Below are positions 1 through 41,165 of a DNA stretch of 41,165 nt, piece by piece. Under the pieces are notes generated by a model. That model searched no databases. It was not told where the DNA came from and saw nothing but the letters and a program-made list of their open reading frames with translations. The position numbers were made by a program, and so were the translations under genes. The DNA is from Desulfuromonadales bacterium (GTDB taxonomy: Bacteria > Desulfobacterota > Desulfuromonadia > Desulfuromonadales > Syntrophotaleaceae), in assembly GCA_013619105.1 (NCBI GenBank), contig JABXKU010000036.1:1-41165 (forward strand). The letters run 5' to 3'. How positions within the stretch are numbered: position 1 is the stretch's first letter; each line of letters begins with the position of its first letter.

Positions 1-15
1 GTGTATAAGAGACAG
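1..15. other. Nextera/Tn5 mosaic-end adapter remnant
   Basis: The first 15 bases, GTGTATAAGAGACAG, are identical to the last 15 bases of the 19-bp Tn5 mosaic end used in tagmentation libraries. They are library sequence, not genome. They lie in frame at the end of the minus-strand gene below and supply its last five apparent codons. Confidence 0.95.
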
Positions 16-1698
16 AAGTAAGTTCTCTACGATTGTCTGTATGATATAGAAATCATAACTGTCTACTAAAGAGGTCTCAACTTCATCCGTTTGGGCATCT
101 TGTTTTGAAGTGAAATCTCCAATACCAATCGAAATCATTGAGGATTCGTTAGATACCTCAATATCAAATCCATTTCTTTTGGAATTGATTAAGAGTTTAT
201 TACTCACTAAATCAACACATTTCTCAAACAAAGAGGTATTAATCAATAATTTCGCATTTTCATGACAGATGATACCAATATCTTCAACACCTTTGAAACG
301 TTTATATTTATAGGCGACACTTTCCAAATAAGACTTCAAATCAACTTCTACTATTTCTTCGCCCTCTTTGGTTTTATACAGTTTGAGTGTATCTACAAAT
401 CCAATGATTTGATTCAAACTTTCTTCGTATAACCCTGTGGTTTTATCCAATTCTTCAAAGTGACGCAATAACGTACTTTTGCTCAGTTGATTTTCTTGGA
501 ACTTCTTATTCGTTTTATAAGAAATATTCTTCAGATGACTCGTGGCTGTGGTCATAACCCCTAAAGGTGTATTCATATGATTGGCAATATTTATGAACAT
601 ACTGTCTAAAACATTTCTTTTTTCTGCAACCAATAGCCTATCTTGTGTATTGTTTAAGGATTCCATTGTTGCTTCTAACTCTTGATTTTTTGCGTATAAC
701 TCTTGTTGCATTTCATGAGATTTTGCTAAAGTTGATTTTAAAAAGCTGTTTGTATTTCGCAGTTTATCACCCATGACTTCTAGTTCATAATTCCGATGTT
801 TATAATCATCATCTTCAAGTGGATCAACATCTCTATCATGTTGTTTTATGATACTGGTATAGAAATCCATATTGATTTGAATTTCCAAATCTTTGATGAT
901 TTCATGGTAATAAAGAGCATCTTCAAACTTCGAGAAATGTTTGCTTAGCATATACATAACTCGACAATAATGATGATACACCTTTTCATTTTGTGTCAGT
1001 ACCTCAGAGTATTTAACTTTTTTAATTGTTCTTTTCGCTAAGTCATAACTTCTATTTAAGAAGTAGACTTCTGATAACTGAATAATCATTTGTATCAGTT
1101 GGAATTCATTTTTTACTTCTGAGTATGAAACCATACCCATTTTTAGATACTCTATTGCTTTGTCGTATTGATATAAATAATGATACTCATAACCTACATT
1201 GCTGATATATTGTTCACCACGTGCATAGTTTAGTTTTTTTGCCAGTTCATAATTATTTAAATAAACCTCAATTGCCTCTTCATGTTTATTGAGTTTTGAA
1301 TAGATAATGCCTTTTACATTCATTAAATCTACATAATGAGTTTCATGTACAAGAATTAAAGGTTCAACCTCTTCAATTATCTTGAGCCCTATTTCAGGCG
1401 CACCAAATAATGCATGCGTTAACGCATAGTAACGCATGTATATCACTCGAGTCGTTTTTAAATCTTTTAGTTGGGTTAGTTTTACAATCCGATTCAATGT
1501 ATTTAACAACATCGCACTGTCACTAATACCACCTATAAAATTAACGGCACCATCAAAAATGTTTGGAATTTCAATAGATAAATCATTTGTTTCATAAAAA
1601 TTAAGTGCTTCCTCCAATCTTGTCAGAACATCATCAAAATGTCCATCTAAGATGCTGCGATGCACAGAATCTATTTTTTCTAGAAATTGTTTTTCCAT
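1..1698 (-). CDS. TPR-containing histidine-kinase-like sensor protein, 3' end missing
   Basis: The frame is open from an ATG at 1698 (strong SD GGAGTGGAG just upstream) to the window edge, about 561 native codons plus five adapter codons. Residues ~1-300 are helical and TPR-like, with regularly placed Tyr/Leu/Ala. A coiled coil follows at ~310-365, then a HisKA-like segment at 367-395 whose core reads NIANHMNTPLGVM. In kinases of this type the box is HExNTPLG. Here the canonical His position is Asn373, and a His lies one residue later (His374). The C-terminal part resembles an ATPase domain only loosely: a possible N-box (DLVSNKLL) and an IIQTIVENLL-like end are visible, but no clear G boxes. 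It has no membrane segment, so it is probably cytoplasmic. Family assignment is moderately sure; kinase activity is doubtful. It lies 65 bp downstream of the MATE gene on the same strand and may be its last operon member. Confidence 0.7.
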   Translation of the reverse strand, partial: MEKQFLEKIDSVHRSILDGHFDDVLTRLEEALNFYETNDLSIEIPNIFDGAVNFIGGISDSAMLLNTLNRIVKLTQLKDLKTTRVIYMRYYALTHALFGAPEIGLKIIEEVEPLILVHETHYVDLMNVKGIIYSKLNKHEEAIEVYLNNYELAKKLNYARGEQYISNVGYEYHYLYQYDKAIEYLKMGMVSYSEVKNEFQLIQMIIQLSEVYFLNRSYDLAKRTIKKVKYSEVLTQNEKVYHHYCRVMYMLSKHFSKFEDALYYHEIIKDLEIQINMDFYTSIIKQHDRDVDPLEDDDYKHRNYELEVMGDKLRNTNSFLKSTLAKSHEMQQELYAKNQELEATMESLNNTQDRLLVAEKRNVLDSMFINIANHMNTPLGVMTTATSHLKNISYKTNKKFQENQLSKSTLLRHFEELDKTTGLYEESLNQIIGFVDTLKLYKTKEGEEIVEVDLKSYLESVAYKYKRFKGVEDIGIICHENAKLLINTSLFEKCVDLVSNKLLINSKRNGFDIEVSNESSMISIGIGDFTSKQDAQTDEVETSLVDSYDFYIIQTIVENLLLSLIH

Positions 1699-1763
1699 AC
1701 ACTCCACTCCTAATAGCTATATACCCCATGACTAATAAAATCATCACTATGTTATAAATATTA

Positions 1764-3092
1764 TTAATCTATGGCTGTTTTGTAAAGTTCACCTTTTTTG
1801 TAATAACGTGTAATCACAACCCATTCAGCATATATAGACATTAGTATCGCTATCCAAACACCATTAATACCAAATCCAAATACTGAAGTAAATAGAACCG
1901 CAAGAGTTAACTTACAGACAACATTTGCAAATAAAGCCGCAACCATTGGCGGGTACGTGTCTCCAGCTCCTGCAAAAGCACCTCTATAGATAAAAACATG
2001 TCCTAATACAATGAATCCTAAAAAAACTATTCTTACATAACTTACACCTATAGCAGTAACCTCAGGTGTTGTATTAAATGGTCTAAATAACAATTCTGTA
2101 AAAATCAAATACGGTAATGAGAATAAAATCAAGTTAACGACAGTATACCTTATCCCTTCACTTACAATCTCTTTCGCTTCTTCAATATGCCCTTCACCAA
2201 TTTTTTGTCCAACCAAAATCGAAATAGCACCTGATAAACCAGTTAGAATAACGAAAAAATAATTGATGACATTCAGTCCGATACCAAAAGCAGCTGATCC
2301 AGATTTACCACCCACACTATAAACGATTCTCATCATAATCAAACCTGTAATAGGCCTTGCGATAGACTGAACACAAGCCCATACACCTATGCTTAAGATA
2401 TCTTTCATCTCTTTTAACCGTATGGAAATTAAATCAAAGAATTCATGACGATCATTAAAGAGTTGTTTGTATAATAATCCCATCATCATTAGGCATGCAA
2501 ATCCTTGCGATAACACCGTTGCAGATGCTGCACCTCTAATGCCGAAATCCAAAACAATTATGAACAGATAGTCCAAAATGATATTGATGATATTGGCCGT
2601 TCCAAATATATAGAGAGGACCTTTTGTGTTACCCGTTGATTGAATGATACTTCGGAGTGTTGTATTTAAAAAGACAACAAACGTAAAAGCAAATATTATA
2701 TCCACATATCTTTTTATCAGTACCGCTAAAGAAGGATCAGGATCATAAACACTAATAATCTGCTTTGAAAATGCGACTGCAATTAAACTGACGGATACGC
2801 CTATGATACCAGCTAAAATCAGGGCAGTAATCCCATAGGATTGAACTGCCCTTTCATTTTTTTCGCCAATTTTTCTTGCAACCAACGCTACAACACCTGC
2901 AGATACCAACATTGAAAATATAAAAAATACGCCTGCGATAGAGGTACCCATTGAGGATGCTGCAGTATACTCAGTACCCAATTGAGATATAAACAATACA
3001 TCCATTGTTCCCATCAATATTTGAAGTATACTACCAATCATCAAAGGTAAACCCAATGATAGAATGGCTTTAAAATGGTTTGTTTTCTTCAT
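1764..3092 (-). CDS. MATE family multidrug/toxin efflux transporter
   Basis: At 442 aa it has the usual length of MATE exporters and about 12 hydrophobic helices in two homologous halves. The N-terminus (LSLGLPLMIGSILQ, then MDVLFISQLG) is the typical MatE opening, and the repeat recurs after residue ~225 (DILSIGVWACVQSIARP). MATE proteins export cationic or organic compounds by Na+ or H+ antiport in the cytoplasmic membrane. Only 1 bp separates its start from the stop of the upstream oxidoreductase gene, so it is probably in the same operon as the RdhA-like pair. This raises the inference that it exports a substrate or product of that pathway. The substrate cannot be read from sequence. Confidence 0.92.
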   Translation of the reverse strand: MKKTNHFKAILSLGLPLMIGSILQILMGTMDVLFISQLGTEYTAASSMGTSIAGVFFIFSMLVSAGVVALVARKIGEKNERAVQSYGITALILAGIIGVSVSLIAVAFSKQIISVYDPDPSLAVLIKRYVDIIFAFTFVVFLNTTLRSIIQSTGNTKGPLYIFGTANIINIILDYLFIIVLDFGIRGAASATVLSQGFACLMMMGLLYKQLFNDRHEFFDLISIRLKEMKDILSIGVWACVQSIARPITGLIMMRIVYSVGGKSGSAAFGIGLNVINYFFVILTGLSGAISILVGQKIGEGHIEEAKEIVSEGIRYTVVNLILFSLPYLIFTELLFRPFNTTPEVTAIGVSYVRIVFLGFIVLGHVFIYRGAFAGAGDTYPPMVAALFANVVCKLTLAVLFTSVFGFGINGVWIAILMSIYAEWVVITRYYKKGELYKTAID

Positions 3093-3093
3093 A

Positions 3094-4971
3094 TTACCGT
3101 CCTAACAACAATGATGCTTTTGAATTTCTGTCGCATCTCATACAACGGTCTGCTTCGTAAATTGCATCTTCAATGGAATAATTCAGATTCACTTGATCAA
3201 ACGTATGAATTCTATCCTTTTTCTCAAGTGTTTTTATTTCTCTTAAATCATAATCAAATGTTCTTATGTTTAAAACTTTCTCAGGAATCTCGATCTCGTC
3301 CCCAAAATAAAGACCATTTCCACCCAAAGAGCTGTCTATGAGCGTTGCTACAGTTTTTCCTTGGGCTATGGCATCAATCACAATTGTAGGTCTAATCATA
3401 TCACCACAGGCAAATACTTGTTGACCAAGTGACATACCGTTTATATTTTGATACGCATCAGTTACATAATCAAGATCAGTACTTTGACCAATGGCAAATA
3501 CAATCATGTCTATTTCACAAAGCATTTCATCAGAAGATTCAAATATTGGCTTAAACATCTTAGCGTCATCTAATACTTCAATACATTTATTAAGATGAAT
3601 GTTCTGTCCCTGCACTTCAGTAATACCAAAACCACATTTAAAGGTAACACCCTCTTCTATAGCCTGAGTTTTTTCTTCGTAACTCGCTGGCATCTCTTCA
3701 AATGATTCCAAACTCATAACAGTGACTTGACTGTCTAGTCTTATTGCCGTTCTAGCGCAGTCCATAGCGACATCACCACCACCAACAACTAGTATATTGG
3801 ATCCATAGTCTTTCAACTGGTTCAGATGAATGCCTTTTAAAAAGTCAATACCTGATAAAACGTGGCCATGTTCTACTTTCATTTTACGTCCAACTTGTGT
3901 ACCTGTTGCAAGTAAAACAGCATCATGATTCTTTTTAATCATATCAAAGGTAATGTCTTTTCCAACCTCTATGTTTGTTTTGATCGTAACGCCCAAACTC
4001 TCAATTGTTTTTACTTCTTCTTGAATATCATGTTGTGGTAACCTATATTTTGGAACACCATAAGACAACATACCGCCAGCTTCAGAATGTTTTTCATATA
4101 TCGTAACATCATAACCCGTACGTCTTAAATAATATGCAGCAGTTAAGCCACTTGGTCCTCCGCCAATAATACCAATGTGTTTATCATTGTTTTCCAAACA
4201 TGTCTCTTTATACTTCCAATGTTCTAAGGCTTCACTGGTAATAAAACGCTGTAATGCTCTAACGCCTACAGTACCTGTTATTTCACCTCTTCTACACCTC
4301 AGTTCACACGGTCTAGCACATATTGAGCCACAAACGCCACTGAGAGGATTCTCTTGTCTCATCAAAGCATAAGCGTCTTCATACTTGCCATCTTTCATCA
4401 ATGCAACAAATCCAGGTATATGGATATGAGCAGGACAAGCATTAATACACTGCGCATCAATCAAGCCTCTACAGATACCTAGTTTGCAATGCCCTTGTAA
4501 ATGCTTAAGGATATCTTCTTCATAAAATTCAATTATTTTTGTCAGATTTCGAAGCAGTAATTTTTCACCTAGCGAATCTGGGATATCTTTAATAAGTATC
4601 TTTAAATAGTTATAGTCTGTAGTACTCGTTTTATTTTCTGTCATGCCATTAACAAGGTCATAAATCTTTCTAGTAAAGTCATTTACGATATTTAGTTCAC
4701 GAAGTACAAATCGACACATGAACCTCATATAATCCACTGGACAGAAGTCATTTATATAAGCAATTGAAGGTTCATAAAATTCAGATTGTAACGTCTCTAT
4801 GCTGGTATTGATATCATAATCTTTTAAAAGAAGACCCAAAGCGCCACCGACTTGAATCATATGTGGTGATTTTTGACCACCCAATCTCTTGTACAGTGTT
4901 TTTAGCGTCTCATTTAAAGAAACTTCAACGTCGCCTTGTATACTTAAATGGCCTATTATATTAATTTTCAT
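3094..4971 (-). CDS. GltD-like FAD/NAD(P) oxidoreductase with a decayed NuoF-like N-terminal domain
   Basis: The protein has 625 aa. Residues ~160-230 hold a Fer4_20-type di-cluster domain (C162, C167, C175, C179; C214, C218, C222, C226). An FAD-binding Rossmann site (GIIGGGPSG, ~267-275) and an NAD(P) site (VVGGGDVAMD, ~395-404) follow, as in glutamate synthase beta subunits and NfnB-like electron-transfer flavoproteins. Residues 1-155 resemble the SLBB plus 4Fe-4S end of NuoF/HymB: IQVGGALG matches the SLBB glycine loop and CPVDYMRFMCRF matches the helix before the cluster. The SCGKCxPCR and LCGLGQ cluster ligands of NuoF are all replaced. It starts inside the end of the RdhA-like gene (11-bp overlap), which implies translational coupling. 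The likely role is to pass electrons from NAD(P)H to the RdhA-like protein. The partner assignment is inference from gene context. Confidence 0.85.
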   Translation of the reverse strand: MKINIIGHLSIQGDVEVSLNETLKTLYKRLGGQKSPHMIQVGGALGLLLKDYDINTSIETLQSEFYEPSIAYINDFCPVDYMRFMCRFVLRELNIVNDFTRKIYDLVNGMTENKTSTTDYNYLKILIKDIPDSLGEKLLLRNLTKIIEFYEEDILKHLQGHCKLGICRGLIDAQCINACPAHIHIPGFVALMKDGKYEDAYALMRQENPLSGVCGSICARPCELRCRRGEITGTVGVRALQRFITSEALEHWKYKETCLENNDKHIGIIGGGPSGLTAAYYLRRTGYDVTIYEKHSEAGGMLSYGVPKYRLPQHDIQEEVKTIESLGVTIKTNIEVGKDITFDMIKKNHDAVLLATGTQVGRKMKVEHGHVLSGIDFLKGIHLNQLKDYGSNILVVGGGDVAMDCARTAIRLDSQVTVMSLESFEEMPASYEEKTQAIEEGVTFKCGFGITEVQGQNIHLNKCIEVLDDAKMFKPIFESSDEMLCEIDMIVFAIGQSTDLDYVTDAYQNINGMSLGQQVFACGDMIRPTIVIDAIAQGKTVATLIDSSLGGNGLYFGDEIEIPEKVLNIRTFDYDLREIKTLEKKDRIHTFDQVNLNYSIEDAIYEADRCMRCDRNSKASLLLGR

Positions 4972-6139
4972 CAGAACCTCCTTGTTTATAATCTGTTTGA
5001 TATGTATTACTTTGTAGATTATATTGATAATAAGAAGGTAAAGAATTTAAAGCATTTTCATAACCTAACATACTGATAGGGCAAACTCTTATACATTTAA
5101 CACATTCATGTTGTGTCGCCATCATGTCAAAACATTTTATGTGATCCGTGGTCCTTTTAATCGCACCTCTATACCGTGTTTCTTCTTTAGGAATCGCTAG
5201 AGACGGACAAGACTTTTGACACATTCTACATCTTGAACAGAACTCTTCGATATTATAATCAACTGGGAGATCTAATTCTAAATCTGCATCGATAATAATA
5301 GAAGTATATTTTATTCTGGTGCCAGCTTCTGGTGTATGGACGATACCATAAGTTGAAAAATTACCCAATCCAGCATTCACTGCATGAACAGAGTATTTGA
5401 TAAACCCTTCCCAACTCCTCGCACGACAGTCATATCCTTTTGCACGAATAAAATCAGCAACATCATGTACATAAGCGGCACAATGAGCATAACCATAATA
5501 CGCTGCTGTATCATGTTCTGGTTTCGGATATCTATAAAGTACGTCATGCGGCATTTCATAACCTAGAAGAATCACTGTATCAAAAATAATGTCATCATCT
5601 ATTTCTACTGATACAAATCTTCTGTCTATTTTGGTCACGCCAACTGATACAAATCCTAATGATTTTGCATGTCTCTTAATCGCCTCTTTTAACTCTGATT
5701 CATCCAAAGTTTTTTCTGCATTAATTTTCGGAAGATCAATACCTTTGGCTTCGTTTAAGATCCTTTCATAGGATTCATGTAAATTGGTCTTATACCACTT
5801 CGCATCATCAACATACTCATCCATTAGAGTACCAAAAAAATTTGGTCTATTTTTATTGTTAAATGCAGGCGGATCTGGTGGATAAGGATGGTTTTTAATG
5901 GATAAATCAAATTCATCTACATCAATAATATTGATGTAAGGATTTTGATCTGTAATCTGTTTACCATGGTTGTTCTTATATTTAAACATACCGTTGGTAT
6001 AACTCCACCTCATCACTCTTGATGAATCAGTCATTTCTTTCATTCGGCTCTTTTCTTCTTGCCAGTTCTTCACGACTGATTCATAAGTCTCTTTCTTTTT
6101 CGTATCATATTGATGATACACTTTTACATCTTGACTCAT
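4961..6139 (-). CDS. Cytoplasmic reductive-dehalogenase-like (RdhA-family) corrinoid Fe-S protein
   Basis: The protein has 392 aa. The C-terminal part carries two 4Fe-4S motifs in the RdhA arrangement: C301-x2-C304-x2-C307-x3-C311-P and C336-x9-C346-x2-C349-x3-C353-P. Upstream is the cobalamin-fold segment with AVNAGLG and a TPEAGTRI stretch that matches the family's AGLG...TPEFGP signature. RdhA enzymes use base-off corrinoid and two clusters to remove halide from organohalides; epoxyqueuosine reductase QueG is a distant relative. There is no twin-arginine signal and no adjacent membrane anchor (RdhB), unlike respiratory dehalogenases, so it should stay in the cytoplasm like catabolic NpRdhA-type enzymes. 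It is shorter than most RdhA proteins. The ATG at 6139 has SD AAGGAG 7 nt upstream. Substrate unknown; it could reduce something other than an organohalide. Confidence 0.8.
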   Translation of the reverse strand: MSQDVKVYHQYDTKKKETYESVVKNWQEEKSRMKEMTDSSRVMRWSYTNGMFKYKNNHGKQITDQNPYINIIDVDEFDLSIKNHPYPPDPPAFNNKNRPNFFGTLMDEYVDDAKWYKTNLHESYERILNEAKGIDLPKINAEKTLDESELKEAIKRHAKSLGFVSVGVTKIDRRFVSVEIDDDIIFDTVILLGYEMPHDVLYRYPKPEHDTAAYYGYAHCAAYVHDVADFIRAKGYDCRARSWEGFIKYSVHAVNAGLGNFSTYGIVHTPEAGTRIKYTSIIIDADLELDLPVDYNIEEFCSRCRMCQKSCPSLAIPKEETRYRGAIKRTTDHIKCFDMMATQHECVKCIRVCPISMLGYENALNSLPSYYQYNLQSNTYQTDYKQGGSDEN

Positions 6140-6169
6140 ATAAATCTCCTTTAAAATGATAATTCTATT

Positions 6170-6197
6170 GCTATACCTTATGGCGCAAGACTGTCAA
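6170..6197 (-). promoter_or_regulatory. Predicted sigma-70 promoter of the RdhA-like operon
   Basis: On the minus strand TTGACA (6192-6197) is followed after 16 bp by TATAGC (6170-6175), about 30 bp before the start codon of the RdhA-like gene. The -35 is perfect and the -10 is imperfect. Confidence 0.45.
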
Positions 6198-6219
6198 TTC
6201 CATGGTGATATTATCATAA

Positions 6220-6232
6220 TAAAAACGGTTCG
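6220..6232. other. Composition breakpoint, probable chimeric junction
   Basis: Within about a dozen bases the sequence changes from AT-rich DNA with low-GC codon use to GC-rich DNA with Desulfuromonadales-type genes. The break falls in the gap between the RdhA-like promoter and the ispG stop codon. No insertion sequence, tRNA, integrase or direct repeat is visible at the point. A joined contig of two organisms is the simplest reading. Confidence 0.7.
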
Positions 6233-6246
6233 CTGCCCATCCAGGT

Positions 6247-7326
6247 CTACGAACTGGAGGACTGATCCATCTCGTCTTCAACCAAACTCCAGGCCTCTGC
6301 CACCAAGGCATCGGCCAGTTCATCCTGTGCCACCTTGCGCACCACCTCGCCACGGCGAAAGAGCAGGCCCTGTCCTTTGCCGCCAGCGATACCCACATCG
6401 GCTTCGCGAGCTTCACCCGGCCCGTTCACCACACAACCCATCACCGCCACCACAATTTTTTTCGGTAGATCGCGCAACCGCCGCTCCACTTCCTCGGCAA
6501 TAGGTATCAGGTCGATCTGACAACGGCCACAGGTGGGGCAACTGATAAAGACCGGTCCTCGCTCCCGTAAATCCAAAGAGCGCAAAATCTCCCAACCGAC
6601 CCGCACCTCTTCTACCGGATCCCCGGTCAGGGAGACCCGTAGCGTATCGCCAATCCCGTCGTAGAGCAGGGCGCCGAGACCAACGGCACTCTTGATGGTG
6701 CCGCCCCAGGTCGTGCCCGCTTCGGTGATACCAATATGTAAGGGATAATCGACCTGATCCCTCAACAGACGATAAGCATCCACAGTGCGCCGAACATCCG
6801 AAGCTTTGAGACTGACCTTGATTTCCTCAAAGCCAAGTTCCTCAAGAATACGAATGTGCCCCAGGGCACTTTCAACCATAGCCGGGGCGCTGGCATGCCC
6901 ATACTTAGCCAGCAATTCCTTTTCCAGGGAACCGCCGTTGACGCCGATACGAATCGGCACCCGACGCTCGGTGCAAGCTCGGACCACCTCTTCGACCTTC
7001 CAGCGCTCGCCGATGTTTCCCGGATTAAGCCGCAGGGCATCGACACCGTGCTCAAGAGACAGCAGGGCCAGTCGGTAATCGAAATGGATATCGGCCACCA
7101 GTGGAATACGGCAGCCCTTGCGGATCTCCGCCAGGGCGCTAGCCGCCTCTCCATCCGGCACGGCGCAACGCACGATATCGCAACCGGCAGCGGTCAGCCT
7201 CTCGATCTGAGCCAAGGTCGCCACAACATCGCGGGTATCGGTACTACACATGGACTGAACAGCGATAGGCGCACCCCCTCCGATGGGGACGTTACCTACA
7301 AGAATCTGACGGGTCTGCGGGGGCAT
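6247..7326 (-). CDS. ispG: 4-hydroxy-3-methylbut-2-en-1-yl diphosphate synthase (IspG/GcpE)
   Basis: IspG converts methylerythritol cyclodiphosphate to HMBPP in the non-mevalonate isoprenoid pathway, using a 4Fe-4S cluster. Visible hallmarks are the N-terminal TIM barrel (GGGAPIAVQSMCSTDT; VADIHFDYRLAL; LRLNPGNIG) and the cluster ligands C263-x2-C266 and C298 with E305 in MGCVVNGPGE. The frame could begin at a TTG at 7344, but the ATG at 7326 has AAGGA 7 nt upstream and gives 359 aa, the usual length, so I chose it. The C-terminus ends in DQSSSS and appears complete. It is the first gene after the composition breakpoint. Its divergent neighbour is rlmD. Confidence 0.96.
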   Translation of the reverse strand: MPPQTRQILVGNVPIGGGAPIAVQSMCSTDTRDVVATLAQIERLTAAGCDIVRCAVPDGEAASALAEIRKGCRIPLVADIHFDYRLALLSLEHGVDALRLNPGNIGERWKVEEVVRACTERRVPIRIGVNGGSLEKELLAKYGHASAPAMVESALGHIRILEELGFEEIKVSLKASDVRRTVDAYRLLRDQVDYPLHIGITEAGTTWGGTIKSAVGLGALLYDGIGDTLRVSLTGDPVEEVRVGWEILRSLDLRERGPVFISCPTCGRCQIDLIPIAEEVERRLRDLPKKIVVAVMGCVVNGPGEAREADVGIAGGKGQGLLFRRGEVVRKVAQDELADALVAEAWSLVEDEMDQSSSS

Positions 7327-7391
7327 GGATATATCCTTCTTCAATTACCGATGGCAGCTAAACAGTCGTTTTAAGTACTTAGGGCTAGTAA

Positions 7392-7420
7392 AGTGTACGA
7401 CTGCCGATTGCTCAAGTCAA
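7392..7420 (-). promoter_or_regulatory. Predicted sigma-70 promoter of ispG
   Basis: Minus strand: TTGACT (7415-7420), 17-bp spacer, TACACT (7392-7397), about 65 bp before the ispG ATG. Its position also argues for the downstream ATG start. Confidence 0.55.
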
Positions 7421-7452
7421 GACAGGTCAGAGAAGTCCCCTTGGCGGCGGCG

Positions 7453-7481
7453 TTGACAGCAAAGCGGCGACAGAGTAAGCT
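7453..7481 (+). promoter_or_regulatory. Possible promoter of rlmD
   Basis: TTGACA (7453-7458), 17-bp spacer, TAAGCT (7476-7481), 45 bp before the rlmD start. The -35 is perfect; the -10 is weak. Confidence 0.4.
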
Positions 7482-7526
7482 GCGCGAAGACAGCATAAAA
7501 GACAATACTTCAAGCGGAATTCAACT

Positions 7527-8933
7527 ATGACCAAACGTCCCACTAGAAATAATCGCCCGTCCCGCCGAAAACCCCTGTCCACGGCTGAGGTCACGATCAG
7601 TCAACTCAATGACGAAGGGGTAGGAATCTGCCTCCACGAGGGCAAAGAATTGATGGTCGCCGGTGCTCTGGCTGGTGAAAAGGTTCTTGTCGCCATCGAA
7701 TACTCCGGTCAACGGCGCAGCATAGGCCAATTGCGCCGCGTGCTGAAAAGAAGCCCGTTACGCAGAACAGCCCCCTGTAAGCTGGCGGACCGTTGTCAGA
7801 GCTGTGCCCTGATCCATATGAATTACGGCGCCCAGCTCCGCTACAAACAAGCCCGACTGAAGCAGGCGTTGGCCGGCTACTCTGCGTTGAAAGATCTTCA
7901 GCCGCAGCCCATCTGGGGAGCCGAACAGCCCCTCGGCTACCGAACCAACGCCAAATTGGCTCTGAGCAAAGAGCGGGGCCAGGTCCAAATTGGCCTGTAC
8001 CGGCGCGGCACCCATCAAGTTGTCGACATCGAAGACTGCCCTCTTCACCACCCCCTGATTAACCAGATTGTCCGCGTGGTGAAAGACGAAATACAACGGC
8101 AAAAGATCTATATTTATGATCCTCAAACCCAACGAGGCCTGCTGCGCTACCTGCTGGTAAAGGTTAGTCCACAAACCGGCAAGGCCATGGTCACTTTTGT
8201 CTCTGCAGAGCGCAATTATCGGGAAATCACCCACCTGGCCAAATGGCTGACACGCAAACTGCCCGAGGTCATATCGGTCCATCAAAACATCAATGGGTCG
8301 ACGGGCAACGTCGTCATGGGCCGGGAAACCATTCGCATCATCGGGGTTCCTGACCTCATCGATCAAGTGGGAGATATCCGTCTGCGCATCTCACCGGCCT
8401 CCTTTTTTCAGGTTAACCATGAGCAGGCCGGTCGTATCTACGATCTGGTACGTCGCTGGGCCCATCTGGACAAAAGCCAGACGGCCCTCGACCTCTACTG
8501 TGGCATTGGCGGTATCGCCCTACATCTGGCCAAGGATGCGGGAGACGTTACCGGCATCGAAGTGGTGGAAGAGGCCGTACGTAACGCCAGTGAAAATGCG
8601 CGCATGAACTATCTATCCAATTGCCATTTCAGAGCCGGTGACAGCGCCGAATTGATCCACGACCTGGCCCCCGGCTGCATCGATGCAGCGGTGGTTAACC
8701 CCCCCCGTAGCGGCTGCCAAGCGGAAGTTCTCGAAGCCCTTGCCGGCTTAGCACCTGCCACCATCATTTATGTTTCCTGCAACCCCACGACCTTAGCCCG
8801 CGATCTTGATCTGCTGCTAACCAAAGGCTACACCGTCAACGACCTGCAGCCCGTGGACATGTTTCCCCAGACCGTCCACCTTGAAACCGTTGTACACCTG
8901 CAACGTAGTGCCTTACCAGCATCTACCGTCTAA
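7527..8933 (+). CDS. rlmD: 23S rRNA (uracil-C5)-methyltransferase RlmD/RumA type
   Basis: The protein has 468 aa. It begins with a basic tail and a TRAM RNA-binding domain (~16-75). The RumA-type 4Fe-4S ligands follow: C84-x5-C90-x2-C93 and C171. The SAM-binding motif is DLYCGIGGIALHLA. VVNPPRSGC and IYVSCNPTT hold the catalytic base region and nucleophile Cys418. The enzyme methylates a uridine of 23S rRNA at C5 with S-adenosylmethionine. RlmD versus the related RlmC or TrmA cannot be settled from sequence alone, but the intact cluster and TRAM domain favour RlmD/RumA. It is divergent from ispG and appears monocistronic. Confidence 0.92.
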   Translation: MTKRPTRNNRPSRRKPLSTAEVTISQLNDEGVGICLHEGKELMVAGALAGEKVLVAIEYSGQRRSIGQLRRVLKRSPLRRTAPCKLADRCQSCALIHMNYGAQLRYKQARLKQALAGYSALKDLQPQPIWGAEQPLGYRTNAKLALSKERGQVQIGLYRRGTHQVVDIEDCPLHHPLINQIVRVVKDEIQRQKIYIYDPQTQRGLLRYLLVKVSPQTGKAMVTFVSAERNYREITHLAKWLTRKLPEVISVHQNINGSTGNVVMGRETIRIIGVPDLIDQVGDIRLRISPASFFQVNHEQAGRIYDLVRRWAHLDKSQTALDLYCGIGGIALHLAKDAGDVTGIEVVEEAVRNASENARMNYLSNCHFRAGDSAELIHDLAPGCIDAAVVNPPRSGCQAEVLEALAGLAPATIIYVSCNPTTLARDLDLLLTKGYTVNDLQPVDMFPQTVHLETVVHLQRSALPASTV

Positions 8934-9013
8934 TTTGTTCTTGGCTGGGCATTACCCCGTCTGGCCCGCAAACTAAAAAAGATGCACCCGCTAAAAAGTT
9001 CATGATGGCTACG

Positions 9014-9117
9014 CAAAAATTTCGCCCTACAAGGCTTGGTGTTTTTTCAGGGGTGAGGCATACTTTTAGTATGTCGAGGTCCTGAAAAAACTCCGTAACG
9101 CAGCAGGGCGATTTTTG
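9014..9117. repeat. Intergenic palindromic repeat element, copy 1
   Basis: A 104-bp element bounded by CAAAAAT...ATTTTTG, with arms CGCCCT/AGGGCG just inside. Nested within are GTTTTTTCAGG/CCTGAAAAAAC and CATACT/AGTATG, so the whole can fold into a long hairpin. A related copy lies at 27728-27830. It resembles REP/MITE-type extragenic palindromes; no ORF is present. Confidence 0.75.
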
Positions 9118-9128
9118 TGCAACACCAA

Positions 9129-9161
9129 CAAAAAAGGCTCCACGGTAAACACCGTGGAGCC
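9129..9161 (-). terminator. Rho-independent terminator of the cold-shock gene
   Basis: Minus-strand hairpin with arms GGCTCCACGGT/ACCGTGGAGCC (9136-9161) and a T-run at 9130-9135. It follows the csp stop by about 30 bp. Confidence 0.92.
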
Positions 9162-9189
9162 TTGAAACTAAATGGTTAACAGGTCAGCC

Positions 9190-9390
9190 TTAAACCTTCG
9201 TCACATTGGCTGCCTGGGGACCTTTCTGTCCTTCGGTAACATCAAAGCTCACCCGCTCGCCTTCGGCCAGCGATTTAAATCCTTCGCTCTGAATGACCGA
9301 AAAATGTACAAACACATCGGGACCACCCTCCTGCTCGATAAACCCGAACCCCTTGGCATCATTAAACCACTTCACTACACCTTCCGCCAT
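9190..9390 (-). CDS. Cold-shock domain protein (CspA family)
   Basis: A 66-aa single OB-fold cold-shock protein starting [21 protein letters not shown]1 (KGFGFI) and RNP2 (VFVHFS) are intact, as is the usual ending [10 protein letters not shown]. Such proteins bind single-stranded RNA and DNA and melt mRNA structure. An upstream in-frame start would add 20 residues without similarity to the family. The ATG at 9390 with SD AAAGGAG is clearly right. The gene has a roughly 150-nt leader and its own terminator, as expected for a separately regulated csp gene. Confidence 0.97.
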
Positions 9391-9537
9391 CTCTCTACTC
9401 CTTTGTTTCGCAACTTGACCAAACGTACCGTTGCCCTGCGGCAACCTCAAAAAGACAAGCCAGCAGGAATTTCAACGACCGCTCAGGCAACCCATTGTTG
9501 CCGCCAGCCGTAGACACCATCGCCGCTTAATTCAAAC

Positions 9538-9566
9538 CTATTAACATAGGTTTCAGGGGAAATCAA
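9538..9566 (-). promoter_or_regulatory. Predicted promoter of the cold-shock gene, with a small inverted repeat
   Basis: Minus strand: TTGATT (9561-9566), 17-bp spacer, TAATAG (9538-9543). The -10 lies in a short inverted repeat CCTAT-4-ATAGG, which could be an operator. The transcript would have a leader of about 140 nt before the csp start. Confidence 0.45.
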
Positions 9567-9632
9567 GCGAACGGCCAGTTTTTAATGTTCAGGAGTATTA
9601 TTAACACTATGTTTGTTTTTAATAATAGGCCG

Positions 9633-11321
9633 TTATTTCACCAACAATCCTCCGATATAACGCGGGTCCATAGCTGTGGCGTCAAGACCACAGAACTCCT
9701 CATCCCAAATACTAAAACAAAAATCGCCAAAGCTTGCAGCTCCCGGTTCCAGAGATTCCAACCAAGACAGGGTCTGCTGGCGCAACGCTTCGGATAGACG
9801 ACCATTTTCGGTAACCATCCCATGCAGCACCGGCAGCTCCGATGAGGAGAGCGGAGCCGGCAAGAAGTCGCGGTCTAACACTCGATTGGCCAGCGCGGTA
9901 AGAAAGAAATCCGACAGGGTCAGCAGCTCAGCTTCATCAGCGACAACGCCATTCACCTCCAGCTCTTGTCGATGTGGCAATTCAAAGTCGAAACGCTCTT
10001 CAAACAAACGCCGTTGCACTTCCACTTCAGCCAACCGCTGCCGAGTTGCTTCCACCTGCCGCAGAGTAGAAAAGGGCAGTTCACCGGCCCGGGAAACACC
10101 ATCAAAGGCTATGCAATAACAGGGCATTTTCCCCTGCAGGGCCATTACCAGGGCTGCATAGGGACCATCCAGATAAGCACCGATAGCGGAGTCCAGAAGG
10201 CGCCGGGCCTCCTGTTGCAATCTCAAGGTGATATTATACCCAAGTCGAAACAAGCCCAGCAGATAAGTGCCATCGAAAACCTCTCGGGCCTTCTCCAGCG
10301 CACTGCCGCAGAGCTGTTCGAGGGCCACATTGAGACATCCGTACACCTTCTCCAGGGTCTCCTGCACAGCGGCACTGTCACCGACATCGATACCATCGGC
10401 AACCATCACCCGGTTGAGGAGAAAACTCAGGTCCCAAACACTGCTGGCGTCGATACCTGCGGCCAAAACCTCCGCCAGCAAATATTGTGAAGACATCGGC
10501 GTCAAAACAAAGCCAGGCGCTACCGGTCCCGGCTCGGGCAAAGTCGCCGGTCGAGAGTATTCATCTACATCGAAAGCGTCGACATCGAGTCGAGCATAGA
10601 CAGCTCTGGCATCCACAGGATCAGGAAAGCCATAGTCCAGAAGCCGGTTGCGCCGTTGCTGATAAACCTCTTCTTCGAGAACGGTGGGCAACTCACTACG
10701 CAAAGCTTCCAACAGTCGCCGACAAAAAATCTCATCCTGACAAAATAGCGCGCCGACCAAGGCATAAAGGGGTTTGGCCCGTTCCTCATCAGGGAATTCG
10801 AATTCATAGGGCATCACTCCGGAACCCGGTTCCTGATCGTCATCGCACAAATCTTCCGGCCCCTTAAGGACCCTAATCGACCGTTGCAGAATCAGCACCA
10901 GCAGGTCAAAGTCGAAACCGTGCAGACATGGCAATAGCTCTTCGGGGTCCGTTCCAATGGCGGCCAAAACCCAATCCAGCGATTTAGCGCCATCAATTTC
11001 GTCGCCCTTCCAACCATCGAGATCGACACAGACCACGACCTGCTCGGGACTAGCCATGGCGAGAAGGTCTTGTGAATCTTCGTAACCCAATTCTTTGACC
11101 AGCAGAAAAAGGTCCTGAGGCGGCAAGAGCTGCAGCAATTGCTGGCCGTCGGTCGCATCGAGCAACAGATCGTATTTGGCCCGGCCCTGGGCTCCATGGA
11201 CCATGACCAACCGTTCTTCGGCCGACAGGGCATTGAATTCCTTAGCGGCAATAGCGCGGGATCGTCCACGTAAGGCCAGCGGCCCCTTTCTTTTTTCGCC
11301 AGGCAGCTCAAGCTTGCTCAT
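9633..11321 (-). CDS. DUF6178 family protein of unknown function
   Basis: A soluble acidic protein of 562 aa, rich in Leu, Asp and Glu, with no signal peptide, membrane span or known catalytic motif. The N-terminal third contains paired segments (LLLDATDGQQLLQLLPPQDLF; LLAMASPEQVVVCVDLDGWKG) that resemble the DUF6178 proteins of Geobacter and Desulfuromonas relatives. I chose the ATG at 11321 (MSKLELPGEK) because AGGAG lies 11 nt upstream. The longer reading from 11396 would begin inside the predicted promoter. The gene stands alone between csp and the divergent porin gene. Function unknown; family membership is from memory of the Desulfuromonadales set. Confidence 0.8.
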   Translation of the reverse strand: MSKLELPGEKRKGPLALRGRSRAIAAKEFNALSAEERLVMVHGAQGRAKYDLLLDATDGQQLLQLLPPQDLFLLVKELGYEDSQDLLAMASPEQVVVCVDLDGWKGDEIDGAKSLDWVLAAIGTDPEELLPCLHGFDFDLLVLILQRSIRVLKGPEDLCDDDQEPGSGVMPYEFEFPDEERAKPLYALVGALFCQDEIFCRRLLEALRSELPTVLEEEVYQQRRNRLLDYGFPDPVDARAVYARLDVDAFDVDEYSRPATLPEPGPVAPGFVLTPMSSQYLLAEVLAAGIDASSVWDLSFLLNRVMVADGIDVGDSAAVQETLEKVYGCLNVALEQLCGSALEKAREVFDGTYLLGLFRLGYNITLRLQQEARRLLDSAIGAYLDGPYAALVMALQGKMPCYCIAFDGVSRAGELPFSTLRQVEATRQRLAEVEVQRRLFEERFDFELPHRQELEVNGVVADEAELLTLSDFFLTALANRVLDRDFLPAPLSSSELPVLHGMVTENGRLSEALRQQTLSWLESLEPGAASFGDFCFSIWDEEFCGLDATAMDPRYIGGLLVK

Positions 11322-11367
11322 AAATTGATAAACTCCTAAGGTGTCGTTGTTTTTTCCATAATCGAAC

Positions 11368-11396
11368 AATGTAATGCACAGGCTTGTTCCGGTCAA
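11368..11396 (-). promoter_or_regulatory. Predicted sigma-70 promoter of the DUF6178 gene
   Basis: Minus strand: TTGACC (11391-11396), 17-bp spacer, TACATT (11368-11373), about 45 bp before the ATG at 11321. Confidence 0.55.
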
Positions 11397-11624
11397 GCAG
11401 GATCACAGCTGGCCTCGCGCCAGCGCTTGCCGGCAGGTCGGCCGCTCTGCCCTGCTGCAAACAGCCGTCGACTGGTCCCTGTCCGTCAACTTGAATCAGC
11501 AGCTCTGCTACGCCTTCAATCGGGGCAGTAGCCCGAGGGGCCTTTCACCGGAGCCGCACAGTGAATTTGGTTCTGCAGCTGATGGCGGTGGTATTTTCCT
11601 GACCTTCTTTTTCTAAAATTTCCT

Positions 11625-11652
11625 TTGCACAACGCTATGAAACTGATAAAAT
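11625..11652 (+). promoter_or_regulatory. Predicted sigma-70 promoter of the OmpA/OprF-type porin
   Basis: TTGCAC (11625-11630), 16-bp spacer, TAAAAT (11647-11652), 54 bp before the ATG. It overlaps the upstream in-frame TTG, which supports the later start. Confidence 0.5.
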
Positions 11653-11705
11653 TTACATTCTTGTTGTGCCTATTTGAGGTGGTGGTTTTACTGAAGGAGT
11701 CTCCC

Positions 11706-12989
11706 ATGAAAACATTGAAAAGCTCATTGGCCAGGACCTTTGCTGTTCTGCTCTGCTCTGCTTTTCTTTGCGTCACGGGTCATGCCGCCAACCGGTCCGA
11801 CAGCTTCAGCCTGTCGCCCATGATCGGCGGTTATATCTTCGAGGGCGATCAGGATCTCGACGACGCCCTGACCTACAGCCTAGGCTTGGGGTACAACCTG
11901 ACCGACACCTGGGGCACAGAGTTTGTACTCAACTATTTCGACGCTAACGCTGGCAACAGCAGCGGCTCCGACGTCGCCGGCTTGGTCTATCGCCTCGACA
12001 CCCTCTACCACTTCATGCCCAACAGCGCCCTGGTCCCCTATATCGCCGGCGGCCTTGGCGGCATGTCACTCGACCCGGACAATGGCAAATCGGACACCAA
12101 CTTTCTGGTCGATTACGGCGTCGGCCTCAAGTACTTCTTTACCGACGACCTGGCCTTGCGCGGCGACGTACGCCATATTCTTGCCTTTGGTGACCCGGAA
12201 AATAATTTTACCTATACCGCCGGCTTAACCTACCTGATGGGCGGAAAATCCAAGGAAGCCCCCAAGCCCCTTTCTCCCATCGACAGTGATGGAGACGGGG
12301 TAACGGACATTCATGATCTTTGCGCCGACACCCCAGCAGGCATGGGCGTCGATGGAGCCGGCTGTCCGCTGGACACCGATGGCGACGGTGCTTATGACGA
12401 TCTCGACCAGTGCCCCGACACCCCCGCAGGAGTGGCTGCGAACACCATCGGCTGCCCCTTGGATAGCGATAGTGACGGCGTCTACGACTACCTCGATGAA
12501 TGCCCTGGAACCCCGAGCGGATTGGCCGTGGACGACAAGGGCTGCCCTCTGGACAGTGACGGAGACGGCGTTTACGATGACAACGATTTGTGTCCCGACA
12601 CCCCGGCCGGTTTAATGGTGGATGACCAGGGCTGCCCCCTCTCCATCACTCTCTCCATTGAGTTCGATGTCGATCAATCCGACATCAAACCCAGCTACCA
12701 CGACGAACTGGCCAAGGGCGCGGCCTTTATTCACAAATACTCCAACCAAAAAATCCTCGTCGCCGGCCATACCGATTCTACCGGCAATGAACCCTACAAC
12801 GAGGCTCTCTCCCAGCGCAGGGCCGAAAGTGTGCGCGCCTACCTGGTGGAGAACTTCAAGTTGGATGCGGACAAACTTTTCGCTCGCGGCTTCGGCGAAA
12901 AGGCCCCCATTGCCAGCAACGACACCATCACCGGCCGGCAACGCAACCGGCGAGTGGAACTTTCGTGCTGCGCGATTGCCCCCGAATAA
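11706..12989 (+). CDS. OprF/OmpA-type outer-membrane protein with thrombospondin-3 repeats
   Basis: A 427-aa protein. A signal peptide (basic MKTLKSSLAR, hydrophobic core, cleavage near GHA) leads into an eight-strand barrel (~28-185) with alternating aromatic strands (YSLGLGYNLTDTWGTEF; LRGDVRHILAF). Four calcium-binding TSP3-type repeats follow (~192-310), each with D-x-D-x-D-G-V-x-D and a CPDTPAG-like end. The C-terminal OmpA domain (~315-427) contains GHTDSTGNEPYNEALS and RRVEL for peptidoglycan binding. Such proteins tie the outer membrane to the wall and form small pores. The start at 11706 has AGGAG 7 nt upstream. A terminator follows directly. Confidence 0.94.
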   Translation: MKTLKSSLARTFAVLLCSAFLCVTGHAANRSDSFSLSPMIGGYIFEGDQDLDDALTYSLGLGYNLTDTWGTEFVLNYFDANAGNSSGSDVAGLVYRLDTLYHFMPNSALVPYIAGGLGGMSLDPDNGKSDTNFLVDYGVGLKYFFTDDLALRGDVRHILAFGDPENNFTYTAGLTYLMGGKSKEAPKPLSPIDSDGDGVTDIHDLCADTPAGMGVDGAGCPLDTDGDGAYDDLDQCPDTPAGVAANTIGCPLDSDSDGVYDYLDECPGTPSGLAVDDKGCPLDSDGDGVYDDNDLCPDTPAGLMVDDQGCPLSITLSIEFDVDQSDIKPSYHDELAKGAAFIHKYSNQKILVAGHTDSTGNEPYNEALSQRRAESVRAYLVENFKLDADKLFARGFGEKAPIASNDTITGRQRNRRVELSCCAIAPE

Positions 12990-13014
12990 AGCCCACCTTC
13001 ATAGCGTAACAACT

Positions 13015-13044
13015 AAAAGGCCGGACATTTGTCCGGCCTTTTTC
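13015..13044 (+). terminator. Rho-independent terminator of the OmpA-type gene
   Basis: Hairpin GGCCGGAC/GTCCGGCC (13019-13038) flanked by AAAA and a T-run at 13039-13043. Confidence 0.93.
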
Positions 13045-13302
13045 TTTGTATCTGAGCCAATGTCTACTTACGCTGGCACCACCAAGACAAGAACGAAACC
13101 TTCAACTTCTAGAATTCAGTCCGCAACAAGTAACCAACGCCGCCCGTTCCCTTGTGCGAACTTTGCCTTATCGAGCCTGCATACCTTGGGCCGCGAATGG
13201 CGCCACACCATCTATAGCGAGGCACCCTTGCCTACAAAAATCTGTCAGCCAAGCGACTACAGCCCGACATTCTAACACCAATATACGACTATATCAGGAA
13301 AC

Positions 13303-13335
13303 AAAAAAGGGCCTGCCGAGGCAGACCCTTTTTTG
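13303..13335 (-). terminator. Rho-independent terminator of the OmpW-type gene
   Basis: A hairpin with arms close to AAAAAAGGGYCTGCC and its complement, with T-runs on both sides. It lies about 20 bp beyond the OmpW-type stop codon and could work in both directions. Confidence 0.9.
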
Positions 13336-13354
13336 GTGCTTCTATGACTTGTTC

Positions 13355-13987
13355 TTAGAACCGGTACTTGAACCCAACATTGTAGCTCCAGATCTTAATG
13401 TCAAGATCTTGGTTCATGGCCACACCAGAAATATCAATTTCAGTCTCATTATGGAGATACATGATATCGATATTAGCATACAGGTTTTCAGTGACCTTGA
13501 TGTCGGCGCCAATCTTGGCGGCCAAACCAAAGCTGGAATCGATATGAGTGCTATAATCGGTTCCAGTGATATTGATTTTTTCATCCCAAGCCAAAACCCA
13601 GTCAACACCAAGACCAACATAGGGGCTGATTTTAGCGTTCGGAATCGGGTGATATTTAAGGTGCAAAGAAGGAGGAAGCAACCAAGCCGAACCACCACTG
13701 AGCTTGTTGTCGTTAAGCTGAATGTCGACATGGGCAATAGCGGCCACCAATTCGGTGCTGAAGTTAGGGGTGAAGAAGTATTCCACGGTCAAACCACCCG
13801 TCATAGTGTCTTCGGCACTCACGAGTCCATTGATATTTTCATCGAGGTCCGGGTCGAGGTACATAATCTGAGTACCAACGCTCCAGCGTTGAAAATCTTC
13901 AGTTGCCATGGCGGTGGACACCATGGAGAAAGCGAATACTACAGCGCAGAGTGCGCCAACCAATACTGCCAGTTTGCTTCGGTTCAC
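13355..13987 (-). CDS. OmpW-family outer-membrane beta-barrel protein
   Basis: The 210-aa protein has a signal peptide (MNRSKLAVLVGALCAVVFAF, cleavage near AMA) and alternating strands typical of a small barrel. SLHLKYHPIPNAKISPYVGLGVDW matches the conserved OmpW turn in pattern, and it ends in Phe (FKYRF), the usual sorting signal. OmpW proteins form narrow hydrophobic channels. The start codon is GTG at 13987: the overlapping ATG would hit a stop immediately, and GGGAGG lies 5 nt upstream of the GTG. It is a single gene with its own promoter and terminator. Confidence 0.9.
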   Translation of the reverse strand: MNRSKLAVLVGALCAVVFAFSMVSTAMATEDFQRWSVGTQIMYLDPDLDENINGLVSAEDTMTGGLTVEYFFTPNFSTELVAAIAHVDIQLNDNKLSGGSAWLLPPSLHLKYHPIPNAKISPYVGLGVDWVLAWDEKINITGTDYSTHIDSSFGLAAKIGADIKVTENLYANIDIMYLHNETEIDISGVAMNQDLDIKIWSYNVGFKYRF

Positions 13988-14015
13988 ATTAACCTCCCAA
14001 AAACAACCATAGAGG

Positions 14016-14045
14016 CTAATAGCAGTTTTATCGGTGGCCTGTCAA
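14016..14045 (-). promoter_or_regulatory. Predicted promoter of the OmpW-type gene with a direct repeat
   Basis: Minus strand: TTGACA (14040-14045), 18-bp spacer, TATTAG (14016-14021). The -35 region sits in TTGACAGGCC, which recurs exactly 20 bp further upstream (14056-14065). Confidence 0.5.
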
Positions 14046-14136
14046 CCCTTTACAGGGCCTGTCAAACCAATGATGAACAACGAAAAACAGCAGACACCGA
14101 CCCACTAGCAGAACGCTTTTCCATAAGAGCCTAAAC

Positions 14137-14973
14137 TCATTTAACTTTTTCGTTTACGATCAAATCGAACTCGGCCCACACCGGACAATGATCCGATGGA
14201 CGCTCCATGGCACGAATATGGTCATCGATGCCGACACCACTGCAGCAAGCTACCAAAGATTGACTGGCCAACAAGAGATCGATACGCAAACCACGTTTGG
14301 GCTCCCGGTCGAATCCGCGGCTACGATAGTCGAACCAACTGAAGCCGTCGTCCACTAAAGGATTTCTTGCACGGAAGGTATCGACCAGCCCCCACTCCTG
14401 AAGCCCTTGCAGCCACTGGCGCTCTTCTGGCAGGAAACAACACTTACCGGTTCGCAGCCAGCGCTTAGCGTTATCGACCCCGATGCCAACATCGAGATCG
14501 TGCGGGGCCACGTTAAGATCCCCCATCACCACCAACCGGTCAGCCGGACTAAAGCGCTGCTGCAGAAAATCGAGCAGTTTCGCATAAAAGCGTTCCTTGG
14601 CGGGAAACTTGGTGGCGTGACTGCGACTTTCGCCCTGGGGAAAATATCCATTAATGACCCACAGCTTGCCGCCGTCAGCCAAAGCAAAGGAGGCCGTCAG
14701 CAATCGACGCTGGGCATCTTCATTGTCATCCGGAAAGCCCTTTTGCACTTCCAGTGGCTCACAGCGAGACATCAGGGCCACACCGTAGTGGCCCTTCTGG
14801 CCGTGATACTGGACCCGGTAGCCAAGCTCCTGTACGGCAGCCAGAGGAAAGTCGGCATCCTGCGCTTTGGTTTCCTGCAGGCCGATAATATCGGGCCGAT
14901 GCTGCTCGACCAGCTCTTGCAGCTGATGCAGCCGAGCACGAATACCGTTAACATTGAAGGACACGATTTTCAC
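14137..14973 (-). CDS. xthA: Exodeoxyribonuclease III (AP endonuclease, XthA family)
   Basis: The protein has 278 aa. It opens with [25 protein letters not shown] holds the metal-binding Glu, [18 protein letters not shown] and a DLLLAS segment follow, and it ends with the catalytic [10 protein letters not shown]. The enzyme cuts DNA at abasic sites and degrades 3' ends during base-excision repair. Full length and all key motifs are present. It lies about 100 bp downstream of recQ on the same strand, with a hairpin between them. Confidence 0.95.
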
Positions 14974-15048
14974 TATAAGGCTCCTCTGATCACTCTAGCT
15001 AGTTTTCATCCGGAAACGGCTCTTTTCCCCAATCTCGGCGTCAATCCG

Positions 15049-15097
15049 CGCCCTTGCGTGTGCGGCGTAAACAGCTACGCCTCCGTGCAAGCGCTTA
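15049..15097 (-). repeat. Imperfect hairpin overlapping the 3' end of recQ
   Basis: On the minus strand GCGCTTGC...AGGCGTA pairs with TACGCC...GCAAGGGCGC around a short loop. It covers the last codons and the stop of recQ. No T-run follows, so it is more likely an extragenic-palindrome type repeat or mRNA-stabilising stem than an intrinsic terminator. Confidence 0.55.
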
Positions 15098-16874
15098 GAA
15101 AGTCGGCGCCGTAACGCTCCAGTTTACGTCGACCGACTCCGTTTATTTCCAGCAGCGCCGATTCATGAGTCGGAAGAACACTGGCCATCTCTGCCAAAGT
15201 GGCATCACTGAAGACCACAAAAGGAGGCACATGGTCGCGCTCTGCCAAGCTCTTGCGCAAGACCCGCAAGGCTTCAAAAAACTCAGGATCGGCCTGATAT
15301 TCCGCAGCCCCCTTGCGAGACGGCCTTTTCGCTGCCGCCACCCGCACTCGAGGCCGGGCCAAACGGAGCTTTTCTTCGCCACGCAACAAGGGGCGGGCAG
15401 CCGCGGTCAGCTTGAGAATCGAATAATTTCCTACATCCTGTTCCAGGTAACCGAGATGAATCAGCTGCCGCAACAGACTACCCCATACCTCCTGGCCCTG
15501 ATTGCGGCCGATACCGTAGGTCGACAATCTATCGTGCCCCAACTGCCCGACACGTTGGTTCTGCGCGCCGCGTAACACGTCGATGACATGCCCCGCGCCA
15601 AATCTCTGCCCGACCCGAAAGACGCAAGACAAGGCCTTGCGGGCATCTTCCGTAGCATCATAGAGCTCAGGGGGATCGAGGCAGATATCACAGTTACCGC
15701 AATCGGCGGCCATTTGCTCGCCGAAATAGCCGAGCAGCACCCGTCGGCGACAGAGCTGCGCCTCGGCAAAGGCCACCATAGATTTGAGCTTGTGCAGGTC
15801 GATGCGCTTTTGTTTGTCGTTGCGCCCCTGCTCGATGAGACCTCGACTGATGGCGATATCGCCGTAGCCAAAGAGCAGCAGCGCCTCGGCCGGTAGCCCA
15901 TCACGACCGGCACGGCCGGTTTCCTGATAGTAGCTCTCGATGTTTTTAGGCAGATCGTAATGGACCACAAAGCGGACGTTGGACTTATCGATCCCCATGC
16001 CGAAAGCCACGGTAGCTACCACCACCAGCAGGTCGTCCTGCAGAAAGGCCTCCTGCACCCGCTGTCGTTCTTTATCGCCAAGGCCGGCATGATAGGCGGC
16101 GGCAGACAATCCTGCTTGCTGAAGCTTCTTCGCCACTTCTTCGACCCGCTTGCGGCTTAACGCATAAACAATACCCGCCTGCCCCTTCTGTCGACCGAGA
16201 AAATCCATCAACTGGCGAGCAGGCTTACTTTTTTCCACCACCGTATAGCGAATATTGGGCCGATCAAAGCCGGCGACAAAACTAGCAGCATTATTCAATT
16301 CCAGGCGCTGCAGAATCTCTTCTCGGGTCTGGGAATCTGCCGTAGCGGTCAGGGCAATCAACGGCACTTCGGGAAAAAGCTTTCGCAACCTTCCCAGCTG
16401 AACATACTCTGGGCGAAAGTCATGGCCCCACTGAGAAACACAGTGCGCTTCATCAATGGCGAACAGAGCAACGGGCAATTGCCGCAGCCGCTCCAGAAAA
16501 CCCTCACTCATTAACCGTTCCGGAGCGACATAGAGCAAGTCGAGTTGCCCGTCATGTAGCTGTGCTAAAATCTGCCGGGCTTCGGCACTGCGCAGAGAAG
16601 AATTATAAAAGGCCGCGCGCACCCCGTTGACCCGCAGAGCATCGACCTGGTCTTTCATCAGACTGATCAGAGGGGAAACAACGATGGCAGTTCCGGGACG
16701 ATGCAAGGCAGGCAGCTGGTAACAGATCGACTTGCCGCCGCCGGTGGGCATGAGCACAAAGGCACTCTTGCCAGCGATCAGGCCCTCAACAATCTGCTGT
16801 TGAAAGGGACGAAAAGACCGATAACCGAAGACGCTATGCAGAGTATCCAGTGGATTTCGGCTCAACATTGACAT
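15075..16874 (-). CDS. recQ: ATP-dependent DNA helicase RecQ
   Basis: A 599-aa superfamily 2 helicase. GYRSFRPFQQQIVEGL is the RecQ motif 0, MPTGGGKS the Walker A, IDEAHCVSQWGHDFR the DEAH box with the aromatic loop, and QETGRAGRDG motif VI. The Zn-binding cysteines include CGNCDIC. A winged helix and a C-terminal HRDC domain (LRVLRKSLAERDHVPPFVVFSD) complete the standard layout. It unwinds 3'-to-5' at gaps and forks. The frame opens further upstream (16919, GTG), but the family similarity begins just after the ATG at 16874 (MSMLSRNPLD), so I use that; no strong SD decides it. Confidence 0.95.
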   Translation of the reverse strand: MSMLSRNPLDTLHSVFGYRSFRPFQQQIVEGLIAGKSAFVLMPTGGGKSICYQLPALHRPGTAIVVSPLISLMKDQVDALRVNGVRAAFYNSSLRSAEARQILAQLHDGQLDLLYVAPERLMSEGFLERLRQLPVALFAIDEAHCVSQWGHDFRPEYVQLGRLRKLFPEVPLIALTATADSQTREEILQRLELNNAASFVAGFDRPNIRYTVVEKSKPARQLMDFLGRQKGQAGIVYALSRKRVEEVAKKLQQAGLSAAAYHAGLGDKERQRVQEAFLQDDLLVVVATVAFGMGIDKSNVRFVVHYDLPKNIESYYQETGRAGRDGLPAEALLLFGYGDIAISRGLIEQGRNDKQKRIDLHKLKSMVAFAEAQLCRRRVLLGYFGEQMAADCGNCDICLDPPELYDATEDARKALSCVFRVGQRFGAGHVIDVLRGAQNQRVGQLGHDRLSTYGIGRNQGQEVWGSLLRQLIHLGYLEQDVGNYSILKLTAAARPLLRGEEKLRLARPRVRVAAAKRPSRKGAAEYQADPEFFEALRVLRKSLAERDHVPPFVVFSDATLAEMASVLPTHESALLEINGVGRRKLERYGADFLSACTEA

Positions 16875-17210
16875 GACAAGACTCGCTAGGAGGGAGAAAC
16901 TATTGGTAGCTGACACCACTCGACAAAAAACAGAGTAGACAACCGAGATTGGCCATGATGGGAGGGACGGGCGGTTCGCTCTGCTAGCCAGCGAGGTGGC
17001 CAGGGCAATCGTGAAGCCAATAAATTCCCGGCCCAGGTCACCATGCGCAACGGATTGACAGGAAAGTTCGCGAGGCAGCTAGAATTGAGAAAAAACGGCC
17101 GGTCGGAGCATACCTGCTCGACCAAATGCACCCATCAACGGCCGCCGGCAAACGTTGCGACCAAAGCAGACCGTCTCAAGCACGTAACATGAAGAATAAA
17201 AACCGAGGTG
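16875..17210. other. Intergenic region upstream of recQ
   Basis: No gene or RNA is recognised here. A bulged hairpin GGTCGGAGCA/TGCTCGACC lies at ~17100-17122. A TTGACA at ~17054 on the plus strand has no well-spaced -10. The repeat copy at 17211 follows. Confidence 0.5.
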
Positions 17211-17375
17211 TAGGAGGCTGTCGAGCTTACCATGAGCGACTGCAAAATTGCCTACTCGGCCCATATTCCCGACAATTTTCACGAAACAACCCTGCTATTT
17301 GCTCTCAAATTCTCGAAAACCTGGCCTCTAACAGCCAATTTTTCGTTTCGGCCAGTCAAGTCCGACAGACTCCTA
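17211..17375 (-). repeat. 165-bp MITE-like element, copy B
   Basis: Bounded by TAGGAGGCTGTCG and CGACAGACTCCTA, imperfect terminal inverted repeats of about 18 bp that begin and end with TA. Its reverse complement aligns almost without gaps along its whole length with 18271-18435, also exactly 165 bp. No ORF is credible inside, so it would be non-autonomous. The TA at both ends suggests a TA target-site duplication, as made by IS630/Tc1-mariner-type transposases. Confidence 0.8.
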
Positions 17376-17410
17376 GCGTCCGAGGGATGACAAGCCCCGG
17401 TTTCAGATAT

Positions 17411-17764
17411 TTATTTGTCGCAGCAGGAGGTGTCGTCTTTGCGGTAACGAATGACGTGGGTATTTGTAAGGGTGATCATACCACCGTCCATCATACCGTC
17501 AATACGAGGCATAATGGCCTTGATTTTTTCCGCGCTATCGACCACTTCGACAACAATTGGCAGATCGGCGGAAAAACGTAGCAGCTTGTCGGTGTGGGTC
17601 ACACTGTGACAACCGAATCCCATAATCGCCTTGTGAACTGTCGCGCCGGCAAAACCTTCTTTGCGAAACATTTCCACCAGCACTTCGTGCAAAGGTTTCA
17701 TTTTCCAACGGTCGCTTTCACCGATGAAAATACGCATCAAAGTCTGTTCCCCTTCAAGTTTCAT
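17411..17764 (-). CDS. DUF190 family protein, fluoride-channel associated
   Basis: A 117-aa protein, full length for DUF190. The core reads LMRIFIGESDRWKMKPLHEVLVEMF, then EGFAGATVHKAIMGFG and a DLPIVVEVVDSAEKI segment, the typical ferredoxin-like fold related to PII proteins. Members are regularly encoded next to CrcB/FluC, but their exact function is not established. It starts 20 bp after the fluC stop with SD GGGAGG, so the two form an operon. The C-terminus ends in DDTSCCDK. Confidence 0.92.
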   Translation of the reverse strand: MKLEGEQTLMRIFIGESDRWKMKPLHEVLVEMFRKEGFAGATVHKAIMGFGCHSVTHTDKLLRFSADLPIVVEVVDSAEKIKAIMPRIDGMMDGGMITLTNTHVIRYRKDDTSCCDK

Positions 17765-17784
17765 GAAACGGCCTCCCTTTAATT

Positions 17785-18156
17785 CTATATTTGCCGGGCG
17801 AGGAAAATCCCCAAGCCGGCAAAAACCACAGACACAAAGACATTCAACAATATGTTGGCACCGGCGGCAAGCATACTGCCGTCTTCCAGCAAACGGACAG
17901 TCTCATAAGAAAAGGTCGAGAAGGTAGTAAACCCGCCCATAAACCCGGTGGTAATTCCCATCCGCAGATCGGCGGGCAACATGGCGCTGCGCAGGCCGCC
18001 TTCCATAAGCAACCCAAGCAGCAGCGAGCCGATCATATTGACTGCCAGCGTACCGTAGGGCAAGCCTCTGCCGACCAGAGCGTAAACCCAGCCTGAGACG
18101 AAAAAGCGAGACAGGCAACCCATGGCACCAAAAGTAGCGATATAGACCAGTTGCAT
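17785..18156 (-). CDS. fluC: Fluoride ion channel FluC/CrcB
   Basis: A 123-aa membrane protein with four transmembrane helices. The signature TTGFMGGFTTFSTFSYE contains the pore Phe and Ser/Thr track, and LPYGTLAVNMIGS carries the conserved Asn. FluC dimers export fluoride from the cytoplasm. SD GGAGGG lies about 6 nt before the ATG. It is first in a two-gene operon with the DUF190 gene. I looked for a crcB-motif fluoride riboswitch in the ~80-nt leader and did not recognise one. The whole operon sits between inverted copies of the 165-bp repeat element. Confidence 0.96.
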   Translation of the reverse strand: MQLVYIATFGAMGCLSRFFVSGWVYALVGRGLPYGTLAVNMIGSLLLGLLMEGGLRSAMLPADLRMGITTGFMGGFTTFSTFSYETVRLLEDGSMLAAGANILLNVFVSVVFAGLGIFLARQI

Positions 18157-18233
18157 TTAACCCTCCATAAAGCAAGCAGGCCCGAGCAAAGGCCTGGTCA
18201 TTTCAAATCAACCTGATGCATCAGCAGCGCGTT

Positions 18234-18262
18234 ATTATCGTACTCCCTACCAGACATGTCAA
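18234..18262 (-). promoter_or_regulatory. Predicted strong sigma-70 promoter of fluC-DUF190
   Basis: Minus strand: TTGACA (18257-18262), 17-bp spacer, GATAAT (18234-18239), about 80 bp before fluC. The -35 lies only 8 bp from the end of repeat copy A. Confidence 0.7.
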
Positions 18263-18270
18263 TTAACATC

Positions 18271-18435
18271 TAAGAGCCTGTCGGTCTTGACGGGCGAAAC
18301 GAAAAACAGGCTGTTTGAGTCCAGATTTTCGAGAATTTGAGAATGAATAGTAGGGCTATTAAGCGAAAATCGTCGAGAATATGGGCTGATCAGCCGATTT
18401 TACAGTCGGCTCAGGGTAAGCCAGACAGTCTCCTA
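18271..18435 (+). repeat. 165-bp MITE-like element, copy A
   Basis: Begins TAAGAGCCTGTCGG and ends CCAGACAGTCTCCTA. It matches copy B (17211-17375) in opposite orientation over its full length, with two compensating one-base gaps. Shared internal blocks include TTTTCGAGAATTTGAGA and GAATATGGGC. It lies directly upstream of the fluC promoter on one side and about 60 bp before the rpoH promoter on the other. Confidence 0.8.
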
Positions 18436-18494
18436 GGCTGCCCCCATCCTGCCCTGCTTATCTTTGCCCGACAAGGGGCGAAAGACATTTTCCC

Positions 18495-18523
18495 TTGCAC
18501 CAATTCATATGCCTTGCTATATG
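18495..18523 (+). promoter_or_regulatory. Predicted sigma-70 promoter of rpoH
   Basis: TTGCAC (18495-18500), 17-bp spacer, TATATG (18518-18523). The CIRCE operator starts 3 bp downstream, so HrcA would block initiation. Confidence 0.65.
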
Positions 18524-18525
18524 TA

Positions 18526-18552
18526 TTAGCACTCCAAGCGATGGAGTGCTAA
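18526..18552 (+). promoter_or_regulatory. CIRCE operator (HrcA-binding site)
   Basis: TTAGCACTC-N9-GAGTGCTAA, a perfect match to the CIRCE consensus in both arms and spacing. It covers the probable transcription start of rpoH. HrcA bound here represses at normal temperature and releases on heat stress. Confidence 0.96.
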
Positions 18553-18591
18553 TAGAGTTCAACAATAGACTAGACCTAGGAGGCCTTTGCA

Positions 18592-19437
18592 ATGAGCACC
18601 CTCTATCTGCCAGCCGTTACCGACACCCTTGATCTATATATGGCCCAGATCAAAAAATTCGACCTGCTTAGCCGCGAAGAAGAATATCGCCTTGCCACGG
18701 CCTACCGGAACCAGGGCGACCGGCAGTCCGCCCATCGTCTGATTTGTGCGAATTTGCGCTTCGTGGTCAAAATCGCTCACGAATATCGAGGCTATGGGAT
18801 CAAAACGCTTGACCTTATTCAAGAGGGCAACATCGGCATGATGATGGCGTTGAGAAAGTTCGATCCGGAGCGAAAACTCAAATTCATCACCTATGCCGTG
18901 TGGTGGATTCGGGCGTACATCAATAATTTCGTCATGAAGAACTGGTCTCTGGTCAAGATCGGCACAACCCAGGCCCAGAAAAAACTCTTTTTCAAACTCA
19001 ACCAGACCCGCCGGGCCTTGCGCCGCCTGACCGGTCGCGAAGAGCCTCAGGACATCGCCAAAGAACTGGCGGTGCGTGACGATCAGGTTGAAGAAATGGC
19101 GCTGCGTATGGCGGCTCGTGATACGTCCCTCAACCTGGAACTGACGGAGGGTAGCGACCACACCCTGCTTGATACCCTGGCCGACGAACGGGACAATCAG
19201 GAGATACTGCTTCTGGAGCATGAAAATACCCAGATTCTTTCGGCCCAGGTGGAAGGTGCCCTGGCGGTACTCAAGGAACGAGAACGCCACATCGTCCAGC
19301 AACGCATTCTCTGCGATACTCCCCAGACCCTGCAAGAACTCGCCGACCATTACGGCATCAGCCGCGAACGCATCCGTCAAATCGAAAAAAGCGCGCTAGA
19401 GAAACTCAAAGGGCAACTCGTCCCCACTCTTAACTGA
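18592..19437 (+). CDS. rpoH: RNA polymerase heat-shock sigma factor RpoH (sigma-32)
   Basis: A 281-aa group 3 sigma factor with regions 1.2, 2 and 4. Region 2 contains LICANLRFVVKIAHEYRGYG, DLIQEGNIGMM and KFITYAVWWIRAYINNFV. The RpoH box appears as QKKLFFKLNQTRR. Region 4 ends with ELADHYGISRERIRQIEKSALEKL, the helix-turn-helix for the -35. It directs transcription of heat-shock chaperones and proteases. AGGAGG lies 8 nt before the ATG. The perfect CIRCE in its promoter places it under HrcA, so the two heat-shock circuits are stacked. bamD follows 108 bp later with its own promoter. Confidence 0.95.
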   Translation: MSTLYLPAVTDTLDLYMAQIKKFDLLSREEEYRLATAYRNQGDRQSAHRLICANLRFVVKIAHEYRGYGIKTLDLIQEGNIGMMMALRKFDPERKLKFITYAVWWIRAYINNFVMKNWSLVKIGTTQAQKKLFFKLNQTRRALRRLTGREEPQDIAKELAVRDDQVEEMALRMAARDTSLNLELTEGSDHTLLDTLADERDNQEILLLEHENTQILSAQVEGALAVLKERERHIVQQRILCDTPQTLQELADHYGISRERIRQIEKSALEKLKGQLVPTLN

Positions 19438-19473
19438 TCTCAGATTGTTGCCCTCCGGTCAAAGGCTGTTTGA

Positions 19474-19502
19474 TTGACAAACAACAGCAAATCCCTTAAT
19501 CT
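19474..19502 (+). promoter_or_regulatory. Predicted sigma-70 promoter of bamD
   Basis: TTGACA (19474-19479), 17-bp spacer, TAATCT (19497-19502), 43 bp before the bamD ATG. Confidence 0.55.
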
Positions 19503-19545
19503 CTACCGCAGCTTTTATCCATCTTCCATCGTTGAGGTTCTATAT

Positions 19546-20286
19546 ATGAAACTGGCTTTTTTATGTGCCCTACTGCCTTCTTTTTTGCTTGCGGCCTGTA
19601 TTGGTGGCGGAACTCCCCAACCCAAAGGTGCCGAAGATTATTATCTCCAGGGCCAGGCTCAATTTGATGACGGTGACTACATGGAGGCCGTCATCTCCCT
19701 GGAAAAAGCTCGTGAAATTTTTGAATCGGCCGAGATCAACACCAAAGCCGAACTGCTGTTGGCCGACACTCATTTTGCCTCAAAGGACTATCCCGAATCT
19801 GCCAGCGCCTACGAAAGCTTTCTGAAACAGCATCCAGGGCATCCTGAAACAGCCCGGGTATTGAGCCGCCTCGGCAAGTCTTATTTCAATCAGGTTCTGG
19901 CCATTGACCGGGACCAGACGGCAACCCGCAACTGCATAGTCACCCTTGAAAGCCTGCAACGGCTCTATCCTGACGACTCGCGAGCCAAGGAAGCCCCCGA
20001 GATCATTCGCTATTGCCGTGACCATCTGGCCCAACACGAACTTTATGTCGGCCGCTTTTACCTTAAAACCGGCGAACATCTCTCGGCCATCAACCGCCTC
20101 AGCGCCATTTACGAAACCTTCCCGGATTTTTCTGGGCTGGATCAGGTTGGATTCTACCTTGGCCAGGCTTATCTGGATAACGGGCACCCCACCTTGGCGG
20201 TTAAAACCCTGGAAAAATTACTGCACGATTATCCCGACAGCGAATATTACGCCAAGGCAGAAAACCTGCTGCGCCAGGAACTCTGA
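19546..20286 (+). CDS. bamD: Outer-membrane assembly lipoprotein BamD
   Basis: A 246-aa lipoprotein. The signal peptide ends in the lipobox LLAAC (Cys17-18 region). Tandem TPR units follow: YYLQGQAQFDDGDYMEAV, then LLADTHFASKDYPESASAYESFLKQHPGH. The typical BamD stretch RLGKSYFNQ...DRDQTATRNC and CRDHLAQHELYVGRFYLKTG is present. BamD is the essential helical partner of BamA in beta-barrel insertion on the inner face of the outer membrane. I chose the ATG at 19546, since the upstream in-frame start would lie on the -35 element and spoil the signal peptide. Confidence 0.93.
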   Translation: MKLAFLCALLPSFLLAACIGGGTPQPKGAEDYYLQGQAQFDDGDYMEAVISLEKAREIFESAEINTKAELLLADTHFASKDYPESASAYESFLKQHPGHPETARVLSRLGKSYFNQVLAIDRDQTATRNCIVTLESLQRLYPDDSRAKEAPEIIRYCRDHLAQHELYVGRFYLKTGEHLSAINRLSAIYETFPDFSGLDQVGFYLGQAYLDNGHPTLAVKTLEKLLHDYPDSEYYAKAENLLRQEL

Positions 20287-20570
20287 TTTCACCTCGGATA
20301 ATAAACACGGCTCCGTGCCTTGCCTGCTTTTCCCTTGGTGGCTGTATTCAGCACTTTTAGGTAGCCTGACTTCGCTGCAAGCAAACCGCCGCAATTTTCG
20401 GGCAGTCCACCGACACGCGGCCCTGCCGGGCCATTAGGTCCCCCGTCGCAAGTCCTGAATCTTCGCCCTACCAACACCAACAAGTTGCGCAACCATGCTC
20501 CAGGCATAATGGCCCTAGGACCTATGGCGGCAGCAGTGAAACCCGCAAAACCTGATCGAGGAGCAGAACC

Positions 20571-22130
20571 ATGTCCACCCTGGAAAACCGCATCGGCTGT
20601 CCCATTCTACGCAACCGGGTCAAGACCGTCGAGGAGATCATACCGCTGTTCAAGGACGGCATGAACCTAGGCTGGTCGGGATTTACCCCTGTTGGCTACC
20701 CCAAGGCGATTCCTAAGGCGCTGGCCGATCATGTCGAAGCCAACAATCTGCAGGGAAAACTCCGTTTCAACCTGCTGATCGGCGCTTCCGTCGGCACCGA
20801 AACGGAGGACCGCTGGGCTTCTCTCGACATGATTGCTCGACGCTGGCCTTATCAGAGCGGCAAAAACATTCAGAAGGGTATCAACAGCGGCCGCATTCGC
20901 ATGAACGACAAGCATCTATCGATGTTTGCTCAGGACCTAATGTATGGCTTTTACACCAAAGACCTGGGGGGCAAGCTCGACCTCGGCATTATCGAAGCGT
21001 CAGCCATCACACCCGAAGGCCATATTATTCTCGCCGGTTCCGTCGGCATCGCCAGCGAGATCATCCAGACGGCGGAACGACTGGTCATTGAACTCAACAC
21101 GGCCATCCCCTCCCATGAGGGACTACACGATATTGTCATCCCGAACCTGCCGCCGAACCGCCAGCCGTTCCTCATCAGTAAAGTCAGCGACCGCATAGGC
21201 ACCACCTATGTACCTTGCGATCCGAGCAAAGTAGTAGCTATCATCGAATCTCGCGAACCCGACAACGGTCGGGCCCTGGGCGCAACTGATGATATTTCCG
21301 AACGAATCGCCGGCCACATCATCGATTTCCTCGGAGCCGAGGTCAAAGCTGGACGCCTGCCGGCCAACCTGCTGCCCCTGCAATCGGGAGTCGGCAACAT
21401 AGCCAATGCGGTGGTCGGCGGCTTGGTCAACGGACCCTTTTCCGATCTGACCGTCTACACCGAGGTCCTGCAAGACACCATGCTCGACTTTTTTGATTCG
21501 GGCAAGCTGCAGTTCGCTTCGGCGACCTCCCTATCTTTTTCCGAAAAAGGATTTCAGCGCCTTTACGACAAGTGGGACGAATACACCAGCAAGATTGTGC
21601 TGCGGCCCCAGCAGTTGGCCAACAACCCTGAAATCATCCGCCGGCTCGGTGTCATCGCCATGAACACACCGATCGAATTCGATATCTATGCCCATGCCAA
21701 CTCAACCCTGGTCGGCGGTTCCCGCATGATCAACGGCATTGGCGGATCGGGCGACTTTCTGCGAAATGCCTTTCTCTCGATTATGCATTCACCATCGGTA
21801 CGCCCCACCAAAACCGACCCGACCGGTATCAGCTGTGTGGTGCCCATGGTTCCCCATGTCGACCACACGGAGCACGACCTCGACGTGCTGGTCACCGAAC
21901 AAGGGCTCGCAGACCTGCGCGGACTCAGCCCCCGGGAACGCGCCCAACTGATCATCGACCGCTGCGCTCATCCTGACTACCGGCCGATCCTGCAGGACTA
22001 TTTCGACCGGGCCAGCAGCGAATGCTTGGCCAAAGGCTGCGGCCACGAACCGCACATCCTTGAAAAGGTATTCCGCATGCAGCAGCACCTTGCTAACAAC
22101 GGAACCATGAAAGTTCCCGATTGGGACTGA
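20571..22130 (+). CDS. Acetyl-CoA hydrolase/transferase family: succinyl-CoA:acetate CoA-transferase
   Basis: A 519-aa class I CoA-transferase of the AarC/Ach1 type. The catalytic Glu is E298 in VYTEVLQD. Other hallmarks are NLLIGASVG, PLQSGVGNIANAV, INGIGGSGDFLRNA and TEQGLADLRGLSPRERA. In acetate-oxidising Desulfuromonadales this enzyme makes acetyl-CoA from acetate while turning succinyl-CoA into succinate, replacing succinyl-CoA synthetase in the TCA cycle. That role is inferred from family and host. SD GAGGAG lies about 7 nt upstream of the ATG. The 284-bp gap before it holds a GGCCC/GGGCC stem near 20430 but no recognised regulatory RNA. A terminator follows. Confidence 0.9.
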   Translation: MSTLENRIGCPILRNRVKTVEEIIPLFKDGMNLGWSGFTPVGYPKAIPKALADHVEANNLQGKLRFNLLIGASVGTETEDRWASLDMIARRWPYQSGKNIQKGINSGRIRMNDKHLSMFAQDLMYGFYTKDLGGKLDLGIIEASAITPEGHIILAGSVGIASEIIQTAERLVIELNTAIPSHEGLHDIVIPNLPPNRQPFLISKVSDRIGTTYVPCDPSKVVAIIESREPDNGRALGATDDISERIAGHIIDFLGAEVKAGRLPANLLPLQSGVGNIANAVVGGLVNGPFSDLTVYTEVLQDTMLDFFDSGKLQFASATSLSFSEKGFQRLYDKWDEYTSKIVLRPQQLANNPEIIRRLGVIAMNTPIEFDIYAHANSTLVGGSRMINGIGGSGDFLRNAFLSIMHSPSVRPTKTDPTGISCVVPMVPHVDHTEHDLDVLVTEQGLADLRGLSPRERAQLIIDRCAHPDYRPILQDYFDRASSECLAKGCGHEPHILEKVFRMQQHLANNGTMKVPDWD

Positions 22131-22163
22131 CCGCTGCAGCGTTTTCAGTACAAGTCTTAACAA

Positions 22164-22197
22164 ACAGAAAGGGCGTCCCCAGGGACGCCCTTTCTGT
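22164..22197 (+). terminator. Bidirectional rho-independent terminator
   Basis: A long perfect stem, ACAGAAAGGGCGTCC against its complement, around a 3-nt loop. It sits between the convergent CoA-transferase and xerC genes. Confidence 0.85.
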
Positions 22198-22291
22198 ATA
22201 ATGTGGAAGTCAACCCCACCCCGCCTGTACTTTTATAAATAAACAAAAGACCACTAAAAAGGCATACGCAAAAACGTACAGGAAGCTGTCG

Positions 22292-23182
22292 CTACTTTTT
22301 TCGTCCCCGAGGATGAGCCCGGTCGTAAACATCCATCAAATGATCTAGGCTGACCTGGGTGTATTTCTGGGTTGTGGAAAGGGAGGCATGACCGAGCAGT
22401 TCCTGTATGGCACGCAGGTCAGCTCCGCCATCGAGCAGATGGGTAGCAAAGGAATGACGTAGGCTATGGGGCGTGGCATCCTTGACCAAACCGGCTTTAA
22501 GTAACAGTTGTTTAAAGTTGCGCTCGACACTGCGGGCACTTAAGCGACCGCCGCGATAGTTGAGAAACAGCGCGTCCTGATCTTGTGCCTCGCCGCGCAT
22601 ATCCAAATAACGCTCCAGGGCGGCACGGGCCTGGCGGCCAAGGGGCACCAACCGTTCCTTGCTACCCTTACCCAGCACCCGAACCAGATCCTGTTCCAAA
22701 TCGACACTGTCGACATTGAGGGCTGTCAACTCGCCGACCCGTAGGCCACAGGAATAGAAAACTTCGAGGATGGCTCGATCACGGCATACCAGCAGTTCCG
22801 AGCCCCCCTGCTGTTCAATGAGAGCAAAAACTTCATCGACGCTCAAGGTCTTGGGCAGATACTTTTCCTGCCGCGGGGTGGCGATCAGCTCCCCGGGGTT
22901 AGAGGTCAACACCCCCTGACGAACCAGATAAGCGAAAAAGCTTCGCAGGGCAGAGAGTTTGCGAGCGATGGTCGAACGACTGTTTTTACGATGCAAGCAG
23001 GCCAAATAGCGGCGCAAGACCAGGGTATCGACTTCCGTCATCCTTAAGGCGGGCGCTGAATCCTGCTGCAAAAAGGACTGAAACTCTTCTAGATCCTGAC
23101 GATAGGCCCGCAGGGTATGGGCGGACAAGTTCCTTTCAACCGCGAGGTGTTGCTCAAAGTCGGTCATCAACTGTTGCATAGA
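22292..23182 (-). CDS. xerC: Tyrosine recombinase XerC
   Basis: A 296-aa site-specific recombinase. The N-terminal SAM-like DNA-binding domain (NLSAHTLRAYRQDLEEF; STIARKLSALRSFFAYL) precedes the catalytic domain with all active residues: Arg in CGLRVGEL, Lys in LGKGSKERLVPLG, HSLRHSFATHLL, LLGHASLSTTQKYT with the nucleophilic Tyr. XerC/XerD resolve chromosome dimers at dif. I start at the ATG at 23182 (MQQLMTDF), which has GAGGG 5 nt upstream and gives the usual length. A TTG at 23206 would add eight residues. The chromosomal setting without phage genes points to the housekeeping enzyme. Confidence 0.93.
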   Translation of the reverse strand, partial: SMQQLMTDFEQHLAVERNLSAHTLRAYRQDLEEFQSFLQQDSAPALRMTEVDTLVLRRYLACLHRKNSRSTIARKLSALRSFFAYLVRQGVLTSNPGELIATPRQEKYLPKTLSVDEVFALIEQQGGSELLVCRDRAILEVFYSCGLRVGELTALNVDSVDLEQDLVRVLGKGSKERLVPLGRQARAALERYLDMRGEAQDQDALFLNYRGGRLSARSVERNFKQLLLKAGLVKDATPHSLRHSFATHLLDGGADLRAIQELLGHASLSTTQKYTQVSLDHLMDVYDRAHPRGRKK

Positions 23183-23295
23183 ATCCCTCGGCAATAGGCC
23201 GTTCAAAAACCCTCAAAAGCTTCAACCGCAGCTGCCACCAAAGCCGTTGACGCCCCTCGATGTGCATGCAATAATGCCCTTTTTAAGGAGGGACA

Positions 23296-24123
23296 TTGGC
23301 CACTTTTTTCAGCCTATTAGCTCTATTTTTTGGTGCCGTCACAGCGGTGGTGAGTCTGACCTTCGCCATGGCCTGGTACGAATACGCCAACCGCGATCCG
23401 CAACTGCTGGAAAATCGCCTGGCGCCGCGTCGCCTGCTGCTTGCCACGGCCCTGATCGCCGTAGAAACCGCCTGTCTAATCCTGACCATTCTACTGCAGC
23501 CTCTGGGCTGGCTCAACCGTAAAGAAAACATCTCATCCGAACAACAGCCAATTATTTTGCTGCACGGCCTGTTTCAATCCCCCGCCTGCTGGCTGTGGCT
23601 CAAGCTTTGTCTGCGCCGCCGAGGATTTTCAGCCGTACATACCATCGCCCTGCCACCCTGGAAAGACGTGGAGATTCTCACCGAACGGCTGGCTAAGCGA
23701 GTGGATGAACTGCGTCAGGCCAACGGCCTGCAGAAGGTCCACCTGATCGGCCATTCCATGGGCGGCATCATCGCCCGCAACTACCTGCAGATTCGCGGTG
23801 GTGCTCACAAGGTCGATCGCTGCCTGCTGATCGCCACCCCCAACGGCGGCTCCAAACTGGCCCCCTTTGCCCTCTCCTCCCTAGGTAAACTGCTCATGCC
23901 GGGTTCTGCTTTTCTACAACGCTTGGCCACAACACCCTTGCCAGCAGAAGCCCGTATCAGCACCATCTATAGCCGCCACGACAACATGATATTACCCTAT
24001 GAACATGCCCGACTCGACGGTGCTGACAACATCGAACTGACCGGCAGCGGCCATACTAGTCTGCTGTTTCGCCGCCGGGTTCTACACACTATCGTCGAAC
24101 TGCTAAAAGAGGAGCGCCCATGA
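23296..24123 (+). CDS. Membrane-anchored alpha/beta hydrolase, lipase-like
   Basis: A 275-aa protein. Two hydrophobic helices (~4-26 and ~47-70) precede a lipase fold beginning IILLHGLFQSPACWLWL. The catalytic triad appears complete: Ser154 in GHSMGG, Asp229 in YSRHDN, His253 in SGHTSL. It is probably an inner-membrane bound lipase or esterase; substrate unknown. The start is TTG at 23296, with AAGGAGG about 5 nt upstream. Its stop overlaps the start of the yjbQ-type gene by 4 bp, so the three genes 23296-25651 form a coupled operon. Confidence 0.88.
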   Translation: MATFFSLLALFFGAVTAVVSLTFAMAWYEYANRDPQLLENRLAPRRLLLATALIAVETACLILTILLQPLGWLNRKENISSEQQPIILLHGLFQSPACWLWLKLCLRRRGFSAVHTIALPPWKDVEILTERLAKRVDELRQANGLQKVHLIGHSMGGIIARNYLQIRGGAHKVDRCLLIATPNGGSKLAPFALSSLGKLLMPGSAFLQRLATTPLPAEARISTIYSRHDNMILPYEHARLDGADNIELTGSGHTSLLFRRRVLHTIVELLKEERP

Positions 24124-24515
24124 CCACCATCGATATCGTTTCCCGGCAACGGGTGGAGATGATCGACATCACCAGCGAAGTCTGTCGGATCATCGCCGCC
24201 AGGGGCATCGACTCGGGTATGGCCCTACTGCAGGTGCCCCATACCACGGCGGCAGTCACCATCAACGAAAACGCCGATCCCGATGTGATTCGGGATATCG
24301 CGATGGAGCTGAACAAGGTGATCCCCTTCGAAGACCATTATCGGCACGGCGAAGGCAACAGCGCTGCCCACATCAAGAGTTCTTTGGTCGGTGCCGGAGA
24401 GCTGCTAATCGTCGCAGATGGCCGGCCAGTGCTCGGCACCTGGCAGGGAATTTATTTTTGCGAGTTTGATGGCCCGCGGCAGCGGAAAATGCACATAAAG
24501 GTACTAGCCGGATGA
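24120..24515 (+). CDS. YjbQ/UPF0047 family protein
   Basis: A 131-aa protein, full length for UPF0047. Motifs VPHTTAAVTINENADPDV, EDHYRHGEGNSAAHIKSS and LGTWQGIYFCEFDGPR are the conserved His/Asp/Glu-rich core. Some members have weak thiamine-phosphate synthase activity; the physiological role is not settled. It overlaps the genes on both sides by 4 bp (ATGA), a sign of tight translational coupling. Confidence 0.93.
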   Translation: MTTIDIVSRQRVEMIDITSEVCRIIAARGIDSGMALLQVPHTTAAVTINENADPDVIRDIAMELNKVIPFEDHYRHGEGNSAAHIKSSLVGAGELLIVADGRPVLGTWQGIYFCEFDGPRQRKMHIKVLAG

Positions 24516-25651
24516 AAACCCAAGTGATCCTCGGCCGCTGCGCCAGTTATCAGCGAGACGAGGTGGAAAAAGCGCTGGAGCTCCTGCTGGCTCCGGCAGG
24601 AGGCATGGCTGCCTTCGTCAGCCCAGGCCAGCGGGTACTTCTCAAACCGAACATGCTGGCAGCCAAAGAGCCGGAATTGGCGGTCACCACCCACCCGGAA
24701 ATCGTACGGGCCGTGATCCGCCTGGTGCAAAAAGCCGGCGGCCAAGTGGCGGTTGGCGATTCGCCCGGGATCGGCAGCCCGTTGCAGGTCGCCAAGCGCT
24801 GCGGAATTCTGGCTGTGATCGAGGAAACCGGGGCGAAATTCGCCCCCTTCAGTGAATCGGTACCCATCCGACCGCGGGGCTCAACCTTTCACCAACTTGA
24901 GATTGCCCGCGATATCCTCGATGCCGATGTGATCATCAACCTGCCCAAACTCAAAACCCACCAGATGATGGGTTTGACCTGCGGAGTGAAAAATCTATTT
25001 GGTGCCGTAGTCGGCATGCGCAAACCGCGGCTGCATCTGCAGGCCGGGGCCGACAAAGCCTTTTTCGCCCTGATGCTGCTGGAACTGGCCGAGCATATCG
25101 CTCCGAGCCTAACCATCGCCGATGCCATCACCGCCATGGAAGGGGACGGCCCCGGCAGCGGCGACCCCATTCACATGGGGGCTTTGCTGGCCAGCCGCAG
25201 CCCCTTAGCCCTCGACACGGTGGCCTGCAAACTGGTCGGCATGCGTCCGCAAGAAGTCTGGACCCAGCAGGTGGCGGCAGCCAGCCATCGCCAGGGCAGC
25301 CAGCTAAACCAAGTCGAGCTCAGCGGTACGCCCCTGGAAGAATTGCGCTGTGCCCCCTTTCGCCCAGCAAAAACCACGGACATCAATTTTGGCCTACCGA
25401 GCTGGTTGCAAGCCCCTCTCAAACAGTCCCTCAGCGCCCGACCGCAGGTCGATCTCAAGCGCTGCGTAATGTGCGGCCTGTGCGTCAAACATTGCCCACC
25501 GCAGATTATGGAGATAGACAAGGGGCGCTTACACATCGACTATCGCCGCTGCATCGGCTGTTTCTGCTGCCAGGAACTCTGCCCTCACGGCGCCTTGCAA
25601 ACTCGCCAGGGCCTGCTACTACGCCTAGGTCGTTTTCTTCAGCGTCGCTGA
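24512..25651 (+). CDS. DUF362 domain protein with C-terminal 2x[4Fe-4S] ferredoxin
   Basis: A 379-aa protein. DUF362 covers ~1-300 (VLLKPNMLA; AVGDSPGIGSPLQVAKRCGI; DVIINLPKLKTHQMMGLTCGVKNLFG; DAITAMEGDGPGSGDP). The C-terminal domain carries two classical cluster motifs, CVMCGLCVKHCP and CIGCFCCQELCP. DUF362 proteins occur widely in anaerobes with ferredoxin domains; they are taken to be redox proteins of unknown reaction. It is the last gene of the lipase-yjbQ-DUF362 operon. The KTHQ and NLFG motifs are intact, so it is presumably functional. Confidence 0.92.
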   Translation: MKTQVILGRCASYQRDEVEKALELLLAPAGGMAAFVSPGQRVLLKPNMLAAKEPELAVTTHPEIVRAVIRLVQKAGGQVAVGDSPGIGSPLQVAKRCGILAVIEETGAKFAPFSESVPIRPRGSTFHQLEIARDILDADVIINLPKLKTHQMMGLTCGVKNLFGAVVGMRKPRLHLQAGADKAFFALMLLELAEHIAPSLTIADAITAMEGDGPGSGDPIHMGALLASRSPLALDTVACKLVGMRPQEVWTQQVAAASHRQGSQLNQVELSGTPLEELRCAPFRPAKTTDINFGLPSWLQAPLKQSLSARPQVDLKRCVMCGLCVKHCPPQIMEIDKGRLHIDYRRCIGCFCCQELCPHGALQTRQGLLLRLGRFLQRR

Positions 25652-25681
25652 ACGGTCCCTTCCTACCAGAGAGGGTTCGCC

Positions 25682-26154
25682 ATGAAACGCATCATCCTGG
25701 GCCACCTGCTTGTCGGCATGACCCTGTTACTAACCTCCTGTGCCAGTATGCGACAGATAGCGCCAGAAGTCAGTTTGCTCGGCCTGCAGCTGGAAAACCT
25801 GACCCTCAGCCATGCTATCTTGAGTGCGGACCTGAGCCTGTACAACCCAACGACTTTCCGCTGGATATCCAACGAGCTGTCTACTCCCTGACCCTGCAGG
25901 ATATTCAAGTGGCTCGTGGCCAAGCAACAGAGAAGCTGCACATCGCCGCCCATGAGACCGGCACCCTGACCCTGCGCCTGTCGAGCAGCTATCTCAACCT
26001 GCTGCGCATCGGTCGTAACAAACAGCAGCAGGACATTCCCTTTGCTATCGACGGCAAGGTCACCCTGGGCGGCTTTGGGGTGCTATCCCGCACCGTGAGC
26101 TTTAAGGAAGAGGGAATCATTCCCCTGTCGGCCTTCTCGACCCTCAACCCATAG
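25682..26154 (+). pseudogene. LEA2/LEA14-like lipoprotein gene with a one-base frameshift
   Basis: The ATG at 25682 opens a lipoprotein signal (MKRIILGHLLVGMTLLLTSC, Cys20) and a LEA14-type sequence up to LSLYNP. The frame then breaks at 25847-25849 and stops at 25891. One frame over, the protein continues without a break (NDFPLDIQRAVYSLTLQDIQVARG ... EEGIIPLSAFSTLNP) to the stop at 26152-26154. The joined product would be about 157 aa, the normal length of this family of water-stress/hypersensitive-response domain lipoproteins. One missing base in the CCC run explains everything. It may be a sequencing error rather than true decay. Confidence 0.8.
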
Positions 26155-26184
26155 CCCTGGTCGGCCGCAACCAGCGGATCGACA

Positions 26185-26370
26185 TGCATCAATTGTGACC
26201 TGCATCACTCGCTGGACGACCGTGCCTGCTCGACCCTGTATGAAAACTGGCGCAGCCAAGAAGATCTCGAGCAACATCTGCAGATGCCCTACCTGCAGGC
26301 ACTGCTCGGCAAGGCCGAAGAACTACTGGCAACGGCGCCGAACATCCAGCTAAAGGAACGCATCGGCTGA
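26185..26370 (+). pseudogene. Remnant of an antibiotic-biosynthesis-monooxygenase (ABM/YgiN-type) gene
   Basis: Reading from 26185 gives about 61 residues, CINCDLHHSLDD then TLYENWRSQEDLEQHLQ and PYLQALLGKAEELL, ending in a TGA at 26368. This is the second half of an ABM-type dimeric ferredoxin-like domain, whose members begin the strand as PGCISCDLY. The first ~30-40 residues and any start codon or SD are missing, because the reading frame runs back into the LEA2 stop at 26152. A deletion that removed the 5' part is the likely cause. Confidence 0.65.
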
Positions 26371-26430
26371 GCTAAAAAAAGGAAATCAAAACAGAGGGGA
26401 AAGCTGCCAGGGGTGACCGTCAGGTCGCCC

Positions 26431-26534
26431 TTAGTGCTTGTTGGAATACTGCTCTTTGAAGTGTCGTTTATTTTGTAGTACGAGTATTTTCTTGCGCAGA
26501 GACAGTACCTCGCCCGGAGAAAAGGAGGGGGCAT
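26431..26534 (-). pseudogene. Possible 34-aa protein gene, frameshifted in a C-run
   Basis: An ATG at 26534 overlaps the yggU stop as TGATG, the usual coupling arrangement. In the present sequence that frame runs on without likely protein character. If the C-run at 26527-26531 had one more base, the frame would read MPPSFSPGEVLSLRKK and end in KRHFKEQYSNKH at the TAA at 26431-26433. A stem GGGCGACC/GGTCACCC (26411-26430) follows that stop directly. Unrecognised; the evidence is coupling, composition and the hairpin. Confidence 0.35.
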
Positions 26535-26824
26535 CAACTATTTAGAACACGGCGAGCCTGCTCCAGGGTCACCCCCCGAGCCAAGAGCCGCTTGTGGCGC
26601 GACTTGTCCCCAGCAACCAGAATCACCCGCCCTTTGGCCACTCCGAGCAACTTAGCCAGAAATTCGCGGCACAGCTTGTTAGCGGCCCCTTCTACCGGCG
26701 GCGAGGTCAAGCGTAGCTTCAGCTCATCGCCCTGCAATCCAACCACTTCATTTTTGCTGGCCCGCGGCTGCACATAGACGTTGATGGTTACGCCATCTTC
26801 GCTGCCCTGAAGATAGGGACTCAT
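26534..26824 (-). CDS. yggU: DUF167/YggU family protein
   Basis: A 96-aa protein with the family core VYVQPRASKNEVVGLQGDELKLRLTSPPVEGAANKLCREFLAKLLGV followed by VILVAGDKSRHKRLLARGV. The fold is small alpha/beta; function unknown. It overlaps the upstream divIVA gene by 4 bp (ATGA). The yggT-divIVA-yggU order links it to the cell-envelope and division cluster found in many bacteria. Confidence 0.94.
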   Translation of the reverse strand: MSPYLQGSEDGVTINVYVQPRASKNEVVGLQGDELKLRLTSPPVEGAANKLCREFLAKLLGVAKGRVILVAGDKSRHKRLLARGVTLEQARRVLNS

Positions 26825-27369
26825 CGATCCTGCCGGCGGTCTTCATTCGAGTCGGGCAGAGCTTCAGGAGCAGACGGCTCGATGTCGGTGACTATTTGTT
26901 TAACCGTGGCGGATTCTTCCTCCTCCGAACGGTTGATATCCAACATCCGCAAATGGCCATCGACCAGCCCGCGCAGGGCGGATTCAAAGGAAACCTTCTG
27001 ACACTTGATATCCCGGATTTCATCGAGCAGTTGCTGTCGGCGACATTCTGCGAGATAAACGATTCGCTCCGCTTCGAGCTCCGCCTCCGCCAAAGAGATC
27101 TCCGCCTCTTTGTGGGCGTTAGTTTTGATCTCTTCGGTGACTTTCTGCGCGGTCAACAGGGTATCTTTAACCGCCGATTCCCGTAACCGCATCTCTTGCA
27201 GCGCCGCCTTGGTGCGAACCAGTTCCTCTTTCAGCTCCTGAACCTGGCGGTGGTAATTCTCCAATTCCTCGGCGATCTGCTCTAAATAGTGGTCGACGCC
27301 GCCCTTTTCGTAGCCAATAGGGCGGGTTTTGAACTGATGCTGTTGAATGTCGATAGGACTAATGGCCAT
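26821..27369 (-). CDS. divIVA: DivIVA domain protein
   Basis: A 182-aa protein. The N-terminal DivIVA lipid-binding motif reads ISPIDIQQHQFKTRPIGYEKGGVDHYLEQIAEELE. A long coiled coil (~40-145) follows and an acidic tail ends in EDRRQDR. DivIVA-type proteins sense membrane curvature and organise pole or division-site machinery; the role in Deltaproteobacteria is less known. It lies between yggT (10-bp gap) and yggU (4-bp overlap). Confidence 0.92.
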   Translation of the reverse strand: MAISPIDIQQHQFKTRPIGYEKGGVDHYLEQIAEELENYHRQVQELKEELVRTKAALQEMRLRESAVKDTLLTAQKVTEEIKTNAHKEAEISLAEAELEAERIVYLAECRRQQLLDEIRDIKCQKVSFESALRGLVDGHLRMLDINRSEEEESATVKQIVTDIEPSAPEALPDSNEDRRQDR

Positions 27370-27379
27370 GGTGGACTCC

Positions 27380-27667
27380 TCAGCCGAGGTGCATTAGCAG
27401 CCGCTGTATCAGGCGCTGAACAAAATAGAGAGAAAACAACAGGGCCAAGGGCGAAAGGTCGAATCCGCTGAATTGCAGTGGAAACACTCGCCGAATACGC
27501 TGCAAAATGGGATCAGTGGCATTATATAGAAAGCGCACAATGGGGTTGTAGGGATCGGGCCCGACCCAGGAAATAACCGCCCGAGCAACGACAATAAAAA
27601 TATAGACCTGCAGGAGCATCAGAACCATTTGACCGAACACGATCAAAAGATCATTTAGAATAGCCAC
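27380..27667 (-). CDS. yggT: YggT family membrane protein
   Basis: A 95-aa integral membrane protein with two hydrophobic segments (~5-30 and ~65-90). The conserved loop is VISWVGPDPYNPIVRFLYNATDPILQRIRRVFP. YggT proteins are linked to osmotic stress and division by context only. It is the first gene of the three-gene cluster. Confidence 0.94.
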   Translation of the reverse strand: MAILNDLLIVFGQMVLMLLQVYIFIVVARAVISWVGPDPYNPIVRFLYNATDPILQRIRRVFPLQFSGFDLSPLALLFSLYFVQRLIQRLLMHLG

Positions 27668-27727
27668 GATACTTCATCCTTTCCTAACAAGATTGATGTA
27701 CTCTTAAAACCTTACAGGTGAGCTAAA

Positions 27728-27830
27728 CAAAAATTGCGGCCTACAAGACTTGGTGGTTTTTTTCAGGGGCGAAGTCCAATTTCAAGCATGCCGAGGCCCT
27801 GAAGAAGCGCCCTAACTTCGCAGGTCAGAC
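27728..27830. repeat. Intergenic palindromic repeat element, copy 2
   Basis: Related to 9014-9117 in the same orientation: CAAAAATT, CCTACAAG, CTTGGTG, TTTTTTCAGGGG, then ATGCCGAGG, CCCTGAA and CGCAG occur in the same order with close spacing. The right end has diverged and no longer closes with ATTTTTG, so this copy looks older or truncated. Confidence 0.65.
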
Positions 27831-27945
27831 TCTTTACGACGCAAACAAGATTAGTTTGTCATATTCAACAATTAGCCTTCATCTTATACCGAATTGGACG
27901 ACGCAGTGTCAAACCCTTTCGGTCTTCTTGGAGGACTGCAATACT

Positions 27946-27974
27946 TTGACTTTCACCTGAAAAATCGCTAAAGT
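27946..27974 (+). promoter_or_regulatory. Predicted sigma-70 promoter of the DAHP synthase gene
   Basis: TTGACT (27946-27951), 17-bp spacer, TAAAGT (27969-27974), 62 bp before the start codon. No attenuator is visible in the short leader. Confidence 0.55.
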
Positions 27975-28036
27975 AGCTCCTTCATCTGCCGTCCGCAACC
28001 GGCACCGAACCAACAACCGCAGTAGAGAGGCCCTCA

Positions 28037-29104
28037 ATGAAGCGCACAACCAACCTTAATGTCCGCTCTATGACCCCGATTATCGCGCCCGTCGACCTGA
28101 AACAGGTCTTTCCCCTGTCGGAGCGAGCCGCTGAATTTGTTACCCAGTCGCGGCAGCAGGTCAAGGACATCATCCATAATCGCGACCGCCGCTTGATGGT
28201 TGTAGTCGGCCCCTGTTCGATTCACGACCCCCTGGCCGCCATCGATTACGCACGGCGTCTGGCCCAACTGAATCAGGAACTGGCAGATCAGCTACTGCTG
28301 GTCATGCGCGTCTATTTTGAAAAACCCCGCACCACCATCGGCTGGAAAGGTCTGATCAACGACCCGGACCTCAACGGCTCCCATCAAATTTCCAAGGGAC
28401 TCGGCGTCGCCCGCAATCTGCTCTGTGCAGTCACCAACCTCGGACTGCCCATTGCCTGCGAAATGCTCGACCCGATCACCGTCCAGTACCTGTCCGACAT
28501 GGTCAGCTGGGGAGCCATCGGCGCGCGCACCACAGAGTCTCAGCCCCACCGGGAGATGGCTAGCGGCCTGTCCTTTCCCATTGGCTTTAAAAATGGTACC
28601 GACGGCAATCTGCAGATCGCCGTGGATGCCATCGATGCCGCCACCCACTCGCATAACTTTCTCGGAATCGACAGCGATGGACGTACCGCCATCGTCGAAA
28701 CCAACGGCAATCCCGATGGGCACATGGTCCTGCGCGGGGGCGGCGGCAAGCCGAACTACGATGCCGAGAGCATTAGCAATGCCGAGGCGATGCTGGCCAA
28801 AGGCGGTTTGCAACCCTCCATCATGGTCGACTGCAGCCACGCCAACTCCTATAAAGATCATGCCCGTCAGGAAGAGGTGCTGAACAACGTCCTAGAGCAA
28901 CTCGCCCAAGGCAATCGCTCCATCAACTCTCTGATGGTCGAGAGCTACATCGAGGCGGGTAGCCAGCCCTTAAACGCCAACATCGACGCGTTGCAGTACG
29001 GATTATCTATCACAGACAAGTGCATAGACTGGCCGACCACCGAGCGACTGCTGCGTCAGGCTCATGCTAGTCTTAAAAAGTTGGGCGGCCGTTCCATCTC
29101 CTAA
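28037..29104 (+). CDS. 3-deoxy-7-phosphoheptulonate synthase (DAHP synthase, class I AroFGH type)
   Basis: A 355-aa enzyme, typical length for the E. coli type. It condenses PEP and erythrose 4-phosphate, the first step of the shikimate pathway. Metal ligands are visible as Cys in VVGPCSIHD, His in VDCSHANSYK, Glu in VESYIEAGSQ and Asp in TDKCIDW. Substrate motifs MRVYFEKPRTTIGWKGLINDP and IGARTTESQPHREMASG are intact. It carries the usual N-terminal extension, so feedback control by an aromatic amino acid is likely, but which one cannot be read. AGAGG lies 6 nt before the ATG. Confidence 0.94.
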   Translation: MKRTTNLNVRSMTPIIAPVDLKQVFPLSERAAEFVTQSRQQVKDIIHNRDRRLMVVVGPCSIHDPLAAIDYARRLAQLNQELADQLLLVMRVYFEKPRTTIGWKGLINDPDLNGSHQISKGLGVARNLLCAVTNLGLPIACEMLDPITVQYLSDMVSWGAIGARTTESQPHREMASGLSFPIGFKNGTDGNLQIAVDAIDAATHSHNFLGIDSDGRTAIVETNGNPDGHMVLRGGGGKPNYDAESISNAEAMLAKGGLQPSIMVDCSHANSYKDHARQEEVLNNVLEQLAQGNRSINSLMVESYIEAGSQPLNANIDALQYGLSITDKCIDWPTTERLLRQAHASLKKLGGRSIS

Positions 29105-29140
29105 AAAAACAAGGCGCCCGGTTTGATACCGGGCGCCTTG
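29103..29140 (-). terminator. Rho-independent terminator of the small HTH gene
   Basis: A perfect stem CAAGGCGCCCGG/CCGGGCGCCTTG with a 7-nt loop (29110-29140). The T-run lies on the minus strand (29103-29109), so it primarily ends the leftward transcript. The stem may also slow the convergent DAHP synthase transcript. Confidence 0.85.
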
Positions 29141-29179
29141 CCATTGTCATCTTGCGGCCAACACAATCGCGCCTTTTTC

Positions 29180-29365
29180 TCAGCTTTTTTTGAGAAAGGA
29201 CTCGACCTCCAGCTTCAGGTCATCAAGATTAACCTGCACAACCTCGCCATCCAGCCTTTCGCAGCGCACCAGCCCTTCCTCGACCCAGCCCAAAATCAAT
29301 TTTTCATCGATACCGAACATGGACGCTGCGTCCTTCGGGGTGAACCAGGTTTTTCCCAGCGACAT
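29180..29365 (-). CDS. Small MerR/excisionase-like helix-turn-helix protein
   Basis: A 61-aa protein. FTPKDAASMFGIDEKLILGWVEEGLV is a winged-helix MerR-type HTH of the kind found in excisionases and helix_turn_helix_17 proteins, with LVRCERLDGEVVQVNLDDL as the wing. It ends FLKKS. The ATG at 29365 (MSLGKTWFTP) has GGAGG 7 nt upstream, better placed than the GTG two codons earlier. There are no phage or integrase genes nearby, so it is probably a small regulator; its target is unknown. Confidence 0.8.
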   Translation of the reverse strand: MSLGKTWFTPKDAASMFGIDEKLILGWVEEGLVRCERLDGEVVQVNLDDLKLEVESFLKKS

Positions 29366-29524
29366 ACCCACGCCTCCTTTCGAGACCGGGGCGACGTTGT
29401 TAGTCCGACTGCATCGCCCCCTTCTACAACTCTAGACAAGATCGTCGATGTTGCAAGGCAGCCAAAGGAACTTGTCTGGTCAATCACCTGAGTTCGAAGC
29501 ACCACAGCCCGTAGTAACTACACG

Positions 29525-29845
29525 CTATAGAGCATTAAGCAAGCGATAGATTTTCTGTTCCAGCTCCCAAACCGCAGCCGCACGATCCTCGGCGCCAAGC
29601 TCTACCAGTAACAGCCGAGCCCGATCGAGCTGACTGTGACTTTTAAGCAGCACTGGAGTCAACTTAGACTCTAAGTGCGTTTGGGGAATATCCCCGACCA
29701 ACTCTTCCAACTCCTCCATATCTTGCGCGGCCTGGTCTATCATCTGCTGGGCTTTCAGCGCCTCGCCTGCAGAGCCATCCACTGGTGCTTCCAAAATCAA
29801 TCGCACATCGTCGGTCAATTCTCGGTAACGATCCGATATATTCAT
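29525..29845 (-). CDS. Small helical hypothetical protein
   Basis: A 106-aa, acidic, all-helical protein without Cys, signal or membrane segment. Heptad-like Leu and Ala suggest a coiled-coil bundle (AQQMIDQAAQDMEELEELVG; LLKSHSQLDRARLLLVELG). I do not recognise the family. Base composition and codon use match the neighbouring genes and AGGGAAAGAG precedes the ATG, so it is probably real. It lies on the same strand as the HTH gene, 150 bp upstream of it. Confidence 0.65.
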   Translation of the reverse strand: MNISDRYRELTDDVRLILEAPVDGSAGEALKAQQMIDQAAQDMEELEELVGDIPQTHLESKLTPVLLKSHSQLDRARLLLVELGAEDRAAAVWELEQKIYRLLNAL

Positions 29846-29985
29846 TTCTCTTTCCCTTCTTCGCTAGCTGTGACTGCATTGAATTGCCCCTTCCAGGGGT
29901 TCAGCGGAAGTATACAGACCTTTTCCAAAGCAAACAATCACCATGATCCTTCGATGGGCTGAAATTCCTCCCCACCATTTAATAC

Positions 29986-30000
29986 TTGACAAATTTTGTC
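29986..30000 (+). promoter_or_regulatory. -35 element of nadA with overlapping palindrome
   Basis: TTGACA (29986-29991) overlaps a perfect inverted repeat GACAAA-T-TTTGTC (29988-30000). The spacing of 17 points to AAAAAT as a weak -10 (30009-30014). The palindrome is a good operator candidate for an NAD-responsive repressor, but matches no NiaR or NrtR consensus I know. Confidence 0.45.
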
Positions 30001-30027
30001 GGAAATAGAAAAATTAGGAGCAATCAC

Positions 30028-30096
30028 ATGACAGCGACATGCTGTCCAATAGCAACCAACCAATCCAACAACAACAGGGGAAATTGTACGCGATGA
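30028..30096 (+). CDS. 22-aa leader peptide coupled to nadA
   Basis: An ATG at 30028 with a good SD (AGGAG, 7 nt upstream) opens a 22-codon frame containing a Cys-Cys pair (ATCCP) and three consecutive Asn codons. Its TGA (30094-30096) overlaps the nadA ATG (30093-30095) as ATGA. nadA itself has only a poor SD, so its translation may depend on this frame. Codon conservation in relatives is needed to tell a real peptide from chance. Confidence 0.4.
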
Positions 30097-31010
30097 ATCA
30101 GGAAACCCTTAAACAGCAGATCCGCCAACTGGCTGCCGAACGTAACGCCCTGATCTTGGCCCACAACTACCAACGGGATGAAATTCAGGAAATCGCCGAT
30201 ATCACCGGAGACTCCCTGGGGCTATCCATGGAAGCCGCCCGCACCGACAAAGATGTAATTGTCTTCTGCGGAGTCCACTTCATGGCGGAAAGTGCCGCGA
30301 TCCTTGCCCCCGACAAAACGGTGCTGCTACCGAGAGCCGACGCTGGCTGTCCTATGGCGGACATGATCACCGCCGAAGGGCTGAACAAGATGAAGCAAAA
30401 GTTTCCCGACGCTACCGTAGTGACCTACGTCAATAGTACCGCGGCAACCAAGGCTGAAACGGATATCTGCTGCACCAGCGCCAATGCGGTCAAGGTAGTA
30501 CGGTCCCTCGACGCCAAGGAAATCATCTTTGCCCCGGACCGCAATCTTGGGCGATATGTGGCTTCCTTCGTGCCGGAAAAAACCTTCCACCTTTGGCAGG
30601 GCTTCTGCCCAAGCCACGAAAACCTGCTGGTCGAAGATGTACAACGGATCAAGGCCGAGAACCCAGGGGCCCCCTTTATTGCCCACCCCGAGTGCAACCC
30701 GGAGGTACTGAAGCTGGCTGACCACATTTGCTCCACCAGTGGCATGTACGAATATGTACAAACCTTCCCCTCTCAAAAATTCATCATCGGCACAGAGATG
30801 GGCATTCTCTATCGCATGCGCAAAGAAAACCCGGAAAAAGAATTCATTCTCGCCAGCGAGGCGTTGATCTGTCCCAACATGAAGCTCATCTCTCTGGAGG
30901 ACCTGCATGCCAGCCTTAAAACACTCACGCCGGTAATTACCGTGCCGGAAGAGATCCGCACTCAGGCTAAGGTCTCTCTAGACCGCATGCTGGCCGTACC
31001 CCGAGACTGA
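30093..31010 (+). CDS. nadA: Quinolinate synthase NadA
   Basis: A 305-aa enzyme that condenses iminoaspartate with dihydroxyacetone phosphate to quinolinate for NAD synthesis, using one 4Fe-4S cluster held by three Cys. Hallmarks: [74 protein letters not shown] and [11 protein letters not shown] place the start at 30093 (MNQETLKQQ), where family similarity begins. An ATG at 30039 in the same frame would add 18 residues rich in Gln and Asn. A sulfur/selenium-handling pair follows directly. Confidence 0.94.
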
Positions 31011-31018
31011 AGAAAACG

Positions 31019-31270
31019 ATGATTAAAGAACAGGACTACATCGCCATATTTCACTCCACACACCGGGTCTTAGCAGCCGAAAAAACCCTCAAGGAGCAGG
31101 CTGTCGATTTTCTACTTATCCCCACCCCCCGGGAGCTGACATCTGCCTGTGGTCTGGCCATTTTCTTTGCCCCCGAACTCGCCCTTGAGATTGGAAGTAT
31201 TTTGTCCGACGCTGACCTGTGGCCTACCGACCTGTTCGTTCGCGAAGGGTCGGGGTTCCGCAAGCTGTAG
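31019..31270 (+). CDS. DUF3343 putative Se/S carrier-like protein
   Basis: An 83-aa protein. IAIFHSTHRVLAAEKTLKEQAVDFLLIPTPRELTSACGLAI is the full DUF3343 signature, including the single conserved Cys in SACG. These proteins are proposed sulfur or selenium carriers and often lie beside YedF or group V aminotransferases. It starts 8 bp after nadA and ends 11 bp before the desulfurase-like gene, so the three are probably cotranscribed. Confidence 0.9.
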   Translation: MIKEQDYIAIFHSTHRVLAAEKTLKEQAVDFLLIPTPRELTSACGLAIFFAPELALEIGSILSDADLWPTDLFVREGSGFRKL

Positions 31271-31281
31271 TCACTGCTGCC

Positions 31282-32424
31282 ATGGCCATCTATCTCGACA
31301 ACGCTGCTACCTCTCATCCAAAACCCGAAGGGGTCTATCGCGCAGCCGACCGGACCCTGCGGGAATTGGGCGCCAGCCCGGGACGGGGCAGCTACCAAGC
31401 CGCCATTGCTGCAAGTCGGCTGTTATTTGAAACCCGCCTTGCAGCCGCAAGGCTGTTTGGCGCACCCGAGGCAGCGCGCATCGTATTTACCGCCAGCGCC
31501 ACCGAGGCCCTAAACCTGGCCCTATTCGGTCTGATTAACCCCGGCGACCGGGTCGTCACCACCAGCATGGAACACAACGCTGTGTTGCGCCCCCTCGAAG
31601 TACTGCGCCGTAGAGGCGTTGAGGTAGTCAAGGTTCCCGCCAACACGGACGGCTTCGTCGTACCGACGGAACTCAAGAACGCCTGTACTCAGCGAACGAG
31701 GCTTCTGGTTCTCAGCCACTGTTCCAACGTCAGCGGTACACGCCAGGCCATCGAAGAGATGGGTCCCTGGTGTCGCAAACAGGGCATTCTGCTGCTGGTC
31801 GATGCAGCGCAGAGTGCTGGGCTGTTCGATATTGACGTCGAGTCAATGGCCATTGACTTGCTCGCCGTGCCCGGCCATAAAGGCTTGTTCGGGCCGTCTG
31901 GAACCGGCCTGCTCTATGTGCGGGAAGATCTACAGATTCGGCCGCTGCTAGTCGGCGGCACAGGAAATAACTCGACCTCTGTACTGCCACCACCACAACT
32001 TCCCGAAGGCCTTGAAAGTGGCACCGCCAACGCCCCCGGTCTGGCCGGCCTGAAGGCCGGCATCGAATTCCTGCTCGCCACCGGTATCGACACCATTCGC
32101 CACCACGAACTGAATCTGGTCCAGCGCCTACGCCAGGAGCTACCCAAAATCCCCGGGCTGAGGCTTCACGGCGGCAACGCCCTTGACCGCCAGGGCAGTG
32201 CCCTCTCCTTCACCATCGCCGGCCACGACCCGGCCGCCATCTCCTTTCTTCTTGACCGCGACCACGGGATCCAAACCCGCGCCGGACTACACTGCGCCCC
32301 CGATGCCCATCGCAGCATCGGCACCTTTCCTCAAGGCACAGTACGCATCAGCCCCGGTTGGTTCAGTACCGAACAGGACATCTCTACCCTACTGGCCGCC
32401 TTGGCCGACCTGGTCAAGGGCTGA
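31282..32424 (+). CDS. Cysteine desulfurase / selenocysteine lyase-like aminotransferase class V
   Basis: A 380-aa PLP enzyme. It starts MAIYLDNAATSHPKP, the classical NifS/CsdB opening. TASATEALNLALFG, MEHNAVLRPLEVL and VDAAQSAGLFDIDV bind PLP. The Schiff-base Lys is in PGHKGLFGPSGTGLLY. The persulfide Cys is in RAGLHCAPDAH. This matches the subfamily (TIGR01977-like) that travels with DUF3343. It would release S or Se from (seleno)cysteine to the adjacent carrier, perhaps for the NadA cluster or for selenium metabolism; that is inference. An upstream in-frame ATG at 31219 lies inside DUF3343 and is unlikely. Confidence 0.9.
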   Translation: MAIYLDNAATSHPKPEGVYRAADRTLRELGASPGRGSYQAAIAASRLLFETRLAAARLFGAPEAARIVFTASATEALNLALFGLINPGDRVVTTSMEHNAVLRPLEVLRRRGVEVVKVPANTDGFVVPTELKNACTQRTRLLVLSHCSNVSGTRQAIEEMGPWCRKQGILLLVDAAQSAGLFDIDVESMAIDLLAVPGHKGLFGPSGTGLLYVREDLQIRPLLVGGTGNNSTSVLPPPQLPEGLESGTANAPGLAGLKAGIEFLLATGIDTIRHHELNLVQRLRQELPKIPGLRLHGGNALDRQGSALSFTIAGHDPAAISFLLDRDHGIQTRAGLHCAPDAHRSIGTFPQGTVRISPGWFSTEQDISTLLAALADLVKG

Positions 32425-32530
32425 AATTCTTGACCAAGCCTTCTTCATCCGCTCTTTGTTCCGCCCTTCAAAACCTCTATTTCTCTTCGCTATCACCAAA
32501 CATTCCATCAAATCTGAACCTACAAGGCAC

Positions 32531-32567
32531 TTGACAAACCGATTACTCAACATGTATTAATGATACA
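32531..32567 (+). promoter_or_regulatory. Predicted promoter of the sigma-54 activator gene with an inverted repeat
   Basis: TTGACA (32531-32536), 18-bp spacer, TATTAA (32555-32560). An inverted repeat TGTAT-N5-ATACA (32553-32567) overlaps the -10 and could be an operator. A second TATAAT lies at 32613-32618 with a poor -35. Confidence 0.5.
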
Positions 32568-32698
32568 CGATAAATTTCGTAAGCTTTCCCTAACAACCTA
32601 TCTCTAAATCCCTATAATCACACTCGTATTAGTTCGAGCTTAGCCCAGTTGAACCTTTGACAATAGCCCCTCAACTCCATTGCGGAAAAGAGCCTGGC

Positions 32699-34399
32699 AT
32701 GGCCTGCAAGATTCTCATTATCAACGGGGAACCGAACATCGGCCACTCCATCGAAAACATCCTTACTGCAGAGGGCCATTGTATCACCTCGGTGGACAGG
32801 CCCAATGAGGCAGTCACTGTCGCTCGAAAGCAAACGTTCGACTTGATGCTTTTCAGCTCCGACCAACAGGAACAACGCAGCCTCGAAAACCTAGGAACTC
32901 TGCGCAAGCAGCAACCCCTCTGCCCGGTGGTGATGCTCACCTCGCTACCGCATATCACTACCGCTATTGAAGCGCTGCGCCTTGGCGCTTTTGATTACCT
33001 GATCACGCCTCTCTCCGAAGAGGCGATGCTGCGCATGATTAAGTCGGCGCTCCGCTTTAAGCGCAAGGCTGATGCAAAAGAACGCCACCGGATTAATATG
33101 CTCGGGATCATATCCACCGTCCGAGATGCCATCGTCACTATTGACCAGCAAGAACGCTTTGACTTTTTCAATCCCGCAGCCCTTGCCCATTTCTGTTTTT
33201 CCGAGGCGGATCTCGGCAAAAAGCCAGAGCACGTGCACCTACCTTGCGGCAACAACTGCCTTGACCTACTGTCAAAAGCGTTCTCCAGCGGCATGCCGCT
33301 GGAGCGCTACAGGGCGCATTGTCAGCACCCAGACCGGCCAGGGCTGATCGTCACCATCCAGGTAAAGCCCATGTTCTCCGACCAAGGGCAAATACGGGGT
33401 GCGGTGCTGATCCGCCGCGAGGAATCCCGCCTGCAGAAAACCGCCACCGGCTCTGAAAAGCGGGAGAAATATCACCACCTAGTTGGACAGAGCCCGCAAA
33501 TGCAGCACCTCTATGGGCTGATCGACAAACTGGCCCAGGTCTCCTCCACTGTGCTACTCAAAGGAGAAAGCGGCACAGGCAAGGAACTGGTCGCCTCAGC
33601 CCTGCACTACAAAGGCAGCCGTTGCAACCGTCCCTTTGTGCGAGTCAACTGCGCCGGGCTCTCGGAGACCCTACTCGATAGCGAACTTTTCGGTCATACC
33701 AAGGGCTCCTTTACCGGCGCAATCAAAGATCGTTGCGGACGCTTTGAAATGGCCCAAGGGGGCACTATTTTTCTCGACGAAATAGGCGATATTAGCCCCA
33801 GTCTGCAGCTCAAACTGCTACGAGTATTACAGGAAAAAGAGATCGAGCGGGTTGGCGACGCCACCCCCATCCCCGTCGACGTACGGATTATTGCAGCGAC
33901 CCATCAGGATCTGCGAGAGAAAATCCGCCTCGGTCAGTTTCGCGAAGACCTCTATTTCCGCCTTAAAGTCATTCACTTGCGGATGCCACCCCTGCGACAG
34001 CGCCTGGACGACCTCCCGCTGCTGGTAGATACTTTTATCGACTTCTACTGCCGGCAGTTCAACAAGGCGGTAATCGGCGTCTCAGAAAGGGTGGCGCAGA
34101 CCTTTGCCGCCTATGACTGGCCTGGGAATATTCGAGAACTGAAGCACGCCCTAGAACACGCCTTCATATTCAACGAAACCGGCTTGATAGATGTGGATGA
34201 TTTACCCTTAGAGTTACGCGAGATGTCCACACCGGTTGCTAAGGAGACATTGCTCGTCGAAAACCAGAGTGAAGAGGACCGACTTCGTTCGGCCCTGACT
34301 CGGGCCGGCGGCAACAAGGCTAAGGCCGCCCGCCAATTAAACATCAGCCGCCAGACCCTTTACCGCAAACTGTGCCAATACAGCATCCACATCAACTGA
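32699..34399 (+). CDS. Sigma-54-dependent activator with degenerate receiver, PAS, AAA+ and Fis domains
   Basis: A 566-aa NtrC-family protein. Residues 1-120 fold like a response-regulator receiver, but the acidic pair is N9-G10, the phosphoacceptor position is Ser53 (DLMLFS), and the invariant Lys is Thr103 (YLITP). Only Thr81 remains, so Asp phosphorylation is not expected. A PAS-like domain follows (~130-240, IVTIDQQERFDFFNPAAL). The AAA+ domain has Walker A GESGTGKE (289-296), the sigma-54 loop GSFTGA (336-341) and Walker B TIFLDEIGD. The C-terminal Fis HTH ends ARQLNISRQTLYRKLCQY. The start at 32699 (MACKILIING) aligns with receivers. It lies just upstream of a sigma-54 promoter for the chemotaxis genes. 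Confidence 0.93.
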   Translation: MACKILIINGEPNIGHSIENILTAEGHCITSVDRPNEAVTVARKQTFDLMLFSSDQQEQRSLENLGTLRKQQPLCPVVMLTSLPHITTAIEALRLGAFDYLITPLSEEAMLRMIKSALRFKRKADAKERHRINMLGIISTVRDAIVTIDQQERFDFFNPAALAHFCFSEADLGKKPEHVHLPCGNNCLDLLSKAFSSGMPLERYRAHCQHPDRPGLIVTIQVKPMFSDQGQIRGAVLIRREESRLQKTATGSEKREKYHHLVGQSPQMQHLYGLIDKLAQVSSTVLLKGESGTGKELVASALHYKGSRCNRPFVRVNCAGLSETLLDSELFGHTKGSFTGAIKDRCGRFEMAQGGTIFLDEIGDISPSLQLKLLRVLQEKEIERVGDATPIPVDVRIIAATHQDLREKIRLGQFREDLYFRLKVIHLRMPPLRQRLDDLPLLVDTFIDFYCRQFNKAVIGVSERVAQTFAAYDWPGNIRELKHALEHAFIFNETGLIDVDDLPLELREMSTPVAKETLLVENQSEEDRLRSALTRAGGNKAKAARQLNISRQTLYRKLCQYSIHIN

Positions 34400-34721
34400 A
34401 CGCAATCGCTCCATCGCCCCACATCCGTCGCACAATAATTACCCTCGCCCCAGAGCATTCCCCACTGCTCCAGTTTCCCCAGCCCCCCCAAATGTAGTGG
34501 CCAACTATTTTCGAACAGTGGATTAAGTTTTTTCTCCGCCACAATAGGTGCCATTTCATTATTGTTCTGATGTGGTCGGTACCCGCTGCAATCATCCATC
34601 AGATAGTGCCTGGTGCTTTTTTTGCCTCGAGGAAGGATCCGTATCCTGCTGAGGACATTCGTTCACCTTTGAAGTTTCTAAACATGGCTCCATCGTCGTC
34701 TGGCCTAAAGCCCCCCCCCGA

Positions 34722-34769
34722 CCACATCACCACATCACCACATCACCACATCACCACATCACCACATCG
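34722..34769 (+). repeat. Octamer tandem repeat, unit CCACATCA, six copies
   Basis: Five exact units and a sixth ending in G, directly after a poly-C tract. The unit is not a multiple of three and no gene covers it. It lies about 165-215 bp upstream of the sigma-54 promoter, the range of enhancer sites, and could also change length by slippage. Confidence 0.9.
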
Positions 34770-34934
34770 TCTCCCGGACACAACCGTCACGCAACACTTA
34801 TGTCCGACGACACACGCTAAAGACCGGCATGGGCTCCCATCACGGGAAACGTTTTTTTTTCATGACCCCTAAAATCCACAAAGCCCTTTAAATAGAGGCC
34901 CACTAATCAATTAAAGAAAAGTCATTAGATGTTC

Positions 34935-34950
34935 TGGCAAGATACTTGCT
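34935..34950 (+). promoter_or_regulatory. Sigma-54 (-24/-12) promoter of the cheW-mcp operon
   Basis: TGGCAAGATACTTGCT has GG (34936-34937) and GC (34948-34949) with the required spacing; against TGGCACG-N4-TTGCA only two positions differ. Initiation would be near 34961, about 110 nt before cheW. The gene just upstream encodes a sigma-54 activator. Confidence 0.75.
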
Positions 34951-35069
34951 AATACCGGACCATCCCTAATGAACTTCGCGCTAATCACTGTCCGGCCATA
35001 GGCCTTTAAGGCCAGCCCCCAGGGAGCTACAGCCATAGTCGCGCAAAAACCTTAAGAGGAAAGTTATTA

Positions 35070-35531
35070 ATGCCAGATGAAACCACAGACCTTATTGCCC
35101 ATGAAGATACACAAAAAGATAAATACCTGACCTTTTGTCTGGCGGATGAGGATTACGGTCTCGACATAGGCGACGTCACCGAAATTATCGGCGTACAAAA
35201 GATTACCCAGGTCCCGGGTATGCCGTCCCACATCAAGGGCGTTATCAACCTTCGAGGCCAGGTCATTCCGGTCATGGATATGCGACTGCGCTTTCAACTA
35301 CCGCCCCAAGAATATGACCCGCGCACCTGCATCATCGTCACCGAAGTAGCCCACCAGACCATGGGCATGGTGGTCGACCGGGTCAACGAGGTGGTCGATA
35401 TCCCCGAAAACCAGGTAGAGCCTCCTAAGGCTCAAACCGAGGGGGCATCCGGCAGCTACGTCAAGGGACTTGGAAAGATCGGCGAGAATATCCGCATCCT
35501 GCTCGACACAGAAAAAATTCTAGCCGCCTGA
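35070..35531 (+). CDS. cheW: Chemotaxis coupling protein CheW (first copy)
   Basis: A 153-aa CheW. After a short acidic tail with HEDTQKDKYLTF (11-22), the beta-barrel core reads LADEDYGLDIGDVTEIIGVQ, MPSHIKGVINLRGQVIPVMDMRLRF, CIIVTEVAHQTMGMVVDRVNEVV and ends with ENIRILLDTEKIL. CheW links receptors to CheA kinase. It is the first gene behind the sigma-54 promoter, with SD AGAGGAAAG upstream. It is a close paralogue of the CheW at 35920. Confidence 0.95.
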   Translation: MPDETTDLIAHEDTQKDKYLTFCLADEDYGLDIGDVTEIIGVQKITQVPGMPSHIKGVINLRGQVIPVMDMRLRFQLPPQEYDPRTCIIVTEVAHQTMGMVVDRVNEVVDIPENQVEPPKAQTEGASGSYVKGLGKIGENIRILLDTEKILAA

Positions 35532-35629
35532 ATAAGTCTGACATCAATCACTGCGAACACGATTCGTCACGACAATTAACAGCACTAACATTGGCGGGCA
35601 ATGAAACGGTTTCAGCAAGGAGAAACATC

Positions 35630-35911
35630 ATGACCGATACTGCTCTTGATGACCACCTTGACCACGAGGACCCTCAAAAAGACCCATACCGGACCTTTTC
35701 GATTTATCAGATGTGTACGGAAATGGATCCTGCGGACATTAGACCAAGAAAGTTTCAGGTGTGCCCGCTGGTAAATAATCCCCAGCGAGATTGCTATTGC
35801 TTGGATATGACCAGTCATAACCTTGGAAAAATGGTCCGGTATTGCAGTGGCAATTACGAACAGTGCGCGATTTATAGCAAAAGCCGTTTAAAACGGCCCC
35901 AAATCACATAG
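35630..35911 (+). CDS. Small cysteine-rich protein between two cheW genes
   Basis: A 93-aa protein starting at the ATG at 35630, 7 nt after AAGGAG; an earlier in-frame start at 35591 lacks an SD. Cysteines lie at 29, 45, 55, 57, 72 and 79, the last five in the pattern C-x9-C-x-C-x14-C-x6-C around CPLVNNPQRDCYCLDM and YCSGNYEQCAIY, which suggests a metal or Fe-S site. Residues 12-23 (HEDPQKDPYRTF) resemble the N-terminal stretch of both flanking CheWs. The rest is not CheW-like. I do not recognise a named family. It is presumably cotranscribed with the che genes and may sense metal or redox state; that is a guess from context. Confidence 0.82.
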   Translation: MTDTALDDHLDHEDPQKDPYRTFSIYQMCTEMDPADIRPRKFQVCPLVNNPQRDCYCLDMTSHNLGKMVRYCSGNYEQCAIYSKSRLKRPQIT

Positions 35912-35919
35912 GAGGCGAA

Positions 35920-36405
35920 ATGGCCGAAGTAATGGAAAAGGATCCTCTAGATCTGGATGATGCCGGTTACGAAACGGAAGATACTCAGAAGGACAAGTTT
36001 TTAACGTTCTTTCTGGCTGATGAGGATTACGGCATCGCGATTCACCATGTAATCGAAATCATCGGCATTCAGAAGATTACCGAGGTTCCCGACATGCCAA
36101 ATTTCGTCAAAGGGGTCATCAACCTGCGCGGCAAGGTAATACCGGTGATGGATGTGCGGGCGCGGTTTCGGCTGCCCAGCCAAGATTACGACGAGCGCAC
36201 TTGCATTATTGTTGTCAATGTCGACGACCAGTCGACTGGTCTGATCGTTGACCGGGTCTGTGAGGTTGCCGATATCCCCTCGGCAAACGTCGAACCGACG
36301 CCTGGCATCGGCAAAGGCCAAGTCGATAGTTATATCATGGGGCTCGGCAAGGTTGGCGACCGCGTGAAAATACTTCTCGATGCGCGGCGCCTGCTGGCCA
36401 CCTAA
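35920..36405 (+). CDS. cheW: Chemotaxis coupling protein CheW (second copy)
   Basis: A 161-aa CheW, closely similar to the first copy throughout the core (LADEDYGIAIHHVIEIIGIQKITEVPDMP; FVKGVINLRGKVIPVMDVRARF). It has a longer acidic tail holding EDTQKDKFLTF (~21-31). AGGAGG precedes the ATG, 8 bp after the Cys-rich gene's stop. Two different CheWs in one operon may bind the same receptor in mixed rings or distinguish two arrays. No CheA, CheR or CheB lies in the window. Confidence 0.95.
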   Translation: MAEVMEKDPLDLDDAGYETEDTQKDKFLTFFLADEDYGIAIHHVIEIIGIQKITEVPDMPNFVKGVINLRGKVIPVMDVRARFRLPSQDYDERTCIIVVNVDDQSTGLIVDRVCEVADIPSANVEPTPGIGKGQVDSYIMGLGKVGDRVKILLDARRLLAT

Positions 36406-36453
36406 TCAGAGTCCACATAACGCCACATACATCTATCTACCTAAGGACCAATC

Positions 36454-38556
36454 ATGAAACTCAACTTGCGTGCTAAATTGCTCATGCCAACCTTTGCAGT
36501 GATCATACTGTGCCTAAGCGTCACCGGTCTGTATTCCTACCGTACCGGCAAACTAGCGGTAGAGGCGGCTCTTCAGGAGCAGATGCACACCATTGCCGGC
36601 AACATCAGCAAGCAAATCGACACCAACATCACTGACCTAACTCGCACTTTTCGAACCTTGGCAGGCCGCAACGTGGTGCAAGCGCTACTGACTGGCGGGG
36701 CAGAAGGACAGGCGACAGCAGGCCTGCAGAGCGAGGCAGCACTGCTGCAGATGATGCAGGACTACCCTGGTGAATTCGAGTTCCTGGCAGTGATCGGCCA
36801 AGACGGGATAGCGGTCGCAGCCTCGCAACAGGACCTAGTCGGTCAACTCAATGTAGCAGATCGCCATTACTTCCAGCAAAGCTTGGTCGGCAAGGTCGGC
36901 CACGAAGTGGTCAAGAGCCGGGTCTCAGGAGAACCGATCCTGGTCCTGTCGGTGCCGGTAACGATTCAAGGACGGCCACAGGGGGCCTGCATTGGCGCGG
37001 TACGCATCGGTTTCTTTGCCGAACAATACGTTTCACCGGCTAAGGTGGCAGAGCACGGCTATGCCTATCTAGTCGATAAAAAGGGGGTCTTCCTCGCCCA
37101 CCCCGATGCCAAGCGGATTCTCAGCAGCGGTATCGGCGATTACGACTGGGGCCGCAAGATGTTGGGCGAGGGTAGCGGCTTTCAGGTCTACGACTGGCAG
37201 GGGGTCAGTAAGGTCGTCTCCTACCAAACCATTCCTGCCACCGACTGGGTAATCGCTGCCGGCGCCGAATTCGACGACATGTTCGCTCCCTTAGGCGGAA
37301 TCGCGCGAGCTAGCATTCTCGCAGCCGTTCTCACTCTGGTCGGCGTCGGCTTGGTGCTGTTCTATATCGCCACCTCCATCGTCAAGGCTGTACAACAGGG
37401 GGTCGATTTTGCCGAAGAGGTCAAGATCGGTGACGTCAGCCGTCGTTTGCGCTTGACCCGTCACGACGAAATCGGCACCTTGGCCGCCGCTCTCGACCGC
37501 ATGGCCGATGGCCTGGAAGAGAAGGCCGTGTTGGCCGAGCGTATTGCTGCCGGTGACCTGACCATTGAAATGGGCAAAGTCCATTCAAACGATCGCCTCG
37601 GTCAAGCTTTCGATAAGATGGTGAGCAACCTCTGCGATCTGATTACCCAGCTGCAAGCCGCATCCGAACAGATTGCCGCCGGCAGCGTGCAGCTTGCCGA
37701 AGGTAGTCAGAGCCTTTCTCAGGGGGCCACCGAATCGGCGGCTTCTCTGGAGCAGATCAGCGCATCCATGACCGAGATGGCTTCGCAGACCCAGATGAGC
37801 GCTGACAATGCCGATCAAGCCAATGCCCTGTCTAATGAATCAATGAGTGCCGCTACCAGCGGCAGCGAACTGATGACCGAAATGGTCACCGCCATGGGTG
37901 CCATCAATACCTCGGGGCAAAATATCGCCAAGATCATCAAAGTCATTGACGAGATCGCCTTCCAGACCAACCTACTGGCCCTGAATGCCGCTGTGGAGGC
38001 GGCGCGCGCCGGTCAGCACGGCAAAGGCTTTGCTGTGGTTGCCGAAGAGGTCCGCAATCTGGCAGCCCGCAGCGCCCAAGCGGCTAAGGAGACCGCCGAG
38101 TTGATTGAGGGGTCGGTAAACAAGACCGACAACGGCACTCAGATCGCCGGTGAAACGGAAGAGGCCCTGAAAGAGATCGTCGTTGCAGTTATTAAGGCCA
38201 CCGACCTGGTCAGCGAGATTGCCGCTGCCTCCCACGAACAATCGCAGGGCATCGGTCAGATCAACCAGGGACTTGGCCAGATCGACCAGGTAACCCTGCA
38301 AAACAGTTCCAATGCCGAAGAATGCGCCTCTGCCGCAGAAGAACTCTCGAGCCAGGCGGAACAGCTACGTCAGATGTTGTCCCGTTTCAAACTCAGCGGA
38401 CAAAATTCCGCGACCCGTGCAGCCCTCGCTTATAGCAGCACCAAGGCGCTGGCAACCCCTTCGGCTAGCATTGACGCTTCCCAATGTGGCAAGTCAACGG
38501 TACAATCCCCCACTCCAGTGATAGCACTGAATGATGCGGAATTTGGCAAGTACTGA
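36454..38556 (+). CDS. Methyl-accepting chemotaxis protein with periplasmic double-Cache domain
   Basis: The receptor has 700 aa. TM1 lies at ~8-28 and TM2 at ~280-305. Between them is a dCache_1 ligand domain (~30-275) with [44 protein letters not shown] and the distal [17 protein letters not shown] follows, then the coiled signalling domain with the conserved tip [19 protein letters not shown] and [16 protein letters not shown]. The C-terminus ends DAEFGKY after a flexible linker. dCache receptors often bind amino acids or small carboxylates, but the ligand cannot be read here. It follows cheW by 48 bp with SD AAGGA and is ended by a strong terminator. Confidence 0.95.
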
Positions 38557-38576
38557 ACAAGTACATAGTCTTCTTT

Positions 38577-38612
38577 GTGCCTCACAACATATCGTTGTGA
38601 GGCACGATTTTT
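38577..38612 (+). terminator. Rho-independent terminator of the cheW-mcp operon
   Basis: Stem GTGCCTCACAAC/GTTGTGAGGCAC with a 5-nt loop (38577-38605), followed by GATTTTT. Confidence 0.93.
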
Positions 38613-38662
38613 CCTAACTTAATGGTGGGACTGCCAAACTGGCCTGGTTGCGGAGGCTTAAC

Positions 38663-41086
38663 TTGTCAAAACGGTTTTTCGAGCGTCTTCAATTCATTGT
38701 TGTTCTTTTTCTTCCAATTTTTTGCTTTCCTTCTCTTGTTTTCTCGGTCGAAAAGGTGTCGATCGGTATTCTTGCAAATCGTGGCAGTGAGGCCACCCTT
38801 AAGCGCTGGCAATCTCTGACTGATTACCTAGAAAAGGAAATACCAAGTCATACCTTTCAAATCAAACCTCTAGAATTTGCTGCTATATTTGATGCAGTAG
38901 CAAAGAAAAACATCGATTTTATACTGGTTAATTCCGGCATCTACGTAGAACTGGAACACACCCATGGTATTCGTCCCATCGTCACGATGCGCAACCGACG
39001 CCAGAAGGGCGATACTTCTTTATTCTCCGGAATGATAATCTCCCTTAAAAACCGAGAGGATATTCGAAGTTTTGATGACCTTAAGGGTACTCGGTTCATA
39101 GCCGTTGCCCCCAACTCGCTCGGTGGTTGGTTAATGGCCAAGCGGGAATTGTTGAAAAGGGGCTTCGATCCAGAAAAGGACTTCGCCCAAGTTGATTTCG
39201 TCGGGACTCACGACGAGGTAGTATTTGGAGTTCTTCGAGGGCAGGCAGATGCCGGCACAGTTCGTTCCGACACACTGGAGAATATGGCGGCAGAAGGCCT
39301 GATCGACATAGCAGAATTCCATACAATCCATGGGAAACAGGATCACTACAATTGCTCAATTGGAGAAGACTCCTTTCCCTATCCCCACAGTACTGACATC
39401 TATCCGGAATGGCCCTTTTCCAAATTATCCACAACATCGGATGACTTGTCTGCCAAAGTTGCCATAGCTCTGCTGAAAATGGCCAAAAACGAAAAGGCCG
39501 CCCAACAGGCCCGCATTATGGGCTGGGACGTAGCCCGGAATTATCAGCCGGTGCATGACCTCTATCGAGAACTACGTATTGGGCCGTACCGAACGTTGAA
39601 ACACATTCGCCTGAGTGACGTTTGGCAGAGGTACAGATATGTCATCATAGTTTTTGCAGTGTTTTTGGCCAGTCTTTGCGTACTGCTTTTGATTCTGCTG
39701 GATATGCGTCAACGGTTGCTGAAAGTCAACCAGGAAAAGCACCTGATGGCGATGCACGATTCGCTCACCGGACTTCCCAACCGAACCCTTTTAAAGGATC
39801 ATATGGCGCTAGCATTTGGCAACGCCGAGCGCTCAGGCAATTCAGTGGCGGTGTTGCTCCTCGATTTAGATAATTTCAAGCAGATTAACGATACTCTGGG
39901 TCATGCCAAAGGAGACTTAATTCTCCAGCAGGTGACCCGGAGGCTATGTTCGGTAGTTCGTAAAGGAGATACCATATCCCGCTGGGGTGGGGATGAATTC
40001 GTGTTGCTTCTGGACAATATAAAAAGTGAATTTGTCGTAGCTAGCATAGCAAAAAAGATCCTGAAAAAGTTATCAGAAGCACCCTATGACCTCGATGGAA
40101 ATGAGGTCTTTTCATCTGGCAGCATAGGCATCTCCCTATTTCCTCAAAACGGTTCTGATTCTGATACGTTGCTGAAGCATGCAGACGCTGCCATGTATGC
40201 GGCGAAAACAAATGGCCGCAGTGACTACCACTTTTTTTCCAACGAGCTGCATCAACTTGCTGCCAGGCGTCATCATCTTGAAAACTGTCTGCGCAATGCC
40301 TTGTATAAAAAAGAGTTCTTCTTGCTTTACCAACCACAAGTGGATTTGATCAGCCAAAGAATTGTCGGTGCAGAAGCATTAGTTAGATGGAATGCACCAG
40401 GACGGGGAATGGTTTCTCCGGCTGAGTTCATACCGGTGACCGAGGAAACGGGCCTGATCAAGCCGCTGGGAGAATGGATTCTTCGAACAGCATGTACCCA
40501 GGCTGTGGAGTGGCAACGGGCGGGCCTGGGGCCATTGCGTATAGCCGTAAACCTTTCAGCACAACAGTTCAAACAACCCGATTTGGTGCCGTTTATCGAA
40601 GGGGTACTTCAGGACACCGGGCTTGAGCCCTGCCTTCTTGAGTTAGAGATCACCGAGAGCGTTCTCATGGAAAAGGTTGAGACTGCGACTGATATGCTGC
40701 TTAGACTCAAAAAACTCGGCATTCAAATCGCTATCGACGATTTCGGTACAGGCTATTCCTCCCTTTGCTACCTGAAGAATTTCCCCATCGATCGCATCAA
40801 GATTGCCCAGGAGTTTGTGCGTGATATCACTGCAGATGCCAACGATATGGCCATTGTTTCGGCAACCATTGCTATAGCCGAAAGTCTCGGTTTGAAGTTA
40901 ATCGCCGAAGGGGTGGAGACCATCGAACACCTGGAGTTTTTGCGTCGGCAGGGATGCCAGGAAATGCAGGGGTTTTATTTTTCCCGCCCTCTAAAAGCAG
41001 ATCAGCTTGCCACTCTATGCCGGCAGAAGGCCAATCCCAGCGAAGAAGGGTATTGGGGTGCAGTCCCTCTATCCGCAGTCATCTGA
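38663..41086 (+). CDS. PhnD-like periplasmic sensor fused to GGDEF and EAL domains
   Basis: An 807-aa membrane c-di-GMP enzyme. A signal/TM stretch (~8-28) leads to a PhnD-type substrate-binding domain (~33-300; SIGILANRGSEATLKRW, LKGTRFIAVAPNSLGG, RGQADAGTVRSDTL). TM2 is at ~326-348. The GGDEF domain is intact (442-446) with an RxxD inhibitory site five residues earlier (433-436). The EAL domain has EAL (571-573), NLSAQQF, ELEITES, DDFGTG and AEGVE. Where EAL enzymes usually have KID, this one has K713-I-A715. Cyclase activity is likely; phosphodiesterase activity is uncertain. The start is TTG at 38663, with GGAGG 6 nt upstream; another TTG at 38648 precedes the SD. Confidence 0.92.
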   Translation: MSKRFFERLQFIVVLFLPIFCFPSLVFSVEKVSIGILANRGSEATLKRWQSLTDYLEKEIPSHTFQIKPLEFAAIFDAVAKKNIDFILVNSGIYVELEHTHGIRPIVTMRNRRQKGDTSLFSGMIISLKNREDIRSFDDLKGTRFIAVAPNSLGGWLMAKRELLKRGFDPEKDFAQVDFVGTHDEVVFGVLRGQADAGTVRSDTLENMAAEGLIDIAEFHTIHGKQDHYNCSIGEDSFPYPHSTDIYPEWPFSKLSTTSDDLSAKVAIALLKMAKNEKAAQQARIMGWDVARNYQPVHDLYRELRIGPYRTLKHIRLSDVWQRYRYVIIVFAVFLASLCVLLLILLDMRQRLLKVNQEKHLMAMHDSLTGLPNRTLLKDHMALAFGNAERSGNSVAVLLLDLDNFKQINDTLGHAKGDLILQQVTRRLCSVVRKGDTISRWGGDEFVLLLDNIKSEFVVASIAKKILKKLSEAPYDLDGNEVFSSGSIGISLFPQNGSDSDTLLKHADAAMYAAKTNGRSDYHFFSNELHQLAARRHHLENCLRNALYKKEFFLLYQPQVDLISQRIVGAEALVRWNAPGRGMVSPAEFIPVTEETGLIKPLGEWILRTACTQAVEWQRAGLGPLRIAVNLSAQQFKQPDLVPFIEGVLQDTGLEPCLLELEITESVLMEKVETATDMLLRLKKLGIQIAIDDFGTGYSSLCYLKNFPIDRIKIAQEFVRDITADANDMAIVSATIAIAESLGLKLIAEGVETIEHLEFLRRQGCQEMQGFYFSRPLKADQLATLCRQKANPSEEGYWGAVPLSAVI

Positions 41087-41165
41087 TACAAGCCGAGTTG
41101 CGTATTTTTGCCCTTTGCGTAGTGCTATAATCAGTGTGACCTATAAGACGCTGAAAGCCCGGTCA
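41087..41165 (+). promoter_or_regulatory. Window end; possible -10 of a following gene
   Basis: A TATAAT stands at 41126-41131 without a good -35 at 16-18 bp. No adapter sequence is visible at this end. Confidence 0.25.

Follow-up and report, generated by a model that had tools for sequence, protein, structure and literature searches.

The stretch of DNA analysed here (the window, 41,165 nucleotides of contig JABXKU010000036.1, assembly GCA_013619105.1, filed as a Desulfuromonadales bacterium) begins with a short series of reverse-strand genes (Table 1), among which an RdhA-like ORF overlaps a GltD-like ORF by 11 bp. The ORF calls place these genes and their overlap where a first, sequence-only reading had put them. 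A MATE ORF (3092-1764; PF01554, E = 2.2e-56) begins 1 bp past the end of the GltD-like ORF, and inspection of the window ORF lists by eye revealed no RdhB-like ORF beside the RdhA-like gene. The protein cut by the contig end has a full homologue at 12427-14199 of the Clostridiales contig L012, with weak TPR-repeat matches.

Table 1. Features of the window and domain layout of the GltD-like protein.
Feature	Position	Strand	Basis
RdhA-like soluble protein, 392 aa	4961..6139	-	ORF call, family profile, solved-structure match
GltD-like flavoprotein, 625 aa	3094..4971	-	ORF call, Pfam domains
MATE family efflux transporter, 442 aa	1764..3092	-	ORF call, PF01554
Protein cut by contig end; sensor-like by eye	1..1707	-	
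Adapter remnant (presumably Tn5/Nextera mosaic end), not genomic sequence	1..15	+	
20-base word, exact match to Clostridiales contig L012; join point of two genomes	6208..6227		
ispG (GcpE), first gene on true host side	6247..7344	-	
GltD-like protein: NuoF/HydB-like, presumed SLBB + degenerate cluster domain	residues 1-170		
GltD-like protein: Fer4_20	residues 171-250		
GltD-like protein: FAD and NAD Rossmann folds	residues 266-545		
GltD-like protein: RCMRCD	C-terminal end		

We consider it almost certain that positions 1-6227 are an Acidaminobacter-like Clostridiales fragment which was misjoined to an unrelated high-GC contig at the 20-base word. Near base 6200 the GC content steps from about 0.34 to about 0.55, a break missed in the sequence-only reading, and blastn aligned window positions 19-6227 with L012 14124-7913 at 88.6% over 6215 columns. 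The colinearity of the low-GC stretch with L012 ends at one base, the rest of the window gave no further match to L012, and no other part of this 17 kb contig was found in the host genome. From about base 6208-6272 on, on the ispG side, the window matches all four same-genus genomes, each of which has ispG and then pgi; the host pgi lies on contig C190 (7603 bases), whose end coincides with the matching point. The window itself starts with an adapter that we take to be the Tn5/Nextera mosaic end, whose 14-mer occurs at nine places in the host assembly, all at most 17 bases from a contig end (control, 0). A true recent Clostridiales insertion between host ispG and pgi would also leave both host ends stopping at one site, as found, but is very improbable in view of the adapter at the contig end, the exact 20-base word shared at the join, the second border that was not found, the lack of any mobility gene seen in 1-6227 and the truncation of the last gene by the contig end. 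It is further opposed by the absence of a full-length copy from 57 relatives besides the host and from the 296 other phylum genomes searched; the single full-length family member among 297 genomes of the host's phylum is the chimeric contig itself. A PF13486 search of the host genome returned 0 matches, as did 14 controls, so that this result carries no weight. Because the contig is chimeric and 1-6227 is foreign, the gene pair cannot be counted among the features of the genome carrying the window. The case is a reminder that genes at the end of a draft-genome contig may come from a different organism.

The RdhA-like protein matched the RDH profile TIGR02486 with E = 2.1e-20 and 73.8 bits, below the cut-off of 160.35, and five further family members scored 81.8-89.5 bits, likewise under it, while the two members scanned with PF13486 gave no match at E <= 0.001. 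PceA was the best solved relative (E = 1e-17), with a match over residues 178-355 at E = 1.1e-27. Tyr217 and Lys277 occupy the alignment columns of the RdhA Tyr and Lys/Arg, which in PceA are Tyr246 and Arg305 as counted from printed alignments. In a residue table of 49 rows, remaining from 53 collected sequences after four fragments were dropped, the Tyr217 position is Tyr and position 277 is Lys or Arg in all nine members, and both residues also occur in 27/27 other RdhA-like rows. Cysteines 301, 304, 307, 311, 336, 346, 349 and 353, the predicted ligands of two [4Fe-4S] clusters, are likewise kept in 9/9 members. The position of PceA Asn272 is Glu or Asp in every one of the nine, never Asn, and the column is acidic in three long catabolic-type RdhAs too. 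The lack of a Tat signal, noted earlier for this enzyme, extends to the family: a twin arginine is absent from the first 60 residues of all nine members, while the three respiratory RdhAs checked have RR. Chain length is 381-406 aa in eight of the nine (L015, 481 aa), by which the vestigial duplicate domain of catabolic RdhAs was judged not to be present in these members, and a Pfam scan of two of them (window and L015) detected no fused reductase domain. An AlphaFold model of the RdhA-like protein (5 sequences) reached a mean pLDDT of 39.6, which was too poor, and was discarded.

Membership in QueG, which the sequence-only reading had named as one outcome that would overturn it, was addressed with a tree of 45 rows, from which L007, L011, L040 (QueG-like outliers) and L072, an RdhA with a cut core that lacks the last cysteines, were left out. 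The RdhA-like members form their own clade (support 100/99), do not group with the catabolic RdhA clade, and lie outside the QueG group (split support 91/85). It is thus exceedingly unlikely that the protein acts on tRNA in the manner of QueG, with a reductase of its own: although it has a weak match to TIGR00276 (32.8 bits, cut-off 200), and firm QueG rows have a Tyr one column before the Tyr217 column, which makes this residue a soft mark, the two firm QueG rows have His where the protein has Tyr217 and Phe where it has Lys277, and the RDH match of 73.8 bits adds to the tree position. In the Lys277 column, 9 of 13 QueG or QueG-like rows carry Lys or Arg as well. Judged by these comparisons, the RdhA-like enzyme is not a QueG.

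In the GltD-like protein, Pfam detected Fer4_20 (E = 7.3e-22) and Pyr_redox_2 (E = 8.8e-24), and the FAD and dinucleotide glycine motifs are present, while the N-terminal NuoF/HydB-derived domain is without a cluster motif. A part of residues 1-170 is presumably an SLBB domain. Its closest relatives of solved structure are the GltD units found in transhydrogenase-type complexes; by homology, the partner combines a GltD unit of StnC/NfnB type with a fused NuoF/HydB-derived domain. SLE(S/T) is invariant in the eight aligned partners (L015, cut by its contig end, was left out), whereas the five best solved relatives have YRR. The available part of PMC7596348 assigns YRR to NADP(H) and S/T-L-E types to NAD(H). 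A preference for NADH is proposed because SLE replaces YRR, so that the partner's sequence probably favours NADH as donor. The earlier view, in which a separate, coupled gene provides a dedicated module for NAD(P)H, would accordingly still be the best reading, with SLE pointing to NADH.

The gene arrangement recurs beyond the window, as had been asked of it at the outset: the GltD-like gene lies directly downstream of the RdhA-like gene in all eight other full-length members, overlapping in seven loci (in L015 by 8 bp, from an ATG start at 9163) and separated by a 12-base gap in one. A homologous pair of Acidaminobacter sp. JC074 lies at 8001-11019 of L013. The partner was found next to 0/31 control loci, which reduce to 27 distinct informative places (L045-L047 duplicate L063-L065, and the sequence of L066 runs only 127 bases beyond its gene) and mostly extend only about 1.5 kb per side. 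The RdhA-like/GltD-like pair is a conserved module. The MATE exporter that had been described together with the pair does follow it here. Of the eight other loci, however, two have it whole and a third has a 55-residue piece of it, while in the remaining five, among them L015, which breaks off inside the GltD gene, it was not found; it was rejected as a constant part. Upstream TetR-GCS2 and ATP-grasp genes were rejected likewise, as they occur in 3/8 other loci only, with two opposite-strand genes between them and the pair. Neighbours other than the partner vary from locus to locus, one of which lies in a contig filed as a cyanobacterium, and single loci have MATE, MarR, TetR and, by eye, old-yellow-enzyme-like genes nearby. 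No recognisable dehalogenation gene was seen among the neighbours, and the neighbourhood names no substrate.

Alternatively, the GltD-like protein could serve another acceptor such as ferredoxin, with co-occurrence reflecting co-regulation only. Between loci, the identity of one protein tracks that of the other only moderately, as this would allow (Spearman 0.56; 28 pairs from eight loci, window included, L015 excluded), because the RdhA of L061 is far more diverged than its GltD. We regard such an arrangement as unlikely, as immediate adjacency in 8/8 other loci and overlap in seven persist while the other neighbours vary, even in the contig filed as cyanobacterial. Genome searches scored at most 4-7 candidates per genome, with the groups sampled evenly out of larger ones, so that misses are possible. 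Viral contigs gave 211 pattern matches and no relative, phages queried with the L060 homologue no match, and plasmids six records, all below 60% identity with a coverage of at most 54%. A description of the pair was not found among the matches listed for open-access papers, preprints excluded. Two leads were dropped: a Synergistota paper whose fluoroacetate operon is, in its available text, glycine-reductase-like, and a deep-sea Chloroflexi paper whose accessible passages name GltD in connection with Nfn.

On balance, we favour a chimeric origin of the contig together with a pair that acts as a soluble cobamide reductase of two proteins; a reductive dehalogenase is the most likely kind. NADH would reduce the FAD of the GltD-like protein, whose [4Fe-4S] clusters would hand on electrons singly, by direct contact of the proteins, to the pair of [4Fe-4S] clusters in the RdhA-like protein. 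From there they would reach a putative corrinoid that would dehalogenate an organic substrate, with Tyr217 as candidate proton donor and Lys277 adjoining. Against this reading stand the RDH score of 73.8 versus 160.35, the absent PF13486 match and the Glu/Asp at the Asn272 position; NADH is, moreover, a weak reductant for cob(II)alamin. The same NADH-driven two-protein cobamide enzyme could instead cleave another bond reductively in a non-organohalide substrate, perhaps in detoxification or biosynthesis, for which QueG, which cleaves an epoxide, offers a precedent. The clade apart from the RdhA reference rows, the scores under the RDH cut-off, the acidic residue at the Asn272 position and neighbours such as MATE, MarR, TetR and old-yellow-enzyme-like genes without a recognised dehalogenation gene would agree with this, but the RdhA Tyr and Lys/Arg are kept in 9/9 members and the three long catabolic-type RdhAs are acidic in the Asn272 column as well, and we hold such a substrate to be rather unlikely. 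For the dehalogenase reading, we tentatively suggest that the pairs may represent a class of their own among soluble reductive dehalogenases, driven by NADH and belonging to anaerobic Clostridia. Their dedicated flavoprotein, a GltD unit of StnC type joined to a gutted NuoF/HydB domain, would provide a third route from NAD(P)H to corrinoid, in addition to the fused reductase and the chain of ferredoxins.

According to the available sections of PMC10463259, the electron supply of soluble dehalogenases without fused reductase is unsettled: the recombinant proteins of the ferredoxin chain beside NpRdhA were inactive in vitro, while expression of the three genes in Bacillus megaterium gave activity in vivo. 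Being small and accompanied by a single coupled gene for a putative donor, the present enzyme would make a tractable model and would allow asking if NADH, not NADPH, can drive cob(I)alamin formation.

With the catabolic NpRdhA, BhbA and JtRdhA, the protein shares a related RdhA core with Tyr and Lys and two [4Fe-4S] clusters, and may share the corrinoid. The same sections present NAD(P)H as the presumed or shown ultimate donor of catabolic RdhAs (PMC10463259), and those studied have no Tat signal as far as the available part of PMC6737245 states. Catabolic RdhAs, however, form a separate clade, have a vestigial duplicated domain and are longer, NpRdhA being a 704-residue chain and BhbA one of 1013 aa, compared with 392 aa here; their electrons come from a fused reductase of the phthalate-dioxygenase type or, in the case of NpRdhA, probably from ferredoxins and a ferredoxin oxidoreductase, in place of the separate GltD/NuoF-type partner. 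The respiratory RdhA PceA has the same Tyr, Lys/Arg and cysteines, whereas the present protein has a shorter chain, no Tat signal and no RdhB seen. QueG, grouped with RdhA as class III cobalamin enzymes (PMC10463259, in part), shares the cluster motif but differs in two aligned catalytic columns and in clade. On the partner's side, the GltD units of StnC, NfnB and DsrL contain the same Fer4_20 and FAD/NAD(P) unit (E to 2e-112), but here it is fused to the NuoF/HydB-derived N-terminal domain without cluster motif, is paired with an RdhA-like enzyme, and carries SLE where NfnB, StnC and DsrL-2 carry YRR. DsrL is an iron-sulfur flavoprotein which, in the portion of PMC7596348 that describes it, transfers electrons from NAD(P)H to rDsrAB, a metalloenzyme separate from it, and DsrL/rDsrAB is the closest working analogy to what the RdhA-like/GltD-like pair may do.

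An RdhA-like gene, a GltD-like gene and a MATE gene were recovered where the sequence-only reading had placed them.

Genes of the low-GC stretch of the window
Gene	Position	Strand	Product and remarks
RdhA-like gene	6139-4961	minus	392 aa
GltD-like gene	4971-3094	minus	625 aa; 11-bp overlap with the RdhA-like gene
MATE gene	3092-1764	minus	

The GltD-like protein features Fer4_20 and Pyr_redox_2 domains, while the RdhA-like protein scored 73.8 bits against TIGR02486 (RDH; cut-off 160.35) and 32.8 bits against the QueG model (cut-off 200).

GC content lies between 0.31 and 0.38 as far as about base 6000, and between about 0.46 and 0.62 over the rest of the window, from base 6001 onward. A scan of named genomes for relatives of the RdhA-like protein revealed identities of 97% in Clostridiales MAG21 (L012), 79% in Acidaminobacter sp. 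JC074 (L013) and a Clostridia MAG (L014), and 45% in L015, a contig deposited under the name of a Prochloraceae cyanobacterium. Window bases 19-6227 are colinear with L012 14124-7913 (88.6% at the DNA level); the match ends at 6227, past which L012 continues with different low-GC sequence, and nothing else of the 17-kb contig L012 was found in the host genome. The remaining side is the host's own: from about 6208-6272 onward the window matches all four same-genus genomes, in which ispG is followed by pgi (nearly full length in three, cut by a contig end in one). The host pgi is located on C190, a contig of 7603 bases; one end of this contig resembles the sequence preceding the join in the compared genome G002. 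As bases 6208-6227 are identical to L012 and similar to G002, the likely cause of the join is an assembler fusing the two genomes over a short stretch common to both. Among 297 genomes of the host phylum, the only full-length RdhA-like member was that of the chimeric genome itself, and the one other match at E<=1e-40 was a partial relative (144 bits). We consider the join almost certainly an artefact, the only serious alternative being a true insertion of the low-GC stretch into the host.

Bases 1-15 of the window are a transposon-adapter remnant. Its 14-mer occurs nine times in the host assembly, always within 17 bases of a contig end (reversed control: 0), and since untrimmed adapter marks nine host contig ends (window 1-15, C7, C11, C46, C49, C57, C111, C150 and C205), genes located there are suspect.

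Within the order of JC074, full-length members (at least 342 bits; next match 128 bits) were found in 6 of 247 genomes, namely the three known from the scan of named genomes, together with G196, G294 (two copies) and G157. The class-wide search (391 genomes, E<=1e-40) and that of the L015 phylum (292 genomes, E<=1e-20) each returned one genome, JC074 and the L015 genome itself, respectively. The gene pair proposed from the window recurs elsewhere: a GltD-like gene lies directly downstream of the RdhA-like gene in all eight other loci; in L015 the contig ends within the GltD-like gene. Seven show an overlap of 8 or 11 bp (ATG starts; in two, an earlier GTG would give 17 bp), and in L061 the two genes are 12 bases apart. 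A GltD-like neighbour was found at none of the 31 control loci that carry other RdhA-like genes (27 distinct informative places, mostly with ~1.5 kb flank per side). Established in its genes, their order, motifs and conservation, the module is real.

Neighbours beyond the pair vary, including a MATE gene in L012 and L014 (a remnant in L013), an upstream MarR-type gene in L059 and L062 (Pfam for L062, likeness to L062 for L059) and Pfam-confirmed TetR genes near L060 and L061. L061 is a diverged second copy in G294, with just 42% RdhA and 67% GltD identity to the other copy, as if the catalytic half had evolved faster, toward another substrate. An unusual fusion of a TetR regulator with a glutamate-cysteine ligase (GCS2) domain was observed in L012 (3274-5181, Pfam), L013 (3323-5188) and L014 (3297-5201; both by full-length tblastn), followed by a circularly permuted ATP-grasp-like gene; the fusion may regulate its own thiol-peptide pathway. 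L015 (20-9170) combines the pair with TnsA-like, Mu-type transposase and AAA genes, an AraC-like gene (by eye) and a CbiX cobalt-chelatase-like gene; the pair is possibly cargo of a Tn7-like element, and the content hints at a corrinoid link.

In a tree of 45 rows and 233 columns, with several long branches flagged, the window protein and its eight full-length relatives fall into a single clade (100/99) within the RdhA side, apart from the QueG side (split 91/85), so that a QueG placement found no support. Conserved active-site residues Tyr246, Asn272 and Arg305 of PceA (PMC6737245) align with Tyr217, Glu244 and Lys277; a Tyr plus Lys/Arg dyad is likewise described in PMC10463259. The Tyr217 column holds Tyr in 9/9 members, 27/27 other RdhA-like rows and 0/13 QueG or QueG-like rows, although the firm QueG proteins (E. 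coli, L039) have His there and Tyr one column earlier, so a one-column shift would blur this mark. Lys/Arg at 277 (9/9 and 27/27) does not separate QueG-like rows, since 9/13 share it; Phe occupies this column in the two firm QueG proteins. The Asn272 position is Glu/Asp in all nine members, BhbA and two long homologues likewise carry an acidic residue in this aligned column, and eight cysteines are conserved in all nine members. These residues and cysteines speak for a predicted RdhA-type chemistry. The proposed lack of a Tat signal held, with no twin arginine within residues 1-60 of any of the nine members and one present in 3/3 respiratory RdhAs checked.

A further Clostridia clade of RdhA-like proteins (L063-L066, L055-L057, L079; 303-333 aa) conserves Tyr and Arg; no GltD partner was found at its seven loci with enough flank. 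Genomes G157 and G300 encode several RdhA-type genes of 513-518 aa each (L072-L077), in G157 alongside the soluble module; of these, L074 and L075 were scanned, and both score above the RDH cut-off and carry an N-terminal twin arginine.

Residues 1-170 of the partner resemble the C-terminal portion of NuoF/HydB/NfnB-type subunits (E to 5.6e-16), with their ESCGKCTPCR motif replaced. The partner begins past the FMN domain of such subunits, and we take this segment to serve for docking or as a scaffold. The partner core most closely resembles the GltD units of 9bov (named molybdopterin oxidoreductase), 8oh5 and 9n5u (E to 2e-112). We took 8oh5 chain C as StnC because it agrees with the account in PMC10482914 in its 1172 residues, its GltD part and Lys170; that paper describes the StnC FAD as non-bifurcating and places Lys170, a Glu in NfnB, at the proximal cluster. 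In our own reading of the alignments, this position is Gln in four, Lys in four and Glu in none of eight partner proteins. At the NAD(P) site, 8/8 aligned partners have SLE(S/T), against YRR in all five of the best solved relatives. In DsrL, YRR accompanies the use of NADP(H) and S/T-L-E-like triplets that of NAD(H), with kinetic data from three model enzymes (PMC7596348); by this rule NADH is the likely donor.

For the pair we infer all electron steps, the corrinoid and the substrate: NADH would reduce the partner FAD, from which electrons would pass through the partner [4Fe-4S] clusters and the two clusters of the RdhA-like protein to cobalt and the substrate, with Tyr217 as putative acid. 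A difficulty is that NADH donates only weakly to the Co(II)/Co(I) couple; the scheme would therefore call for tuned cluster potentials or reduction triggered by the substrate. Regulatory genes nearby, joined in one clade by an efflux pump, give a hint, no more, of a role in detoxification of a foreign or natural compound.

As the protein falls below the curated RDH cut-off and lacks the tested respiratory and catabolic subfamily features, we name it RdhA-like. No description of its pairing with a StnC/NuoF-derived flavoprotein was found in the open-access literature searched. The pair would work like a catabolic RdhA, but with an external NADH reductase, and its likely donor differs from the NADPH used by JtRdhA (PMC10463259).
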